Below, in pieces: positions 1 to 64,000 of a stretch of DNA of 64,000 nucleotides (its first letter is position 1; every line of letters starts with the position of its first letter). Where the stretch lies: NCBI GenBank assembly GCA_910575605.1, contig CAJTEW010000015.1, forward strand, positions 1 to 64,000, given 5' to 3'. The notes under the pieces were generated by a model, which was not told the DNA's origin, searched no databases, and saw nothing but the letters and a program-made list of their open reading frames with translations. Both the position numbers and the translations under genes were made by a program. The stretch comes from Lachnospiraceae bacterium (GTDB lineage Bacteria; Bacillota; Clostridia; Lachnospirales; Lachnospiraceae).

Positions 1-48
1 AGTTGAGGGGTTTTTGCACTCAAAAATACATATAGAAAAGAAAAAATA

Positions 49-103
49 CGAATCTCTCGCAGAGGACCAGGTATGAAAAACACTGATTTCTACGAGAGAT
101 TCG
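49..103. repeat. 11-bp inverted repeat (stem-loop) at the window edge
   Basis: CGAATCTCTCG (49-59) is the exact reverse complement of CGAGAGATTCG (93-103), with a 33-nt loop. No T-run follows on the + strand, so it is not a classical terminator. It could be a protein-binding site or the end of an element that starts before the window. Confidence 0.5.
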
Positions 104-155
104 CATTTTAAGATTTAGAGACTAAAAATTATCATTTCCCGATAGCCCCTTTTTA

Positions 156-173
156 ATTTTACTCCGTCCCCAA
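156..173. repeat. Partial copy of the GGGGAC palindromic repeat family
   Basis: ATTTTACTCCGTCCCCAA matches the right end of the full-length copy at 55261-55299 at all but one base. No matching left arm lies beside it, so it looks like a decayed half-element. Confidence 0.4.
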
Positions 174-254
174 CTCGGAAGTTTCTTGGAAAATAGAGAA
201 TTATGTACTATAATTTGGACATAGAATTTAATATTTTTTAGGAGGTACCGTAAC

Positions 255-935
255 ATGTCAAGAGATAATATTGTATGTAGAATTGAACACCATGCTGTTC
301 TGTTTGCGCTTTTGGCAAAATATGCAGTTACTATATGTGGGAAAAGGGGCGAAGAGGCGATACAGAAAGGAATGATAGTTTACGGCAATGAGCGGGGCGC
401 CCGGATGGCGGCGAATGCCCTTGCCAGAGGTGACGAGCTGACAACTATGACGAGTCAGGCATATGGTGAGTGGAAGCCGGATTATGAGGGGCAGATGGAG
501 TTCGGGCAGCTCCGCCTGGAGCCAACATTTCAGACCTATATTACAAAATGCGCATGGTGTGATGCGTGGAAGAAGCATAGTCTTCTGGAGTATGGGAAGC
601 TTTATTGTGTAAATGTAGATAAAGCTGTGTACCAAGGGTTCCGTTCGGATTTTGTCTGTACTCCGATGGCAGCAGCATTAAGCTGGGGCGGCAGCAGGTG
701 CGAATTTGACTGGGGACATCCTATTTCCGAGGAGGAGGCAGAGGAGCTTGCACGAAAAAAGAAGGAATTAGGGACCTCATGTATGAAAGATTTTAATTAT
801 CACACGTCGCATTTAAAAAATACCATTGGAAGGACGCTGACAGAAGAGTTTGGAGAGGACGGAAAAAAAGCGGTAGAACTGGCTCTGGAGGAATATGCGG
901 ACATCTTTGGACGGGAATATATGGAGATACTGTAG
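255..935 (+). CDS. L-2-amino-thiazoline-4-carboxylic acid hydrolase-like protein
   Basis: A 226-aa soluble protein without signal peptide or membrane segment; GGAGG at 241-245 supports the ATG. The N-terminal helical part (KYAVTICGKRGEEAIQKG, then NERGARMA) and the later CAWCDAW and FDWGHP stretches resemble the ATC-hydrolase-like family, whose founder opens a thiazoline ring during L-cysteine formation. Most clostridial members have no tested function, so the family call is from memory of its motifs and the substrate is open. It stands alone, followed at once by a response-regulator remnant. A real gene is near certain; the enzymatic role is a guess. Confidence 0.6.
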   Translation: MSRDNIVCRIEHHAVLFALLAKYAVTICGKRGEEAIQKGMIVYGNERGARMAANALARGDELTTMTSQAYGEWKPDYEGQMEFGQLRLEPTFQTYITKCAWCDAWKKHSLLEYGKLYCVNVDKAVYQGFRSDFVCTPMAAALSWGGSRCEFDWGHPISEEEAEELARKKKELGTSCMKDFNYHTSHLKNTIGRTLTEEFGEDGKKAVELALEEYADIFGREYMEIL

Positions 936-936
936 A

Positions 937-1068
937 ATGCTGATTTAGATTGTAGAGGACGACCGGGCGCTGCGGGAGGGCATCGCGCTGGCATTAAAGG
1001 AGCCGGGTGTGGAGTTTATTCAGAGTGGCAGGGCAAGCGTGGTGGAACGGATGAGAGGAGCGGAATAG
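937..1068 (+). pseudogene. Truncated response-regulator receiver remnant
   Basis: Reading from ATG 937 gives M-L-I-stop-I-V-E-D-D-R-A-L-R-E-G-I-A-L-A-L-K-E, the classical start of a CheY/OmpR receiver domain (ILIVEDD with the acidic pair). The fourth codon is TAG (946-948), and the frame loses receiver similarity after about 25 codons before ending at TAG 1066-1068. The phosphoacceptor region and DNA-binding domain are absent. A palindromic repeat begins 10 bp later, so a deletion or insertion at the repeat may have removed the rest. Confidence 0.7.
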
Positions 1069-1077
1069 GCTGATGTT

Positions 1078-1154
1078 GGGGACGGGGTATTTTTAAAAAG
1101 TGCCTGTCCCCACCTGGGTTGGGGACAGGCACTTTTTAAAAATACCCCGTCCCC
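1078..1154. repeat. 34-bp perfect inverted repeat of the GGGGAC family
   Basis: Arms 1078-1111 and 1121-1154 are exact reverse complements around a 9-nt loop. Each arm is bounded by GGGGAC-type ends and contains TATTTTTAAAAAGTGCC. It separates the response-regulator remnant from the type VII secretion promoter. The hairpin could terminate transcription in both directions, but related copies elsewhere in the window show that it is a dispersed repeat rather than a one-off terminator. Confidence 0.9.
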
Positions 1155-1177
1155 GACAGAAACTTACGATTTATTTA

Positions 1178-1206
1178 TTGACAAAACACGCGGTTTATTA
1201 TATGAT
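1178..1206 (+). promoter_or_regulatory. Sigma-A-type promoter of the type VII secretion operon
   Basis: TTGACA (1178-1183), a 17-nt spacer and TATGAT (1201-1206): a near-consensus vegetative promoter. It gives a leader of about 150 nt before the first gene. It lies 23 bp after the palindromic repeat. Confidence 0.8.
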
Positions 1207-1224
1207 ACAACTCACATACATATA

Positions 1225-1238
1225 GTGTTGTTCAACAC
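1225..1238. promoter_or_regulatory. Palindrome just after the predicted start of the T7SS transcript
   Basis: GTGTTG-TT-CAACAC is a perfect 6-bp inverted repeat at roughly +13 to +26 of the predicted transcript. The position suits an operator for a repressor, or a small 5' hairpin. No cognate regulator is encoded beside it. Confidence 0.35.
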
Positions 1239-1360
1239 GTTATATGGATCTTATTTATTCATGTTAGATTTAACTTAGTCTATGTTGAAGGTTATCATCT
1301 GATACTTTCAGCTCGCTAAAAACCCATGTGAATGTAAACTTAAAATGAAGGGAGGAAGGA

Positions 1361-3103
1361 ATGAAGCACAAAGGAATAATGTTATTTTTTGTTCTTGCTG
1401 TAGGAGCAGCTTTTTTTGCAGTGGGAATCCAAATTGGTAGTTCATGTTCTGCTGCGAATGGGCAGGTATATGCCGTGCCTGATAAGAGGATGCGGGAGGA
1501 ATCTGGGAAAATTGCAGTTGTGAATCTGGATGAGGGGGTGACTGTAAATGGCAAGAGAGTTAATTATGCTGAAAAACTGTCAAGGTTTCCTGGCACGGAA
1601 TTTGAATATGCATCTCTGGAGGCTGCAAGAACCGGGCTTGAGTCAGGAAAATATGGGGCGTATGTCATTATCCCTGCAGTTTTCTCACAGAATGTGGAGA
1701 GCATTAATTCTTCGCCGCAGGTGTCAGAGCTTGAGTATGCAGTCAACCAATCATTTTCTGCAAGGAAGCAGTATGAGTTTTTGTACCTTGCACTAAGCTA
1801 TGCGGAATCTTTAAACAATAATGTAAGCTATATGTATGTGAATAATATTTTAAAGGAGTTTCACGAAGCACAGGATAGTGCGGGAGTTGTTATGGAAAAT
1901 GATTTGAAGGATACAAAAGCCATTGAGAGTATAGAGGTTCAGGATTTAGTGGCATTAGTAGAAATGCCGGAGATGCATGAGAAGGAAAATAAGACAGAAA
2001 TGTTAGATATTTCCGAATATGTAGTAAAGGATAACGCTCTGACAGCAGCTCTTGATGAGGAGTATCAAAAAAGAGTTTTTGATATTCAAGAGGAGATTAT
2101 TTCCCTTGGGGCGCAAGGTTCTTTTCTGCATGAAAGCCTTAATGACTTGCTGAATCAGATGCCACAGATTGATGTTACAGTGGATGAAAAGGGCGTGGAT
2201 ATTATAGAGCAGGCAGAAGGAAAGCTTAGGGCAGAGCTTTGCAGACAGATTGTTAAGACAGAGTATAAGGAAAGAATTGTAGAATGCCTGACGAAGCTTA
2301 GGGAAGTATATTTAGAGGAAAAAGATAATTCAGGGGACAGCTTGGGGGAGGAATATGACAGTGAGGTGCCCGTGGAGCTCATTCAGGAGATAGAAGCTCT
2401 TCTTGAAGAACTGGAAAATGTGGATGAGCCGGACATTGACGGAGTCTGTGAGCTTGTAGAAAAAGAATATGCTGTTCCTATAAAGGCAAATGTAGATGAG
2501 GCGCAAAATATCCTTCAACAAAGATATGAGGAAGAAAAAATGCTGGTTGCAGAATATAATAAGAGACTTATGGAGTTTTGTCCGCAGATAGAGGAAGAAT
2601 TTCTTTCACAGAGTATACAGGATTTGTCTCAGAATCATACAGCTATGCAGGAGGCTCTTAAGGAAAATAATCAGGCATATATGGAGTATGCGAGGGAAGC
2701 GTATACTTCTGCCAGTGAGGAGGCAGATAAGCTTAGAAGTTATGTAGAACAACTAAAAAAAGAGACAGATGCGGCTGTTGAAAGTGGGCTTAAGGAAGCA
2801 AAAAAGATAAAAGAAGAAACTAGCCTGTCTAATAAGAGCATTTTGGCTGACTTTTCATCGAAGCTTCCCTATACAAGGCTTGGTGGTGCAGAGTATGAGA
2901 GAGTTTACCGCTTTATTGCAAATCCTCTTGCCACCGTGGACTGGTCTTTGGGCAGGGCAGAAAGTACGGATAAAGAAAATGTAGTGGAAAAGGGAAAACG
3001 AAAAGGGCTGTCCATGCTGACAATGATGTGTATTGTGATGGGAATTTTGATTTTAGCACTGGTTCTGCAAATATATTTTTATACAAGGAGGAAAAAACGA
3101 TGA
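1361..3103 (+). CDS. esaA: EsaA-like type VII secretion membrane protein
   Basis: A 580-aa protein with one N-terminal membrane segment (about residues 5-27), then IAVVNLDEGVTVNGKRVNY, typical of the extracellular domain of EsaA/YueB and Pip-like proteins. A long acidic coiled-coil region follows, then one C-terminal membrane segment (about 550-574) and a basic tail. Staphylococcal EsaA is about 1000 aa with several C-terminal membrane helices, so this is a compact version. In T7SSb it is a structural subunit spanning the envelope. GGGAGG precedes the ATG. It overlaps the WXG100 gene by 4 bp and leads the operon. Confidence 0.7.
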   Translation: MKHKGIMLFFVLAVGAAFFAVGIQIGSSCSAANGQVYAVPDKRMREESGKIAVVNLDEGVTVNGKRVNYAEKLSRFPGTEFEYASLEAARTGLESGKYGAYVIIPAVFSQNVESINSSPQVSELEYAVNQSFSARKQYEFLYLALSYAESLNNNVSYMYVNNILKEFHEAQDSAGVVMENDLKDTKAIESIEVQDLVALVEMPEMHEKENKTEMLDISEYVVKDNALTAALDEEYQKRVFDIQEEIISLGAQGSFLHESLNDLLNQMPQIDVTVDEKGVDIIEQAEGKLRAELCRQIVKTEYKERIVECLTKLREVYLEEKDNSGDSLGEEYDSEVPVELIQEIEALLEELENVDEPDIDGVCELVEKEYAVPIKANVDEAQNILQQRYEEEKMLVAEYNKRLMEFCPQIEEEFLSQSIQDLSQNHTAMQEALKENNQAYMEYAREAYTSASEEADKLRSYVEQLKKETDAAVESGLKEAKKIKEETSLSNKSILADFSSKLPYTRLGGAEYERVYRFIANPLATVDWSLGRAESTDKENVVEKGKRKGLSMLTMMCIVMGILILALVLQIYFYTRRKKR

Positions 3104-3393
3104 GTATCAGGATGAACACAGAGGATGTTATTGCAAGAGGACATGAGATTGGAAGCCATATTGAGGATGTTACAGCGCTTCAGACTTATCTGAATGATGT
3201 TGTAAATCATCAGCTGCCGGAGCTGTGGGAGGGAAGCGGATATGAGGGATTTGCGGCTAGGGTTGCTGAGATGGCGCCGTCTTTTGAAGCCATGCGGGAT
3301 TTAATTAGCTCCATTGGACGAGGAGTTATCACAAATGCCCAGCAATATGCTGAATTTGACAGGTCAGCAGGCTCTATGAACCGGGGATTTTAG
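3100..3393 (+). CDS. esxA: WXG100 family secreted protein (EsxA-like)
   Basis: A 97-aa helical hairpin protein with the WXG turn as LWEGSGYEGF near the middle, which is the hallmark of EsxA/ESAT-6-type T7SS substrates. The start at 3100 follows AAGGAGG at 3085-3091 and overlaps the stop of the EsaA-like gene as ATGA; an upstream in-frame ATG at 3028 would lie inside that gene and has no ribosome site. Such proteins are exported as dimers and are needed for a functional channel. The position between esaA and essA-like genes supports a core rather than an accessory role. Confidence 0.88.
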   Translation: MSIRMNTEDVIARGHEIGSHIEDVTALQTYLNDVVNHQLPELWEGSGYEGFAARVAEMAPSFEAMRDLISSIGRGVITNAQQYAEFDRSAGSMNRGF

Positions 3394-3395
3394 AT

Positions 3396-3809
3396 GTGAA
3401 AAGCAGTGATATTGGCCTTGACCCTGATATTTTTGACAGCGGAAACAATGGACAGATACCATTGAGTGATTTGTATACTCTTTCTGTATTTGCAGAGGAT
3501 GTGGAGCAAAGAGCAGCGGAGGGGAAGAGGAAAGAAAAAGAAAATCTTGAAGAGCTCAGGCATAATCTTTTCCAGAAAAGCAAAGAGAGGGAGACTGAAA
3601 AACTGAAGAAGATACACAAGCAGATTTTTCAGACTGTGCCAATGTTTGTGGAAACAGAAGAACTAAAGAGGGCAGAAAGGATAGAAGAACCAGAAGAGGT
3701 ACAGAGTGTATTCTTAATGGCAGAAACTGCCGCTGTCGTGCTTATAGTTTTCTTTCTAGCATATGAGAAAAAGAGAATGAAGCTAATAAAAAAGAGAAAG
3801 AGAAGGTAA
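3396..3809 (+). CDS. essA: EssA-like single-pass T7SS membrane protein
   Basis: A 137-aa protein starting with GTG (an ATG at 3394 would hit a stop at once). It has a charged helical body (residues 35-100), one membrane segment near the C terminus (about 104-123) and a very basic tail ending KKRKRR. Length, C-terminal membrane helix and position between WXG100 and EsaB genes fit EssA/YueC, a small T7SSb membrane component. Sequence similarity is weak to the eye, so the name rests mainly on topology and gene order. Its stop overlaps the next start by 1 bp. Confidence 0.55.
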   Translation: MKSSDIGLDPDIFDSGNNGQIPLSDLYTLSVFAEDVEQRAAEGKRKEKENLEELRHNLFQKSKERETEKLKKIHKQIFQTVPMFVETEELKRAERIEEPEEVQSVFLMAETAAVVLIVFFLAYEKKRMKLIKKRKRR

Positions 3810-4042
3810 TGGAAATGATGCTGACTGTTAAGGTAGGAAAAGAGAAGCAAGATATCATCATAAAACCGGATCAGCAGGTACAGGAGGTCTGCCGCTGTCT
3901 GTTTGAGAACGGCTGTTTTTCGCTGACATGGAAGGAGGAGATGCAGGTATATTCTATGCGTCAGAAAGCGTATATTAACCCTGCGCTAACCTTTATGCAG
4001 GGCAGTATTTATAATGGGGATATTCTATTATTGTATATGTAA
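3809..4042 (+). CDS. esaB: EsaB/YukD ubiquitin-like T7SS protein
   Basis: A 77-aa cytosolic protein with the short beta-rich pattern of a ubiquitin-like fold: LTVKVGKEKQDIIIKPDQQV at the start and GDILLLYM at the end. EsaB/YukD is a conserved small component of T7SSb, in S. aureus thought to regulate the system or bind the secretion complex. ATG 3809 overlaps the preceding stop. The gene sits directly before essB, as in many Firmicutes loci. Confidence 0.75.
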   Translation: MEMMLTVKVGKEKQDIIIKPDQQVQEVCRCLFENGCFSLTWKEEMQVYSMRQKAYINPALTFMQGSIYNGDILLLYM

Positions 4043-4077
4043 TGCCGTAGCGGATAGGGAAAGGGGAGATAAGGGAC

Positions 4078-5196
4078 ATGAGAATCAGAATACAAAAGAA
4101 TGACATAGCGGCTAAAACGGCCTATGATTTCAGACGGCTGGAGGAAAAAAGCCATCTTTTTCTCCCCTGCAGGATAGAGGAGGAAAAGGAAGCAGTTTCT
4201 ATAAGCTTTGATTTGCAGGGAATGAAGTCTTTTGAAGAGCTTAAAGGTGAAGATATTTATATAAAGCTGCGGGCGCTGCTCGCGGCCGGTGAGCTCAAAG
4301 AAGTATACCGAAAATATGAGTTCCCACTGGAGCCGGGGAATTTGTATTACGATATTCTTTGCAGAGTAAAGGTAAAGCAAAGAGATATTATTCTATCTGG
4401 CGGGAAAAACAGAATGAAATACTTTTTAAAACAATACCAGGCATTAATTATATATATTTTGGAAGGAATACGGACCTATGAGGATTACCTATATGCCAGC
4501 CGGGAGCTTTTGAAGGCTGACCATAAGCTTGTAATGCTTTTAGAGCCAGAAACCGTTCAGGAGGAGAGAAGAATTTTATTAGAATACTACATAAACCTTC
4601 AGGAGGAGGAGAGAAACACAACAAGAAGAGTAAACTGTAAGAAATATAAATGGCTTATCAGGTACAGTGGAATATCTGTAATATTACTGATATTGCTTTT
4701 AACAGCGTCAGTCTACAGCTTTGGATGGCATATGCCCAGGCAGAAGCTGCTTGTTGAGGCAGGAGAGGCTTATATTAAAAAGGATTACACAGATATGATT
4801 AATGCGCTTGGCAGATTTCAGGCAGCAGAACTTGATCGTACATATAAATATATGCTTGCTGCAGCATATATTAAGGGGCAGGCTGTAGATACCTTCAGTG
4901 TCAGAGATAAGGAAGCAATTCTAAGTAAGGTTACATGGCAGTCTAATGAAAATATACTGGAGTACTGGATTCATTTGGGGCGTCTTGAGATAAAGGAGGC
5001 AGAAAATCTTGCTATGAAACTCTCGGATGATCAGCTTTTACTATATGCCTACATGCATGAGCTGCGTCAGGTAGAGGATGCTGTGGAATTATCCGGTGAG
5101 GAAAAAAGAAAGAAAAAGCAGGAGCTGCTAAAAGAAATTGAAGCGCTGGCAGAAGGGCTTGGTATTTCTTATGGAGATGAGGCAGGAGAAGACTAG
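4078..5196 (+). CDS. essB: EssB/YukC T7SS membrane pseudokinase
   Basis: 372 aa. The N-terminal ~185 residues show the pseudokinase-like pattern of EssB (LFLPCRIEEEKEAVSISFDL, EDYLYASRELL). One membrane helix lies at about 193-215 (VILLILLLTASVYSF), followed by an extracytoplasmic helical-repeat domain (IKKDYTDMINAL, then LDRTYKYMLAAAYIKGQAV). EssB bridges the secretion ATPase and EsaA in the T7SSb membrane complex. It is separated from essC by only 2 bp, so the two are co-translated. Confidence 0.85.
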   Translation: MRIRIQKNDIAAKTAYDFRRLEEKSHLFLPCRIEEEKEAVSISFDLQGMKSFEELKGEDIYIKLRALLAAGELKEVYRKYEFPLEPGNLYYDILCRVKVKQRDIILSGGKNRMKYFLKQYQALIIYILEGIRTYEDYLYASRELLKADHKLVMLLEPETVQEERRILLEYYINLQEEERNTTRRVNCKKYKWLIRYSGISVILLILLLTASVYSFGWHMPRQKLLVEAGEAYIKKDYTDMINALGRFQAAELDRTYKYMLAAAYIKGQAVDTFSVRDKEAILSKVTWQSNENILEYWIHLGRLEIKEAENLAMKLSDDQLLLYAYMHELRQVEDAVELSGEEKRKKKQELLKEIEALAEGLGISYGDEAGED

Positions 5197-5198
5197 GA

Positions 5199-8100
5199 GT
5201 GGAAAAACATATTTTTGGAAGAGAAGAGAATATAACGATTTCAGCAGGCACAGAGGCCGTGTTACGTATATCGGGATTAAAAAGCAGACTTTATATCAGA
5301 GGAATGAAAGGCTATGCTGACACGGGAAAAGGAGAGCCAATGTACCAAAACAGGAAGAAACTTATGTCCGGAGAATTTTCTATAGAACCAGGGGACTTTA
5401 TGGAATTAAGGGGCATAAAAGTTGAGGTGTGGGAGGAGCATATTGCTGTTTCTGGACCATTAGAAAAGTATACAACGACCTTGCTAGAGCAGTCTCCGAA
5501 AGGAAAACCCTTTGAAGAATTTCCGGTCTATAAGCGTTCGCCGCGGTTTCTAAAAGATGTATGTTCTGAAAAAATATCAGTAGAGCTTCCCAGGAGAAAT
5601 GAAATACAGAAAAAAACAGGACTTCTTATGACGGTTCTTCCGCCCATTGGAATGTTTGTGGTGACGGCAGCAGCAGGGCTTCTTATGGGGCGGGGAATTT
5701 ACATGATGATGACTGCGATGGCTACAATAATGACTGCTCTATTTTCTGGGGTAAGATATTTTGATGATTGGAAGGGGATGAAAAAAAGGCGTCAAGAAAG
5801 AGGAAGAAAATATATTTCATATTTATGGCAGCGCCAGAGGGAAATGTCTGAAGCCTACCTCTTGGAGCAGGGGGTATATGAAAGCCAGTATCCAGATATG
5901 AAGGAAATCAGTAGAATGGTAAGAGAATACAACAGCCGTATCTATGAACGAATTTCTTCTGATGAGGATTTTCTTACAGTGTCAGTGGGAAGCTATGAAG
6001 GAAAGACTGCATTTGGAATTGATTTTAAGAAGCCGGGATGGGATGTAGAGGAGGATATGCTGACAGAGCTTGCCGGGAAAATCTGCCGGAAATATTCAAC
6101 TGTCAGCAGACCTAAGATTATTGATTTGAAAAAAGCCCATCTTGGAATAGTAGGAGAGAAGTCAGCTTTGCATCAGCAGCTTTGTATACTTATTTCTCAG
6201 ACTGCATTTTTTCAGAGCTATCATGATATTCGCATAATTATAATTTATGACGAAAAATATGAAGAAGACTTTGCATGGATGCGCTGGCTTCCTCATGTAC
6301 GTATTCCGCCGGCAGATATCTGCGGAATGGTACATTCAGGGAACGGCAGAGATGTGGTTCTTGGGAGTGTGATGCAGCTGTTAAAAGAACGGGTGGCCCA
6401 TCTTGAAAATGGAGGGAAGGATAGGAGGTTTCTTCCCCATTATCTGTTTGTGATTGATGAGTCTGACTTTATTTTAAATCATGGGATTATGGAATATTTG
6501 TCTATGAATGGTGGTCTGCTTGGCTTTTCCATTATTTATACGAGCTCTTTTTTATCAAACCTTCCAGAATATATTGGAACAGTGCTGGCGTTAGAAAATT
6601 CCAGGGAAGGGACTGTGCTTCTGGAGGAAAGGGCATATAAAAAGCAGAGAATTATGCTTCTTGAGGCAGAGGGAGTGAACTTTGAGTGGCTGGCCAGGGA
6701 CATCAGCGTACTGGAGCATGAACAGGGAGTGGGAAGCTGTATTCCGGACAGTATTACATTTTTTGAGATGTATGGAGTAAAATTACCAGAGGAGCTGAAT
6801 GTAAGGAAGAGATGGGAACAAAATCAATCACATAAATCACTGGCGGTTCCGGTGGGAATGCGTTCGGCAGAGGATATTCTGTATCTAAACCTTCATGAAA
6901 GGGCACATGGACCCCATGGACTGGTGGCGGGGACAACAGGATCAGGAAAGTCGGAGTTTATACAGAGCTATATTTTATCTCTGGCAGTGAATTTCCATCC
7001 TCATGAGGCAGGGTTTCTGCTAATTGACTATAAGGGAGGCGGAATGGCAGGACTATTTGAAAAGCTTCCTCATCATCTTGGCACCATTACGAATCTGGAC
7101 GGGAGCGGAAGTATGCGGGCACTTAAGTGTGTGAAGGCAGAGCTGTCCCGCAGACAGAGACTGTTTAGAAGCTTGAACTTAAATCATATCAATGGGTATA
7201 TGAGGCTGTTTAAGGAAGGGCGGGCAGAAGAGCCGGTTCCCCATCTCTTTATTATTAGTGATGAGTTTGCAGAGCTTCGTAAAGAACAGCCTGATTTTAT
7301 GAAGGAGCTTATATCTGCAGCCCGGATCGGAAGAAGCCTGGGAGTTCATTTGATTTTGGCAACTCAGAAGCCGGCAGGGGTTGTAGACGACCAGATATGG
7401 AGCAACAGTAAGTTTAAGGTCTGCTTAAAGGTACAGGACGAAAATGACAGCAGGGAAGTTTTAAAGACACCGGATGCAGCAGGAATTACCCTGCCGGGGC
7501 GGGCATATCTGCAGGTGGGAAATAATGAAACCTATGAACTATTTCAGTCAGCCTTAAGCGGGGCAGTATATCAGGAAGCGGGGAAGGATAACGGTATATT
7601 AGATGAAAGAGTTTATGTTGTAAATGAGCTGGGGCAGGGAGAGCTGATTAACCGGGATTTGAGCGGGAAAATGGAAACATACTGTACATCAAAGACACAG
7701 CTTGAAGCTGTGACAGAGCATATTAGAGCTCTTTTTGATAAAGGGAGTGAAGTAAAGGCAAGGGGGCCGTGGCTGCCACCTTTAGGATATATGCTTATAA
7801 GCCCATATGTGGAAGGGAACTGTAAAAGGGACGGAAATGAGTCGCTGTCTGTATGTATAGGAAAAATGGATATTCCGGAATTACAAGAGCAAAAGGACCT
7901 TGTACACAGCTTTAAAGAGGAGGGAAATCTTTTGCTTACAGCTTCCAGCGGCTTTGGAAAAACAGTATTCCTGACAACAGTGCTTACAAGTCTGGCCCTT
8001 TTATATGATGTGGAGGCTTTGAATTTTTATATTCTGGATTACGGAAATAACGGATGTATGCCTCTTAAGAGGCTTCCGCATACAGCGGAATACATAACTT

Positions 8101-9344
8101 CTGATGATGACGAGCGTTATGGAAAATTTAAAAAGTTGATAACAGAAGAGCTGGCATACAGGAGAAGAACAGGAGATATAAAGAAGATAATTATTGTAGC
8201 TGTTGACCAGCTGGAGGTTGTGAGGGAGACGGGAGTAGAAGAGGAAGACTTTTTTACAAGGCTTACCCGGGACGGCAGCAGTCTGGGAATTTATACAGCT
8301 GCAACGACAACGAGAATAACGGGAATCCGTCAGGCCATTCTAAATAGCTTTAAAAACAAAATAGCAGGTTATAATTTTGACGAAAATGAGACCTTTCTGA
8401 CAGTGGGAAGGGCAGGATATAAACAGACAGACATAAAGGGGCGGGTACTGGCCGGGGACAAAATAGTACATGAGGCGCAGCTTTATGTACTGGCAGACTG
8501 TGAGGACAAAGCTTTATACAGCAGTGTCTTTGAGACTCTGACAGAGAAAATCAGGCACAGGTCTCAGGGGAAGGAAGCGCCCCATATTTCGGTCCTTCCT
8601 GACGAGCTTACTGCGTCAATGCTGGGGAAATATGCAAATGATGGAAGTATTTATCTGGTGGGGCTGGATACAGAAGAGGTGGCTGCGAGAGGATTTGGGC
8701 AGACAGTAGGGATGTTTGTAATTGTGGGAAATACAGGAACCGGAAAAACGAATATGCTTAAGGTGCTTATTCCGCAGGTGTCGGCCAGGGGAAGGACTTA
8801 TGTGTTTGATACAAAGGGAATGGAGCTGTATCATTACCGTCTGCTTCCAGATGTTCTGTATGTAGAAGGAGCCAGTGAGCGTGCAGTTTTTATGAAAGAG
8901 CTTTTGGATGAGTTGAGCAGCAGGAGGAAATTATTAAAAGAGTATCTAGAAAGGCATCAAAGCTTAAGCCCAAAGCAGGCAGCAGAAAAGCTTCCATTTT
9001 GTACGATAGTTATTGATGATTTAGATGAATTCACGGAATCTATCGGAAAGGATTTGGAAAAAACAGCTTCTTTTATAAAGGAAGGCATTGTATTAGGTAT
9101 TACCTGTATCATTACAGTCCATGCGGGGAAGTCACGGGGAATGACTGAAATGGACAGACTGGTGAAGCAGGCGGCAAATGGACTGGTATTAAGTTCCCAA
9201 GGAGTGATGCCGATTTTTCCGGCAGTAAGTATGAGGGAGCTTCCCAAGCCAGGGGATGGTCTATTGTTTAAAAATAGTGTTTACACAAGGGTGAGGCTTC
9301 CGAAATTTATTCTGACGGACGAAGCCGGCCGGCCACGCTTATGA
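5199..9344 (+). CDS. essC: EssC type VII secretion FtsK/SpoIIIE ATPase
   Basis: A 1381-aa motor ATPase of T7SSb starting with GTG. An FHA-like N-terminal region precedes two membrane helices (about 136-190). Three FtsK/SpoIIIE-type ATPase domains follow, with Walker A motifs GTTGSGKS (578-585, Lys584), SGFGKT (917-922, Lys921) and GNTGTGKT (1177-1184, Lys1183). Walker B-like strands are LFIISDEFAEL, KIIIVAVDQLEV and CTIVIDDLDEF. All three P-loops look intact, while in many EssC proteins the distal ones degenerate. The EssC C terminus often selects strain-specific effectors, and the next genes are the likely clients. Confidence 0.95.
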   Translation: MEKHIFGREENITISAGTEAVLRISGLKSRLYIRGMKGYADTGKGEPMYQNRKKLMSGEFSIEPGDFMELRGIKVEVWEEHIAVSGPLEKYTTTLLEQSPKGKPFEEFPVYKRSPRFLKDVCSEKISVELPRRNEIQKKTGLLMTVLPPIGMFVVTAAAGLLMGRGIYMMMTAMATIMTALFSGVRYFDDWKGMKKRRQERGRKYISYLWQRQREMSEAYLLEQGVYESQYPDMKEISRMVREYNSRIYERISSDEDFLTVSVGSYEGKTAFGIDFKKPGWDVEEDMLTELAGKICRKYSTVSRPKIIDLKKAHLGIVGEKSALHQQLCILISQTAFFQSYHDIRIIIIYDEKYEEDFAWMRWLPHVRIPPADICGMVHSGNGRDVVLGSVMQLLKERVAHLENGGKDRRFLPHYLFVIDESDFILNHGIMEYLSMNGGLLGFSIIYTSSFLSNLPEYIGTVLALENSREGTVLLEERAYKKQRIMLLEAEGVNFEWLARDISVLEHEQGVGSCIPDSITFFEMYGVKLPEELNVRKRWEQNQSHKSLAVPVGMRSAEDILYLNLHERAHGPHGLVAGTTGSGKSEFIQSYILSLAVNFHPHEAGFLLIDYKGGGMAGLFEKLPHHLGTITNLDGSGSMRALKCVKAELSRRQRLFRSLNLNHINGYMRLFKEGRAEEPVPHLFIISDEFAELRKEQPDFMKELISAARIGRSLGVHLILATQKPAGVVDDQIWSNSKFKVCLKVQDENDSREVLKTPDAAGITLPGRAYLQVGNNETYELFQSALSGAVYQEAGKDNGILDERVYVVNELGQGELINRDLSGKMETYCTSKTQLEAVTEHIRALFDKGSEVKARGPWLPPLGYMLISPYVEGNCKRDGNESLSVCIGKMDIPELQEQKDLVHSFKEEGNLLLTASSGFGKTVFLTTVLTSLALLYDVEALNFYILDYGNNGCMPLKRLPHTAEYITSDDDERYGKFKKLITEELAYRRRTGDIKKIIIVAVDQLEVVRETGVEEEDFFTRLTRDGSSLGIYTAATTTRITGIRQAILNSFKNKIAGYNFDENETFLTVGRAGYKQTDIKGRVLAGDKIVHEAQLYVLADCEDKALYSSVFETLTEKIRHRSQGKEAPHISVLPDELTASMLGKYANDGSIYLVGLDTEEVAARGFGQTVGMFVIVGNTGTGKTNMLKVLIPQVSARGRTYVFDTKGMELYHYRLLPDVLYVEGASERAVFMKELLDELSSRRKLLKEYLERHQSLSPKQAAEKLPFCTIVIDDLDEFTESIGKDLEKTASFIKEGIVLGITCIITVHAGKSRGMTEMDRLVKQAANGLVLSSQGVMPIFPAVSMRELPKPGDGLLFKNSVYTRVRLPKFILTDEAGRPRL

Positions 9345-9368
9345 TAAGAATTACAGGGAGAGGAAAAA

Positions 9369-9647
9369 ATGGCAGAAAATATTCATATTAATCAGGAAAA
9401 AGTCCGGAAGGCGGCCGAAAGCCTTGAATTTGTAACTGCCTGTTTGAAAGGAATTCCTTTGCAGGATCAAGACATAAGAACAACTCTGCCAGCTAATATA
9501 AACGGACAGGTGTCTTATGAAAGAGCGCAGAAGAATCTTACAGAGCTAGGCATCTGTCTTGTAAAGGAGGCACAGAATATCAGGAGACTTGGCATTGCTT
9601 TTACAGAGTTTGATGAGCTGGCCCAAGGTCTGACAGGGAGGGGGTAA
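9369..9647 (+). CDS. Small helical T7SS export partner (TIGR04197/DUF3130-like)
   Basis: A 92-aa protein predicted as two helices: IHINQEKVRKAAESLEF, then a central turn at NINGQVSYERAQKN. It resembles the WXG100-like family annotated as TIGR04197 or SACOL2603-type, members of which act as targeting partners for LXG effectors. GAGAGG precedes ATG 9369. It lies between essC and a large candidate effector, as such partners usually do. The family assignment is by pattern and context. Confidence 0.6.
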   Translation: MAENIHINQEKVRKAAESLEFVTACLKGIPLQDQDIRTTLPANINGQVSYERAQKNLTELGICLVKEAQNIRRLGIAFTEFDELAQGLTGRG

Positions 9648-9652
9648 AACCA

Positions 9653-11071
9653 GTGACGCCAAAGGACTATTTGAATCCCGAGAGTATAAGGCTTCAGTGC
9701 AGTCAGGCAGTAAGCCGTATGGAAGAGGATAATAAGGCATTGGAAATAATAAATCAGAGTATTCAGGATTTTGCTAGAGATGAAGAAATAAAAAGTGAGT
9801 CCTTTTATGCTTTAAAGCAGCAGCTAAAGGGATATGAGACAATTATTGAGGCTGTAAGAACTGCAAATATTGCGAATGCCCGGGATTTTGAAAGCCTTGG
9901 AAGCCTTGTGGGCAGTGAAGTGCTGGACGGAGAGGTGATTTTCTGCCAGATGGAAAACTCGTTGAATTTAAAGGAAGTTTATCTGCTGAATGAAGCTGTA
10001 TGCAGGGGCCGAATGGCAGTGGAGAAGGAGCCATCTATTTATACATATTATAGCCGGAAGGCAGAGAGGTATAGAGAGCTGGCAGAGAATAGCCAAAGAT
10101 TATATGACAAATGGAGGGAAAAGACAGAAAAGTTTGATGAAATCGTACTGAGTACGAGCCGTCTGTTTTTAGAGAGCGTAGATATTCATCCGCTTATACA
10201 GGAAGGATTGTCAGAACTTTCAGGGGCTTATAGAAATGGGGCTTATACTTATAACAAGGGCAGCCTGTGGCAGAAACAGATAAAGAATAAATGCCTGCGT
10301 CTGGGAATGTGTTTTGATGACATGGGCGGTGACCAGAGCGGGCCGTACAGTCTGTGGCGGAGAGGAATTGAGCCTGACAGGGAGTATATCCGGGATTTGG
10401 TTCACGGCTATAAGGAATATGAAAAATATTCGGATGATGAGATTGGAGAGCTGCTTATAAAGCTAGAGAGCGAAGGCTGCGGATATGTAGCATTTGCAAA
10501 TATTGTTGCAGACGAATATAGAGGAAGGGAAGAAGAATTTGAGGATAAGTTTGGTTTTCCGCTTTTTCTCGAAAATGTGAACGGAAGTGCATATGTAAAT
10601 TATAATCAGCTTATTATTGATATTTACTGTGCCAGTGATAACCGTAAGGAAGACGGAAGCTATGACTTAGATGAGGATATTTCTACGACAAGAGGGACTG
10701 GGACAACGCCTAAGAGCAGGGAGTATCGGTTTGAAAGGTATATGAGGGATAACGGCGCAGAGGTCGAAATTCAGTATATTGAATGCAGTGTGGACAATGT
10801 GTATGAAATATGTAAAGATGAGATTAATAAGGGAAATCGGATGATTATTAGTACCTGCCCGGTCAGATTAGAGGATACACAAGGAGAACCAGCTCATATG
10901 GACGGCGGTCATGCAATGATGGTGACGGGCTTAACAGATGACGGAAGGATTGAAGTGTCGTCTTGGGGAGAAAGATATTATATTACCCCAGATGATTCTG
11001 ATTATACTGCGCCTGAAAAGAACCGTGCGAGGGAAGCATATATAAAGCTGCAGTCTGTCGGATTTCGGTAA
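9653..11071 (+). CDS. Candidate T7SS effector with C-terminal papain/C39-like cysteine protease domain
   Basis: 472 aa with a GTG start 5 bp after the small partner gene. Residues 1-210 are long helices rich in charged residues, as in the delivery domains of T7SS polymorphic toxins. The C-terminal half holds the pieces of a cysteine protease: EGCGYVAFANIV (Cys276, the CGxxA pattern of C39 peptidases), GGHAMMVTGL (His420) and SSWGERYYI (436-444), which recalls the NSWG motif of papain with Ser in place of Asn. No signal peptide or membrane helix is present, as expected for T7SS export. Activity and target are inferred only. It could instead be an amidase or a degenerate protease. Confidence 0.6.
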   Translation: MTPKDYLNPESIRLQCSQAVSRMEEDNKALEIINQSIQDFARDEEIKSESFYALKQQLKGYETIIEAVRTANIANARDFESLGSLVGSEVLDGEVIFCQMENSLNLKEVYLLNEAVCRGRMAVEKEPSIYTYYSRKAERYRELAENSQRLYDKWREKTEKFDEIVLSTSRLFLESVDIHPLIQEGLSELSGAYRNGAYTYNKGSLWQKQIKNKCLRLGMCFDDMGGDQSGPYSLWRRGIEPDREYIRDLVHGYKEYEKYSDDEIGELLIKLESEGCGYVAFANIVADEYRGREEEFEDKFGFPLFLENVNGSAYVNYNQLIIDIYCASDNRKEDGSYDLDEDISTTRGTGTTPKSREYRFERYMRDNGAEVEIQYIECSVDNVYEICKDEINKGNRMIISTCPVRLEDTQGEPAHMDGGHAMMVTGLTDDGRIEVSSWGERYYITPDDSDYTAPEKNRAREAYIKLQSVGFR

Positions 11072-11110
11072 GAATGTTCTGGCAGAGACAGTGAAATAAG
11101 GGAGACAAAT

Positions 11111-11326
11111 GTGGAGAATATGGAGAATTTGAGACAAAGGTATAAGCGTTTTCAAAAGGAGGAAGAGGACGAAGAAAGAGAAATACAGGAATGTTTTTTT
11201 AGAATTCAGTATATGTGTGATAACTGTACGGAGTATGACAGGGATATATGGGGGCTGATAGAGGAACAGCAGGAGATGCTGGCTGGGCTTAGGTTAAGGA
11301 ATAATATTAATGACTGTAAAAAATAA
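11111..11326 (+). CDS. Small coiled-coil protein after the T7SS effector
   Basis: A 71-aa, highly charged helical protein (RQRYKRFQKEEEDEEREIQE, then EYDRDIWGLIEEQQEMLAGL). GTG 11111 follows GGAG at 11101-11104 with good spacing; ATG 11120 is a weaker alternative. It is the last gene of the T7SS transcript. Length and position suit a second helical targeting partner of the DUF3958/Lap2 kind, or an immunity protein; the sequence alone cannot decide. Confidence 0.5.
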   Translation: MENMENLRQRYKRFQKEEEDEEREIQECFFRIQYMCDNCTEYDRDIWGLIEEQQEMLAGLRLRNNINDCKK

Positions 11327-11331
11327 ATAGT

Positions 11332-11341
11332 TACACGTGTA
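11332..11341. promoter_or_regulatory. LacI-type operator, upstream copy
   Basis: The palindrome TACACGTGTA lies in the context AGTTACACGTGTACATT. The same 17-mer recurs at 11503-11519. The central CG is characteristic of LacI/GalR sites. The distance between the two palindromes is 174 bp, which would allow DNA looping. Confidence 0.65.
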
Positions 11342-11457
11342 CATTCTTGATAAATATATAAATAAGATAAAAAGACAGAAATAATAAGGATTCATTGTAA
11401 AAATAAACAAAAATTATTAAATGAAAGTATGTAAAATGCTGAAAATATAATTTGAAG

Positions 11458-11486
11458 TTGACATTTATGTGTAATGAGAATATCCT
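11458..11486 (+). promoter_or_regulatory. Promoter of the arabino-oligosaccharide operon
   Basis: TTGACA (11458-11463), a 17-nt spacer and TATCCT (11481-11486). The predicted start of transcription is about 11492, so the operator at 11506-11515 lies just inside the transcript, where a bound repressor would block it. Confidence 0.6.
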
Positions 11487-11505
11487 TTATTTAAGAGAAA
11501 TAAGT

Positions 11506-11515
11506 TACACGTGTA
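11506..11515. promoter_or_regulatory. LacI-type operator, promoter-proximal copy
   Basis: A second TACACGTGTA, embedded in the same 17-mer as the copy at 11332. It lies 20 bp after the -10 box of the importer operon. The LacI-family regulator encoded at 16314-17306 is the natural candidate to bind here. Confidence 0.7.
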
Positions 11516-11578
11516 CATTTTCGAAACCAAGCATATATTCTAGATTATATGCAAAGTATTTTCAGAAGGGAGAATTCT

Positions 11579-12892
11579 ATGAAAAACGTGAAAAAGTGGA
11601 AAAGATTATTTGCCGCCGGGATAGCGGCAGTAATGACTGTATCGCTGGCAGCATGCAGCGGCGGAGCAAAGGACGAGGGTAAAGACAAAAATGAATCAGG
11701 TGCAGATGGTAAAACTGTAACATTTTGGAATAGTTTTACAGGTGCAGATGGAGATATGCTGGTTAAGCTGGTTAACCGTTTTAATGAAGAAAATAAAGAC
11801 GGTATTACGGTTGAAATGGATATTTCTTCAGATTTTGATAGTCAGCTTTCTACGGCATTTGCAGCAGGAACCGGCCCTACGATGATCTTAAGCTCCAGTG
11901 CATACAGATTTACATATGGAGACTATATGCAGGATATCAGTGATGTGTTTGATAAGACAAATCTTGATAAGGCAGATTTTATACAATCCTATCTGGACTA
12001 CTGTTCGGAGGGAGATTCCCTGTATTTCGTGCCGTTTCAGGTAGTTGGATATTATATGTATTGGAATAAAGATCTGTTTAAACAGGCTGGACTCGATCCG
12101 GACGAGCCGCCTGCAACCTGGGAAGAATGGAAAATATATGCAGAAAAGATTACGGATGAGACTAAAAATGTGTACGGCTCAGGTATTTCTTATGATTATG
12201 CATACCAGATTGCACATATGATGCAGCGGTTTGGTGGTCTCGCAGTAACAGATGATAACGGTTCCTGGAAAGCGAATTTTGCGGGAAACAAAGGCTATCA
12301 GGATTTCTTGAATATGTATAAAGGATTAGTGGATGGTAAGCACAATCCACTTGAGGCTGATACAGATTCTATGATGAGCGCGGGACAGATTGGCATAACG
12401 GCAGGAGGCCCATGGGTAACAGCAGGATTGGATACAGCAGGAGTAAATTACGGCATTGGACTGATTCCTCAGGGAGATGCAGGTGATATGAATTCTGTGG
12501 AGGTGCTGGGATTTTCTGTTACAACTTCAGCCAGTGACGAGGAAAAGGAAGCAGCTTATAAATTTATTGAGTGGTGGAACACAGAAAATGAAGAGGGAAG
12601 CAGCCCGGCATTAGAATGGTCTGTAGCAAATGGCTTTCCAGCATATACCTATTCTGTACAAGAAAAGGAAGAATATAAAGCGAATGAGAAGTTAAGTGCG
12701 ATGTCCGCAGCAAATCCAGATGCTCCTACAGATTTTATTGTAGATTCTAGTTTCCCGGGAATTAATTCAATTATTAGTGAGGTAATTCCGGAGATGATCA
12801 ATTCAGTTGCATTCGGTAATGCAACGGTAGATGAGGCATTGGAAAAAGCGCAGTCTTCTGCAGATAAAATTGTGGAGGAGTATGGGGAATAA
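11579..12892 (+). CDS. Sugar ABC transporter substrate-binding lipoprotein
   Basis: 437 aa from ATG 11579, which follows AGAAGGGAG; an upstream in-frame ATG at 11549 lacks a ribosome site and would hide the signal peptide. The lipoprotein signal (KRLFAAGIAAVMTV, lipobox LAAC) is followed by VTFWNSFTGADGDML, the typical opening of family 1 (MalE/UgpB-like) sugar-binding proteins. It would capture an oligosaccharide outside the membrane and hand it to the two permeases next door. Arabinosidase genes in the same operon point to arabino-oligosaccharides. No ATPase is encoded here, so a shared MsmK-type ATPase is likely. Confidence 0.9.
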   Translation: MKNVKKWKRLFAAGIAAVMTVSLAACSGGAKDEGKDKNESGADGKTVTFWNSFTGADGDMLVKLVNRFNEENKDGITVEMDISSDFDSQLSTAFAAGTGPTMILSSSAYRFTYGDYMQDISDVFDKTNLDKADFIQSYLDYCSEGDSLYFVPFQVVGYYMYWNKDLFKQAGLDPDEPPATWEEWKIYAEKITDETKNVYGSGISYDYAYQIAHMMQRFGGLAVTDDNGSWKANFAGNKGYQDFLNMYKGLVDGKHNPLEADTDSMMSAGQIGITAGGPWVTAGLDTAGVNYGIGLIPQGDAGDMNSVEVLGFSVTTSASDEEKEAAYKFIEWWNTENEEGSSPALEWSVANGFPAYTYSVQEKEEYKANEKLSAMSAANPDAPTDFIVDSSFPGINSIISEVIPEMINSVAFGNATVDEALEKAQSSADKIVEEYGE

Positions 12893-12918
12893 GCTTTTAT
12901 AAAGATTGGAGAAGTGGA

Positions 12919-13803
12919 ATGAAAGAAATAATAAGATATTGGAATAAGCCGTCAAGAAGCGCGTATGTTTTTTTGGCCCCGTCTATTATTTTACTGACAT
13001 TATTTAGTGTAATACCGCTTTTAATCGCATTTGCGCTTAGTTTATTTGATGTTCCAATTACGATGGATTCTGCGACATTTATCGGTATTGAGAACTTTGT
13101 AGAGGCATTTTCTGACAGCCGTTTTCTAAATAGTTTGAAAGTTACAGCTATATTTACGCTTTTAGAAGTGCCGTTACAAGTTTTTGGAGCGCTTGTTATT
13201 GCAGCGTTTATAACAAAAAATAATATGAAAAATAAGTTTTTGCGGGCGGTGTATTTTCTTCCGGTTATATGTTCAGCTACAGCAATTGGTATTATGTGGA
13301 AAATGATTCTACATTCAAATATTGGATTTGTTACAGCTGTGCTTCAAACTATGGGACTTGGAAAGATTAATTTTCTAAATACCCCTGGGCTGACAATTTT
13401 TGTTGTTTCTTTCATTTCCATATGGAGAAGCTTTGGAATATCTGCCATTATTTATGTAACGGCAATCCAGCAAGTTTCTGGCTCTTTGTACGAGGCGGCA
13501 GAGATGGATGGAGCAGGCAGAATCCGGCAGTTTTTCCATATAACGGTTCCTTCGATCCGGCCGACATTCTGGTATATATTGATGACGAGGTTTGCCGGAG
13601 CCCTGCAGATTTTTGATATTATTTATATTACGACAAACGGAGGGCCGAACTATACAACAGAATCTACAGTTTCGTACATATACGCTAAAGCATTTTCTTC
13701 CCGTTCAAGTATGGGTTATGCATCTGCAATGTCTGTGGTTTTGTTTGTAATCATCATGGCAGCCACTGTTATAATGTATCGTAAGATGAATGAGGAGGGC
13801 TAA
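12919..13803 (+). CDS. Sugar ABC transporter permease (MalF/UgpA type)
   Basis: 294 aa with six predicted membrane helices. The cytoplasmic coupling motif for the ATPase reads YEAAEMDGAGRIRQFFHITVP, the EAA loop of carbohydrate importers. N-terminal residues SAYVFLAPSIILL are typical of the MalF/UgpA subfamily. It lies 26 bp after the binding protein and 3 bp before the partner permease, so the three genes form one importer. Confidence 0.92.
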   Translation: MKEIIRYWNKPSRSAYVFLAPSIILLTLFSVIPLLIAFALSLFDVPITMDSATFIGIENFVEAFSDSRFLNSLKVTAIFTLLEVPLQVFGALVIAAFITKNNMKNKFLRAVYFLPVICSATAIGIMWKMILHSNIGFVTAVLQTMGLGKINFLNTPGLTIFVVSFISIWRSFGISAIIYVTAIQQVSGSLYEAAEMDGAGRIRQFFHITVPSIRPTFWYILMTRFAGALQIFDIIYITTNGGPNYTTESTVSYIYAKAFSSRSSMGYASAMSVVLFVIIMAATVIMYRKMNEEG

Positions 13804-13806
13804 TCT

Positions 13807-14652
13807 ATGAATGGTAAGAGTGCAAAAAAAGTAAAAAATACAATTATCGGTATACCAGTAAACCTTGTGCTGATAGTGCTGGCATTACTTGTGCTGATAC
13901 CGATTATATGGATGACGTTTAGTGCATTTAAACCTGAAAAAGAAATCATTTCGTGGCCTCCGACATTTATTCCTGCTGTTCTTACATTTCAGAATTTTGC
14001 AGATGTACAAGATAGAATTAATATTGTGCGTTATATTTTGAACTCTGTTATATATGCAGGAGGGACGACACTTCTGGCAGTGATTATCAACAGTATGGCA
14101 GGCTATGCATATGCATTTTATGAGTTTAAAGGGAAAACAGGTCTGTTTTTAATGACACTTGCAACAATGATGGTTCCGTTTCAAGTAATTATGGTTCCGC
14201 TGTTTTTGGTCGTATTTAAAATGGGAATGTATGATACTTACTGGGGGCTGATTATTCCAAGAGTGGCAGTGGCAGGTTCCATTTTCATGATGCGGGCAGC
14301 ATTTTCCGGGATTCCAAAGGAGCTTGCAGAGGCAGCCCGGATTGACGGGCTTTCGGAATATGGGATTTTTTGGAGAATTATGATGCCGCAGGTAAAGCCG
14401 GCAGTAATTACTTTGATAATCTTAAGTATTAACGGTTCATGGAATGATCTGCTCTGGCCGATGATTGTAACAAGCAGTACAGAAATGCGTACATTAGCCA
14501 ATGGATTGGCATTATTTGTGGGACAGAATACAATTGAATACGGGGCGGCTTTTGCAGGCGCATTAATTTCTCTGCTGCCGATGTTTGCCTTGTATATGGT
14601 TGGACAGAAATATTTTGTAGAGGGGATGGCCGGAGCCGGACTGAAGGGCTAA
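13807..14652 (+). CDS. Sugar ABC transporter permease (MalG/UgpE type)
   Basis: 281 aa with six membrane helices. Its EAA loop is ELAEAARIDGLSEYGIFWRI followed by MMPQVKPA. The segment MTFSAFKPEKEI in the first periplasmic loop and the C-terminal FVEGMAGAGLKG are standard for the MalG/UgpE partner. It would pair with the preceding permease to form the channel. The GH51 gene begins 10 bp later. Confidence 0.93.
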   Translation: MNGKSAKKVKNTIIGIPVNLVLIVLALLVLIPIIWMTFSAFKPEKEIISWPPTFIPAVLTFQNFADVQDRINIVRYILNSVIYAGGTTLLAVIINSMAGYAYAFYEFKGKTGLFLMTLATMMVPFQVIMVPLFLVVFKMGMYDTYWGLIIPRVAVAGSIFMMRAAFSGIPKELAEAARIDGLSEYGIFWRIMMPQVKPAVITLIILSINGSWNDLLWPMIVTSSTEMRTLANGLALFVGQNTIEYGAAFAGALISLLPMFALYMVGQKYFVEGMAGAGLKG

Positions 14653-14662
14653 GGAAATTTGT

Positions 14663-16171
14663 ATGGTAAAGACGAAAGTATTATGTGATAAAAATTTTAT
14701 AGTTGGTGAGATTGACCCACGGCTGTTTGGCTCTTTTGCAGAGCATATGGGAAGGGTAATTTATACTGGAATATATGAGCCTCAGAACAGCCGGTCCGAT
14801 GAAGCAGGTTTCCGCAGAGATGTGCTAGATGCTGTAAAAGAGATGGGAGTGACAACAGTGCGTTACCCTGGTGGAAATTTTGTATCGGCTTATCACTGGG
14901 AAGATGGCGTAGGGCCGAAAGAGGACAGACCGAGGAGACTTGAACTGGCGTGGAAGTCGATTGAGACTAATGAATTTGGAACTGATGAATTTATGCAGTG
15001 GGTGAAAAAGGCAGGAGTAAGTCCTATTTTTACAGTGAATCTTGGTACAAGAGGTATAGACGAAGCGGTACAGTATCTGGAATACTGCAATTTTCCAGGG
15101 GGAACAAAGTACAGTGAGATGCGAAAAAGTTATGGCATAAAAGAACCCTACGGTGTCAAAATGTGGTGTCTTGGAAATGAGATGGATGGTGGATGGCAGA
15201 TTGGACATAAAACAGCGTCGGAATATGGAAGGCTTGCTGCAGAGGCAGGAAAGGCTATGAAAACGGTGGATTCAGATATTGAATTAATAGCATGCGGAAG
15301 CTCACTGTCTACTATGTCAACCTATCCGCAATGGGATATGGAGGTGCTGGAGCAGACATATGAGGTGATAGACTATCTGGCTTTGCATCAATATTATGCG
15401 GGCCAGGAAAAAGGTACAGAAGCTTTTCTGGCACAGACACTTGACATGGAAGAATATATAAAGACAATCCGTTCAGCTGCCCAGGTTATTAAGCAGAAAA
15501 AACGTTCTGCCAGAGAGATAAAATTTAGTGTGGATGAATGGGGAGTGTGGGCTGGCCCGGGTAATACTGTAAACGAGGAGATTGCGGAGAATCCATGGCA
15601 GATTGCACCGTCTGTCAGTGAGCAGATTTACACAATGGAGGATGCACTTTTATTTGCTGGAATGCAGATGGTAATTCTTCGGAATGCAGATGTAATTAAG
15701 ATTGCATGCCAGTCGCTTATTACTAATGTAAGCTCCTGTATTATGACAGAAGAAGGCGGAGGGTTATGGCGGCAGACAATTTATTATCCATTTTATTATT
15801 TCGCAAATTATGCTCACGGTGTTGTTCTTAAGAATGTGCTCTTAGGTGAGACGTACAGGTGTGAGGAGTTTGAAGAAGTGCCATATTTGGATATTCTAGC
15901 AGTATGGAATGAGGATAAGCGGGAGATTGCTCTATTTATGGTTAACAGATGTGAAGGCGAAAGCATGAAATGCGATATACATTTACAGGGATTCGGTTTA
16001 AAGGAAATCAGAATGTCCAAGGCTCTTTATGCAAAAGATAAAAAGATGACAAACCAGTATAACCATAATGCAGTAATTCCGAAGGAGAATAATGCAGTAT
16101 CTATAGAAGATGACTGCTGTATAGCGGAAATTCTTCCGTTGTCATTCAATGTTATAAGGCTGGGAATATAA
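14663..16171 (+). CDS. abfA: Alpha-L-arabinofuranosidase, GH51
   Basis: 502 aa, the usual length for intracellular GH51 arabinofuranosidases. Conserved family segments include GSFAEHMGR, VRYPGGNFVSAYHWEDGVGP, WCLGNEMDG with acid/base Glu173, and VDEWGVW with nucleophile Glu292. No signal peptide is present, so it works in the cytoplasm on imported arabino-oligosaccharides and releases L-arabinose. It directly follows the importer, so uptake and hydrolysis are coupled. Confidence 0.93.
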   Translation: MVKTKVLCDKNFIVGEIDPRLFGSFAEHMGRVIYTGIYEPQNSRSDEAGFRRDVLDAVKEMGVTTVRYPGGNFVSAYHWEDGVGPKEDRPRRLELAWKSIETNEFGTDEFMQWVKKAGVSPIFTVNLGTRGIDEAVQYLEYCNFPGGTKYSEMRKSYGIKEPYGVKMWCLGNEMDGGWQIGHKTASEYGRLAAEAGKAMKTVDSDIELIACGSSLSTMSTYPQWDMEVLEQTYEVIDYLALHQYYAGQEKGTEAFLAQTLDMEEYIKTIRSAAQVIKQKKRSAREIKFSVDEWGVWAGPGNTVNEEIAENPWQIAPSVSEQIYTMEDALLFAGMQMVILRNADVIKIACQSLITNVSSCIMTEEGGGLWRQTIYYPFYYFANYAHGVVLKNVLLGETYRCEEFEEVPYLDILAVWNEDKREIALFMVNRCEGESMKCDIHLQGFGLKEIRMSKALYAKDKKMTNQYNHNAVIPKENNAVSIEDDCCIAEILPLSFNVIRLGI

Positions 16172-16225
16172 ATATATGGGATGATGTCTGCCTGATATGT
16201 ACGGTGCCCTCTATCTATCCATGCG

Positions 16226-16254
16226 TTGCTAAGAAAACGATTTTATGCTATACT
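16226..16254 (+). promoter_or_regulatory. Promoter of the LacI-family regulator gene
   Basis: TTGCTA (16226-16231), a 17-nt spacer and TATACT (16249-16254) with an extended TG one base upstream. The spacer contains AGAAAACGATTTT, an imperfect palindrome with a central CG, which may be an autoregulatory or catabolite-control (cre-like) site. Confidence 0.55.
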
Positions 16255-16313
16255 CAAGCTGATTTTTACGAGAAGTCATGAGGAAAAGAATGCATGAAAC
16301 GGGAGGTAGCCGT

Positions 16314-17306
16314 ATGTCGATCACGGTAAATCAGATAGCTGAAAAGTGTGGGGTTTCTAGAACTACTGTGCTTCGAGCCCTGAATAATCAGGGGAGTGTT
16401 GGGAAAAACACGAGAGAAAAGATTTTATCAGTAGCCAAAGAATTTAATTATCGCCCCAATCTTTTGGCAAGAAGCCTGAATCATGGAAGGACGATGTCAT
16501 TAGGGGTTGTAACAATTAATGTGGAGAATATGTATTTTGTCCAGTCATTAAATATTATAAATAGAGAAGCGGAAAAGAGAGGATACTTTACAAATATAGT
16601 CGTCTGTGATGAAAGCCTTGAGGGGGAGCGTAAGCTCATTCAGGGGCTGGCAGAGAGACAAATGGAAGGAATCTTAATCAGTCCAATTAATAAAGGAAAA
16701 GAATTTGAGGAATTTCTGCTTTCTCTGCATATTCCAATTGTGTGTATCGGAAATCATGTTTCTGATTCAATAACAACAGTACAGGTAAATGAAATGAAGG
16801 CTGCGATAGACGCGGTGGATTTGATTGCATCGAAGGGATATCGGAAGATTGTTTTTATATGTCCGCCGCTGGCTGTTCAGAAACAACAGAATATTTATGC
16901 TCATGAGCAGAGGCTTTTGGGCTTTGGCGCTGCAGTTCAAAAATATTCGCATATAACATCACAGATAATTGGAGATCAGGAATATTTGAGAAAAATTGAA
17001 ACCATATTACATGAAAATCCAGAAAAGAAGACTGCGTTTTTATGCTCCGGTGACAGCTATGCGCTGAACATTATGCGATGGGGTGAACAAGAGGGGCTGT
17101 CAATACCCGGAGATTTTGGGTTAATGGGGTTTGACAATATTAATATATTGGATTATATTTCCCCAAAGCTTACTACTGTGTCAACAAATCTGGAAGGAGT
17201 GGCAACAACAGCAGTGACTGAGCTTTTACAGCAGATTGACACAAAGGATTACTCGCCGAAGTCTATATACCTGAACCATGCAGTTCTAGATCGAAATACA
17301 CTGTGA
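16314..17306 (+). CDS. LacI-family transcriptional regulator of the arabinan locus
   Basis: 330 aa from ATG 16314, which follows GGGAGG at 16301-16306 with ideal spacing; the in-frame ATG at 16278 has no ribosome site. The N-terminal helix-turn-helix reads VNQIAEKCGVSRTTVLRALN, with the hinge RPNLLARSL and then the periplasmic-binding-protein-like sensor domain (TMSLGVVTINVENMYF; GLMGFDNINILDYISPKLTT). It most likely represses the operon through the two TACACGTGTA operators, with an arabinose-derived sugar as inducer. It sits between the GH51 and GH43 genes. Confidence 0.92.
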   Translation: MSITVNQIAEKCGVSRTTVLRALNNQGSVGKNTREKILSVAKEFNYRPNLLARSLNHGRTMSLGVVTINVENMYFVQSLNIINREAEKRGYFTNIVVCDESLEGERKLIQGLAERQMEGILISPINKGKEFEEFLLSLHIPIVCIGNHVSDSITTVQVNEMKAAIDAVDLIASKGYRKIVFICPPLAVQKQQNIYAHEQRLLGFGAAVQKYSHITSQIIGDQEYLRKIETILHENPEKKTAFLCSGDSYALNIMRWGEQEGLSIPGDFGLMGFDNINILDYISPKLTTVSTNLEGVATTAVTELLQQIDTKDYSPKSIYLNHAVLDRNTL

Positions 17307-17373
17307 AAGTAATTTTATTTATCTGTGCTTTGAAGCAGTCTTTTAATAGATTGATGAAAAGTGAGGTAATAGT

Positions 17374-18339
17374 ATGAATGCTGCAAATTTTATAGAAACG
17401 AAATACAATAAACCATTTATTATTCAGCGGGCAGATCCTTATGTTTATAAAGATGATAAACTGGGGTATCTGTTTACGGCATCTGTACCGGATTATGACA
17501 GAATTGTGCTGCGTAAAAGTGATACGCTTGACGGTCTGTCAACGGCAGAAGAAATTACGGTGTGGGAAAGACATGAAGAGGGAATTATGAGTATTCATGT
17601 CTGGGCGCCGGAAATCCACTGTATTGATAATAAATGGTTTATTTATTTTGCAGCCGGAGATAAAGATGATATTTGGGCAATACGTCCTTATGTGCTGGAA
17701 TGTACAGGGACAGACCCATTAAAAGATCCGTGGATAGAACGGGGGCTTTTGCAGGCGGCAGATCCATTTACTTTTCAGGATTTTTCACTTGATATGACAG
17801 TATTTGAGCATTTGGGGAAAATGTATTGCATATGGGCCGAAAAGGTCAGCGTTGGGAAAAAAATCTCAAATCTTTATATCGCAGAAATGGAAAGCCCTGT
17901 TAAGCTGTCTACGGGACAGATACTACTGTCTTCACCGGATTATGACTGGGAGAGAGTGGATTTTTGGGTAAATGAAGGGCCGGCAGTGTTAAAACATGAT
18001 GGAAAAATATATTTAACATATTCAGCAAGTGCAACAGGTACATGCTACTGTATAGGTATGCTTAGTATTGATGGAACAGAGGAGCTTTTGAATCCACGGG
18101 CATGGAAAAAGGAAAGGCTGCCGGTTGTAAAGACTGACTGGGAAAAGGGAATGCTGGGGCCTGGGCACAACTCTTTTACAAAGACAGAGGAGGGGGAGGA
18201 GGTGATGTTTTATCATGCCAGACAGTATGATGAGATTGAAGGGGACCCTTTGTATGACCCGAACAGACATACATATCGGATGAAGGTTCTGTGGGATAAA
18301 ATAGGAAGACCGGTATTTGATTTTGTAAACAATTTTTAG
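17374..18339 (+). CDS. Glycoside hydrolase family 43 arabinosidase
   Basis: 321 aa, one five-bladed beta-propeller domain without signal peptide. The three GH43 acidic residues are visible: Asp21 in QRADPYV (base), Asp140 in SLDMTVF (pKa modulator) and Glu201 in VNEGPAV (acid). The WAPEIH segment is also typical. In this operon the likely substrate is an arabino-oligosaccharide (alpha-1,5-linked arabinofuranose), although GH43 also contains xylosidases. Cytoplasmic location matches GH51. Confidence 0.88.
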   Translation: MNAANFIETKYNKPFIIQRADPYVYKDDKLGYLFTASVPDYDRIVLRKSDTLDGLSTAEEITVWERHEEGIMSIHVWAPEIHCIDNKWFIYFAAGDKDDIWAIRPYVLECTGTDPLKDPWIERGLLQAADPFTFQDFSLDMTVFEHLGKMYCIWAEKVSVGKKISNLYIAEMESPVKLSTGQILLSSPDYDWERVDFWVNEGPAVLKHDGKIYLTYSASATGTCYCIGMLSIDGTEELLNPRAWKKERLPVVKTDWEKGMLGPGHNSFTKTEEGEEVMFYHARQYDEIEGDPLYDPNRHTYRMKVLWDKIGRPVFDFVNNF

Positions 18340-18367
18340 ATGATTCTGAAAAGGAGGTAGATTAAAA

Positions 18368-20464
18368 ATGACAAATTGGTGTAAAAGGTTAATGATTTTA
18401 TTATTATCGATGGGATTAGTATTGTGTGCATCATTACCTGTTTTTGCCAAATCAACAGATAATGGCACAGTAGTTTATGTATCGGATAATGAGGCTACAT
18501 TTGATCCAGGGGGAGCAACCTATTCGAGGATTATATGTCTAAAAAATAGTGATAATGCAAATGGCAGTTTACTATGCACATTTGATCAATTAAAAAATGT
18601 TTCTGTAAATATGGACGATGGCTCTGTAGTTTCAAAGCAGGTATATCCCATATATAAAAGTACAGATAACGGAGATAGCTGGCAGCTTATCGCGAATGTT
18701 TATGATAAAGAATATGGGCTGCTGCGCACCTCTCAGCCATGCTTATACGAGCTTCCCCAGAAGGTGGGAGATATGCCTTCGGGAACTATTCTATTGGCAG
18801 GAAATATTTTTGATGATTCCCCGCATACGCAGTCCAGAATTGTAATATATAAAAGCACAGACGGAGGACACACCTGGTCATTTTTAAGTGAAGTAGATAA
18901 CGGAGGGCCTTGTGTTTATGACCCAGGTACAGAATCAACAACAACAACAGTGTGGGAGCCTTTCTTGGGGATAAGTGAGGATGGAGAACTTGTATGCTAT
19001 TATTCAGATGAGCGTCAGAAAGAAAATGGCGTATTACAGGCAGTTTCTTTTAAAACATCGTCAGATGGAATTCACTGGAGTTCCTTGTCTAATGTGGCGG
19101 CAATTACGAATAAAAGTGACAGGCCGGGAATGATTACGGTTACAGCACTGCCTAATGGAAAATATATGGCGGTATATGAAGTGGTAAATCGTCCTAGTAT
19201 TGGTAAAAATAATGCAGTTGTATATTGTAAATTTTCAGATGATGGTGTGACATGGGATGCCGAAAGCTTAGGAACAAGAATAGCGCTTGCAGACGGAAGA
19301 GGAATTGGCTCTTCTCCCTATGTAAAATGGATTAATGCAGGCGGCCCTAATGGTATGGTAATTATATCTGCGAAATGGGGAACGGATGTAGAGGATAATA
19401 TCAGCGGAGGACAAAATTTTTATGTCAATTATAATCTGGGGGAGGGTTCTTGGGAAAGGCTTCCAATGCCGGTAACATATGATTATAATGATCTTGCAGG
19501 AGGATATTTTTCTGGATTTAGCCAAAGCTTTGATGTGAGTCCGGATAATAAGACATTATATCAGGCTACAAACGTAGAAAATTTTAATAACTCTAAAATG
19601 ATAGACGGAGTAAGTTATAATTTAAATGATGTACGTGTTGGAACTTTGCCGTTAGATGGAACAATCTATGAAGCAGAAAAGGCGGTAATCAGTAATGCCC
19701 GGGCAGAGAACGCAGTTGATGCATCTAATGGACAAGAGGTAAGATATATTAACGAAAAAGACAGTTCTGTTGATTTCCAAAATATAAAAGTTGACAAGAC
19801 AGGAAATTACAAGATTCTTGTAAGATATTCTAATGGTGAAGAGGCAGAAGCATCTCATATGATAACCGTGAATAATATGCAGATTGGAACAGTAAATTAC
19901 CCGATGACAACAAACTGGGATCGTTACTTGTGGAGTGAATTTACCTGCTATTTAAATAAAGGAATGAATTCAATTAAATTTACTAAAAATATAGGGTTTG
20001 CGGAATTAGATTGTATTCAGGTCAGTGAAACAGAATCTGATTTTTCGATAATCAATGGAAACAGCGGAAAATACCTGGAGATTACCAGTGCTTTAACAAA
20101 TGAGGGTGCAGTGGCTGGACAGTGGGGTATTACAAATCACTGGTGCCAGAAGTGGGCTTTTGAAAAAGCAGAAAACGGATTTTATCGAATAAAAAATAAG
20201 AACAGTGAATTATATCTAGCTATTGAAAATGATAGTGCAGAGGATGGTGCTAAAGCAGTTCAAAGTTCTTATTCGAACCATGATTCACAGTTATGGTCTT
20301 TAGAGGAAACGGAGAATGGATATTATCATATTGTAAATAAAAATAGCGGAAAATATCTGGAAATCGCCGATAATTTAGAGGAAGATGGAGCAGTGGCTGG
20401 ACAGTGGGGCCCGACGGGATATAGGTGTCAGGAATGGACAATTATAAAAGAAGGTATTCATTAA
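18368..20464 (+). CDS. Secreted sialidase-fold glycosidase (GH93-like exo-arabinanase candidate) with CBM and ricin-type lectin domains
   Basis: 698 aa with a signal peptide (LMILLLSMGLVLCASLPVFA). Residues about 30-430 form a BNR/Asp-box beta-propeller: STDNGDSW, STDGGHTW, SSDGIHW and SDDGVTW. A carbohydrate-binding module of CBM6/35 type follows (YEAEKAVISNA to FAELDCIQV), then a ricin-B-like lectin domain with repeated NKNSGKYLEI and QW motifs to the end. The propeller could be a sialidase, but the arabinan operon favours GH93 exo-1,5-alpha-L-arabinanase, which shares the fold. AAGGAGG precedes the ATG. No sortase motif is present, so it would be released or bind glycan through its lectin part. 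Confidence 0.7.
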   Translation: MTNWCKRLMILLLSMGLVLCASLPVFAKSTDNGTVVYVSDNEATFDPGGATYSRIICLKNSDNANGSLLCTFDQLKNVSVNMDDGSVVSKQVYPIYKSTDNGDSWQLIANVYDKEYGLLRTSQPCLYELPQKVGDMPSGTILLAGNIFDDSPHTQSRIVIYKSTDGGHTWSFLSEVDNGGPCVYDPGTESTTTTVWEPFLGISEDGELVCYYSDERQKENGVLQAVSFKTSSDGIHWSSLSNVAAITNKSDRPGMITVTALPNGKYMAVYEVVNRPSIGKNNAVVYCKFSDDGVTWDAESLGTRIALADGRGIGSSPYVKWINAGGPNGMVIISAKWGTDVEDNISGGQNFYVNYNLGEGSWERLPMPVTYDYNDLAGGYFSGFSQSFDVSPDNKTLYQATNVENFNNSKMIDGVSYNLNDVRVGTLPLDGTIYEAEKAVISNARAENAVDASNGQEVRYINEKDSSVDFQNIKVDKTGNYKILVRYSNGEEAEASHMITVNNMQIGTVNYPMTTNWDRYLWSEFTCYLNKGMNSIKFTKNIGFAELDCIQVSETESDFSIINGNSGKYLEITSALTNEGAVAGQWGITNHWCQKWAFEKAENGFYRIKNKNSELYLAIENDSAEDGAKAVQSSYSNHDSQLWSLEETENGYYHIVNKNSGKYLEIADNLEEDGAVAGQWGPTGYRCQEWTIIKEGIH

Positions 20465-20475
20465 GATAATTTAAA

Positions 20476-20505
20476 AGGACTGCATGTTTGGGAGGCTGCA
20501 GTCCT
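20476..20505. terminator. Intergenic stem-loop between convergent genes
   Basis: AGGACTGCA (20476-20484) pairs perfectly with TGCAGTCCT (20497-20505). It lies just after the secreted glycosidase and before the end of the minus-strand SDR gene. T-runs are short on both sides, so it is a plausible but not classical bidirectional terminator. Confidence 0.5.
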
Positions 20506-20633
20506 GAGGAAAAAGTTATGAAAAAGAAAATTATTTTGTTCTTTCGAACAATTATAGTATAAGCAGAAAATGTGATAAAAATGTGTTGAAAAAGAAAATT
20601 AATTGTTAACAAACTATGAAAAGAATTCAGCAC

Positions 20634-21377
20634 TTATACAGTGGTAAACAAATCCAGCACCTGCCCGGTCATAACCTGGGGTGCATCGCACAAAAGATAC
20701 ATAATTGCCCGGGCAACGGAAACTGCGCTGCCCATCTTTATATCGTCCTGCCCTACATTGTGGTTATATACCCGCTGTCCAGGGGTATCCACGATGCCGG
20801 GGGCGACAGCATTCGCTCGAATGCCGTATTCCTGTGTCTGAATGGCGGTGGTTTTGGTAAGAGTTACGATTCCGCCCTTGGCAACTGCATATGCGCCCAT
20901 CTGGGATGCGATGCGTCCCATACGGGAGGAGACGCTTACGATATCGCCGCTTCCCTGCTTTATCATGACAGGAACAACCTTATTGATGCATAAGAATGGA
21001 ATTTTTAAGTTTGTTTTTATAATTTGGTCCCACTGTGCCTCGCTCCACTCCCAGATTTTGATTGCCTGCTTACTTACTTTATCATAAATTTCTGAGGGAT
21101 ATCCTCCGGCATTGTTAATGAGAATATCTATATGTCCATATTTTTCTACAACTGTATCCACCATAGACTGTACTTGAGAGGCTTCTGTAAGGTCACAGGA
21201 AATGGAATATGCCTGTCCTCCCTTTTCTTCTATCATACCTGCTGTTTTATCAAGGTCAGACTGCGTTCTGGCAACACAGACAACGACAGCTCCCTCTGCG
21301 GCGATTTCCAGGGCAGTTTCCCGGCCGATTCCCTTTCCGGCGCCAGTGACGATTGCAACTTTGTTCTTTAATTTCAT
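20634..21377 (-). CDS. SDR-family NAD(P)-dependent oxidoreductase
   Basis: 247 aa, one Rossmann domain. The cofactor motif is TGAGKGIG, the structural motif is NNAGG, the catalytic Ser is in VSSRMG and the YxxxK pair is in YAVAK. Its start overlaps the aroB stop by 4 bp, so it is translationally coupled to aroF-aroB. Its substrate is unknown. FabG, sugar or shikimate-type alcohol substrates all fit the family, and operon position suggests a cyclic polyol or keto-acid near dehydroquinate. It is not the AroE-type shikimate dehydrogenase. Confidence 0.88.
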   Translation of the reverse strand: MKLKNKVAIVTGAGKGIGRETALEIAAEGAVVVCVARTQSDLDKTAGMIEEKGGQAYSISCDLTEASQVQSMVDTVVEKYGHIDILINNAGGYPSEIYDKVSKQAIKIWEWSEAQWDQIIKTNLKIPFLCINKVVPVMIKQGSGDIVSVSSRMGRIASQMGAYAVAKGGIVTLTKTTAIQTQEYGIRANAVAPGIVDTPGQRVYNHNVGQDDIKMGSAVSVARAIMYLLCDAPQVMTGQVLDLFTTV

Positions 21378-22438
21378 ATTGTTACCTCCGATGCAAAAAA
21401 TGAAGAAGATGTGGGGTAAACATAGCTGTTACCTATCTCGTGAAGCAGGACAACATTTAACCTTCCTGCCAGATTTTTTTTGTCTAATGTAATGGCGCCC
21501 ATCAGTTCATTTAAAGAAAGCCCACATCTGCAAGGCAGGCCATAAATATCTAGAACCTTTTTGATGCGCTCTGCTTCCCCGGAAGGCGTAAGGCCCTTCT
21601 CTTCGGCAAGCTTTGTAATCTGGTACATGCCTACCGCAACTGCTTCCCCGTGGCTCTCCCTCTCATAATGGTAATATTGTTCGACGGTGTGTGCCAGTGT
21701 GTGGCCGAAGTTTAAAAGCATGCGTTCTCCGGTGTCGAACTGGTCTTTTTCTACGACAATCCGCTTAATGTCCACACAGCGGTGGATAATGCGCGGAAGC
21801 TCTTTTTTTAAATCCTCAAAAGATGTGTGCGTTTCCAAATCTGCGAACAAATCCTTATCCTTAATACAGCCGTATTTTATAACCTCTCCCATACCGTCGT
21901 TTATAAAGCGCTTCGGAAGTGTATCAAGCACAAGGGGGTCAATCAGAACGAGGGAGGGCTGATAAAATGCTCCCACAAGATTTTTTCCCTGAGGCAAATC
22001 GACTGCAACCTTTCCGCCCACAGAGGAATCTACCTGAGCAAGAAGGGAGGTTGGAATCTGGACAAACTTTATGCCTCTTAAATAGCTCGAAGCTGCAAAG
22101 CCTGCAAGGTCTCCGATAACGCCCCCTCCAAGAGCGATTACAAGGTCACTCCGGGATATCTTTACCTCTAACAGCGCGTCATATATAAGAGGAAGATTTT
22201 GAAAATCTTTTGTGGCTTCTCCGTGAGGCAGAACGAGAGAATAACATTCGAAATTTTCGGACATCTTTTCTCGTAATTTTTCACCGTAAAGCGGATATAC
22301 ATTATCATCAGAGATAATCATAATTTTCCTGCCGGAAAATACTTGGGAGATATAGTCTTTCGCTTTTTCTAGAATATGATTCTCTATATAGATAGGATAA
22401 CTGCTGGCGCCTAAATCTACATATAATTTCATATACAC
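21374..22438 (-). CDS. aroB: 3-dehydroquinate synthase
   Basis: 354 aa, full family length. Conserved NAD- and substrate-site segments include GGGVIGDLAGF, QIPTSLLAQVDSSVGGK, KNLVGAFYQP, GEVIKYG and NFGHTLAH, the last with a metal-ligand His. It converts the aroF product DAHP to 3-dehydroquinate in the shikimate pathway. It follows aroF by 24 bp and overlaps the SDR gene. The motif NFGHTLAHTVE differs slightly from the usual NFGHTxGHAxE, but the ligands are retained. Confidence 0.93.
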   Translation of the reverse strand: MYMKLYVDLGASSYPIYIENHILEKAKDYISQVFSGRKIMIISDDNVYPLYGEKLREKMSENFECYSLVLPHGEATKDFQNLPLIYDALLEVKISRSDLVIALGGGVIGDLAGFAASSYLRGIKFVQIPTSLLAQVDSSVGGKVAVDLPQGKNLVGAFYQPSLVLIDPLVLDTLPKRFINDGMGEVIKYGCIKDKDLFADLETHTSFEDLKKELPRIIHRCVDIKRIVVEKDQFDTGERMLLNFGHTLAHTVEQYYHYERESHGEAVAVGMYQITKLAEEKGLTPSGEAERIKKVLDIYGLPCRCGLSLNELMGAITLDKKNLAGRLNVVLLHEIGNSYVYPTSSSFFASEVTI

Positions 22439-22462
22439 ACCTTCTTTTTATTCATTTATAAA

Positions 22463-23476
22463 CTACAGAGTTTTGCCGATTACCTGGGCAATCTGGGATA
22501 CCTGCCGGATTAATTCATCATATTTTTTCGGTTTGAGGGACTGTGCTCCGTCACAGAGTGCACATTCTGGGTTGTTATGTACCTCTACCATAAGACCGTC
22601 TGCACCTGCAGCGACTGCCGCCTTTGCCATAGGCTCCACAAGCCACCACTTTCCGCCGGCATGGCTGGGGTCTACAATGATTGGGAGGTGCGTAAGTTTT
22701 CTTACCACAGGAATGCTTTGAAGGTCAAGGGTGTTCCTCGTGTAGCTTTCAAACGTGCGGATACCGCGCTCACACAGGATTACATTCTCGTTTCCTGCAG
22801 ACATAATGTATTCTGCAGACATAAACCATTCCTCATATGTAGCATTCAGTCCCCTTTTCAACAGAACAGGCCGCTTTATCTGTCCTAGCTGCTTCAATAA
22901 ATCAAAATTCTGCATATTGCGGGCGCCGATCTGAATCAAATCTACTTTTTCATTAAAAACATCCAGATATTCTGCAGACATCAGCTCTGTTACAATAGGA
23001 AGTCCGGTTGCCGCTTTTGCTTCGCACAGAATATCAAGACCTTCAAGTCCCATACCCTGAAATGCATAAGGACTTGTACGTGGCTTGAAAGCGCCGCCGC
23101 GGAGCATATTTGCACCTGAAGCCTTGGCTGCATTTGCAATGTCCAAAACCTGCTCTACAGATTCTACAGAGCAGGGGCCGGCAATCAGGGCCATGTGGCC
23201 GCAGCCGACCTTTACGCCGGAAACATCAACAAAAGAGTCTTCCGGGTGAAATGCGCGGCTTGCCAGTTTATAGGGCTCCTGCACATGCATAACCTTTGTG
23301 ACAGCCGGGTCAACCTCAAAAAGCTTCATGTCAATCCGGGTTGTGTCGCCTATACATCCGATAATCGTCATTTCGGAGCCTTCGATAATATGAGTGTCAA
23401 GTCCGCGGGCTTTGACCATATCCTCTACGCGGACAATTTCTTGCTTGGTGGTGCGTGGCTTTAATACAATAATCAT
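22463..23476 (-). CDS. aroF: 3-deoxy-7-phosphoheptulonate (DAHP) synthase, type I-beta
   Basis: 337 aa. The N-terminal ferredoxin-like domain (MIIVLKPRTTKQEI) is the regulatory domain of the I-beta (Thermotoga/Bacillus-like) class, followed by the TIM barrel with AGPCSVES, LRGGAFKPRTSPYAFQG, LKRGL and IVDPSHAGGK. It condenses PEP with erythrose-4-phosphate, the first step of aromatic synthesis. It is the promoter-proximal gene of the minus-strand operon. The N-terminal domain suggests feedback control by an aromatic amino acid or prephenate. Confidence 0.95.
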   Translation of the reverse strand: MIIVLKPRTTKQEIVRVEDMVKARGLDTHIIEGSEMTIIGCIGDTTRIDMKLFEVDPAVTKVMHVQEPYKLASRAFHPEDSFVDVSGVKVGCGHMALIAGPCSVESVEQVLDIANAAKASGANMLRGGAFKPRTSPYAFQGMGLEGLDILCEAKAATGLPIVTELMSAEYLDVFNEKVDLIQIGARNMQNFDLLKQLGQIKRPVLLKRGLNATYEEWFMSAEYIMSAGNENVILCERGIRTFESYTRNTLDLQSIPVVRKLTHLPIIVDPSHAGGKWWLVEPMAKAAVAAGADGLMVEVHNNPECALCDGAQSLKPKKYDELIRQVSQIAQVIGKTL

Positions 23477-23511
23477 GACGTCAACTCCTTGCGGTATATA
23501 TGTTTTTTACC

Positions 23512-23546
23512 AAACCAGTGTACCGTTTATGTGCCTGGTTTGTCAA
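23512..23546 (-). promoter_or_regulatory. Promoter with overlapping inverted repeat before aroF
   Basis: On the minus strand, TTGACA (23546-23541), an 18-nt spacer and TACACT (23522-23517). The 7-bp inverted repeat AAACCAG/CTGGTTT (23512-23518 and 23535-23541) spans the -10 box and abuts the -35 box, as an operator would. No adjacent regulator is obvious. Confidence 0.55.
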
Positions 23547-23653
23547 TGGAAAACCTTGCGGAAATTGGTGATTCTATATATAATAGGGCTGAACCTTAAC
23601 AATTTTGATATTTCTGGTGTTTTTCCGGTATAAAAGAAGAAATGGAGAAAAAG

Positions 23654-24913
23654 ATGAAAAGATGGATTCTGACAGCGTTGTCATTGATTTTATTGGGAGT
23701 GCTGCTTTTTGGAGGATGTGGGAGTAAAAAGGATGAGCCTGATGAAGAAAAGCCTAAAAAGGTGAAAGAGATAGGCGAAGAAATTACGATACATTATCCA
23801 TGGAATGAGGAAACCGAAGACGTCGAGGATGTAGAACCAAAGATGACGGTTGAAAAGAAAAAAGAGGAGCCGGGGGTCAAACAGATGATGGATGAAATGA
23901 CATTAGAAGAGAAGGTGTGCCAGCTTTTTATGGTAACGCCGGAGCAGATTACAGGTGTTGATGCGGCGGTCCAGGCAGGTGATACTACAAAGGAGGCTAT
24001 TCAGAAATATCCGGTAGGAGGGATTGTATATTTTGCGCAGAATATTATTGATGAGCAGCAGCTAAAAACAATGATTGAAAATACAAAATCCTTTTCCAAA
24101 TACCCTCTCTTTATAGGGGTGGATGAAGAGGGCGGAAGCCAGGTGGCAAGAATTGCAGAAAATGAGAATTTTGCGGTAGAAAAAGTACCAGATATGCAGG
24201 TGATTGGAGCATCAGGAGACTATGAACAGGCTTACAAGGCGGGAAAGACTATCGGAAGTTACCTTCATGGACTTGGATTTAATCTTGATTTTGCTCCTGT
24301 GGCGGATGTTCTGACCAATGCAGAAAATACAGTGATAGGCCCCCGATCCTTTGGTGCAGATGCGTCTGTGAATGCTAAAATGGTGTCCCGGGCCGTAGAA
24401 GGGCTGCAGGAAAAACAGGTGAGTGCAGTATTAAAGCATTTTCCCGGTCATGGTGGGACAAGTGATGACAGCCATGAAAAGACAGTAACCAGTAATAGTA
24501 CCCTAAAGCAGCTTAAAAACAGGGAATTTCTTCCATTTAAAGCTGGGATTGAGGCAGGGGCAGACTGTGTTCTAGCGGGACATATTGCTCTTCCGGAAGT
24601 GACGGGTGATACGGTTCCAGCAACATTATCTGAGAAGATTATAACAGGGATTTTAAGAAAAGAACTTGGATTTAATGGAGTTATTATTACAGATTCCATG
24701 CAGATGGGCGCAGTCACGAATTCGTATACATCGGCAGAAGCGGCAGTAAAGGCGGTTCAGGCTGGTGTAGACGTAATTTTGATGCCGGAAGATTTTGTGC
24801 AGGCGTATGAAGGTGTTTTAAATGCAGTGAAAAACGGTGAAATCAGTGAGGAACGGATAGACGAGTCAGTGTATCGGATAATGCGGTGTAAGTTAAAGTT
24901 GACGCAGGATTAG
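23654..24913 (+). CDS. NagZ-like beta-N-acetylhexosaminidase lipoprotein, GH3
   Basis: 419 aa from ATG 23654, which has GGAG six bases before it; an in-frame ATG at 23642 would add four residues. The lipoprotein signal has a lipobox ending GGCGS, followed by an acidic linker. GH3 motifs include LFIGVDEEGG, FNLDFAPVADV and KHFPGHGGTSDDSHEKT, the last holding the His/Asp dyad region typical of NagZ-type enzymes. It would trim N-acetylglucosaminides of peptidoglycan or glycans at the outer face of the membrane. It is a stand-alone gene. Confidence 0.88.
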   Translation: MKRWILTALSLILLGVLLFGGCGSKKDEPDEEKPKKVKEIGEEITIHYPWNEETEDVEDVEPKMTVEKKKEEPGVKQMMDEMTLEEKVCQLFMVTPEQITGVDAAVQAGDTTKEAIQKYPVGGIVYFAQNIIDEQQLKTMIENTKSFSKYPLFIGVDEEGGSQVARIAENENFAVEKVPDMQVIGASGDYEQAYKAGKTIGSYLHGLGFNLDFAPVADVLTNAENTVIGPRSFGADASVNAKMVSRAVEGLQEKQVSAVLKHFPGHGGTSDDSHEKTVTSNSTLKQLKNREFLPFKAGIEAGADCVLAGHIALPEVTGDTVPATLSEKIITGILRKELGFNGVIITDSMQMGAVTNSYTSAEAAVKAVQAGVDVILMPEDFVQAYEGVLNAVKNGEISEERIDESVYRIMRCKLKLTQD

Positions 24914-24943
24914 AGATTTGTTAAAATGTTAAAGGAAAACAAT

Positions 24944-24984
24944 GGGTTTATCAAGAAATAAAATAATTTACAAAGGATAAACCC
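24944..24984. terminator. Stem-loop after the NagZ-like gene
   Basis: GGGTTTATC (24944-24952) pairs perfectly with GATAAACCC (24976-24984) around a 23-nt loop. It lies 31 bp after the stop codon. No U-tract follows directly, so it could terminate weakly or regulate the next gene. Confidence 0.4.
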
Positions 24985-25024
24985 TTAGGGGTGAGTATAT
25001 TATATTTTAACAGGAGGAGTATCT

Positions 25025-25963
25025 ATGCCTGAGTTAACATTTGGAGAGCAGGTCAAAGTGGTATTAAAACGTAAGGGGATGACGATTAAGGAGCTTGCAA
25101 AGCTTATTGAGGAGCAGACAGGAAAGAAGATGTCCAGACAGAATCTTACACAGAGGCTTTCGAGGGATAATTTCCAGGAACAGGATATGCGTATGATAGC
25201 GGGGATACTGGAGTGTCCCCTTTACTTAAGTATTTTGGATGACAGAGAGCCGGTAATCCAGGCTGCCTATGAAGCATCCGGGAGAAAGCCTGTGAGAAAA
25301 AGAAACGCAGAAGTTTCGGATGTCCCCTTTAAGGAGAGGCAAGAGCCAAGGGAAAGGGATATTACCATTGGGGAGCTTTTAGACATCCATGAAGGACTGG
25401 AGGCGATAGAGAGGGAGAGCAAAAGCCCGGATGAGGCAGAGAATCCCTATTCTGTCCAGGAGCTTCTTGATGAGGTTGAAGCGTTAGAGGCAGAGGCAAA
25501 AGAGAGCCGGAGAATATCTATATCTCAGGATGGGGAGAAACCTCAGGGATGGAAAGCGTATCTCCACAGAAATAAAAGGTATGATGATTCTGATGTTGAG
25601 GACGAAGATGAATTTGAGGAATACGAAGGGGACTTTGAGGATTTTGACGAAGATGATGTAGAAGAAGCCATGGAAATCTATGGTGAGGACTATGGGACGG
25701 ATGAGGATTTGTATATAGCAGGGGAAACAGCGCTTCTTGATGAGGAAGAGGATACAGTAAATGGAGATGTGAACCCGTATACAGGAAGGGAATATAAGAC
25801 AAACAGTGTGCGCATGCATCCAGACAGGATTGGGTATGTACAGGTGTATGACCGGGCAGATCACAGATGGACTGATATGACGGAGTGGGCGTTTCTTGGA
25901 TATCAGGAGCGAAAGAAAGCGCTTCTTGGCAATGACTATGTTCCGCCTATTTATTTAGACTAG
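25025..25963 (+). CDS. HTH-domain protein with a highly acidic C-terminal half
   Basis: 312 aa. Residues 1-80 look like an XRE-type helix-turn-helix (FGEQVKVVLKRKGMTIKELAKLI, then MSRQNLTQRLSRDNF). The middle is a charged linker, and about residues 195-245 are almost continuous Asp/Glu. A conserved-looking tail (ENPYSV, VQVYDRADHRWTDMTEWAF, YVPPIYLD) ends the protein. AGGAGG precedes the ATG. I do not recognise a named family. The acidic tract could mimic DNA or bind a basic partner. It is 17 bp upstream of the dGTPase gene and probably co-transcribed. Confidence 0.7.
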   Translation: MPELTFGEQVKVVLKRKGMTIKELAKLIEEQTGKKMSRQNLTQRLSRDNFQEQDMRMIAGILECPLYLSILDDREPVIQAAYEASGRKPVRKRNAEVSDVPFKERQEPRERDITIGELLDIHEGLEAIERESKSPDEAENPYSVQELLDEVEALEAEAKESRRISISQDGEKPQGWKAYLHRNKRYDDSDVEDEDEFEEYEGDFEDFDEDDVEEAMEIYGEDYGTDEDLYIAGETALLDEEEDTVNGDVNPYTGREYKTNSVRMHPDRIGYVQVYDRADHRWTDMTEWAFLGYQERKKALLGNDYVPPIYLD

Positions 25964-25980
25964 TTTAGGAGAAGATAAAA

Positions 25981-27399
25981 ATGAACTGGGAGCAGCTTTT
26001 ATCTACAAAAAGAAGCCGGGGTGTTTCAGGCAGATATGGAAAGAGCACGGACTTAAGAAGTGAATTTGAGAAGGATTATCACCGGATTATCGGAAGCGCC
26101 TCATTTAGGCGGCTTCAGGATAAGACCCAGGTATTTCCCCTTGATAAAAGTGATTTTATAAGGACGCGGCTGACCCATTCCCTGGAAGTTTCTTCTTTTG
26201 CGAAATCACTGGGGCAGAATATCGGAGAAAATATTCTGTATTATAAAAAGGATGCCAGTTTTACCCCACGCATGAAGGAGGACATATGCAGCATTCTTCA
26301 GTGTGCTGGGCTGATTCATGATATTGGCAATCCGCCCTTCGGACATTTTGGAGAAACCGCAATACGGGAGTGGTTTTTAAGGAATCTTCCGGTGCTGACG
26401 TATCATGGTACAGCCGTTAATAAAATACTGACGCCCCAGATGAGGGAGGACTTTTATCATTTTGAAGGAAATGCACAAGCGCTGAGGCTTGTAACAAAGC
26501 TGCATTTTCTTGTTGACGAGCAGGGAATGAACCTGACCTATGCACTGTTAAATACCATTATAAAATATCCGGTTTCATCTGTGCAGATTAATAAAAGCAG
26601 CGGGCACATTAAAGATAAAAAAATGGGTTATTATTATGCGGATGCCGATATTTTTAAAGATATTGTGAAAGAAACCGGGACGGAAGGTAAAAGGCATCCT
26701 CTTACGTATATTCTGGAGGCAGCAGATGACATTGCTTATAAAACAGCGGATATTGAGGATGCATTTATTAAGGGAATCATAAGTTTCTATAAATTGCTCG
26801 AGGAACTTCGGATGATAGAGGAAGATATGCCAGATGATTCCGGAGGGTTTAAACCGGCGGAAAAGCTTGTAGAGCTTTACGAGCGTGGGAAGCAAAAGCA
26901 GGTGGAGAATCCCGAGGAATATGCGGTGAAAAACTGGATTGTGCGGGTCCAGGGATTTTTGATTAATTGTGCTACATATGGTTTTACATCGAACTATAAG
27001 GAGATTATGGAGGGCAGGTGTAAGCATGATTTGTTCCACCATACATTTGCAGAAGAGCTTATGAACTTATTGGGAGATCTGGCATACCGGGAGGTGTTTA
27101 CAACGGATGCCATTTACCGCATGGAGGTGGCAGAAGCAGCTATGCTTGACTTTTTTATGGACAAGTTTGTGGCGGCGGTTGTTAAATACGACGATGAAGG
27201 GGAAAAGCTGGATTCCATAGGCAGCCGCATGATATCTTTTATTTCCAGTAACTATAAAAAAGCATATCATTACCATGCTGCCGGAAAAACAGAAGTTGAG
27301 AGGCTTTATCTTAGACTTCTTCTGGTGACAGACTATGTCTGCGGCATGACGGACAGCTATGCGAAAAGGCTGTATCAGGAATTAAAGGCGATTGTGTAA
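25981..27399 (+). CDS. dgt: Deoxyguanosinetriphosphate triphosphohydrolase
   Basis: 472 aa HD-domain enzyme. Motifs are FRRLQDKTQVFPL, RTRLTHSLEV (His66) and GLIHDIGNPPFGHFGE (His113-Asp114), which together form the metal site of dGTPases. It hydrolyses dGTP to deoxyguanosine and triphosphate and so adjusts dNTP pools; some family members limit phage replication. It forms a probable operon with the acidic HTH protein. Confidence 0.93.
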   Translation: MNWEQLLSTKRSRGVSGRYGKSTDLRSEFEKDYHRIIGSASFRRLQDKTQVFPLDKSDFIRTRLTHSLEVSSFAKSLGQNIGENILYYKKDASFTPRMKEDICSILQCAGLIHDIGNPPFGHFGETAIREWFLRNLPVLTYHGTAVNKILTPQMREDFYHFEGNAQALRLVTKLHFLVDEQGMNLTYALLNTIIKYPVSSVQINKSSGHIKDKKMGYYYADADIFKDIVKETGTEGKRHPLTYILEAADDIAYKTADIEDAFIKGIISFYKLLEELRMIEEDMPDDSGGFKPAEKLVELYERGKQKQVENPEEYAVKNWIVRVQGFLINCATYGFTSNYKEIMEGRCKHDLFHHTFAEELMNLLGDLAYREVFTTDAIYRMEVAEAAMLDFFMDKFVAAVVKYDDEGEKLDSIGSRMISFISSNYKKAYHYHAAGKTEVERLYLRLLLVTDYVCGMTDSYAKRLYQELKAIV

Positions 27400-27457
27400 T
27401 TTTTCTGTAGGAAGCGGAATAGATTGTGATAAATGATATCAAGTTGGATGTGAGGCG

Positions 27458-28429
27458 TTGAAGCAGTTTATTCGTTATTTATACGAGTACGGACAGGGAA
27501 AAAGGATACGCAATGTTGGATTTGTAAAGACAGAGCAGGATAACAGGGAAAGTACGATACATATCCACGGGAAGGGTCTAAGGCTTTCCCGGGGCGACAG
27601 CCTGAAGGTGTACCTGATATTTGAAGTAAACGGGCAGATTTTCGGGGCTATGCAGGGTGAGATTGCCTATATGGGGCCGTCTATTAACTATCGGCTGAAT
27701 TACACGAAAGAGGATATGGGGACGGTTGAAAATTATGATAACATATGCGGAATTCTTTTGGAGAACAAAGATGCCAGGAAATTTGCGGCATTGTGGGAGG
27801 AGACTCCTGTGGATGTGGAGAATATGCGGCCTTTTGTGAATAGAGGGGAAGGGCGCGGGGAAGTAGAAAAAAGAGAATCTGCCGGGGCAATCCCAGACAC
27901 TGCTGTACATGATGAAGAAAATGTGGAGGAAGAAGAGATTTTAATGGAAAATGCAGAAGTGGAGGCTGTGCCGGAGAAGGATGTATTAGAAGTGGCAGAC
28001 ACGAATAAGGAGGAGCTGTTAGAACCAGTTTCAGACAGAATCACCACAGAATCGGCAGAACCAGACATGGACGTACAGGGCCAGGAGGAAAACGGGAGCA
28101 GTATTTCGCTTATAAAGGTAACAAAAATTAAGAGAAATGAGATAGCCAGGCTGCCGCGGTGTGAGTGGAGGCTTGCAAATAATAATTTTCTTCTTCATGG
28201 ATACAATAATTACCGGTATCTGGCACTGCTTGATGATGGAAGTGCTTTAAGGCTTGGTGTTCCGGGTATTTATCATGAGAAAGAGGCGAGAGCGGCGGCG
28301 GGGCTTGGATTTCCGGAGTTTATCGGTGCGGACGAGACGGTGCTGGCAGATTCGGATGAGTGTGCGGATGAGCCGAGGTTTGGTTTCTGGTGCCGCCAGG
28401 TGAGGCGTCCGGTAAGAGGTCAGGCTTAA
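27458..28429 (+). CDS. Hypothetical protein, DUF6128-like
   Basis: 323 aa. The only usable start is TTG 27458, preceded by GTGAGG; an in-frame stop lies 24 bp upstream. Residues 1-120 form a beta-rich domain (GLRLSRGDSLKVYLIFEVNGQ). The middle is an acidic low-complexity linker, and the C-terminal 90 residues hold EWRLANNNFLLHGYNNYRYL to GFWCRQV. This pattern recalls a Lachnospiraceae-restricted family (DUF6128, from memory). No enzymatic motif or signal peptide is seen. It is followed by tadA after 22 bp. Confidence 0.7.
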   Translation: MKQFIRYLYEYGQGKRIRNVGFVKTEQDNRESTIHIHGKGLRLSRGDSLKVYLIFEVNGQIFGAMQGEIAYMGPSINYRLNYTKEDMGTVENYDNICGILLENKDARKFAALWEETPVDVENMRPFVNRGEGRGEVEKRESAGAIPDTAVHDEENVEEEEILMENAEVEAVPEKDVLEVADTNKEELLEPVSDRITTESAEPDMDVQGQEENGSSISLIKVTKIKRNEIARLPRCEWRLANNNFLLHGYNNYRYLALLDDGSALRLGVPGIYHEKEARAAAGLGFPEFIGADETVLADSDECADEPRFGFWCRQVRRPVRGQA

Positions 28430-28451
28430 GCTGCAAAAGTGGAGTGGAAAT

Positions 28452-28928
28452 ATGTTAAATACAGATGAAAAATATATGCGGGAGGCGCTGAAGCAGGCAA
28501 AAAAAGCATATGCTATCGGTGAAGTTCCTATTGGCTGCATCATTGTCTGTCAGGACAAAATTATTGGGCGGGGATATAACCGCAGGACGATTGATAAGAA
28601 TACTCTTGCCCATGCAGAGCTCCTTGCAATAAAGAAAGCAAGTAAAAAAATGAACGACTGGCGGCTTGAGGGGTGCACCATGTATGTGACACTAGAGCCT
28701 TGCCAGATGTGTGCAGGAGCCATAGTGCAGTCCCGGATGTCAAGAGTGGTTGTAGGGTGTATGAATCCGAAGGCGGGATGTGCTGGGTCGATTTTGAATC
28801 TACTGCAGATGGAAGAGTTTAATCATCAGGCAGAGCTTACAACTGGTGTTCTTGAAGAAGAATGCAGCCAGATGATGAAGAATTTTTTTAAGGAGCTCAG
28901 AGAAAAGAAGAAACAGGGGACAGGGTAA
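28452..28928 (+). CDS. tadA: tRNA-specific adenosine deaminase
   Basis: 158 aa. The zinc site is complete: His54 and Glu56 in HAELLAI, and Cys84 and Cys87 in LEPCQMCAGAIVQSR. It converts A34 to inosine in tRNA-Arg(ACG). The last residues and stop codon (28926-28928) are encoded inside a palindromic repeat that starts at 28914, giving an unusual KKKQGTG tail. The catalytic core is unaffected. Confidence 0.95.
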   Translation: MLNTDEKYMREALKQAKKAYAIGEVPIGCIIVCQDKIIGRGYNRRTIDKNTLAHAELLAIKKASKKMNDWRLEGCTMYVTLEPCQMCAGAIVQSRMSRVVVGCMNPKAGCAGSILNLLQMEEFNHQAELTTGVLEEECSQMMKNFFKELREKKKQGTG

Positions 28929-28995
28929 AGGGCAATTGGGGACGTAGTATTTTTAAAAATACTACGTCCCCAATTGCCCTTTACCCTGTCCCCTG
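28914..28995. repeat. 41-bp perfect palindrome of the GGGGAC family
   Basis: Arms 28914-28954 and 28955-28995 are exact reverse complements with no spacer, built from nested GGGGACAGGG and GGGGACGTAG units. The copy overlaps the end of tadA and lies just before the stop of the minus-strand GntR-lyase gene, so it can act as a terminator for both. Confidence 0.9.
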
Positions 28996-29018
28996 AAGCC
29001 TTCAGCTTCCGGCTGTGC

Positions 29019-30743
29019 TTAGTCTATAAGGGCGGCGGTCTGTTCGTTCCTGAATTGTTCTGCCAGCTGCAGGGAATTTGTGATTTTATTTAGCTGTTCG
29101 CTGCTTCTGTCAGCGGCCATGCGCAGGGATAACAACATCTTGCGGCAGTGATTCGGCGCGGGTGATCCCTCGCTTTTTTTGTTTTTGACGGAGATGCGGG
29201 CGGACTGCAAAGATGCCCATTCAGCTTCTGTAAGTGAGGTGGGATGTCCCATATGGTTTTTGCTTATGGTGTTAAGCTGGCTTAAAGTAATCTGCCCGAC
29301 ACCTTCTTTTTCTTTTACTGTGGACGCTATAATATTGTGGGCGGTCCGGAAGGAAATATGATCTTTTTGAACTAAAAAGTCAGCAATATCTGTCAGCACA
29401 GAATTATTGATATCGGCCATATGTTCCATTCTTTCGTGATGGAAGGTGATGTCCCGCAGCGTGCCAATCGTTAGCTCCAGCATCCCTGTAAGCTGTTCCA
29501 CAGCATTCCAAAATGGGGGCATGCATTCAAATAAATCCCGGCAGTGCTCATAGCCGGTTCCCTTAAGACACATAATAATATCCAAATATGCACTGGTAAG
29601 GTGAGAGGATTTGCTTTTAATATGTTCAATAGAGAGAGCATTTTTTTTCTGGGGCATAATACTACTGCAGCAGGAAAAGGAATCGGAAAAGCTGACATAA
29701 TCGAATTCTGCTGTGGACCACAGGTATAAATCCTGGGAAAAACGTGCAAGTGTGGAGCCCAAGGTGGAGAAATCTGCGGACAGCTCCAACAGATAATCCC
29801 TTGCGGCAACGGCATCCAGTGTATTTGTGATAATGCCGTCGAATCCTAAAAGCTGTGCAGTATATTTCCGGTTTATAGGAAAAGAGGTACCAGCCATTGC
29901 ACAGGCTCCCAGAGGGGAAAGGTTCAGAGTACGGTATGCAGACAGCAGCCTTTCCAAATCACGGATTAAGGCTTCTGTAACTGCCAGGAAGTAATGGTCA
30001 AGAGTAATTGGCTGGGCAGGCATGCTGTGTGTATATCCGGTAATGATATATTCCTGATTTTCTTCTGCAAGAATTAAGAGGCGCCTGACTAAGACTATTA
30101 GGCGGTCATAAATTATGAGAAGGCTGTCGCGTATGCTCATTCTTATGACTGTAGGAGTCATGTCATTGCGGCTTCTTGCAATATATATTTTCCCGGCCAG
30201 TTCAATACCCAAATGGGAAATAAGGTACTGCTCAAAATTCAGGCAGTAGTCCTCATTTAAAGGGTTTGAGCCAATTACCTGGGGGTGCATGTTGCGCAGA
30301 GGAAGAATAAAATTCAGCAGTTTTTTTCCGTCCTCGTGGCTGATGAGATTCTGTTCGCAAAGCATGAGTATATGACTGATGTGTGTCAGCAGGAGATTCT
30401 GGTAGGAACGGGCCATGTCATCCTGAAGAATAGGCATGTATATATAGCGGCATACGGAATCGCTGGGCTGTGTTGACAGCCTGTTTCTTGCATAAGCCGG
30501 CTGCGTTACGTAGGTACCGGAACCTTGTCTGCGTACAAGGAGGCCGCCTTCCACCATGCTGTTTACTGCCTGGCGGACGGTGGTGCGGCTTACGCCGAAA
30601 TACTTACATAGTTCTGTTTCAGTAGGAAGCTTTTGTCCGGAATCCCATTCCCCAGATTCAATTTTGGTCCGGATATAAGTTTCTACTTGATAATACAAGG
30701 AAATACCCTTTTGGTTTAAAGAATTACTATTCAAATGTGTCAC
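29019..30743 (-). CDS. GntR helix-turn-helix fused to an argininosuccinate-lyase-like domain
   Basis: 574 aa. Residues 10-80 are a GntR-type winged helix (GQKLPTETELCKYFGVSRTT, then GGLLVRRQGSGTYV). Residues about 105-560 are a complete fumarase/aspartase-superfamily lyase closest to ArgH: ARSRNDMTPT (190-199), GYTHSMPAQP (His239), SPLGACAMAGT and SSIMPQKKN (360-368), the flexible catalytic-serine loop. All three signature regions look intact, so the domain may be catalytic rather than a mere sensor. GTG 30743 is adjacent to GAGAGG; TTG at codon 4 is a better-spaced alternative. It is divergent from the TRAP-grd operon and is its probable regulator. I know of no described protein with this architecture. 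Confidence 0.85.
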   Translation of the reverse strand: MTHLNSNSLNQKGISLYYQVETYIRTKIESGEWDSGQKLPTETELCKYFGVSRTTVRQAVNSMVEGGLLVRRQGSGTYVTQPAYARNRLSTQPSDSVCRYIYMPILQDDMARSYQNLLLTHISHILMLCEQNLISHEDGKKLLNFILPLRNMHPQVIGSNPLNEDYCLNFEQYLISHLGIELAGKIYIARSRNDMTPTVIRMSIRDSLLIIYDRLIVLVRRLLILAEENQEYIITGYTHSMPAQPITLDHYFLAVTEALIRDLERLLSAYRTLNLSPLGACAMAGTSFPINRKYTAQLLGFDGIITNTLDAVAARDYLLELSADFSTLGSTLARFSQDLYLWSTAEFDYVSFSDSFSCCSSIMPQKKNALSIEHIKSKSSHLTSAYLDIIMCLKGTGYEHCRDLFECMPPFWNAVEQLTGMLELTIGTLRDITFHHERMEHMADINNSVLTDIADFLVQKDHISFRTAHNIIASTVKEKEGVGQITLSQLNTISKNHMGHPTSLTEAEWASLQSARISVKNKKSEGSPAPNHCRKMLLSLRMAADRSSEQLNKITNSLQLAEQFRNEQTAALID

Positions 30744-30772
30744 CTCTCAATGGCTTTTACAGCCTTTTGGAT

Positions 30773-30801
30773 ATTGTACCATTATTTGGATAATGTTTCA
30801 A
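30773..30801 (-). promoter_or_regulatory. Promoter of the GntR-lyase gene with internal palindrome
   Basis: Minus strand: TTGAAA (30801-30796), a 17-nt spacer and TACAAT (30778-30773). The spacer holds ATTAT-TTGG-ATAAT (30781-30794), and TTTGGATA occurs as a direct repeat at 30766-30773 and 30785-30792, 19 bp apart. These are candidate autoregulatory sites. Confidence 0.6.
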
Positions 30802-30969
30802 GCAAGTGGAATGAATAGAAGGTTAAGACATATTGTAAAAGATATGTATTTTGTTTTTGAACGTAAGTATTATATTTGTTAAAAACAGAGAAATATAAAG
30901 AAAAATGTGAGAAAAACAGGATATAATATGTAAATATTGATAAAATTATGTAGTTTAATCAATGAAGGA
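30802..30969. other. AT-rich spacer between divergent promoters
   Basis: The middle of the 317-bp gap between the GntR-lyase gene and dctQ. It is strongly AT-rich, with no coding potential and no further palindrome that I can support; the flanking bases hold the two promoters. Confidence 0.5.
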
Positions 30970-30998
30970 TTGACAATAATTGTATGTAGATATACAAT
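30970..30998 (+). promoter_or_regulatory. Promoter and overlapping operator of the TRAP-grd operon
   Basis: TTGACA (30970-30975), a 17-nt spacer and TACAAT (30993-30998). A perfect 7-bp inverted repeat ATTGTAT-N6-ATACAAT (30979-30998) covers the spacer and the whole -10 box. Its size and symmetry suit a GntR-family dimer, so the divergent GntR-lyase protein is the likely repressor. Confidence 0.75.
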
Positions 30999-31060
30999 AA
31001 AGATATTATAGAAAATACCAATAATGGTATTTAAAAAACAAATATGAAAGGAGGATAAGT

Positions 31061-31585
31061 ATGAAAAAAGTTGGAGCACTTCTTGTTAAAGTACAATATG
31101 GTGTGTCTGTTGTGGCTGCCCTCGCGCTGCTGGTTATGATTGGCTATGAAGTATTTGCTCGTTATGTTTTAAGGTCTTCACTTATGGGAATAGAAGAACT
31201 GATGCTGTTTCCTATCATATGGCTCTATATGCTGGGCGGAGCAAATGCGTCTTATGAAAAGAGTCATATTGAATGTGGCATTTTAACACTATATGTCAAA
31301 AAAGAGAAATCACAGAAAATATTTGAGGCTGTCAAGCGCACATTGTGTGTGATCATCCTTACCTGGCTTTGTTATTGGGGATTTTTCTTTTATTCCTATT
31401 CCCTTAAAACCTGGAAGCTGGCAGATATCACCTTTGCACCTTTGTTTTTTGCCAATGTTGCTCTTACGGTAGGGTTTGTCCTGATGCTTATTTATGCAGT
31501 GCGTGATGTCATTGCAGCATATGGAAATCTATTCAAAGTTTTAAAAAGTAAAGGCAAATCTAAGGAAAGGAGTGAAGAAAAATGA
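31061..31585 (+). CDS. dctQ: TRAP transporter small permease (DctQ)
   Basis: 174 aa with four predicted membrane helices. DctQ motifs are visible: ARYVLRSSLMGIEELMLFP and GGANASYEKSHIE. It forms the membrane unit with DctM for sodium-driven uptake of an anionic substrate. AAAGGAGG precedes the ATG. It is the first gene of a six-gene operon and overlaps dctM by 4 bp. Confidence 0.92.
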   Translation: MKKVGALLVKVQYGVSVVAALALLVMIGYEVFARYVLRSSLMGIEELMLFPIIWLYMLGGANASYEKSHIECGILTLYVKKEKSQKIFEAVKRTLCVIILTWLCYWGFFFYSYSLKTWKLADITFAPLFFANVALTVGFVLMLIYAVRDVIAAYGNLFKVLKSKGKSKERSEEK

Positions 31586-32892
31586 GCTCATTAACACTAA
31601 TACTTATTGACGTTATACTACTGGTTATTCTGCTGATGCTTAGTGTTCCGCTGCCAGTCTGCTTTGGAGGGGCGCTGCTTTTTTTAAGCCTTTTTGGAGA
31701 TGTTTCCATGAAAACAATGATGGTCTGGGTTTTTTCCCAGTCCACAGGAACTGTACTTCTGGCCAGTCCTTTGTTCATTTTGGCGGGGACCTATATGGGT
31801 GGAAGCGGAATCGCAAAATATCTGCTGGACTGTGTAGATGCTTTTGTCGGGCATATTAAAGCAGGTCTCGGGGTTGTGGCAGTTTTGGTATGCGCAATTA
31901 TGGGAGCCATATCAGGAAGCGGATTTACAGGTGTAGCGGCAACGGGGCCGATAATGATTCCGCGTATGGAGGAGCAGGGCTATCCGAGAGGCTACGCCAC
32001 AGCGCTTGTCACAGTTTCGTCGGTTCTCGGGCTTTTGATACCTCCGAGTGTGGTAATGATTATGTTTGGATGGGTGACAGAGTGTTCCATTCTGGCCTGC
32101 TTTTTATCTACGCTTGGACCAGGGCTTATTATTACCCTGCTGTTCTGCATTATCCACGTTGTATGGAGCCGTAAATTTGATTTAAAGGTGGCGGAAAAGA
32201 AGCCTTTCAATGAATACATGTCTTATGCCGGAAAGAAGACTTTTAAGGCTACGCCGGCGCTGGTTATGCCTCTGATTATTCTCGGAGGTATTTATGGAGG
32301 CATATTTACACCTACTGAGGCGGCCGCAATTGCAGCGATTTATTCTATACCTATTGGAATCTGGGTATATAAGGCCTGTACCCTTAAGGGCTTTTTAGAA
32401 ATGACAAAGGAAGCAACCAGTACGGTTGGCTCAATCATGGTTATGATTGTATGCTGCCTGATGCTGAGCCGCGTATTTACAGTGTACCGTGTACCAGAGA
32501 TGGTTCTGGAGCTTTTAATGGGAATTACTTCCAATAAATATATTTTGCTGTTTATTGTTGATATTTTCTTGTTTATTGTAGGAATGATTGTAAATGATAC
32601 GACAGGTGTGTTAATCTGTGCGCCCCTCTTGATGCCGGTTATGACACAGCTGGGTGTAAGCCCGATTCATTTTGCGGCTATTATGGGTGTTAATCTGGCA
32701 ATGGGCGGAGTGACACCTCCGTATGCAAGTATTTTGTATCTTGGGATGAGAATTGGAAAAGCGGAATTCCATGAAATATTAAAGCCGACAATGGTATATC
32801 TGCTTTTAGGCTATGTACCTGTTGTATTTTTAGTAACATACTGGCCGGATCTGGCGCTGGCAATTCCAAGGCTGGCCGGGTTTGCGGTATAG
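31582..32892 (+). CDS. dctM: TRAP transporter large permease (DctM)
   Basis: 436 aa, about 12 membrane helices, full family length. Typical features are SVPLPVCFGGALL near the start, GSGFTGVAATGPIMIPRM, PPSVVMIMFGW, GGIFTPTEAAAIAAIY and GGVTPPYASILYLGMRIG. It is the transport subunit that couples sodium to substrate movement. It is translationally coupled to dctQ, and dctP follows 24 bp later. Confidence 0.95.
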   Translation: MSSLTLILIDVILLVILLMLSVPLPVCFGGALLFLSLFGDVSMKTMMVWVFSQSTGTVLLASPLFILAGTYMGGSGIAKYLLDCVDAFVGHIKAGLGVVAVLVCAIMGAISGSGFTGVAATGPIMIPRMEEQGYPRGYATALVTVSSVLGLLIPPSVVMIMFGWVTECSILACFLSTLGPGLIITLLFCIIHVVWSRKFDLKVAEKKPFNEYMSYAGKKTFKATPALVMPLIILGGIYGGIFTPTEAAAIAAIYSIPIGIWVYKACTLKGFLEMTKEATSTVGSIMVMIVCCLMLSRVFTVYRVPEMVLELLMGITSNKYILLFIVDIFLFIVGMIVNDTTGVLICAPLLMPVMTQLGVSPIHFAAIMGVNLAMGGVTPPYASILYLGMRIGKAEFHEILKPTMVYLLLGYVPVVFLVTYWPDLALAIPRLAGFAV

Positions 32893-32916
32893 AAGGATTT
32901 TGAAGGGAGAAAAATT

Positions 32917-33939
32917 ATGAAGTGTGTAAAAAGAATGATTTCAGCAGCTCTTATTACAGTGATGGTACTTGGTCTTGCTGCATGCAGCGGCAAGGGTGAG
33001 GCAGGTTCCGAGGAAAAAAGCTTTTCCTTAAAACTCAGTCATTATCGTGCAGAAGGTTCGCCGGCAGATGAGGATGCGAACACCTTTGCAAAGGAGGTGG
33101 CGGCAGCTGATGGTTCTCTTGAGGTGGTTGTGTATCCGGCAGCACAGCTTGGAGATTATACAACCGTACAGGAGCTGGTTAGTGTAGGGGATGTGGAGAT
33201 GCAGATGGCAACCTTAAGCTCGACGGTTGATAAATATCTCGGAATTACAAGCGCCCCGTATATATGCGCTACCTGGGATGAGGCGAAGGCTATTTTTAAC
33301 CGTGACAGTGAATTTACTGATACTGTAAGAAAACATCTGGAGGATCAGAACATTAAATTGTTATCGGTATACCCATTATATTTCGGCGGTGCAATTATGA
33401 ACAAGGAACCGAAAGAGCCGGCAAATCTGGACGTGCATGAAGGACACAAGGTTCGCTGCCAGACAATGAAGGGGGCAGAGCTGGTAACAAATATGCTCGG
33501 CTACAACGCAACTCCTATGGCGTTAAATGACTGTTTTACCGCACTTCAGACAGGAGTTATTGACGGCATGATAGGTTCTGGCGCAGAGGGCTATTATAGC
33601 AGTTACCGCGATGTTGCCACATATTATCTGCCTTATAATGACCATTTCGAGGTGTGGTATTTGTATATTAATCTTGACACCTGGAATGAGATGAGTGAAA
33701 AACAGCAGGAGGCGCTTCAGACAGCGGCGAATAAACTTGAGGATGAAAGATGGAAGGTTGCTCCTGAGCAGACAGCGGAATATGAGGAAAAGCTAAAGGA
33801 GTATGGCATTGAGATTATAGAGTTTACAGATGAGGAGCTTCAGAATTTTTATGACGAATGTCAGAAATCTGTGTGGCCGGAGCTTACCGAGCTATATGGG
33901 GAAGAAGCTGTAGAGTTGGTAAAAAGCTTAAAGGAGTAG
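32917..33939 (+). CDS. dctP: TRAP transporter substrate-binding lipoprotein (DctP)
   Basis: 340 aa with a lipoprotein signal (lipobox LAACSG). The DctP fold is clear: FSLKLSHYRAEGSPADEDA, VVVYPAAQLGD, and KVRCQTMKGAELVTNMLG with the conserved Arg that normally grips the substrate carboxylate, then QTGVIDGMIGSG. It selects the substrate, so it holds the key to what the downstream reductase acts on. Carboxylate ligands are expected; a betaine or N-substituted amino acid is one possibility. Confidence 0.93.
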   Translation: MKCVKRMISAALITVMVLGLAACSGKGEAGSEEKSFSLKLSHYRAEGSPADEDANTFAKEVAAADGSLEVVVYPAAQLGDYTTVQELVSVGDVEMQMATLSSTVDKYLGITSAPYICATWDEAKAIFNRDSEFTDTVRKHLEDQNIKLLSVYPLYFGGAIMNKEPKEPANLDVHEGHKVRCQTMKGAELVTNMLGYNATPMALNDCFTALQTGVIDGMIGSGAEGYYSSYRDVATYYLPYNDHFEVWYLYINLDTWNEMSEKQQEALQTAANKLEDERWKVAPEQTAEYEEKLKEYGIEIIEFTDEELQNFYDECQKSVWPELTELYGEEAVELVKSLKE

Positions 33940-33945
33940 GAAAGA

Positions 33946-34344
33946 ATGGGAAATTCATTTCGGTGTGTTACAAATAATCCGCTGCTTAAGGAGCGGGGAT
34001 TTTCACGGCTGGAATATTATGATTTGGATGTGCTGAGCCTGCTAAAGTTTGTGGGGGAAGAGGTGAAGGCGGGGTATAGGCTTCTCACCCACCCGCTTAC
34101 AGGAAGTATCCGGCCGGATATTACGCCGTATAAAACAATACTTTTATCTGCCGGCGCAGGTGCTGAGAGAGATTTTGATTCACAGAGCATTATTGAAAAT
34201 GCAATCCGCTATGCAGAAGATTTGTACAGGCTCCGCAGGGTTCCTATATATAAGCGGTGGGACAGCATGACGAAAAAGGATTTCCAGATAGTGGATCTGT
34301 CAATTATCGAGCGGGCGCTGGAGGTTGCGCAGATGAACAGATAA
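33946..34344 (+). CDS. grdX: GrdX family protein
   Basis: 132 aa. CVTNNPLLKERG at the start, then GYRLLTHPLTGSIRPDITPYKT, matches the small GrdX protein found at the head of glycine-reductase operons. Its biochemical role is unknown. It lies 6 bp after dctP and immediately before grdE, which ties the transporter to the reductase genes. Confidence 0.8.
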   Translation: MGNSFRCVTNNPLLKERGFSRLEYYDLDVLSLLKFVGEEVKAGYRLLTHPLTGSIRPDITPYKTILLSAGAGAERDFDSQSIIENAIRYAEDLYRLRRVPIYKRWDSMTKKDFQIVDLSIIERALEVAQMNR

Positions 34345-34368
34345 ATGAATAGCGGGAGGAAATTTCAG

Positions 34369-35655
34369 ATGAAATTAACGCTTAATAAATTCCATGTGAA
34401 AGATATTCAGTTTGCAGAAGCAAGCAGTTTTGAAAATGGAGTACTATATATAAGCAAAAAAGAGCTGGCCGAATATCTGATGGAGGATACGAATATTGAG
34501 AGTGTAGACTTCGATGTGGCTAGGCCGGGAGAATCGGTGAGAATTATACCGATTAAAGATGTGATCCAGCCAAGATATAAGCAGAGTGGAACGGGACAGA
34601 TATTTCCCGGGTTCGTGGGAGATGTGGAAACGGTTGGAAACGGTGAAACAAATGTTTTAGAGGACTGTGCGGTTGCCACCTCCGGGAAGATTGTAGCTTT
34701 TCAGGAGGGAATTATCGATATGAGCGGACCGGGGGCTGAATTTAACAGTTTTTCTAAAATGAATATACTGGTGCCTCTGATTTATCCTGTGGAGGGGCTT
34801 GACAAGCATACCCACGAGGCTACGGTCCGTGTTGCGGGCCTTAAGACGGCAGCTTACATGGCAAAAACGACTTTGGAACAGAAGCCGGATGAAACAGAGA
34901 CATTTGAACATGAGACCATTTTTGAAATGGCGCAGAAATATCCAGAACTTCCTAAGGTTGTATATGTTGATATGGTGCAGTGCCAGGGACTGATGCATGA
35001 TACATATGTATACGGGCTGAATGTAAAAGGGATTCTCTCCACCATGATAGGACCACTTGAGGTACTGGACGGGGCGATTATCAGCGGGAACTGTGCGGCT
35101 CCGGGACATAAAAATGCAACCATACATCACGAAAATAATCCGATTATAGAAAGTCTCCTGCGCAGGCATGGAAAGGAGCTGTGCTTTGTGGGAGTGCTCT
35201 TAAGTAACGAGAGCGCTATGCTTAGGGAGAAGAAAAGAGCGGCTTATTATACAAGCAATCTCTCTTCACTTTTAGGCGTAGACGGTATGATTATAAGCGA
35301 AGAGGGTGGAGGTAACCCTGAGACAGACTTGATGCTGAATTGTAAGTTTCATGAGAAAAAGGGGATTAAAACCGTTTTGGTTACAGATGAGTACTGCGGG
35401 CGCGACGGAGCCTCCCAGGGACTTGCGGATGTAACACCGGAGGCGGACGCGGTAGTTACAAATGGAAATGGCAATCAGTTTGTAGTTCTGCCTAAGATGG
35501 ACAAGGTCATCGGCGATGTGGATACAGTACGTATTATTACCGGGGGCAATGCAGACAGCATAGGTGAGGACGGAAGCCTGTCCGTTGAGATTGCGGCTAT
35601 TATGGGTTCGTGCTGTGAAATGGGATATGAACACATGATGACACGTTTGAGATAG
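34369..35655 (+). CDS. grdE: Glycine/sarcosine/betaine-type reductase component B alpha/beta precursor (GrdE-like)
   Basis: 428 aa from ATG 34369, which follows GGGAGGA; an in-frame ATG at 34345 lacks a ribosome site. The length equals that of known GrdE proteins. The segment SGNCAAPGHKNATIHHENNP places Cys242 where GrdE is cleaved to make a subunit with an N-terminal pyruvoyl group. That carbonyl forms a Schiff base with the amine substrate. Later motifs include EEGGGNPETDLM and TDEYCGRDG. It pairs with the selenoprotein gene 13 bp downstream. The substrate may be glycine, sarcosine, betaine or something new. Confidence 0.9.
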   Translation: MKLTLNKFHVKDIQFAEASSFENGVLYISKKELAEYLMEDTNIESVDFDVARPGESVRIIPIKDVIQPRYKQSGTGQIFPGFVGDVETVGNGETNVLEDCAVATSGKIVAFQEGIIDMSGPGAEFNSFSKMNILVPLIYPVEGLDKHTHEATVRVAGLKTAAYMAKTTLEQKPDETETFEHETIFEMAQKYPELPKVVYVDMVQCQGLMHDTYVYGLNVKGILSTMIGPLEVLDGAIISGNCAAPGHKNATIHHENNPIIESLLRRHGKELCFVGVLLSNESAMLREKKRAAYYTSNLSSLLGVDGMIISEEGGGNPETDLMLNCKFHEKKGIKTVLVTDEYCGRDGASQGLADVTPEADAVVTNGNGNQFVVLPKMDKVIGDVDTVRIITGGNADSIGEDGSLSVEIAAIMGSCCEMGYEHMMTRLR

Positions 35656-35668
35656 GAGAGAGGCGGAT

Positions 35669-36967
35669 ATGAAAAAAATAGTACATTATGTTAATCAGTT
35701 TTACGGGCAGATAGGCGCAGAAGAGGCAGCCGGACAGAAGCCACTTTTATGTGACGGCCCGGTGGGACCAGGCACGGGACTTTCTGCCCTTTTTAAGGAG
35801 GAGGCCGAGATTACTGCTACTATCATATGTGGGGATAATTATTTTGCTGACAATCAGAGCGAAGCATTGGGTGAAATTTTATCTATGATAGAAGAAATAA
35901 AGCCGGATATGGTAATTGCAGGGCCGGGATTTAATGCAGGGCGTTATGGTCTTGCATGTGGGACAATATGTTATGAGGTGAAAAAAAGATTTTCTATTCC
36001 GGTACTGACAGCACTTTATCCTGAAAATCCGGGTGCAGAAATGTTTCACAGTAAAATATATATTGTGGAGACTGCCATATCTGCAGGAGGCATGCGCAAG
36101 ACACTTCCAGTAATGTCAGCGCTGGCTTTAAAGCTTTTAAATGGTGAAGAAATCGGATTCCCAGAGGAGGAAGGGTATATTCCGCAGGGGTTTCGTGTTA
36201 ACGTCCATACAGAGAAAAACGGGGCGGAGCGTGGCGTGGATATGTTAATAAAGAAGCTTAAAGGTGAGCCCTTTGTTACCGAGCTTCCTATGCCGGTATT
36301 TGACAGGGTAAAGCCGGCTCCAGCTGTAAAGGACATGGCACATGCAAAGATTGCTTTAATTACCTCCGGCGGAATTGTGCCCCAAGGGAATCCGGACCAT
36401 ATTCCGTCTGCAAATGCAGGAATTTTCGGGACATATGATATTTCTGAATGTGAGAATCTGACAGGACAGGAATATATGACTGTCCACGGAGGGTACGATC
36501 CTGTATACGCAACCGAGGACCCCGACAGGGTACTTCCTTTAGATGCGGTACGAGAAATTGAAAAGGAAGGAGGCATTGGGGAATTATTCGGTAAATATTA
36601 CAGCACCGTAGGAAATACAACGGCAGTTAGCAGCGCGAAAAAATTTGCCGAAGAAATAGCACAAGACTTGCTCCGCAATAACGTGCAGGCAGTCATTCTG
36701 ACCTCCAACTGAGGGACATGTACACGTTGCGGCGCAACGATGGTGAAAGAAATAGAGAGTTTTGGAATTCCTGCAGTTCATATATGCTCAATTGTACCGA
36801 TTTCAGAGGCGGTAGGAGCGAATAGGATTGTGCCAGCGGTCGGAATTCCATATCCGGTAGGGAATCCCGAGCTGTCACAAAAAGACGAATTCCGGGTGAG
36901 GAAGGAATTGGTTACAAAAGCACTGGGGGCATTATCTACAGAGATAAAAGAACAAACTGTCTTCTAA
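35669..36967 (+). CDS. grdB: Selenocysteine-containing reductase component B gamma subunit (GrdB-like)
   Basis: 432 aa if TGA at 36710-36712 is read as selenocysteine 348; otherwise translation ends after 347 aa. After the TGA the frame continues as GTCTRCGATMVKEIE, which is exactly the conserved UGTCTRCGAT active site of GrdB/GrdF/GrdH, and then VGANRIVPAVGIPYPVG to a TAA at 36965. Sec348 and Cys351 form the redox pair that receives the carboxymethyl group. A hairpin after the TGA suits a bacterial SECIS. Genes for component A (grdA), component C (grdC/D) and thioredoxin are not in this operon. Confidence 0.93.
36725..36739 (+). promoter_or_regulatory. Candidate bSECIS hairpin after the grdB UGA
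   Basis: CGTTGC (36725-36730), loop GGC, GCAACG (36734-36739): a 6-bp stem starting 12 nt after the UGA. Position, small G-containing loop and location inside the coding sequence fit a bacterial selenocysteine insertion element read by SelB. Confidence 0.65.
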
Positions 36968-36976
36968 AACAAGGTT

Positions 36977-37031
36977 GGGGACGTAGTAAAATGAATTTTA
37001 CTACGTCCCAGATTAAAAAAACCCTGTCCCC
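36977..37031. repeat. GGGGAC-family repeat, left of the SRP RNA gene
   Basis: 55 nt from GGGGACGTAG to CCTGTCCCC. Its reverse complement matches the copy at 37395-37449 at 54 of 55 positions. It ends 3 bp before the -35 box of the SRP RNA promoter and follows grdB, where it may serve as terminator. Confidence 0.85.
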
Positions 37032-37034
37032 ACA

Positions 37035-37063
37035 TTGACATTCCGTCTGAAATACGTTAAAAT
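37035..37063 (+). promoter_or_regulatory. Sigma-A promoter of the SRP RNA gene
   Basis: TTGACA (37035-37040), a 17-nt spacer and TAAAAT (37058-37063), with transcription expected at about 37069. A strong promoter suits an abundant stable RNA. Confidence 0.85.
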
Positions 37064-37068
37064 ATAGT

Positions 37069-37332
37069 CTCGTGCAGCCGGGGTGTTAGCGGTACCTTGT
37101 ACCTGCAATCCGCTATAGCAGGGGTGATGTTGCGCAGAGGGCTTATGTTTGTGAGGCTGCCCTTGGTAAGTGACGTTGATGTCTGGGTCTTACGCGACGG
37201 AAATCTATGAATCGTGTCAGGCTGGGAACAGAGCAGCACTAAGTAGAACCTTCCGGGTGCCGTAAGGGTGCCTGGGCTGAGTTAACTGCCAAGGTAACGT
37301 TCATGAATTTTTGTTCGAAGCGTAACGCACGG
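37069..37332 (+). ncRNA. ffs: Signal recognition particle RNA, large Bacillus/Clostridium type
   Basis: About 264 nt. The 5' Alu-type domain has GGTGTTAGCGGTACC and CTGTACCTGCAATCCGC-type loops (here ACCTGCAATCCGC). The S-domain contains GTCAGGCTGGGAACAGAGC, the Ffh-binding helix 8 region. The 5' CGTGC and 3' GCACG pair to close the molecule. Such RNA binds Ffh and directs membrane-protein translation. It has its own promoter and terminator, all bracketed by inverted repeats. Confidence 0.9.
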
Positions 37333-37350
37333 AAAAAGAAGAATGATGAA

Positions 37351-37382
37351 AGGGAACCTGCAACAGCAGATTCCCCTTTTTT
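37351..37382 (+). terminator. Rho-independent terminator of the SRP RNA
   Basis: GGGAACCTGC, loop AACA, GCAGATTCCC, then a run of T. The stem has one mismatch or bulge, and the U-tract is directly adjacent. Confidence 0.85.
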
Positions 37383-37394
37383 GCATTTTCAAAT

Positions 37395-37449
37395 GGGGAC
37401 AGGGTTTTTTCAATCTGGGACGTAGTAAAATTCATTTTACTACGTCCCC
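37395..37449. repeat. GGGGAC-family repeat, right of the SRP RNA gene
   Basis: The inverted partner of 36977-37031, with a single T/C difference. Internally it contains the smaller palindrome GGGACGTAGTAAAAT/ATTTTACTACGTCCC. It sits between the SRP terminator and the radical SAM gene. Confidence 0.85.
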
Positions 37450-37490
37450 AATTTGGGAAATGCTGTCCTTATGATTAAGGGAGAGATGCT

Positions 37491-39227
37491 ATGAGAATAT
37501 TACTTACTGCTATTAATGCTAAATATATACATTCTAATCTTGCCGTATATACGCTGAAAGCATATGCTGAAAAATATCTTGCCACATATGCCCCGGATAA
37601 GCTGGGAATTGACATTGCAGAATATACTATTAATCAGCAGACTGATGATATCTTAAGGGGAATCTACAAAAAGGCCCCGGATGTCCTGTGCTTGTCCTGC
37701 TATATCTGGAACATATCTTATGTAGAGGAAATTGTAAAGGAGATTCATAAGCTTCTTCCTAACATGGACATCTGGCTGGGAGGGCCAGAGGTGTCCTATG
37801 ATGCAAAGGAAGTGCTTATACGCCTTCCTCAGGTAAGAGGTATTATGAGAGGCGAGGGAGAGAAGATCTTCGCTGGGGTGTGCAAGATTTATATGGAAAG
37901 AAATTTCGAGCAGTTAGCAGAGACAGCAGGTATTACTTATAGACAGGAGGATGGACAGATTAAGGCTAATATTAATCAGGAGCTGATGGAACTTGATGAG
38001 ATTCCTTTTGTCTATGAGGATATGAGGGATTTTGAGCATAAGATTATTTATTATGAGTCCAGCAGAGGATGTCCTTTTTCCTGCAGCTACTGCCTGTCGT
38101 CAATTGACAAGGCGGTTAGATTCAGGAGCCTTTCGCTTGTGAAGCCGGAGCTTCAGCTTTTGTTGGATTATAAGGTGCCGCAGGTGAAATTTGTGGATAG
38201 GACTTTTAACTTAAAGCATGAGCGGACATTGGAAATATGGAGCTATCTGGCGGAGCATGATAATGGTATTACAAACTTTCATTTTGAAATTGCAGCGGAC
38301 CTTTTAAACCAAGAAGAACTTACGCTGATACAGACTATGCGCCCAGGGCTTATAAAGCTTGAAATCGGCGTACAGTCTACGAACCCTGACACGCTTAAGG
38401 AAATTCGGAGAACAGCGGACTTTGAGAGCATAAAGAAAAACGTAGAGTTTATAAAAAGCAGCGGAAATGTCCATGAGCATCTGGACTTGATAGCAGGTCT
38501 CCCGTTTGAAGATATCAAAAGCTTTGCTAAGTCCTTTGACGAGGTTTATGCACTGCGGCCTAACCAGCTTCAGCTTGGATTTTTGAAGGTGCTTAAAGGC
38601 TCTTATATGGAGGAAAACAGGGCTGCTTACGGGCTTATTTTTAAGGAAGAACCTCCCTATGAGGTGCTGTCTACCAAGTGGATTTCCTATGATGATGTAC
38701 TGGAGCTAAAAGGCGTGGAGGAAATGGTGGAGGTGTATTATAACAGTGGACAGTTTTCCCACACACTAGAAGCTCTGTCGGAGGAATCTGCCTCTCCTTG
38801 GAAGCTCTATATGGAGCTGTGGAAATATTATGAAGGCCGTCATTATCATGAGGGGCAGCATAAGAGAAGTGCAAGATATAAGATTTTATTCGAATTCATA
38901 AAAAAATACATCCCAGAAAGGACGGAGGAATTTCGGGAACTTCTTACATTTGATTACTATTTAAGGGAAAATGCGAAAACTCGACCGGAATTTGCAGGAG
39001 AGTATAAGGTAGAGAAAGAATTTTTGAGAAAGTTTTACGAAAGAGAGGCAGAGGAACACAAATATCTCCCGGAATATAAGGAATATGATAAGAATCAGAT
39101 GCGTAAAATGACACATATAGAAAATTTTACTATTTTGCGAAAAATGTTACTTTTTGATTACAAGTGTAGAAATCCGTTGAATCAAGAAGCAAGAACGTGT
39201 ATGATAAAAAAGGAATTATATATTTAG
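37491..39227 (+). CDS. B12-binding-domain radical SAM protein
   Basis: 578 aa. The N-terminal ~150 residues form a cobalamin-binding-like Rossmann domain (DVLCLSCYIWN, IWLGGPEVSYD, MRGEGE). The radical SAM cluster motif CPFSCSYC provides Cys194, Cys198 and Cys201. A C-terminal extension (about 440-578) is typical of the DUF4080-type group common in Lachnospiraceae. Reaction and substrate are unknown; relatives act as methyltransferases or thioether-forming enzymes. GGGAGAG precedes the ATG. Confidence 0.85.
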   Translation: MRILLTAINAKYIHSNLAVYTLKAYAEKYLATYAPDKLGIDIAEYTINQQTDDILRGIYKKAPDVLCLSCYIWNISYVEEIVKEIHKLLPNMDIWLGGPEVSYDAKEVLIRLPQVRGIMRGEGEKIFAGVCKIYMERNFEQLAETAGITYRQEDGQIKANINQELMELDEIPFVYEDMRDFEHKIIYYESSRGCPFSCSYCLSSIDKAVRFRSLSLVKPELQLLLDYKVPQVKFVDRTFNLKHERTLEIWSYLAEHDNGITNFHFEIAADLLNQEELTLIQTMRPGLIKLEIGVQSTNPDTLKEIRRTADFESIKKNVEFIKSSGNVHEHLDLIAGLPFEDIKSFAKSFDEVYALRPNQLQLGFLKVLKGSYMEENRAAYGLIFKEEPPYEVLSTKWISYDDVLELKGVEEMVEVYYNSGQFSHTLEALSEESASPWKLYMELWKYYEGRHYHEGQHKRSARYKILFEFIKKYIPERTEEFRELLTFDYYLRENAKTRPEFAGEYKVEKEFLRKFYEREAEEHKYLPEYKEYDKNQMRKMTHIENFTILRKMLLFDYKCRNPLNQEARTCMIKKELYI

Positions 39228-39242
39228 GAAGGGACAGGTAAA

Positions 39243-39347
39243 ATGAACTTTAATGATAAAAAAACAAAACGGATTATGGCAATTATTATTTTGATAGTCA
39301 TTATAGCTATGGCGGCGACAACAATTATACCTTATATGATGGGTTGA
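39243..39347 (+). CDS. Small single-pass membrane protein, 34 aa
   Basis: ATG 39243 to TGA 39347. A basic N terminus (NFNDKKTKR) is followed by one hydrophobic helix (IMAIIILIVIIAMAAT) and a short tail. GGAAGGGACAGG upstream is an acceptable ribosome site. Similar tiny membrane proteins occur next to VanW-type genes in Lachnospiraceae, from memory. Function is unknown. Confidence 0.6.
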   Translation: MNFNDKKTKRIMAIIILIVIIAMAATTIIPYMMG

Positions 39348-39425
39348 TTGTGTCGATATGTTTATTGTAATGTGTCGGCTTTGTCAGCACACGGGTAATA
39401 TTTTTAGACAGGGTAGGTGCGCAGT

Positions 39426-40991
39426 ATGGGACAGCAGGTGTATAGAGGAAGCCAGAACAGAGGAAAGGGCGGTCAGAACAGCCAGAGTAATCAGAACAGC
39501 CTGAACAGGCGGAGAAGGACTCTCGCACAGCGGGCACGGCTCAGACGGAGAAAAAGACGGATTCTCATTGGTCTTATTTTTTCATGCATAGTTCTGGTTC
39601 TGGGAATTTTTAATTTTATTCTGTATAAAGCAGTTTCAAAATATCCAGATGATGTTATCTGTAAAAATATTTCTATCGGAGTGGTGGATGTATCCGGTAT
39701 GAGTAAGAAGGAAGCAAAAGCAGCTGTAAAAAAGCAGCTTGAGGCGGATAAGATTCTGGCTGTATCAATACAGACAGAAGGCGGAACAGCAGAAGGAACA
39801 CTTGAGGAACTGGGACTTAAGTATAAAGGTGTCGATAAGGCAGTTGATAAGGCCATGGACTATGGAAAGAAGGGCAGTCTATGGAGCAGATATTGGAAGC
39901 TTAGAAGGGCATCCAGAAAAGGATTTGTGATAGAGGAGAAGCTTACCGTGGATAAGGAGGCGGGAGAACAGATTCTTGGAAGCCGCACAGAATCACTTAC
40001 GGATCGTGCAAAGAATGCCTCCATAACGCCTGATGGTGACGGATTCAAGATTGAAAAGGAGCAGGAGGGGGAAGCGGTCAATATTGCAGACTCTCTTGTA
40101 AAGATAGAGAAGCATTTAAATGATAAATGGGACCATAAGGCATTTTCTGTTACGGCTGACGTAGTCAAAGAGAAGCCGGCTGTTGTTGCCGGGGATTTGG
40201 AGAGCATTAAGGATGAGCTTGGAGTATTTTCTACGGATGCAGGAAGCGGGGAAAGAATCCAGAATTTAAAAACAGGCGTTGAGAAGCTGAGTAATATTGT
40301 GCTTATGCCGGGAGAAGTACTCTCTGTAGAGGAGAGAACAAAGCCCTATACTCCGGAGAACGGCTATGTTATGGGTGGTTCCTATGAGGGCGGCAGAGTT
40401 GTAGAGTCGTACGGAGGAGGCCTCTGTCAGGTTTCAACTACATTGTATAATGCGGTTATTTATGCAGAGCTTGAGATTGTGGAGCGGTATCCCCATTCCA
40501 TGATTGTAGATTATGTTAGTCCCTCAAGAGACGCGGCAGTTGCAGAAGGATATCTGGATTTTAAATTTAAAAATAATTACGATACGCCGATTTATATTGC
40601 CGGCGGGATTGATGAGACGAATCAGCTTTATTTTAAAATATATGGGAAGGACACGAGGGAGGAAGGCAGAACTGTTGAATACGAGTCAGAGATCCTTTCT
40701 ACGGAAGAACCGGGAGTGACTTATGAGGCCAACAGCGATTTGCCCCTTGGGAGTATCCAGCCGGTATCCAGTGCCCATATGGGAACAGAGGCAATGCTTT
40801 GGAAGGTTGTATACCAGAACGGTGAGGAGGTAAGCCGGGAGGCATTTAACAACAGCTCTTATCAGGCGGCAGATACGATTTATGCTGTGGGAATCATGTC
40901 CGATAATCCTGATGCAGTCGCCCTGGTGCAGAACGCGATTGCCACCCAGGATGAGGCGCAGATATATGCGGCTATTGCAGCTGTACAGTAG
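39426..40991 (+). CDS. VanW family protein with PG_binding_4 domain
   Basis: 521 aa from ATG 39426; GTG 39417 is a poorer in-frame start. A basic, Gln/Asn-rich cytoplasmic N terminus precedes one membrane helix (about residues 45-65). Next comes a peptidoglycan-binding-4-like domain (NISIGVVDVSGMSKKEAKAAV) and then the VanW domain (MPGEVLSVEERTKPYTPENG, GGGLCQVSTTLYNAVIYAEL). It is a membrane-anchored extracellular protein probably acting on the cell wall. The role of VanW is undefined even in vancomycin clusters; no resistance genes lie nearby. Confidence 0.85.
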   Translation: MGQQVYRGSQNRGKGGQNSQSNQNSLNRRRRTLAQRARLRRRKRRILIGLIFSCIVLVLGIFNFILYKAVSKYPDDVICKNISIGVVDVSGMSKKEAKAAVKKQLEADKILAVSIQTEGGTAEGTLEELGLKYKGVDKAVDKAMDYGKKGSLWSRYWKLRRASRKGFVIEEKLTVDKEAGEQILGSRTESLTDRAKNASITPDGDGFKIEKEQEGEAVNIADSLVKIEKHLNDKWDHKAFSVTADVVKEKPAVVAGDLESIKDELGVFSTDAGSGERIQNLKTGVEKLSNIVLMPGEVLSVEERTKPYTPENGYVMGGSYEGGRVVESYGGGLCQVSTTLYNAVIYAELEIVERYPHSMIVDYVSPSRDAAVAEGYLDFKFKNNYDTPIYIAGGIDETNQLYFKIYGKDTREEGRTVEYESEILSTEEPGVTYEANSDLPLGSIQPVSSAHMGTEAMLWKVVYQNGEEVSREAFNNSSYQAADTIYAVGIMSDNPDAVALVQNAIATQDEAQIYAAIAAVQ

Positions 40992-41033
40992 TACCGGTAA
41001 ATAGGCCAAAAGGGTTTTGTCAGAGGATAATAT

Positions 41034-41921
41034 ATGGAGAGTAAACAGGTTATATATAAGATGCGGACTGCTTTCGGGCAGTCCGAAAATATAGGAGTAT
41101 ATGCACTGCAGTCTGTGATAAATGAGCTGGCAGCAGAAGGGGGAGCAGACTTTTACGTAAATGTGAAGCTCCTCCGTCCGTATGGCTCACAAAAGGCCCA
41201 TATGTATGCTGTTGAAAAGAAAATAAAAGGGCTATGCTGCGATAAGGGCGTCCACCTGGATGCATTCTATGAAGACATGCAGGCGGGGATTTCACACCAT
41301 ATGGTGATTGTGGCAGGGATAAGCATTCCTCCTAAGGAGCAGGAGTGGTATAGGGAGACTATGCGAGCCGGACAGGATATTGTCTTGACAAAATGGGCTG
41401 GTATGGAAGGAATGCTGCGGATTGCGGAGGAAAAAAAGGAGGAGCTTGAAAAACGATTTGCTCCGGTTTTTCTGAGGCAGATAGAAGATTTTGGTAAGGA
41501 AGTTTGTGCGCTAAGAGAGATTGATATTGCAAAAAATGTGGGCGTAACTGCCATACGGGAGGCAGGAGAAGGGGGAATCTTTGCGGCGCTTTGGAGGCTT
41601 GCGAAGGAGGCGCGAACAGGGATAGCGGTAGACTTGAAGAAGATATCTGTGCTCCAGGAGACGATAGAGGTATGCGAGTATTATCACCTGAACCCCTATC
41701 AGCTTGCTTCGGCAGGGAGCCTTCTGATTGTTACAGATAACGGAAGTTTCCTTACGGAGTCGCTTCTGGCCGACGGGCTGGAGGCGTCTCTGATTGGGAG
41801 GCTTACAGATAATAATGATAAGCTTATAAAGAACGGGGAAGAGCAGAGATATGTTGACCGCCCGGCCCCAGATGAACTGAATCGAATATTTATGGAGGAC
41901 AGAACAGATGAAAGACATTAG
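41034..41921 (+). CDS. AIR synthase/HypE-like ATP-binding protein
   Basis: 295 aa. The C-terminal part (AIREAGEGGIFAALWRLAKE, then NPYQLASAGSLLIVTDNG) resembles the C-terminal domain of the PurM/ThiL/HypE/SelD superfamily. The N-terminal half lacks the glycine-rich ATP motif I would expect, so it may be a divergent or regulatory member. It overlaps the lrp-like gene by 14 bp and forms an operon with it and the aminotransferase. Substrate is unknown. Confidence 0.65.
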   Translation: MESKQVIYKMRTAFGQSENIGVYALQSVINELAAEGGADFYVNVKLLRPYGSQKAHMYAVEKKIKGLCCDKGVHLDAFYEDMQAGISHHMVIVAGISIPPKEQEWYRETMRAGQDIVLTKWAGMEGMLRIAEEKKEELEKRFAPVFLRQIEDFGKEVCALREIDIAKNVGVTAIREAGEGGIFAALWRLAKEARTGIAVDLKKISVLQETIEVCEYYHLNPYQLASAGSLLIVTDNGSFLTESLLADGLEASLIGRLTDNNDKLIKNGEEQRYVDRPAPDELNRIFMEDRTDERH

Positions 41922-42399
41922 GAGACAGATACTAAAGTATTTAGAAACAAACAGCAGGGCAGACTTAGGTGAATTGTCGGTGCTTTTGGGCTGTGAGGAG
42001 GCGGAGATTGCCAACGAGATTGCCGATATGGAGAAGGCGGGTATCATCTGCGGCTATCACACATTGATAAACTGGGAGAAAGCTGGGGATGACCATGTAA
42101 ATGCTCTTATCGAGGTACGGGTTACGCCTCAGCGGGAGAAAGGCTTTGAAAAGACAGCAGAAAGAATCTGCAATTATCCGGAGGTAAATGCAGTATATCT
42201 TATTTCAGGGGCGTATGACCTTTTAGTTACATTGGAAGGAAAAACCCTACTTGAGGTATCGAGATTCGTATCTGAAAAGCTGTCATCTATTGATGCAGTT
42301 ATCAGTACTACAACACATTTTATTTTAAAGAGATATAAAGATCATGGTACAGTTCTTATGAAAAAGAGCAAGCCTGAGAGAATGGCGGTGACTCCATAA
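41908..42399 (+). CDS. Lrp/AsnC family transcriptional regulator
   Basis: 163 aa. An N-terminal HTH (LETNSRADLGELSVLLGCEEAE, read in two parts around residue 15) is followed by the RAM ligand domain (VNALIEVRVTPQREKGFEKT, then VYLISGAYDLLVTLEG). Lrp-type proteins sense amino acids. Overlap with the upstream gene and a 1-bp overlap with the aminotransferase imply that it controls or senses the product of that enzyme. Confidence 0.9.
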   Translation: MKDIRRQILKYLETNSRADLGELSVLLGCEEAEIANEIADMEKAGIICGYHTLINWEKAGDDHVNALIEVRVTPQREKGFEKTAERICNYPEVNAVYLISGAYDLLVTLEGKTLLEVSRFVSEKLSSIDAVISTTTHFILKRYKDHGTVLMKKSKPERMAVTP

Positions 42400-43565
42400 T
42401 GAGAAATCCGTTATCAAAAAAAATAGTTGGAATTGAGCCTTCAGGAATTCGTAAATTCTTCGACGTGGTCAGTGAGATGCCGGATGCAATTTCTCTTGGC
42501 GTGGGGGAGCCTGATTTTGATACGCCGTGGAGAATCCGGGAGGAAGGAATCTATTCTCTAGAGAGAGGACGTACCTTCTATACATCTAATGCAGGACTTA
42601 AGGACTTAAAGAGTGAAATCAGTAAATATTTGAAAAGAAAAATAGATGTGTCCTACGATGCAGATAAGGAAATTATTGTAACTGTCGGAGGAAGCGAGGG
42701 GATTGATATTGCTTTCCGCGCGATGCTTGACTCGGGAGATGAGGTGCTTATTCCACAGCCGAGTTATGTGTCCTATCTTCCGTGTGCTGTGCTGGCGGAT
42801 GGCAGGCCGGTGGCGATTCCGCTTCAAGAGAAAAATGAGTTCAGGCTTACAAGGGATGAGCTTGAGGCGGCTATTACACCAAAGACAAAGATACTTGTAC
42901 TGCCATTTCCTAATAATCCAACAGGTGCAGTTATGACAAGAGAGGATTTGGAGCCGATTGCAGAGGTTGTAAAAAAGCATGATATTTTTGTACTTTCAGA
43001 TGAAATATATTCGGAGCTTACCTATAAAGATAAACATGTTTCCATTGCATCTCTTCCGGGAATGAGGGAAAGGACACTGGTAATTAATGGATTTTCCAAG
43101 GCCTTTGCAATGACAGGATGGAGGCTGGGGTATGTATGTGCTCCGAAACAGATAGCAGAACAGATGCTTAAGATTCATCAGTATGCAATTCTGTGTGCAC
43201 CTACAAACAGCCAGTATGCGGCAATAGAGGCGTTAAGGCACTGCGAAGATGAGGTACAAAAGATGCGTACGGCATATAACCAGAGACGAAGATTTTTGAT
43301 GCATGAGTTTAAAAGGATGCAGCTTGATTGTTTTGAGCCTTTTGGCGCCTTCTACGTATTTCCTAATATACAGGAGTTTGGCATGAGCTCCGAGGAGTTT
43401 GCTACAAGACTTCTTCAGGAGGAAAAGGTGGCAGTTGTGCCGGGAAGTGCATTTGGAGAAAGCGGAGAAGGCTTTATACGAGTGTCTTATGCCTATTCTT
43501 TGGAGGATTTAAAGGAAGCAATCGGAAGGCTGGGAAGATTTGTAGACAGGATGAGAAACCGGTAG
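42399..43565 (+). CDS. PLP-dependent class I/II aminotransferase
   Basis: 388 aa. Motifs include LGVGEPDFDTP, PFPNNPTGAVM, SDEIYSELTY and NGFSKAFAMTGWRLGY with Schiff-base Lys234. The group includes AspC-, PatA- and aromatic-type transaminases. It is translationally coupled to an Lrp-type regulator, a common arrangement for amino acid catabolic aminotransferases. The precise amino acid cannot be read from the sequence. Confidence 0.93.
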   Translation: MRNPLSKKIVGIEPSGIRKFFDVVSEMPDAISLGVGEPDFDTPWRIREEGIYSLERGRTFYTSNAGLKDLKSEISKYLKRKIDVSYDADKEIIVTVGGSEGIDIAFRAMLDSGDEVLIPQPSYVSYLPCAVLADGRPVAIPLQEKNEFRLTRDELEAAITPKTKILVLPFPNNPTGAVMTREDLEPIAEVVKKHDIFVLSDEIYSELTYKDKHVSIASLPGMRERTLVINGFSKAFAMTGWRLGYVCAPKQIAEQMLKIHQYAILCAPTNSQYAAIEALRHCEDEVQKMRTAYNQRRRFLMHEFKRMQLDCFEPFGAFYVFPNIQEFGMSSEEFATRLLQEEKVAVVPGSAFGESGEGFIRVSYAYSLEDLKEAIGRLGRFVDRMRNR

Positions 43566-43591
43566 AAAATCCCCTAAAATGGAGGGAGAGT

Positions 43592-45163
43592 ATGGCGCAG
43601 GTAAAAGGAATGAGTGCGGGTGCTTCGGCTGTATTTGCTGCAGAGGCCGGAGCAAGAGCAGCACAGAAGGCTTCAGAGGCAGAGGCGGGGCAGGCGCTTC
43701 TTACGGCGGCAGTGAAGCAGAGTGAGAAAGAGAAAAAAGAGCTGGAGCAGAAGCAGGAAGAAAGGAGTGAGGAGCGCAGGGAAAACGCTCATAAGGATAC
43801 ACCAGAGCTTTCTAAGCAGAGCAAATGGTTTGCTGCAGAAGGGAAGTTTTTGGAGCAGGAAAACGTGAAATGGGATATTACCATGGAGGAAGAAATCTGG
43901 AAGGCATTTTTAAACTGGCTGCCAGGTAAGACAGACTCTCTTTCGGCGCAGTTTGAGGAGCTTTCTAAGCTTTATCTTGCACTTCTTTCTGCAATTCTTA
44001 TTCATACAATGGGTGATGAGCAGGCGGCTCAGAAGCAGCTTTTAGATGAAATTATGGCAGAGAAGTTAAGCCTCCTTCTTGATGCGGATTTGAAAGAGAT
44101 TATTACTATGCTTGAGGAGGCCGGACAGAAGGAGACGGTAGATATGATTAAGGCAAGTGTGTATAAGCAGACTACCGGCGAAAATGTATCCGGAAGGGCC
44201 GCCAGTGCATTTATATCTCGGGGAAGAATGGCTTCCACAGGAAATGCCCGCCTTTTTATGCCTGAGACAGCCTCGGCGGGGAGAGAAGAAACAGGTGTGC
44301 TCTATAAAAGGACAGGCGGCAGAAATATACAGGTCAATGAAGAGTTCCGTGCGTTTAAATATACTGGAGAGCAGCAGATAAGCCAGAGAAACTCTGTTTT
44401 GAGTGCTTCGCCGGGAAGAGAAGCCGGCGGGGCGTTTTATGGCCGGGGTACCACATATACCGGGAAGGAGCTCCAGGCGGCGAACCGTTTTGCCAGCCAT
44501 GTGACAGGGAGTGGAAATCTTTTAAAGAGTACGGAAATCACAGCGAAAAATGACGAGGTGACAGGATATCTTGCGGCGGTTACTGCCATTAAGGGGCAGG
44601 TTTATGCAGAAAATGCAGGTAGGGAAAATGCATTGAAGGTTCCTGTTAAAAGCGCTCTCAATCAGTTTATCGATTATTATCTAAGCCAGAAAGGTGTATA
44701 TAAAACTTATTATTATACAACTAATGTATATGAGCGGACAAGGAGCGCACAGAAGGCCATGGAAGAAGGCCTGGAATATGCATATAAGCAGTTTCTCGAA
44801 AAGAAAAACGATGAGGCGTACCATAGGCAGGCTGTATATTCCAAGCAGGCCGGTTTTTTTCATGAGTTAGGAAAAAATATGAGCATGGAGGAAGATTTAA
44901 GAAGGGGGCTTTTGCTTTTGGAAAAAAACTGGCGGGAATTTCTTAAGTCTATCGGGGAAGAGGACAGGAAAGAGTTCCTTGTGGCGCTGCAGAAGTATAG
45001 TATCTGGGGTGAGTTAATAAGGCCAGAGAACAGAAGAGAAGAGCAGAAAGAAAAACCGCGGGATGTAAAGCGGGAACGGATGATGATGGCACAGATTATT
45101 GCGCTGGCTGCAATAGGGGCGGCGTATGTAGTGTATAAGCTGTTGGGGACGGGGTATTTTTAA
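43592..45163 (+). CDS. Unknown protein with alanine-rich coiled coil and C-terminal membrane anchor
   Basis: 523 aa. Residues 1-75 are Ala/Glu/Lys-rich helix (GASAVFAAEAGARAAQKASE). The middle is mostly helical with no motif I recognise. The end has one membrane helix (MAQIIALAAIGAAYVVYKLL). There is no signal peptide, so this is a tail-anchored topology. The last codons and stop lie in a palindromic repeat, giving the tail GTGYF. GGAGGGAG precedes the ATG. It could belong to the preceding aminotransferase operon, but its function is unknown. Confidence 0.7.
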   Translation: MAQVKGMSAGASAVFAAEAGARAAQKASEAEAGQALLTAAVKQSEKEKKELEQKQEERSEERRENAHKDTPELSKQSKWFAAEGKFLEQENVKWDITMEEEIWKAFLNWLPGKTDSLSAQFEELSKLYLALLSAILIHTMGDEQAAQKQLLDEIMAEKLSLLLDADLKEIITMLEEAGQKETVDMIKASVYKQTTGENVSGRAASAFISRGRMASTGNARLFMPETASAGREETGVLYKRTGGRNIQVNEEFRAFKYTGEQQISQRNSVLSASPGREAGGAFYGRGTTYTGKELQAANRFASHVTGSGNLLKSTEITAKNDEVTGYLAAVTAIKGQVYAENAGRENALKVPVKSALNQFIDYYLSQKGVYKTYYYTTNVYERTRSAQKAMEEGLEYAYKQFLEKKNDEAYHRQAVYSKQAGFFHELGKNMSMEEDLRRGLLLLEKNWREFLKSIGEEDRKEFLVALQKYSIWGELIRPENRREEQKEKPRDVKRERMMMAQIIALAAIGAAYVVYKLLGTGYF

Positions 45164-45187
45164 AAATACCCCGTCCCCAACAGCTTA
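45136..45187. repeat. 26-bp perfect palindrome of the GGGGAC family between convergent genes
   Basis: Arms 45136-45161 and 45162-45187 are exact reverse complements, containing TTGGGGACGGGGTATTTTT. The element includes the stop codons of both flanking genes (TAA at 45161-45163 on +, TAA at 45187-45185 on -). It can form a strong bidirectional terminator. Confidence 0.9.
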
Positions 45188-46336
45188 CAGCATTTCAATG
45201 AATGCCGTAATACGTGTGTTTAGCTGTCCTACATCTGCCTGTGAGTAATCTGTTTCTACACTGATGTATGGAATATGTTTTTCTTCATTTACAAATTTCC
45301 GAATCGCCCGTGTCTCTACATTGTATGTATGACAGGCCTGCAGTGTCATTTCCACAACGCCGTCTACCTTGTACTCGTCAATCAGTCTGCCAAGCAGCTC
45401 AAGGCGGTTCGGGTTTGGGGTCATAACAGAGCAGCCGATATTCAGATAACGTCTTGCAAGTGCATCGTAAACATCCGGGTTATCCTCATCCACAAGCTTG
45501 TCAATAGATTTTGCTCCCGAGCAGCTTTCATATGTAACAACGATTCCGCCATTGTCCTCTACTGCACGGATAACTTTCTCAGTAGCGCCTCCAATCGGAC
45601 ATCCTGTAATCAGGATACGGGGCTTTTTTTCTTCCATTTTGCCTTCTGCATACTCCTGCTTAATCTTTGCAACAAGAGCATCAACCTCGGCGGGAATGGC
45701 TTTTTTATCAAACTTAAATGTGCTGCCGTAGAAAACTTTGAAAAGATTCTGTCCTTTAATAGGTGCAGGGTCGTTCTTCATGAGCTCATACATATTTTTT
45801 AAAGAACGTCTTACATCGTTGCTGATTTTAATCGCTTCCCGTATATCATCTTCAGTAATTGTAATGTCAAATTTTTTCTCCAAGTATTCTTTAAAACGGA
45901 TGATTTCATTTTTCCAAAGTACCAAAGCATCCTCGCGCTGGGTATTTGGAAGCTCCATAATATATACATCCTTGAATTCAGACATATACTCATACATTTT
46001 TTTCTTTCCGTCGCAGGTTGTCTCCCCTACAACTACATCAGAAAAATAGAAGAAAGGACACTTGTCTGTTATTGCAAATCCATAGCTGGACTTAATGAGC
46101 GGGCATAAATTCTTTGGAAGGTCCTTTTCCGCAACTGCAATTGTCTCGTCTGATGTGGAGCAGAGACTTACAGAAGCAGCCCCCATAGCTGTTGCAATCT
46201 CCTGCGGGAAATAGGTGCAGTAGGAACCGATGACCGGGACGCCGGCATCCTTTAATTTTTTTACGCCAAGAAAGGAATTCTTGCGCTGCTCTGCAAATTC
46301 CTCAAATACTTCTGGCAAATCTTTAATTATCTCCAT
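45185..46336 (-). CDS. yjiM: Double-cubane cluster protein/YjiM-like 2-hydroxyacyl-CoA dehydratase family protein
   Basis: 383 aa from the ATG at 46336, which follows AAGGAGG; an upstream in-frame ATG at 46381 lacks such a site. The sequence closely follows E. coli YjiM as I recall it: GSYCTYFPQEIATA, LCPLIKSSYGFAITDKCPFF, VVGETTCDGKKKMYEYM, ITGCPIGGATEKVIRA and LQACHTYNVE. The family carries a [8Fe-9S] double-cubane cluster and catalyses ATP-dependent low-potential reductions of small molecules. A dedicated ATPase activator is normally needed and is not encoded here. Confidence 0.85.
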   Translation of the reverse strand: MEIIKDLPEVFEEFAEQRKNSFLGVKKLKDAGVPVIGSYCTYFPQEIATAMGAASVSLCSTSDETIAVAEKDLPKNLCPLIKSSYGFAITDKCPFFYFSDVVVGETTCDGKKKMYEYMSEFKDVYIMELPNTQREDALVLWKNEIIRFKEYLEKKFDITITEDDIREAIKISNDVRRSLKNMYELMKNDPAPIKGQNLFKVFYGSTFKFDKKAIPAEVDALVAKIKQEYAEGKMEEKKPRILITGCPIGGATEKVIRAVEDNGGIVVTYESCSGAKSIDKLVDEDNPDVYDALARRYLNIGCSVMTPNPNRLELLGRLIDEYKVDGVVEMTLQACHTYNVETRAIRKFVNEEKHIPYISVETDYSQADVGQLNTRITAFIEML

Positions 46337-46556
46337 AAAAATGTTTCCTCCTTGTGTGTTGTCACTATTATTATCTATCATAACATTCGTGAGGAATTCT
46401 GAATAATTGAAAAATATAATGAAAGATATGTATTATAGAAAAAAGCTATAAGATATTAATCTATATATTGCCTTCTAAAAGACTTTTACTATTTATAGTA
46501 TTTCTGTCTGTAAAATGATATAATAAAACAATACGTAAATATAAAAGGAGAGAATT

Positions 46557-47048
46557 ATGCTTAACATTGTCTTACATGAGCCGGAGATACCGGCCAACAC
46601 AGGCAACATTGGCCGTACCTGCGTCGCGGCGGATACACGTCTCCACCTCATTGAGCCGCTTGGTTTCCGCCTGAACGAAAAGAGTCTTAAGCGCGCCGGG
46701 ATGGATTATTGGAATAAGCTTCAGGTTGCTACATATATTGACTATGAGGATTTTTTAAACCGGAATCCGGGGGCCAAGATTTATATGGCAACGACGAAGG
46801 CGCAGAAGCTGTATACAGAGGTAAATTATGAGCCGGACGCATATATTATGTTCGGAAAGGAAAGCGCGGGAATACCGGAGGAAATTTTGGTGAAACATAA
46901 GGAGGAATGTATCAGAATACCTATGACAGGAGACATCCGCTCCTTAAACTTAAGCAATTCTGTGTCTATTGTTCTTTATGAGGCACTAAGGCAGAATCAG
47001 TTTTTGGGTATGAATCTCACAGGGCAGCTTCACAGGCTTTCATGGTAA
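46557..47048 (+). CDS. trmL: tRNA (cytidine(34)-2'-O)-methyltransferase
   Basis: 163 aa SPOUT methyltransferase. The N-terminal LHEPEIPANTGNIGRTC, the middle IMFGKESAGIPEEI and the C-terminal knot IPMTGDIRSLNLSNSVSIV are the three family signatures. It methylates the wobble position of tRNA-Leu. AAGGAG precedes the ATG, and a TATAAT box lies at 46519-46524. Confidence 0.95.
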   Translation: MLNIVLHEPEIPANTGNIGRTCVAADTRLHLIEPLGFRLNEKSLKRAGMDYWNKLQVATYIDYEDFLNRNPGAKIYMATTKAQKLYTEVNYEPDAYIMFGKESAGIPEEILVKHKEECIRIPMTGDIRSLNLSNSVSIVLYEALRQNQFLGMNLTGQLHRLSW

Positions 47049-47134
47049 GGAGGGTGATTTTGGCGATATTTGATAATTAAAGAAGAGATAATTTAAAGAT
47101 ATATGATATATAATAAGAAAAAACCATAAATTTC

Positions 47135-47163
47135 TAGACTTTCCAGTAAAAAAAGTTTATAAT
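47135..47163 (+). promoter_or_regulatory. Promoter of the V-ATPase operon
   Basis: TAGACT (47135-47140), a 17-nt spacer and a consensus TATAAT (47158-47163), 37 bp before the first ATPase gene. The -35 box is moderate. A tiny reading frame after trmL (GTG 47054, 8 codons) is not considered a gene. Confidence 0.6.
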
Positions 47164-47199
47164 TTGTAAAGTAGGAATTGAAAGAAAGGTGGTGAAGGA

Positions 47200-47508
47200 A
47201 TGGTAGAGGAAACCATCAAGACTATCAAGGAGACAGAGAGTGAAGCTGAAAGAATCCTAAAGGAAGCTGACGAGAAATGTGCTGCTATTCTGGAAGATGC
47301 CAGAAATGAGGCTGATAGTTTAAGAAAGCAGTCTGAAGCCGATGCGAAGAACAATGCGCAGGCGGCCCTTGATATGGAAAAACAGACTGGGGAAAAGTCC
47401 ATACAGGATGCTCTTGCGGGAGTAGAAAGTGAAATTTTGGTCTTGAAGGAAAAGGCAAGAGCAAAAGAAAGCGAAGTAATATCAGCAGTTATTGCGGAGC
47501 TTGTTTAA
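47200..47508 (+). CDS. ntpF: V-type ATPase peripheral stalk subunit H/G
   Basis: 102 aa, entirely coiled coil (ETESEAERILKEADEKCAAI, then RKQSEADAKNNAQ). It corresponds to NtpF/AhaH, the partner of subunit E in the peripheral stalk. AAAGGTGG precedes the ATG. First gene of the operon. Confidence 0.8.
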   Translation: MVEETIKTIKETESEAERILKEADEKCAAILEDARNEADSLRKQSEADAKNNAQAALDMEKQTGEKSIQDALAGVESEILVLKEKARAKESEVISAVIAELV

Positions 47509-47543
47509 AAACAGAAAATATGTAGAAAAGGAGGGATGCGGCT

Positions 47544-50047
<2,504 letters not shown>

Positions 50048-50089
50048 GATGACAGGAGTAAAAAGAATAGGAAAAGGAGTGCGTAAGTT

Positions 50090-50683
50090 ATGGCTGGAAT
50101 AGATAAAATGACGAGGCAGATTCTCGAGGAAGCAAAAGCAGCTGCGCAAGCTAAGATAACGGAAGCATCTGCAAAAGCAGAAGAGATAATCAATGAAGCA
50201 AATGAAGAAGCGGCCAGAATAAGTGAAAGCATTTCCCGTAAATCTGAGACAGAGGTGGCAAATTATAAAGAGAGAGTTTTATCCTCAATCGATTTGCAGA
50301 AAAGAACGAAGATTCTTTTTGCAAAGCAGGAGCTGATTAGTGAAATTCTGGATAAATCTTATGCGTCTTTGACAGAGATGGAGGCAGATAAATATTTTGA
50401 TATGCTCCTTCGTCTGCTCGAAAAATATGCTCTGCCACAGAAGGGAGAAATCTATTTCTCATTCACAGACCTTAAGAGAATGCCGAATGGATATGAGGCA
50501 AAGATTAAGAAAGTCTCAGAAAGCAGAGGCGGAAGCCTTACTGTTTCAGAGACAGGAAGAAATATTGAGAATGGATTTGTTCTTGCTTATGGCGGTATTG
50601 AAGAGAACTGTACACTTCGGGCTTTGTTCGATGGAAAGAGAGAAAAGTTATCCGATAAGGTTCGGGAATTATTATTTGCATAA
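50090..50683 (+). CDS. ntpE: V-type ATPase peripheral stalk subunit E
   Basis: 197 aa. The N-terminal coiled coil (RQILEEAKAAAQAKITEASA) pairs with the H/G subunit, and a globular C-terminal domain contacts the catalytic head. GGAAAAGGAG precedes the ATG. Standard position between K and C. Confidence 0.9.
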   Translation: MAGIDKMTRQILEEAKAAAQAKITEASAKAEEIINEANEEAARISESISRKSETEVANYKERVLSSIDLQKRTKILFAKQELISEILDKSYASLTEMEADKYFDMLLRLLEKYALPQKGEIYFSFTDLKRMPNGYEAKIKKVSESRGGSLTVSETGRNIENGFVLAYGGIEENCTLRALFDGKREKLSDKVRELLFA

Positions 50684-50719
50684 ATGCAGCAGCAAGGAAA
50701 CGTAAGCAGGAGGAGTAAC

Positions 50720-51688
50720 ATGAGTGAACAATATACCTACGCGGTTGCGCGCATACGTGCCTTGGAGGTTGCATTATTTTCAAATGCAACAATTGACCAG
50801 CTGATTGCATGTTCCGATTATGAGCAGTGTCTTCAGTTTCTTGCTGAAAAAGGCTGGGGGGACAGTGATACCCCGGCAGAGGCGGAGGCAATACTGACCA
50901 GAGAAGAGGAAAAGATCTGGGAGGTAGTAAAGGATCTTCATGTAGATATGGAAAAATTTGATGTGTTATCTTATCCAAAACTTTTCCATAACCTGAAGGC
51001 AGCGATTAAGGATGTATGTACAGGGGAACAGGATAGACATATTTTCTATGAGGATGTGTCAATTCCGGGTGAGGCGATGCTTGAAATCGTCAGAGAAAAA
51101 GAGTTCGGAAAGCTTCCCGTGAATATGCAGCATGCAGCAGAAGAGGCGTATGAGGCAATGCTTCATACAAGAGACGGACAGCTGTGCGATATAATTATTG
51201 ACAGGGCGGCACTTGATGCAGTGTATGCGGCAGGGAAGGCGGCAAAGGATGCAATCATCCGGGACTATGCTGAGTCTACTGTAGCTGTTGCAGACATCAA
51301 GACTGCCGTGCGCTCGCAGAAAACCGCGAAGTCATTAGAATTTATGACAAGGGCAATGGCAGAATGTGACAGTGTGAGTGTGTCCCAGCTTTCGAAGGCA
51401 GCACTTAATGGAATGGACGCTATAAGAGAGTATCTTATGGGTACTGCGTATGCAGAGGGCGCAGAAGCGCTTTCTGAGTCTCCGTCCGCATTTGAGCGCT
51501 GGTGCGACAACCGCATTATTCAGACTATCAGTCCGCAGAAATATAAAGCATTTACTATAGGCCCGGTAATTGCCTATGTACTTGCAAGACAGAATGAAAT
51601 CAAAACGGTGCGAATCATTCTTTCCGGAAAGCTTAATGATCTGCCGGAGGATTCTATCCGAGAAAGGGTAAGGGAGATGTATGTATAA
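50720..51688 (+). CDS. ntpC: V-type ATPase central stalk subunit C (d-type)
   Basis: 322 aa from ATG 50720, which follows CAGGAGGAG; an in-frame ATG at 50684 would lie inside the ribosome region. Features are TYAVARIRALEVALFS at the start and FERWCDNRIIQTI with IGPVIAYVLARQNEIKTVRI at the end. It connects the rotor ring to subunits D and F. Its end overlaps subunit F by 8 bp. Confidence 0.93.
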   Translation: MSEQYTYAVARIRALEVALFSNATIDQLIACSDYEQCLQFLAEKGWGDSDTPAEAEAILTREEEKIWEVVKDLHVDMEKFDVLSYPKLFHNLKAAIKDVCTGEQDRHIFYEDVSIPGEAMLEIVREKEFGKLPVNMQHAAEEAYEAMLHTRDGQLCDIIIDRAALDAVYAAGKAAKDAIIRDYAESTVAVADIKTAVRSQKTAKSLEFMTRAMAECDSVSVSQLSKAALNGMDAIREYLMGTAYAEGAEALSESPSAFERWCDNRIIQTISPQKYKAFTIGPVIAYVLARQNEIKTVRIILSGKLNDLPEDSIRERVREMYV

Positions 51689-52001
51689 GATTGCGGTATT
51701 AGGCGATTATGACAGTATTTACGGCTTCGCAGCACTGGGTCTTGATACATTTCCGGTAAGTACCCGTGAAGAAGCTACAGAAAAGCTTACAAAACTGGCC
51801 TCCGGCGGATATGGGATTATCTATATCACCGAGAACTGGGCTTTGGAACTGAAACATGAGATAGAGAGATATCAAGAGCAGCTTACCCCGGCAATCATAC
51901 AGATTCCGGGTATTGCAGGCAATACCGGGGCAGGAATTGCAGGAGTTAAGAAATCGGTAGAGGTAGCGGTAGGCTCGGATATCCTATTTTCGCAGGAATA
52001 A
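51681..52001 (+). CDS. ntpG: V-type ATPase subunit F (NtpG)
   Basis: 106 aa with the typical Rossmann-like pattern KIAVLGDYDSIYGFAALGLD and IIYITENWA. It binds subunit D in the central shaft. Overlap with subunit C indicates translational coupling. Confidence 0.93.
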   Translation: MYKIAVLGDYDSIYGFAALGLDTFPVSTREEATEKLTKLASGGYGIIYITENWALELKHEIERYQEQLTPAIIQIPGIAGNTGAGIAGVKKSVEVAVGSDILFSQE

Positions 52002-52028
52002 TAATGAAAGGTAAGGTGATTCGTCCAA

Positions 52029-53798
52029 ATGAGTAGTACAGGTACGATAAAAAAAGTAGCAGGACCGCTGGTCATTGCGTCCGGCATGCGTGATGCGAAC
52101 ATGTCTGACGTTGTACGTGTAAGTAAGCAGCGTCTGATTGGAGAAATCATCGAGATGCACGGAGACGAGGCATCCATTCAGGTATATGAGGAGACGTCCG
52201 GACTTGGCCCTGGTGAGCCGGTAGAGTCTACAGGCGCTCCTATGTCCGTTGAACTGGGCCCTGGTCTTATCACAAGCATTTATGATGGAATCCAGCGTCC
52301 TCTTGACGATATTATGAAGGTTTCAGGAAATAACCTGCAGCGTGGTGTTGAGGTTGCTTCCCTTAAGAGAGATAAGAAGTGGAAATTTGTTCCGACGGTG
52401 AAGGCAGGAGAAGAGGTAGAGGCAGGAGATATTATTGGTACTGTTCAGGAGACTGCAGTTGTGGAGCAGAAGATTATGGTTCCTTACGGAGTATCAGGAA
52501 CAGTAAAGGAGATTAAATCCGGTGAGTTTACCGTAGAAGAGGTTGTGGCCGTTGTGGAGACAAAGGACGGCGATAAGGAGCTTACCATGATGCAGAAGTG
52601 GCCGGTTCGTAAAGGGCGTCCATATGTAAAGAAGCTTCCTCTTGATGCGCCGCTTGTTACAGGCCAGAGAGTTGTCGATATGTTCTTCCCTATTGCAAAG
52701 GGTGGTGTTGCAGCAGTTCCGGGGCCATTCGGAAGCGGCAAGACAGTTATTCAACATCAGCTTGCAAAATGGGCTGAGGCTGACATTGTAGTGTATATTG
52801 GCTGCGGTGAGCGTGGAAATGAGATGACAGACGTTCTTAACGAGTTCCCGGAGCTTAAGGATCCGAAGACTGGCCGTTCTCTTATGGAAAGAACGGTTCT
52901 GATTGCAAATACTTCCGATATGCCTTTTGCAGCCCGTGAGGCTTCTATCTATACAGGTATTACAATTGCAGAGTATTTCCGTGATATGGGATATTCCGTA
53001 GCGCTTATGGCAGACTCTACCTCCCGCTGGGCTGAGGCTCTCCGTGAGATGTCAGGACGTCTGGAGGAAATGCCTGGTGAAGAAGGCTACCCTGCATATC
53101 TTGGTTCAAGACTTGCAGAGTTTTACGAGAGAGCAGGACGTGTTATCTCTCTTGGAAAAGAGGGAAGAGAGGGCGCGCTGTCTGTTATTGGCGCCGTATC
53201 GCCTCCGGGTGGAGATACTTCTGAACCGGTTTCACAGGCAACGCTTCGTATCGTAAAGGTGTTCTGGGGACTGGATTCAGCTCTCGCATATAAGAGACAT
53301 TTCCCAGCTATTAATTGGCTGACAAGTTACTCACTGTATCTTGATAATATGCAGGACTGGTTTAATGGAACTGTTTCAGAGGACTGGATGGAAGGGCGTC
53401 AGAAGATGATGAGCCTTCTTACTGAGGAAGCGGCTCTTGAGGAAATTGTTCAGATGGTAGGTATGGACGCGTTGTCACCGATTGACCGTCTGAAGATGGA
53501 AGCTGCCCGCTCTATCCGTGAGGACTTCCTGCATCAGAACTCCTTCCATGATGTGGATACTTATACGCCGCTTAGGAAGCAGTATCTTATGATGAAGCTG
53601 GTGCTTGCATTCTATGAGCAGTCTTCCGAGGCGCTTTCTAAAGGCGCATCTATGAAGGAGCTTCTTGGAATGGAAGTAAGAGAGAGAATCGGACGTTATA
53701 AATATACTACGGCAGAGAATATTGAGACAGAATATGAGAAGATTAAGAGTGAATTAAACGCAGAAATCGCAGGTGCGTTTGGGAAGGAGGACTTCTAA
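52029..53798 (+). CDS. ntpA: V-type ATPase catalytic subunit A
   Basis: 589 aa. The P-loop GPFGSGKT (232-239, Lys238), [12 protein letters not shown] and [20 protein letters not shown] are diagnostic. The non-homologous insert of A subunits precedes the P-loop. It hydrolyses ATP to drive sodium export, or makes ATP in reverse. No intein is seen. Subunit B follows after 2 bp. Confidence 0.97.
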
Positions 53799-53800
53799 TT

Positions 53801-55171
53801 ATGCCAAAGGAATATAGAACCATACAGGAAGTTGCCGGACCGCTTATGATGGTAAAGGGCGTAGAGGGCGTCGCATATGATGAGCTTGGTGAAATTGAGC
53901 TTGCCAGCGGCGAGAGACGCCGTTGTAAGGTACTGGAGGTAGATGGAAGCGATGTTGTCGTACAGCTTTTCGAGAATGCCAGCGGTATTAACTTAAGCAA
54001 CAGTAAAGTACGTTTCCTTGGAAAGAGCATGGAGCTTGGAGTTTCCGGCGATATGCTGGGGCGTGTATTTGATGGACTGGGACGTCCGATTGACGATGGT
54101 CCTGAAATTCTCCCAGAGGAAAGAAGAGATATTAACGGTCTGCCTATGAATCCGGCGGCGCGCGTATATCCGGAGGAATTTATCCAGACAGGTGTATCTG
54201 CCATCGACGGATTGAATACGCTGGTCCGCGGACAGAAGCTGCCAATCTTCTCCTGTTCCGGTCTGCCGCATTCACAGCTTGCAGCCCAGATTGCAAGGCA
54301 GGCGAAGGTTCGCGGAACGGATGAGAACTTTGCCGTTGTATTTGCTGCAATGGGTATCACTTTTGAGGAGTCAAACTATTTTATTGAGTCCTTCAAGGAG
54401 ACGGGAGCTATTGACAGAACTGTACTGTTTATTAACCTGGCAAATAACCCGGCAGTTGAGCGTATTTCCACACCGCGTATGGCGCTGACCGCTGCAGAGT
54501 ATCTTGCATTTGAGAAAGATATGCACGTACTTGTTATTTTAACAGATATTACAAACTATGCGGATGCTCTTCGTGAGATTTCCGCTGCTAAGAAGGAAGT
54601 TCCGGGCCGTCGTGGTTATCCGGGATATATGTATACAGACCTTGCAACTATGTATGAGAGAGCAGGCCGTCAGAGAGGCAAGAACGGAAGTATCACCATG
54701 ATTCCGATTCTGACTATGCCCGAGGATGATAAGACTCACCCGATTCCTGACCTTACAGGATATATCACAGAGGGACAGGTAATCTTAAGCCGTGAGTTAT
54801 ATCGTAAGGGCTTACAGCCGCCGATCGATGTATTACCTTCACTTTCCCGTCTTAAGGACAAAGGTATAGGCGAGGGCAAGACAAGAGCAGACCACTCTAA
54901 TACAATGAACCAGTTGTTTGCAGCTTATTCCCGCGGTAAGGATGCAAAAGAGCTTATGACTATCTTGGGCGAGGCGGCTCTTACCGAGATTGATCTTAAG
55001 TATGCAGAATTCGCAGAGGCGTTTGAGAAGGAATATGTATCTCAGGGTTACAATAACGACCGCTCCATTGAAGAAACATTGGCTATCGGCTGGAAGCTTC
55101 TTTCCATGCTCCCAAGAGCAGAGCTGAAACGTATTGACGATAAATTCTTAGACGAATACTACGGAAAGTAG
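53801..55171 (+). CDS. ntpB: V-type ATPase regulatory subunit B
   Basis: 456 aa. The degenerate nucleotide site reads [16 protein letters not shown] in place of a P-loop, and [20 protein letters not shown] is conserved. It alternates with A in the hexameric head. A palindromic repeat cluster lies between this gene and subunit D, instead of the usual tight junction. Confidence 0.97.
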
Positions 55172-55178
55172 TGGAACA

Positions 55179-55299
55179 TTGGGGACGGGGTAAAATGAAA
55201 AATACCCCGTCCCAGATGGAGAAAAGGGTGTCCCCAAGATATGGGGACAGGGTAAAATAAATCTGGGACGGGGTATTTTTCATTTTACCCCGTCCCCAA
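55179..55299. repeat. Composite GGGGAC-family inverted repeat inside the V-ATPase operon
   Basis: Outer arms 55179-55217 and 55261-55299 are 39-bp exact reverse complements. An inner hairpin TGTCCCCA/TGGGGACA occupies 55229-55249. It lies between ntpB and ntpD, so the long hairpin is probably transcribed in the operon mRNA and could reduce or process the downstream message. Confidence 0.9.
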
Positions 55300-55320
55300 C
55301 CCGACGAAGGAGGGCAAGAA

Positions 55321-55980
55321 ATGGCATCTAAGCAGATAACTCCTACCCGTATGGAGCTGACCAAGACCAAGAGAAAGCTTGTTACTGCCAGAAGGGGCCA
55401 CAAGCTCCTGAAGGATAAACGTGACGAGTTAATGCGTCAGTTCCTTGAACTGGTTAAGGAGAATATGGCACTTCGCCAGAAGGTAGAAGCCGGAATCCTC
55501 TCTGCAAATAAGAATTTTGTCATAGCTAAGGCCGGAATGGACGAGGCGACACTAAATACAGCACTTATGGCGCCGAAGCAGGAAGTTAGTCTTGAGGTGG
55601 GAGAAAAGAATGTTATGAGTGTAAATATCCCTGTGTTTGAGACTAAGACGAGAACTGCAGATGCGAACGATATTTATTCTTATGGTTTTGCATTTACCTC
55701 CAGTGATCTGGACGGTGCGGTAAAGTCTTTGGCAGATATCCTGCCGGATATGCTGAAACTGGCGGAGACAGAAAAAGCGTGCCAGCTTATGGCGGCGGAG
55801 ATTGAGAAAACAAGACGCCGTGTTAATGCGTTGGAGCACGTAACGATTCCGGAGGCTCAGGAAACGATTAAATATATTACGATGAAGCTGGATGAGAATG
55901 AAAGAAGCTCCCAGATTCGTTTGATGAAGGTAAAAGATATGATGCTTGAAGAAGCGCATCATTATAGTGAAAGAGAGTAA
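55321..55980 (+). CDS. ntpD: V-type ATPase central shaft subunit D
   Basis: 219 aa. The opening TPTRMELTKTKRKLVTARRG, the central globular loop and the C-terminal LDENERSSQIRLMKVKDMML are typical. It forms the rotating axle through the A3B3 head. It has its own AAGGAGGG ribosome site right after the repeat. Last gene of the operon. Confidence 0.95.
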   Translation: MASKQITPTRMELTKTKRKLVTARRGHKLLKDKRDELMRQFLELVKENMALRQKVEAGILSANKNFVIAKAGMDEATLNTALMAPKQEVSLEVGEKNVMSVNIPVFETKTRTADANDIYSYGFAFTSSDLDGAVKSLADILPDMLKLAETEKACQLMAAEIEKTRRRVNALEHVTIPEAQETIKYITMKLDENERSSQIRLMKVKDMMLEEAHHYSERE

Positions 55981-55985
55981 AAATT

Positions 55986-56027
55986 AAAAATCCGCTGCTA
56001 TAGAAGGAGCTATAGCAGCGGATTTTT
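55986..56027 (+). terminator. Strong terminator of the V-ATPase operon
   Basis: An 18-bp perfect stem (55986-56003 with 56010-56027) with loop AAGGAG, GC-rich in the middle and ending in TTTTT. Confidence 0.95.
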
Positions 56028-56049
56028 ATACAAATAGTTGGTAAATTAC

Positions 56050-56086
56050 AAAAAACACATCTGCAAAAAAGCCGGATGTGTTTTTT
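56050..56086. terminator. Second, bidirectional terminator
   Basis: AAAAAACACATC (56050-56061) pairs with GATGTGTTTTTT (56075-56086), giving T-runs in both directions. On the minus strand it would stop transcripts coming from the promoter at 56152-56180. Confidence 0.85.
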
Positions 56087-56107
56087 TATTATCCACAAAA
56101 AAGCAAA

Positions 56108-56255
56108 AAGTACACTATTTGATAATCCTTTTATTTCTGTTACCCAAGTGAAATATACTACATGATAGACAAAAAGTCAAGAGCACCCGGGTGTATTCCT
56201 CTGTTAATTTTGCCCATACCTTTTTATTTCTCCGGGATTATCAAATAGTGTACTT
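56108..56255. other. Candidate invertible promoter (phase-variation switch)
   Basis: The 21-bp perfect inverted repeats AAGTACACTATTTGATAATCC (56108-56128) and its reverse complement (56235-56255) flank 106 bp. The enclosed segment carries a strong promoter that at present points left, away from the TnpB-like gene 11 bp downstream and toward two terminators. Inversion would aim it at the TnpB-like and polysaccharide genes. Such architecture is known for phase-variable promoters in Bacteroides and Clostridioides. No recombinase is encoded in the window, so it would have to act in trans. Confidence 0.65.
56152..56180 (-). promoter_or_regulatory. Promoter inside the candidate invertible segment
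   Basis: Minus strand: TTGACT (56180-56175), a 17-nt spacer and TATATT (56157-56152). Each box matches the vegetative consensus in five of six positions. No comparable promoter faces the + strand in this segment. Confidence 0.7.
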
Positions 56256-56266
56256 ATTGAAGCGAA

Positions 56267-57586
56267 ATGTCATCAGAGACGATATGTAAAACAGTTCATC
56301 AATATAATAAAAAACCGATTTCGACAGAAGAAATGGAAAAACTTATAGAGATTGCAGAAGACTATAAGAAAGTAAAGAATTATGTATACTCACGTTTTGG
56401 AGGAATCGGCGGTCTGTCAAAAATATATCCTGGCTATACAGCACAGAATGAAATGACAAAAAGCGGTCTTCGTTTAAAGCTTAAGATGCCCTCTGCTTAT
56501 TTCTATCTTGCGGTATTTGATGCATTAGGGGATATTAAAAGTCAATGGACACGAACAAAATCGAAGATTTTGGAGCTGATTAATAAGAATGAAAATTTTA
56601 CTGCAGATGAGAAGCACTATCTTCGATTTTTGCTGAAAGTGAGTAATGCGTTTGAACAGGTATTAATTGGCAGAGAGATTAGACTTAAAAAAGAAATAGA
56701 TGAACAGTACACACTTTTAGCAGAAAAGATAGATACCGGAAAGCTGCATCGATATCTGTGTAGACAGGTTCGAAAATATCATGTAAAACAGCATACTGAA
56801 AAAGCAGAAGGGTTTTCTATTTCTGAACGCGCATATCGATACGCAGATCATGGAATTTATATTTCCATAAAAGAGAAGAGAAAACGTATTTTTATTCCCC
56901 TCACAGACAACAATCGGTACAAGACCCAGCTTTATATAAGTCTCTATCCAGAAAAGTGCAATATAGAGATAAAAGTACCTTTGTATGTGTCAGTGCAAAA
57001 ATTTGAAGACTATACGCGTCAAGTAGGAATTGCCATGGGAATGTATACAATGCTGACAACGGATGAAGGGCATTGTTATGGAGAAGAGTTAGGCAGGTAT
57101 CAGATAGCATATGCAGACTGGCTGAGAATCCAGGCAAGGAGCTACAGCCTTAACAAGGAGCAGAATCCTGGGAGAGAAAAATATAAGTCAAAAAGGCGGA
57201 AACTTCAGGAGCAGCTGCACAATTATATTAACCATGAACTGAATCAGTTTCTCCAGACAGAAAAGCCAGAGAGTATTTATATTGTAAAGTTACCTAAACC
57301 GCAGGCCGGAGGAATGAATAAAGAAATAAACAATTCTGTTACTAAGTGGCAGAGAGGATATATCCGTAAACGTTTGGAACAAAAGTGTAAAGAGCAGTCA
57401 GTTGAAATCGTAGAAGTTCTTGGAAAAGATATCAGCAATGAATGCAGCAGATGCGGAAAAATAGGACAAAAGTCAGAAGGACGATTTGTATGTCCTGCAT
57501 GCGGTTATGATATCCAGGAAAAAGTGAATACTGCCCGTAATGTAAAAAAACGGGGGCAGGGCGAAGGGATATTATATCAGTCATAA
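56267..57586 (+). CDS. TnpB-like protein with inactivated RuvC site (TldR-like)
   Basis: 439 aa. The C-terminal third aligns with the RuvC and zinc-ribbon region of TnpB/Cas12-type proteins. The first RuvC motif, usually GIDLG, reads GIAMG. The second, usually an Ile-Glu-Asp-Leu strand, reads YIVKLP. The third, usually RDxNAAxN, reads EKVNTARN. All three acidic residues are therefore lost, while the zinc ribbon CSRCG...CPACG is intact and the N-terminal RNA-binding helices are long. No TnpA, transposon ends or target duplication are seen. Nuclease-dead TnpBs described as TldRs act as RNA-guided repressors. No strong ribosome site precedes ATG 56267. It is the first gene after the candidate invertible promoter. 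Confidence 0.8.
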   Translation: MSSETICKTVHQYNKKPISTEEMEKLIEIAEDYKKVKNYVYSRFGGIGGLSKIYPGYTAQNEMTKSGLRLKLKMPSAYFYLAVFDALGDIKSQWTRTKSKILELINKNENFTADEKHYLRFLLKVSNAFEQVLIGREIRLKKEIDEQYTLLAEKIDTGKLHRYLCRQVRKYHVKQHTEKAEGFSISERAYRYADHGIYISIKEKRKRIFIPLTDNNRYKTQLYISLYPEKCNIEIKVPLYVSVQKFEDYTRQVGIAMGMYTMLTTDEGHCYGEELGRYQIAYADWLRIQARSYSLNKEQNPGREKYKSKRRKLQEQLHNYINHELNQFLQTEKPESIYIVKLPKPQAGGMNKEINNSVTKWQRGYIRKRLEQKCKEQSVEIVEVLGKDISNECSRCGKIGQKSEGRFVCPACGYDIQEKVNTARNVKKRGQGEGILYQS

Positions 57587-57605
57587 GAACAGCCATTTAG
57601 ATAAA

Positions 57606-57840
57606 TTTCGGTGATAAGCCGAGATTTTACCGAAAGGACTAAAGGTGCAGGTTCATGATATAAAAACAATTTACGGCATTAGAAGGCAGTGATTCAGAAC
57701 TTTTCTGAAGGCTGCGCATTGGGTATGCCAGGACCTTGTGAACATGCCAGTTAGACGGAAAGCCGAAAGCTTATGCATGACGTAACAGGGAGCGAAGCAG
57801 AGTAATCTGCATCATCCGACAGAATGTTTCTTGGGGATGA
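57606..57840 (+). ncRNA. Structured RNA candidate, possible guide RNA of the TnpB-like protein
   Basis: The 308-bp gap after the TnpB-like gene has no reading frame but many nested stems: TTTCGGT/ACCGAAA (57606-57635); GGCAT/ATGCC (57675-57729) enclosing GCAG/CTGC and TTCAGA/TCTGAA; GCAGA/TCTGC (57797-57810); and TCATCC/GGATGA (57812-57840). TnpB guide RNAs are made from exactly this position, with the guide at the 3' end. The bases after 57840 would be the guide. I found no matching target in the window. A riboswitch-like leader of the next gene is the alternative. Confidence 0.45.
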
Positions 57841-57894
57841 CCAATGTGCCTTATTTTATAATGGAGAAAATTATAATTATATTAGGGAGAAAAA

Positions 57895-58611
57895 ATGGCG
57901 AAAGCGTTAATATTTGCAGGAGGATCCGGAAGGCGGATGAATTCCCGTTCAAAACCGAAACAATTTTTGGAAATGCACGGAAAGCCTATTATTATTTATA
58001 CACTGGAGCACTTCGAATATCATGAGGAAATAACAGAAATTATTGTAGTATGTATTAGTGAATGGATAGAAGAATTAAAAGTACTTTTGGGGCGCTATGG
58101 GATAAGAAAAGTTTCTACAATTATTCCGGGCGGAGAGACAGGACATGATTCTATCCGGTTAGGGCTTGAAGCAATGAAGACTGACACAGCTGATGATGAA
58201 ATTGTACTTATTCATGACGGAGTACGTCCGTTGATTAATGCAGAACTAATAAGTAAGAACATAGAAGAAACTATAAAGTATTGTAATGCTATTACAGTAG
58301 AGTCAGTCAGAGAAAGTGTTGTACAGTGTGCAGACGGAGAAAAAATTACAAATGTGCCGCCGCGTGAACAGATGTATATCGCAAAAGCTCCTCAGACTTT
58401 TTATTATAAAAATATTTTAAGGCTTTATGAAAAATCCGTGGAAGATGGTATACGCTCCATAGATTCCGCACATTTATGCAGTCTTTATCATGAGCCTATG
58501 CACATGGTAAAGAGTACCAAGAACAATATAAAAATAACAGAGCCTGTAGACTATTATATTTTCAGGGCTTTGTATGAGGCGATAGAGGGGCAGCAGATAT
58601 TTGGAATATAG
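57895..58611 (+). CDS. IspD/TarI-like sugar-alcohol phosphate cytidylyltransferase
   Basis: 238 aa nucleotidyltransferase. The CTP-binding start ALIFAGGSGRRMNSRSKPKQFLE, VLIHDGVRPLI and AKAPQTFYY are shared by IspD and TarI. Location in a polysaccharide operon rather than with isoprenoid genes favours a TarI-type enzyme that makes CDP-ribitol or a similar CDP-polyol for surface polymers. AGGGAGA precedes the ATG. A TATAAT box at 57857-57862 could give it a separate promoter. Confidence 0.85.
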   Translation: MAKALIFAGGSGRRMNSRSKPKQFLEMHGKPIIIYTLEHFEYHEEITEIIVVCISEWIEELKVLLGRYGIRKVSTIIPGGETGHDSIRLGLEAMKTDTADDEIVLIHDGVRPLINAELISKNIEETIKYCNAITVESVRESVVQCADGEKITNVPPREQMYIAKAPQTFYYKNILRLYEKSVEDGIRSIDSAHLCSLYHEPMHMVKSTKNNIKITEPVDYYIFRALYEAIEGQQIFGI

Positions 58612-58624
58612 GGAGTGTTTGGAA

Positions 58625-61210
58625 ATGTCATATAAAAAGAAGGAATTGCTTGGAATTATCGCTTCACTGCAAAAGATAAATGAAGCCTTTGAAAGCGGAT
58701 GTAATTTAGATATGACAGCAGCGGCGGAGGCACTGGCAAATTGTCAGGAATCAGCAATAATGGTTGGAAATAGTGTAGAAGCCTATGGAGAGCCGGGGGA
58801 AGAAATTGTCCATATCTTAGAAGAATACTGTGAAGGTATTTATCAGATGAGCATTTCGCTTGGTGATACAAATCAACGAAAAAAAATATCTAAAAAGATT
58901 CAGAAACAATTATTTCAGGTCAGCAATAAAATTAAATATTCTTTACCGGATAACAAGAGAGTTATTCTTTTTTTGCCATATAAGGCAGCTATGTGGGACA
59001 GTATGGAAAGTATATGGGAAAATACAGCCAATGATGAAAGTTGTGAGGCTCATGTAGTTCCCATTCCGTATTTTGAAAAGAAGCCTGATGGTTCGTTTGG
59101 AGAGATGTTTTATGAGGGAGATCTATATCCAGATTATGTATCTGCGATTGGATGGGAGACATATGATCTGGAGAAGAATAGACCCGACGTAGTTTATATA
59201 CATAATCCATATGATAATTGTAACAAGGTGACAAGTATTCATCCTGATTTTTATATAGAAAGATTAAAAAATTATTCAGATCAGATAGTATATGTACCAT
59301 ATTTTTCAACGCTTAGTTTTGTGGAAAAGCATTTCTGTGTGGCTCCGGGAACATTGTATGCGGATAAGGTCATTGTCCAGACAAATAGTATAAAGAAGAT
59401 TTACCAAAAAGCAATAAGAGAGTTTGAAAAAGAAAATGGCTGGCCTAAAAATTATTTTCACGAGAAGGAAAAGTTTCTGGTATACGGAAGCCCAAAGCTT
59501 GACAGAGCACTGCATTTAAAGGACAGAGACTATGAAATTCCAGATGAATGGAAGAACATCGTTTATCAAAGCGATGGAAGCAGAAAAAAAGTAATTCTAT
59601 TTAATACATCTGTACAGGAATTACTTTTATATGCAGAGCAGCAGTTGGAAAAAATAAGGAATGTCATTGCTTTATTTCAAAAGGAGCAGGATGTTGTGCT
59701 CTTATGGAGACCTCATCCGCTTAACGAGAGTACGGCGAAGGCAATGCTTCCGCATATTCTAAAGGAGTATTTGGAGATTAAGCAATCCTTTAAGGAATTA
59801 AAAATTGGTATTTTAGATGACACTCCTGACTTGTACAGGGCCATTGCGGTCAGTGATGCTTATTATGGGACTGGAGGATCATTGATAACGCTTTATGGGC
59901 TTACTGGAAAGCCCATTATGAGGGAGAATACAGAGATATTGGATTTAGAAAAAGGAAATGTAAATCGTTATGCGGCTTTTACCTATGCACATATAGAGTC
60001 AAATGGAACTTTGTGGTTTAGCAATATGGAGTTTAACAGCCTTTTCTTTTACGATATCCAGGCAGATAAATTAACATGGAAAGGAATGTTCCCTAATGAA
60101 CTATTTTATAGAAAACATATTTATTCAAAATATATAAAATACAAAAATAAATTAGTTTTTCCACCCTTTGCAGGTAATGAAATCGCTATTTACGATATGG
60201 ATAAGGAAGAATTTAAAAAAATATTGATTGAAAGAGAAGGAATAAAAAAAACACAATTTTACGGTACGGCAGTTTATGGTTCCCGTTTTTTTGCCTTTGG
60301 AGCAGAGCTTGGGGTAACTGTAATTATGGATATGGATACGTTTGATATAACATATCAGGAAGATATGTATAAAGAACTGAAGAAATACTGCACATATACA
60401 GACAGCTACTTTATAGGAGCTGATGTGGTGACGGTAGATAGTATTTGCTATCTTTTTTCTAAAAGAGCAAATATTATTGTAGAATTTCACATGGATGATC
60501 TGACTTATAAGTTTTGGACTATAGGAGGTAAGAGGGACCGATTTCAAAGCATGCAGAAATTCAGGGATAAAATATATTTGTTTCCTAAAAGTGGTAATAA
60601 AATTATTTGCTGGGATTTTCATAAAGGCACCGAATATGAGATTGTGAGTCCAGATCCAGATATTCAGTTAGATAATGCCTATAATTACAGTTGCGAATAT
60701 GATGACGAATTATATTTATTTGCTTTTTTAGGAAATCACAATGCTAAAATTCCGAGAGGAAGAGAAGAAATAGAGATTATAGAAAAAGATATAGATGAAT
60801 ATGGGCAGGACGGACCAATAGAGATTGATATCAATTCTTTTCCAGAACAGAAAATATCATGGTCATGCACTAAAGGAGATTATATCTACTATTTCTCGAC
60901 TATGAACAAGATGCTTTATATAAAAGATATGAAAACAGGGCAGCTGGATAAAAGGCATTTATTAATTTCAAATGAAGACTTTGCCAAATTAAGGAAAGAA
61001 TGTTTGTTCTGGAATCGGGAAGAATGTACTACTTCAATGCAATGTATCTATAAGGAAAATATAAAATTAACATTAAGCGATTATGTTGAATGGTTAAAAG
61101 GACATAACACTTTAATATCAGAAAATCAAAGGAGACTGTTTTTACAGGAGAATGCGGAGAATCATGATAATTGTGGAATATTGTGTCATCAAAAAATTAA
61201 TTTGGCCTAA
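58625..61210 (+). CDS. Glycerophosphotransferase/GT-B-like enzyme fused to a beta-propeller
   Basis: 861 aa from ATG 58625, which follows AGGGAG; an in-frame TTG at 58601 lies inside the upstream gene. Residues about 100-445 resemble the CDP-glycerol glycerophosphotransferase/GT-B fold: DVVYIHNPYDNCN, YGSPKLDRAL, VVLLWRPHPLNES and DAYYGTGGSLITLYGLTGKP. From about 450 to 780 the protein consists of repeated beta blades (KLVFPPFAGNEIAIYDMD, KIYLFPKSGNKIICWDF, DYIYYFSTMNKMLYIKDM) like a six-bladed propeller. No signal peptide is present. The fusion is unusual. The propeller may hold acceptor glycan or a partner. Confidence 0.7.
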   Translation: MSYKKKELLGIIASLQKINEAFESGCNLDMTAAAEALANCQESAIMVGNSVEAYGEPGEEIVHILEEYCEGIYQMSISLGDTNQRKKISKKIQKQLFQVSNKIKYSLPDNKRVILFLPYKAAMWDSMESIWENTANDESCEAHVVPIPYFEKKPDGSFGEMFYEGDLYPDYVSAIGWETYDLEKNRPDVVYIHNPYDNCNKVTSIHPDFYIERLKNYSDQIVYVPYFSTLSFVEKHFCVAPGTLYADKVIVQTNSIKKIYQKAIREFEKENGWPKNYFHEKEKFLVYGSPKLDRALHLKDRDYEIPDEWKNIVYQSDGSRKKVILFNTSVQELLLYAEQQLEKIRNVIALFQKEQDVVLLWRPHPLNESTAKAMLPHILKEYLEIKQSFKELKIGILDDTPDLYRAIAVSDAYYGTGGSLITLYGLTGKPIMRENTEILDLEKGNVNRYAAFTYAHIESNGTLWFSNMEFNSLFFYDIQADKLTWKGMFPNELFYRKHIYSKYIKYKNKLVFPPFAGNEIAIYDMDKEEFKKILIEREGIKKTQFYGTAVYGSRFFAFGAELGVTVIMDMDTFDITYQEDMYKELKKYCTYTDSYFIGADVVTVDSICYLFSKRANIIVEFHMDDLTYKFWTIGGKRDRFQSMQKFRDKIYLFPKSGNKIICWDFHKGTEYEIVSPDPDIQLDNAYNYSCEYDDELYLFAFLGNHNAKIPRGREEIEIIEKDIDEYGQDGPIEIDINSFPEQKISWSCTKGDYIYYFSTMNKMLYIKDMKTGQLDKRHLLISNEDFAKLRKECLFWNREECTTSMQCIYKENIKLTLSDYVEWLKGHNTLISENQRRLFLQENAENHDNCGILCHQKINLA

Positions 61211-61224
61211 ATGGGAGAACCATA

Positions 61225-62337
61225 ATGAAAAAGAATATATATGTTGTTAAGCCATCATTACCACCCCTCGAGGAATTTGTAAGAGAAATAGAGGATATGT
61301 GGGAAACTGGTATCATGACTCATCAAGGCCCGAAACATAATAAGCTTCAGGCTGAGTTAGAAAAATTTATGGAAATGCCAAATGTAACGTTATTTGCAAA
61401 TGGGCATCTGGCATTGGAGCTAGGGCTGGAATCACAAAAAATGACTGGAGAAGTTATAACTACTCCGTTTACTTTTGGATCGACAACACAGGCAATTTTA
61501 AGAAATAAACTCAAACCAGTTTTTTGTGATATCAGGGAGGATGATTACACAATAGATTGTGACATGCTGGAAAACCTAATTACTGAAAAAACATGTGCGA
61601 TTGTTCCGGTTCATGTTTATGGAAATATATGTGATGTGGAAAGAATTCAGAAAATTGCGGAGCGCTTTAAGCTAAAAGTTATTTACGATGCGGCACATGC
61701 ATTTGGAGAGCTGTATAAAGGCAAGCATATTGCGCAATTTGGCGATATGTCTATGTTTAGCTTTCACGCAACTAAGGTACTAAATACAGTTGAAGGCGGC
61801 TGTCTGGCATATAAGGATGGAAGTAAAACACAATATTTAGAAGGCCTCAGACAGTTTGGACAGATTGTACATACTGATTCGGTTCCATATATTGGAACAA
61901 ATGCAAAAATGACAGATATGCATGCGGCAATGGGGCTGTGTAATTTGCGGCATGTCCAGGAATATGTACAAAAACGAAAAATGGTAGTCGAAAGATATAT
62001 AAGACATTTATCTGGTATTGATGGAATTAAGCTAAACAGGATTCAAAAGGATGTTGTATCAAATTACGCGTATTTTCCAGTTGTATTCGAAGAAAAAAAT
62101 TCAGGAATAACCCGGGATATGGTGATGAAAAGATTAGAGGAACATCATATTTTTGTTAGAAAATATTTTTATCCATTATGCAGTGATTTTGAATGCTGTA
62201 AGGAAATAGGAATACAGGCAGATGTTCCGGTTGCCGCTTATATGTCGGAGAGAGTCCTTACATTGCCATGTTATTCTGAGTTAGAGCTTGAAGATGTTGA
62301 TTATATATGTGATGTAATTAAAAGAATGTATGTATAA
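61225..62337 (+). CDS. DegT/DnrJ/EryC1/StrS family aminotransferase
   Basis: 370 aa PLP enzyme. TTPFTFGSTTQAI, YDAAHAFG (Asp155) and FSFHATKVLNTVEGG (Lys184) are the family signatures. It aminates a keto-sugar nucleotide. Together with the following oxidoreductase and the 2,3-dehydratase it suggests synthesis of a deoxy-amino sugar for the surface polymer. 14 bp separate it from the preceding gene. Confidence 0.93.
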   Translation: MKKNIYVVKPSLPPLEEFVREIEDMWETGIMTHQGPKHNKLQAELEKFMEMPNVTLFANGHLALELGLESQKMTGEVITTPFTFGSTTQAILRNKLKPVFCDIREDDYTIDCDMLENLITEKTCAIVPVHVYGNICDVERIQKIAERFKLKVIYDAAHAFGELYKGKHIAQFGDMSMFSFHATKVLNTVEGGCLAYKDGSKTQYLEGLRQFGQIVHTDSVPYIGTNAKMTDMHAAMGLCNLRHVQEYVQKRKMVVERYIRHLSGIDGIKLNRIQKDVVSNYAYFPVVFEEKNSGITRDMVMKRLEEHHIFVRKYFYPLCSDFECCKEIGIQADVPVAAYMSERVLTLPCYSELELEDVDYICDVIKRMYV

Positions 62338-62371
62338 TAAATAATTTTGTTAAAGAACGGGGATAAAGTAA

Positions 62372-63337
62372 ATGATTAGACTTGGAATCTTAGGCTGTTC
62401 AGATATTGCATTCCGGCGATTTATGCCTGCGGCCAGGAAAATACGAGATATAAAAACGATTGCAGTAGCAGAGGAATATAACAAAGCAAAATTGGACGGC
62501 TTTTGTAAAGAATACAACTTAGAAGGCGGAGACAGCTTTGAAGAATTGATTATGCGGAAAGACATTGACGCAGTGTATGTTCCTTTGCCGCCGGCCCTTC
62601 ACTATATGTGGGCCAAAAGAGCTTTGGAATGTAATAAACATGTGTTAGTTGAGAAGCCATCCACAGTTCAATATTCCCAGAGTAAAGAACTTGTAGATTT
62701 GGCAGACCAAAAGAAGCTTGCTCTACATGAAAATTATATGTTTCAGTATCATTCCCAGATTAGGGAAATTAAGAAAATGCTTTCAGAGGGAATAGTTGGA
62801 GATGTCCGTCTTATAAAGGCTAACTTTGGCTTTCCCAGAAGGAATGAGAATGACTTTAGATATAATAAAGAATTAGGCGGAGGAGCATTGCTTGATGCTG
62901 GAGGATATACAGTTAAGCTTGCTATGATAATGCTGGGGGACACTATAAAGGTAGATATGGCAAAGCTCAACTATCTGCCAGATTTTCATGTTGATATATA
63001 TGGAAGTGCTGTTTTATCAAATTCACAAGGAACAGTCTGTCAGATTGGATACGGCATGGACTGCGCTTATCAGTGCAGCCTTGAAATCTGGGGAAGTAAA
63101 GGAAGGCTGTATACTAATAGAATATTTACAGCCCCTGAAGAATACAGGCCGCAAATTATAGTTGAGTCAGGCAGTGAGGTGAGAAATATTGACTTAGAAC
63201 CTGATTCTCATTTTCAACATTCAATAGAGCAGTTTTTGAAAGAAATTAAGGAAACTAATCATAGGGAGGAAATGCATAAAGGAATTCTGCTGCAGGCGAA
63301 ATTAGTAGATGACATCAGAAGACTTGGAGCAAACTAA
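62372..63337 (+). CDS. Gfo/Idh/MocA family sugar oxidoreductase
   Basis: 321 aa. The N-terminal Rossmann motif LGILGCSDIAFRRFMPA is followed by the family signature EKPSTVQYSQ with the conserved Lys, and a C-terminal alpha/beta domain (GGGALLDAGGYTVKLAM). Such enzymes reduce 3-keto-sugar nucleotides after 2,3-dehydration in deoxysugar pathways, which matches the next gene. Cytoplasmic. Confidence 0.92.
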   Translation: MIRLGILGCSDIAFRRFMPAARKIRDIKTIAVAEEYNKAKLDGFCKEYNLEGGDSFEELIMRKDIDAVYVPLPPALHYMWAKRALECNKHVLVEKPSTVQYSQSKELVDLADQKKLALHENYMFQYHSQIREIKKMLSEGIVGDVRLIKANFGFPRRNENDFRYNKELGGGALLDAGGYTVKLAMIMLGDTIKVDMAKLNYLPDFHVDIYGSAVLSNSQGTVCQIGYGMDCAYQCSLEIWGSKGRLYTNRIFTAPEEYRPQIIVESGSEVRNIDLEPDSHFQHSIEQFLKEIKETNHREEMHKGILLQAKLVDDIRRLGAN

Positions 63338-63353
63338 CTCGGGGAGAAGCTTT

Positions 63354-64000
63354 ATGAGTATAGTTTATGAAATAATCAAATCCTGGAAGCATATAGAGGG
63401 CAATGTAAATTCCATGAACGATATTATGGAATGGATAAATATAAGAAATACAAAGCTGAAAGTAAAAATTGAAAAAGTGAATTTTTCATATGACGGCTTT
63501 TGGCATTATGATACTCAAAAAGGATATATAAAAAATTCAAACAATAGTTTTTTTCAATTAGCAGGGTATCAGGAAATAGAGGATGATATTATTGTCGAGG
63601 AGCAGCCAATTATTATTCAGGATGAGATAGGATATCTCGGCATTATCTGTAAGATGATAAATGGTGTTTTGAATTTTTTAATGCAGGCGAAAATAGAGCC
63701 GGGGAATGTCAATGTAATTCAACTTTCACCTACGATACAGGCAACAAAAAGTAATTTTACAAAAGCACATGGAGGAAGAGAGCCAGCTTATCTTTCGTAT
63801 TTTGTTAATGCTAAGAAATATACTGTGCTTGTTGACCAATTACAGTCAGAACAGGCATCGCGGTTTTATAAGAAGAGGAATCGAAATATTATAATTTTGG
63901 TGGAAGATGAGATCGAGGTTTTAGAGGATCACATGTGGATGACATTGGGACAGATTAAAGAATGCATGAAACAGGATAATCTCGTTAATATGGATACCCG
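63354..64000 (+). CDS. NDP-hexose 2,3-dehydratase (partial, runs off the window)
   Basis: ATG 63354 follows GGGGAGA; 215 codons are present and the frame is open at the edge. FFQLAGYQEIEDD, EEQPIIIQDEIGYLGIICKM, NFLMQAKIEPGNVNVIQLSP, TIQATKSNFTKAHGG and DQLQSEQASRFYKKRNRN are hallmarks of the 2,3-dehydratases best known from antibiotic deoxysugar pathways. It removes the C2 hydroxyl of an NDP-4-keto-6-deoxyhexose, and the 3-keto product is then reduced or aminated. The full protein is usually about 450 aa with two related halves. Confidence 0.88.
   Translation, partial: MSIVYEIIKSWKHIEGNVNSMNDIMEWINIRNTKLKVKIEKVNFSYDGFWHYDTQKGYIKNSNNSFFQLAGYQEIEDDIIVEEQPIIIQDEIGYLGIICKMINGVLNFLMQAKIEPGNVNVIQLSPTIQATKSNFTKAHGGREPAYLSYFVNAKKYTVLVDQLQSEQASRFYKKRNRNIIILVEDEIEVLEDHMWMTLGQIKECMKQDNLVNMDT

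Follow-up and report, generated by a model that had tools for sequence, protein, structure and literature searches.

A nuclease-dead TnpB homologue in a Lachnospiraceae glycan operon: a candidate TldR clade for RNA-guided cross-silencing of phase-variable surface operons

The window operon and its TnpB-like first gene

The window is the whole 64,000-nucleotide stretch at positions 1 to 64,000 of contig CAJTEW010000015.1, from a Lachnospiraceae bacterium (assembly GCA_910575605.1). Near its end lie a tldR-like gene, an adjoining guide-RNA scaffold and sugar-related genes, preceded by a pair of inverted repeats (Table 1). The tldR-like gene has an ATG start and 439 codons without an internal stop. 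In the Pfam scan its product matched PF07282 (Cas12f1-like_TNB) above the cut-off (E = 3.8e-10); it also matched NF040570 (guided_TnpB) at E = 6.9e-15, yet under that model's curated cut-off. Its PDB sequence matches were distant and were to Cas12f and TnpB-like chains. From the context, we infer that the cytidylyltransferase downstream is of the CDP-ribitol type. The 869-aa ORF, which we take to resemble glycerophosphotransferases of CDP-glycerol polymers, has three further homologues in the window's genome, two of them at the other tldR loci (loci 2 and 3, below).

Table 1. Features of the window locus and of recurrent proteins at other loci (the latter in locus coordinates)
Feature	Position	Strand	Basis or remark
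Left inverted-repeat arm	56104-56128	.	25 nt, 96% complementary to 56235-56259, 106 nt between
Sigma70-like promoter TTGACT-17-TATATT inside the inverton	56152-56180	-	Directed away from tldR
Right inverted-repeat arm	56235-56259	.	Pairs with 56104-56128
tldR-like gene (nuclease-dead TnpB homologue, 439 aa)	56267-57586	+	ORF, Pfam, alignment, pN/pS
Codon A256, replaces first RuvC Asp	57032-57034	+	Alignment with intact TnpBs and homologues
Codon V340, replaces RuvC Glu	57284-57286	+	Alignment with intact TnpBs and homologues; PDB comparison
Codon K419, replaces last RuvC Asp	57521-57523	+	Alignment with intact TnpBs and homologues; PDB comparison
omegaRNA-like guide-RNA scaffold	57581-57843	+	Covariation, covariance model; model R1 matches 57673-57851
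13-nt guide ATGTGCCTTATTT	57844-57856	+	Limits from target matching; match may reach ~57863
IspD-family cytidylyltransferase	57895-58611	+	PF01128, E = 3.3e-39
869-aa ORF	58601-61210	+	No Pfam match; one of four homologues in the window's genome
TAM-like motif AGTAT	59287-59291	+	Pattern search
Candidate target ATGTACCATATTT inside the 869-aa ORF	59292-59304	+	Guide matching
DegT/DnrJ/EryC1 sugar aminotransferase family	61225-62337	+	PF01041, E = 9.6e-90
GFO/IDH/MocA oxidoreductase	62372-63337	+	PF01408, E = 7.5e-19
171-185-aa proteins	L186 12994-13548; L213 12498-13043; L225 4750-5289; L297 6253-6777; L299 10777-11289		

Two intact TnpBs of related genomes served as alignment references, L026 (RuvC motifs GVDVG, ITIEDLN and RDFNASLN) and L029 (GIDLG, ITIEDLN and RDYNASLN). 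At the same aligned motifs the window protein reads GIAMG, YIVKLP and EKVNTARN. In this alignment the D-E-D RuvC triad of the active TnpB nuclease is absent from the window protein and from 37 full-length homologues. None of the 37 has an acid at residue 256 (A20/S16/Y1), 340 (V17/P11/A8/I1) or 419 (K33/R3/S1), and the zinc-ribbon residues C393, C396, C409 and C412 are invariant in all of them. The preliminary description, made from the window's sequence, had claimed that all three RuvC acids were replaced while the Cys4 ribbon stayed intact, and had suggested looking for the substitutions in homologues; both claims stood, and the substitutions proved to be conserved at all three sites. It had also raised the possibility that acids elsewhere complete the RuvC site, and here the outcome was mixed. 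No acid was found at the aligned positions, but E62, D214 and E332 are conserved outside them in 37 of 37 homologues and E324 in 35 of 37. One of these conserved acids may act as a substitute within the RuvC site in three dimensions.

Of 41 loci extracted, 37 gave clean full-length proteins, which correspond to 35 distinct loci because two were fetched twice (L009 = L041 and L012 = L048). The remainder are L049, which is apparently frameshifted, L020, with one in-frame stop, and the partial L024 and L035. Values of pN/pS in 11 homologue pairs of our own choosing were 0.07-0.32, a sign of purifying selection, which argues that the tldR-like protein is maintained and is no relic. The earlier judgement that the open frame is not a decayed pseudogene was borne out, and frameshifts were indeed rare among the homologues.

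Among 397 genomes of the family, 25 had a tldR match. Eighteen of these reached E = 5e-32 or better, among them G342, with only a partial copy. The other seven were weak (E = 3e-5 to 9e-4), and the two of them that we checked were intact TnpBs. A second, separate collection held 17 tldR loci. Three are present in the window's genome: locus 1, that of the window, locus 2 at C15:84800 (77% against the window) and locus 3 at C16:58290 (59%). Sporofaciens musculi, a cultured gut commensal, has eight tldR matches, one of them a short fragment. The operons that follow its tldR genes encode nucleotidyltransferases, sugar dehydratases, epimerases and glycosyltransferases, as read from the translations, with Pfam support for a few of the first genes.

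Neighbourhoods were scanned with motifs in 59 regions, each covering up to 3 kb before and up to 8.5 kb after tldR and shorter at locus ends. None of the 59 matched a crude Y1-transposase motif, so by this criterion no TnpA lies alongside; the neighbouring genes identified are non-transposon host genes. Family members at L247 (G057), L221 (G367) and L211 (G405) have a flagellin gene upstream.

Guide RNA and upstream inverted repeats

The conserved 5' end of the guide-RNA scaffold overlaps the tldR stop codon. RNAalifold, run on 29 sequences, gave 43 consensus pairs, 30 of which have at least one compensatory double change. The covariance model matched the window RNA at E = 5.5e-28, a value to be read with the window sequence itself in the training set. 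The model found 72 matches, with hits in all 28 genomes searched; the doubled matches at several RNAs arise from internal repeats. In the window's genome there are three, one per tldR locus. Three weak Rfam matches all fell under the gathering score, and none overlapped the guide RNA.

Most RNA copies end alike, in a final hairpin with ACCA and AT[AG]T[AG][CT][CT][AT]TATT after it, beyond which the sequences diverge. An RNA bound by the protein would be predicted to end 13-20 nt past ...GATGACCA. Two other placements of the guide start, at TTATTT and then at CC, were dropped: searching the window's genome with 16-mers told little (130 matches vs 93 for the reversed control), and an anchored scan gave no clear excess (mean best 9.84 vs 9.25 for other-genome controls).

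Several RNA copies have no adjoining protein match (G398 C6:77673, G398 C1:250561, G283 C52:152541, C52:261294, C42 and G408 C86:9354), and others adjoin broken tldR fragments (G398 C1:90278, G404 C69 and G367 C4). Copies of this kind, placed as they are without an intact neighbouring protein, may be trans guides. Tandem repeats occur inside the RNA, between tldR and guide, at L177, L180, L185, L188, L191 and L213, with units containing ...GCGCACGCAGGTCATCAACCTGCGGTTGGTGACAAGA... or similar; in this they recall the csrA-TldR guide, an RNA cut by RNase III, with its enlarged stem-loop (PMC13418256). Elsewhere in the window, at 55192-55286 between ATPase genes, a long near-perfect hairpin looks like a small repeat element; against Rfam it gave sub-threshold microRNA matches alone (E 0.17-0.21).

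Inverted-repeat arms comparable to those upstream of the window gene were found at 14 of 39 loci, a count in which one locus figures twice (L012 = L048). None of 156 dinucleotide shuffles produced such arms. The promoter search within the window inverton found one promoter vs a shuffle mean of 1.6, which alone is insignificant. When 14 inverton spacers were compared (13 of the armed loci plus the weaker L003), 11 had their best outward promoter at a common offset, 48-57 nt from the distal end. The inverton of L047 has a promoter TTGATA-17-TAAAGT at offset 54 directed toward tldR, together with a second, different promoter-like match directed away from it. Promoter direction is a soft call, with the strands tying in L008 and L037 and the toward-tldR strand scoring higher in L003. 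These placements would fit two inverton orientations, and by its promoter the window inverton is apparently OFF in the assembly.

A tyrosine-recombinase motif lies nearby in 13 of the 59 regions, and nine of these have it on the same strand, no more than 320 nt upstream. Five of the 59 match a crude motif for serine recombinases. No recombinase motif was seen in the motif scan of the window's region. Such a recombinase may flip the segments upstream of tldR. The upstream region of L040 (G398 C11), about 400 nt from tldR, has another feature: a 79-bp inverted repeat takes in the tldR start, and upstream there is what appears to be an inverted copy of the early tldR coding sequence. This arrangement may be a switch choosing between two divergent operons.

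Candidate target sites and their fit to guides

The first clues to targets came from comparing each RNA end with the remaining loci of its genome, which brought up the match of the locus 2 RNA end to the window (below) and that of an S. musculi guide to another locus's leader. In the DNA fetched to that point, the 12-nt core occurred 70 times outside RNA ends, 21 times directly after AGTAT and 5 times after AGTTT. We searched for AGTWTATRTRYYWTATT, an AGTWT TAM plus 12 nt, with the reversed pattern as a control. AT-rich motifs readily give chance matches. The 28 genomes with the gene or fragments of it held 42 exact matches vs 12 reversed, and in the 397-genome sample the pattern occurred in 11 of 18 gene-bearing genomes vs 39 of 379 others (Fisher p = 7e-7), both results being partly circular because the pattern was derived from genomes that carry the gene. 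At least one match was present in 22 of the 28. By hand count, pattern and reversed-pattern matches numbered 17 and 3 where the gene is present but 47 and 60 where it is absent, which puts genomes lacking the gene at background.

Eleven of the 42 sites lie inside glycan-polymerase-like ORFs of the 869-aa type, at a Y-x-P-Y motif. Twenty-six of the other 31 are 27-205 nt 5' of a same-strand ORF, and the rest are farther off, at an ORF start, on the opposite strand (L292) or at a contig end (L287). Relative to their operons, the 11 sites within ORFs and most of those in leaders have sense orientation, so that a guide would pair with the template strand; transcription is also blocked well by dCas12a when it pairs in this way. 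The excess of targets in polymerase genes distant from tldR was insignificant (9/31 vs 2/23, p = 0.09).

We scanned 26 distinct first proteins downstream of sites outside the polymerase ORFs; 16 match glycan- or sugar-type Pfam families above cut-off and 10 have no match above it, a count that has no random-gene baseline. The families are IspD, nucleotidyltransferase, NKWYS capsule, GT2, LicD, SIS, DegT, transketolase, methyltransferase, cytidylyltransferase-oxidoreductase, DUF1919, FGGY kinase and, the least specific, PAPS-reductase. Also recurrent after target sites are unnamed 171-185-aa proteins, each with a single hydrophobic segment (Table 1); they may make up a surface fibre system that is controlled in the same way.

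Guide-target fit is specific to the genome. Over nt 1-13, same-genome foreign guides fitted the 42 sites with a mean of 11.40, vs 10.83 (sd 0.15) for equal numbers of guides drawn from other genomes, a value reached in 0 of 5000 permutations; an earlier test with fewer guides agrees. Over nt 14-20 there was no same-genome excess (1555 of 5000 permutations). Together these results suggest a working guide of about 13 nt. The best foreign guide fitted 13/13 at 8 sites, 12 at 17, 11 at 7, 10 at 6 and 9 or 8 at 4; that is, 12 or 13 of 13 at 25 of 42 sites and nothing above 10/13 at 10 of 42.

Two hold-out genomes were also examined. In G408, two targets were found by the pattern before the guide, which when found later fitted them at 13/13 and 12/13 (by hand). 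In the congener G410, two new loci have an RNA end and, by eye, inverted repeats, and they share one guide, ATGTGCCTTATTTTAAA; no target site for it occurred in the 55 kb examined with one mismatch allowed.

At the window's own site, 59292-59304, the guides of loci 2 and 3 fit 12/13 and the window's own guide 11/13; the RNA end of locus 2 matches from 59292 at 17 of 19 positions. This site in its operon is the best one for the own guide, with two mismatches. No clean TAM and target for ATGTGCCTTATTT was found in the draft genome, where one could be missed among the 92 contigs, and its genome matches numbered 4 vs 4 for the reversed control. A second TAM and target in the same genome (G000 C12:208-224) is cut by a contig end; the guides of loci 2 and 3 fit it at 11/13, mismatching at positions 5 and 6. 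A match of the locus 1 guide in a locus 3 gene was dropped, having three seed mismatches and GATTT instead of AGTAT.

Proposed mechanism, alternatives and relation to known systems

TldRs are established RNA-guided repressors. We read the present loci as a new TldR clade that would carry out RNA-guided cross-silencing of phase-variable surface operons. At the sequence level this reading is supported by the loss of the triad, the conserved protein and RNA, the inverton-type arms and the genome-specific guide-target fit. With tldR and its guide behind an apparent inverton, and with guides matching other surface operons, the system probably helps to keep rival coats off. We think it likely that the dead TnpB and guide of an inverton-switched glycan operon serve the mutual exclusion of surface coats.

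We infer a course from co-transcription through complex formation and binding to roadblock repression and exclusivity. A domesticated nuclease-dead TnpB of the TldR type would be the first gene of a phase-variable surface-glycan operon. With the inverton ON, one transcript would give the dead TnpB, the adjoining guide RNA and the glycan enzymes. The RNA-protein complex would then form, bind AGTAT and a target of about 13 nt in the leader or early gene of other operons, and block their transcription as a CRISPRi-like roadblock. As guides tend to mismatch the site in their own operon, the active operon would be spared and its rivals silenced. In the window's genome, the guides of loci 2 and 3 would act at 59287-59304 in the window operon.

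A TldR-type RNA-guided binder could instead serve feedback or dosage control, for instance by shutting a common step, and not coat exclusion. Some of the operons that contain a site do lack a tldR and guide of their own, one guide is common to the two G410 loci, and the self-avoidance statistics are modest (p = 0.039 against random own-guide choice and 0.10 with one site per genome, weak alone). However, among the 10 sites that have an own guide RNA ahead of them, nine are fitted better by a foreign guide and one equally well. In three S. musculi loci a site lies 35-64 nt beyond the start of the locus's guide, and two of the three guides fail to match their own site at positions 5 and 6, at which the guides of other loci are perfect. 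We consider feedback or dosage control unlikely.

It is more doubtful still that the protein, bound to its own RNA, acts at a post-transcriptional step, the likeness of guide and site being a relic of leader duplication. Such a relic would agree with the AT-rich core common to RNA 3' ends and downstream sites and with the eight sites found 27-72 nt past a guide start, but the preceding sequences differ (scaffold GACCA before guides, TAM AGTAT before sites), 11 of 42 sites are coding sequence, and the fit of guide to target is genome-specific and ends at 13 nt. Slightly less probable again is an RNA-guided activator, antiterminator or inversion-control factor in place of a repressor. Leader sites could serve activation, and the inverted repeats adjoin; against such roles, 11 of 42 sites lie deep inside ORFs, suiting a roadblock, and the Pfam scan saw no fused activator domain in the 439-aa protein. 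A decaying TnpB without function is hardly credible, for although all catalytic acids are lost and broken copies exist elsewhere (L049, L020 and fragments), pN/pS is 0.07-0.32, 37 of 41 loci are intact and the RNA covaries.

The central suggestion of the preliminary description, a TldR-like nuclease-dead TnpB in a Lachnospiraceae polysaccharide locus, is favoured by the lost acids, purifying selection, covarying RNA and TAM-flanked matches. It had missed the guide RNA and inverted repeats, as well as the cross-targeting and the sister loci 2 and 3.

The closest parallel is with the csrA-TldRs of Oscillibacter and Flavonifractor, in which a dead TnpB and adjoining guide RNA are linked to csrA, fliC and hin and target flagellin (PMC13418256). 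They have promoter-bearing DNA inversions of ~120 bp upstream, several loci per genome with predicted cross-targeting, targets inside ORFs and an enlarged RNA stem-loop (PMC13418256). The window family resembles them in its dead TnpB and guide, predicted multi-locus cross-targeting, putative upstream inversions, in-ORF targets and enlarged stem-loop, and differs in that its neighbours and predicted targets are mostly glycan operons, its guide is ~13 nt and a tyrosine-recombinase motif is near tldR more often than a serine-recombinase one (13 vs 5 of 59 regions). The promoter-bearing upstream inverton shared with the csrA clade is represented here by the arms at 14 of 39 loci. None of the 59 regions matched a crude CsrA motif near tldR. 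A flagellin motif lies upstream in 3 of the 59, so the two clades may be related. The fliC-TldR of Enterobacter phages is likewise a dead TnpB that represses a surface-antigen gene by RNA guidance, but it is prophage-borne, targets host flagellin and is not known to have a multi-locus glycan-operon network (PMC13418256).

The TnpBs of IS200/IS605 and IS607 and Cas12f share with the window protein the family, the Cys4 ribbon and an RNA directly 3' of the gene; the window family differs in lacking the nuclease triad and, by the crude motif in 59 regions, a Y1 transposase. Cas12m is a noncleaving Cas12 relative that silences by binding (PMC10442227), but is a CRISPR effector against invaders, and its PDB chains are only distant sequence matches. 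A functional analogy may be drawn with Bacteroides, where UpxZ, encoded by a capsule-operon leader gene, shuts nonadjacent capsule operons by contact with UpxY antiterminators (PMC7315117). UpxY and UpxZ would resemble tldR as leader genes with trans-locus shut-off and differ in working by protein contact, where an RNA guide and a DNA target would act here (PMC7315117). No polysaccharide-linked TldR was found in the literature searched, an incomplete search in which an earlier mention is possible. The novelty lies in the clade itself, in glycan operons serving both as home and as target, in so short a guide, in a tendency to leave the own operon's site alone and in loci that hold a guide RNA with no protein.

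In Bacteroides the choice of a surface coat is made by protein antiterminators and their inhibitors (PMC7315117). If cross-silencing by the tldR loci is true, gut Firmicutes would settle on a single coat in a different way, by base pairing, which could be rewired by point mutation in a 13-nt guide, and phase variation would be tied to domesticated transposon nucleases. More tentatively, there may be a chromosome-wide RNA-guided exclusion network in gut Lachnospiraceae, in which every inverton-switched surface operon silences the others through its dead TnpB and 13-nt guide, seed mismatches spare the own operon, and guide-only loci that have lost the protein feed trans guides to a shared one; if true, this would be a self-made analogue of a CRISPR array aimed at the cell's own antigens. 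The function of TldRs would be widened beyond flagellin if our reading is true, and which operon silences which would become predictable in many strains, some of them cultured.
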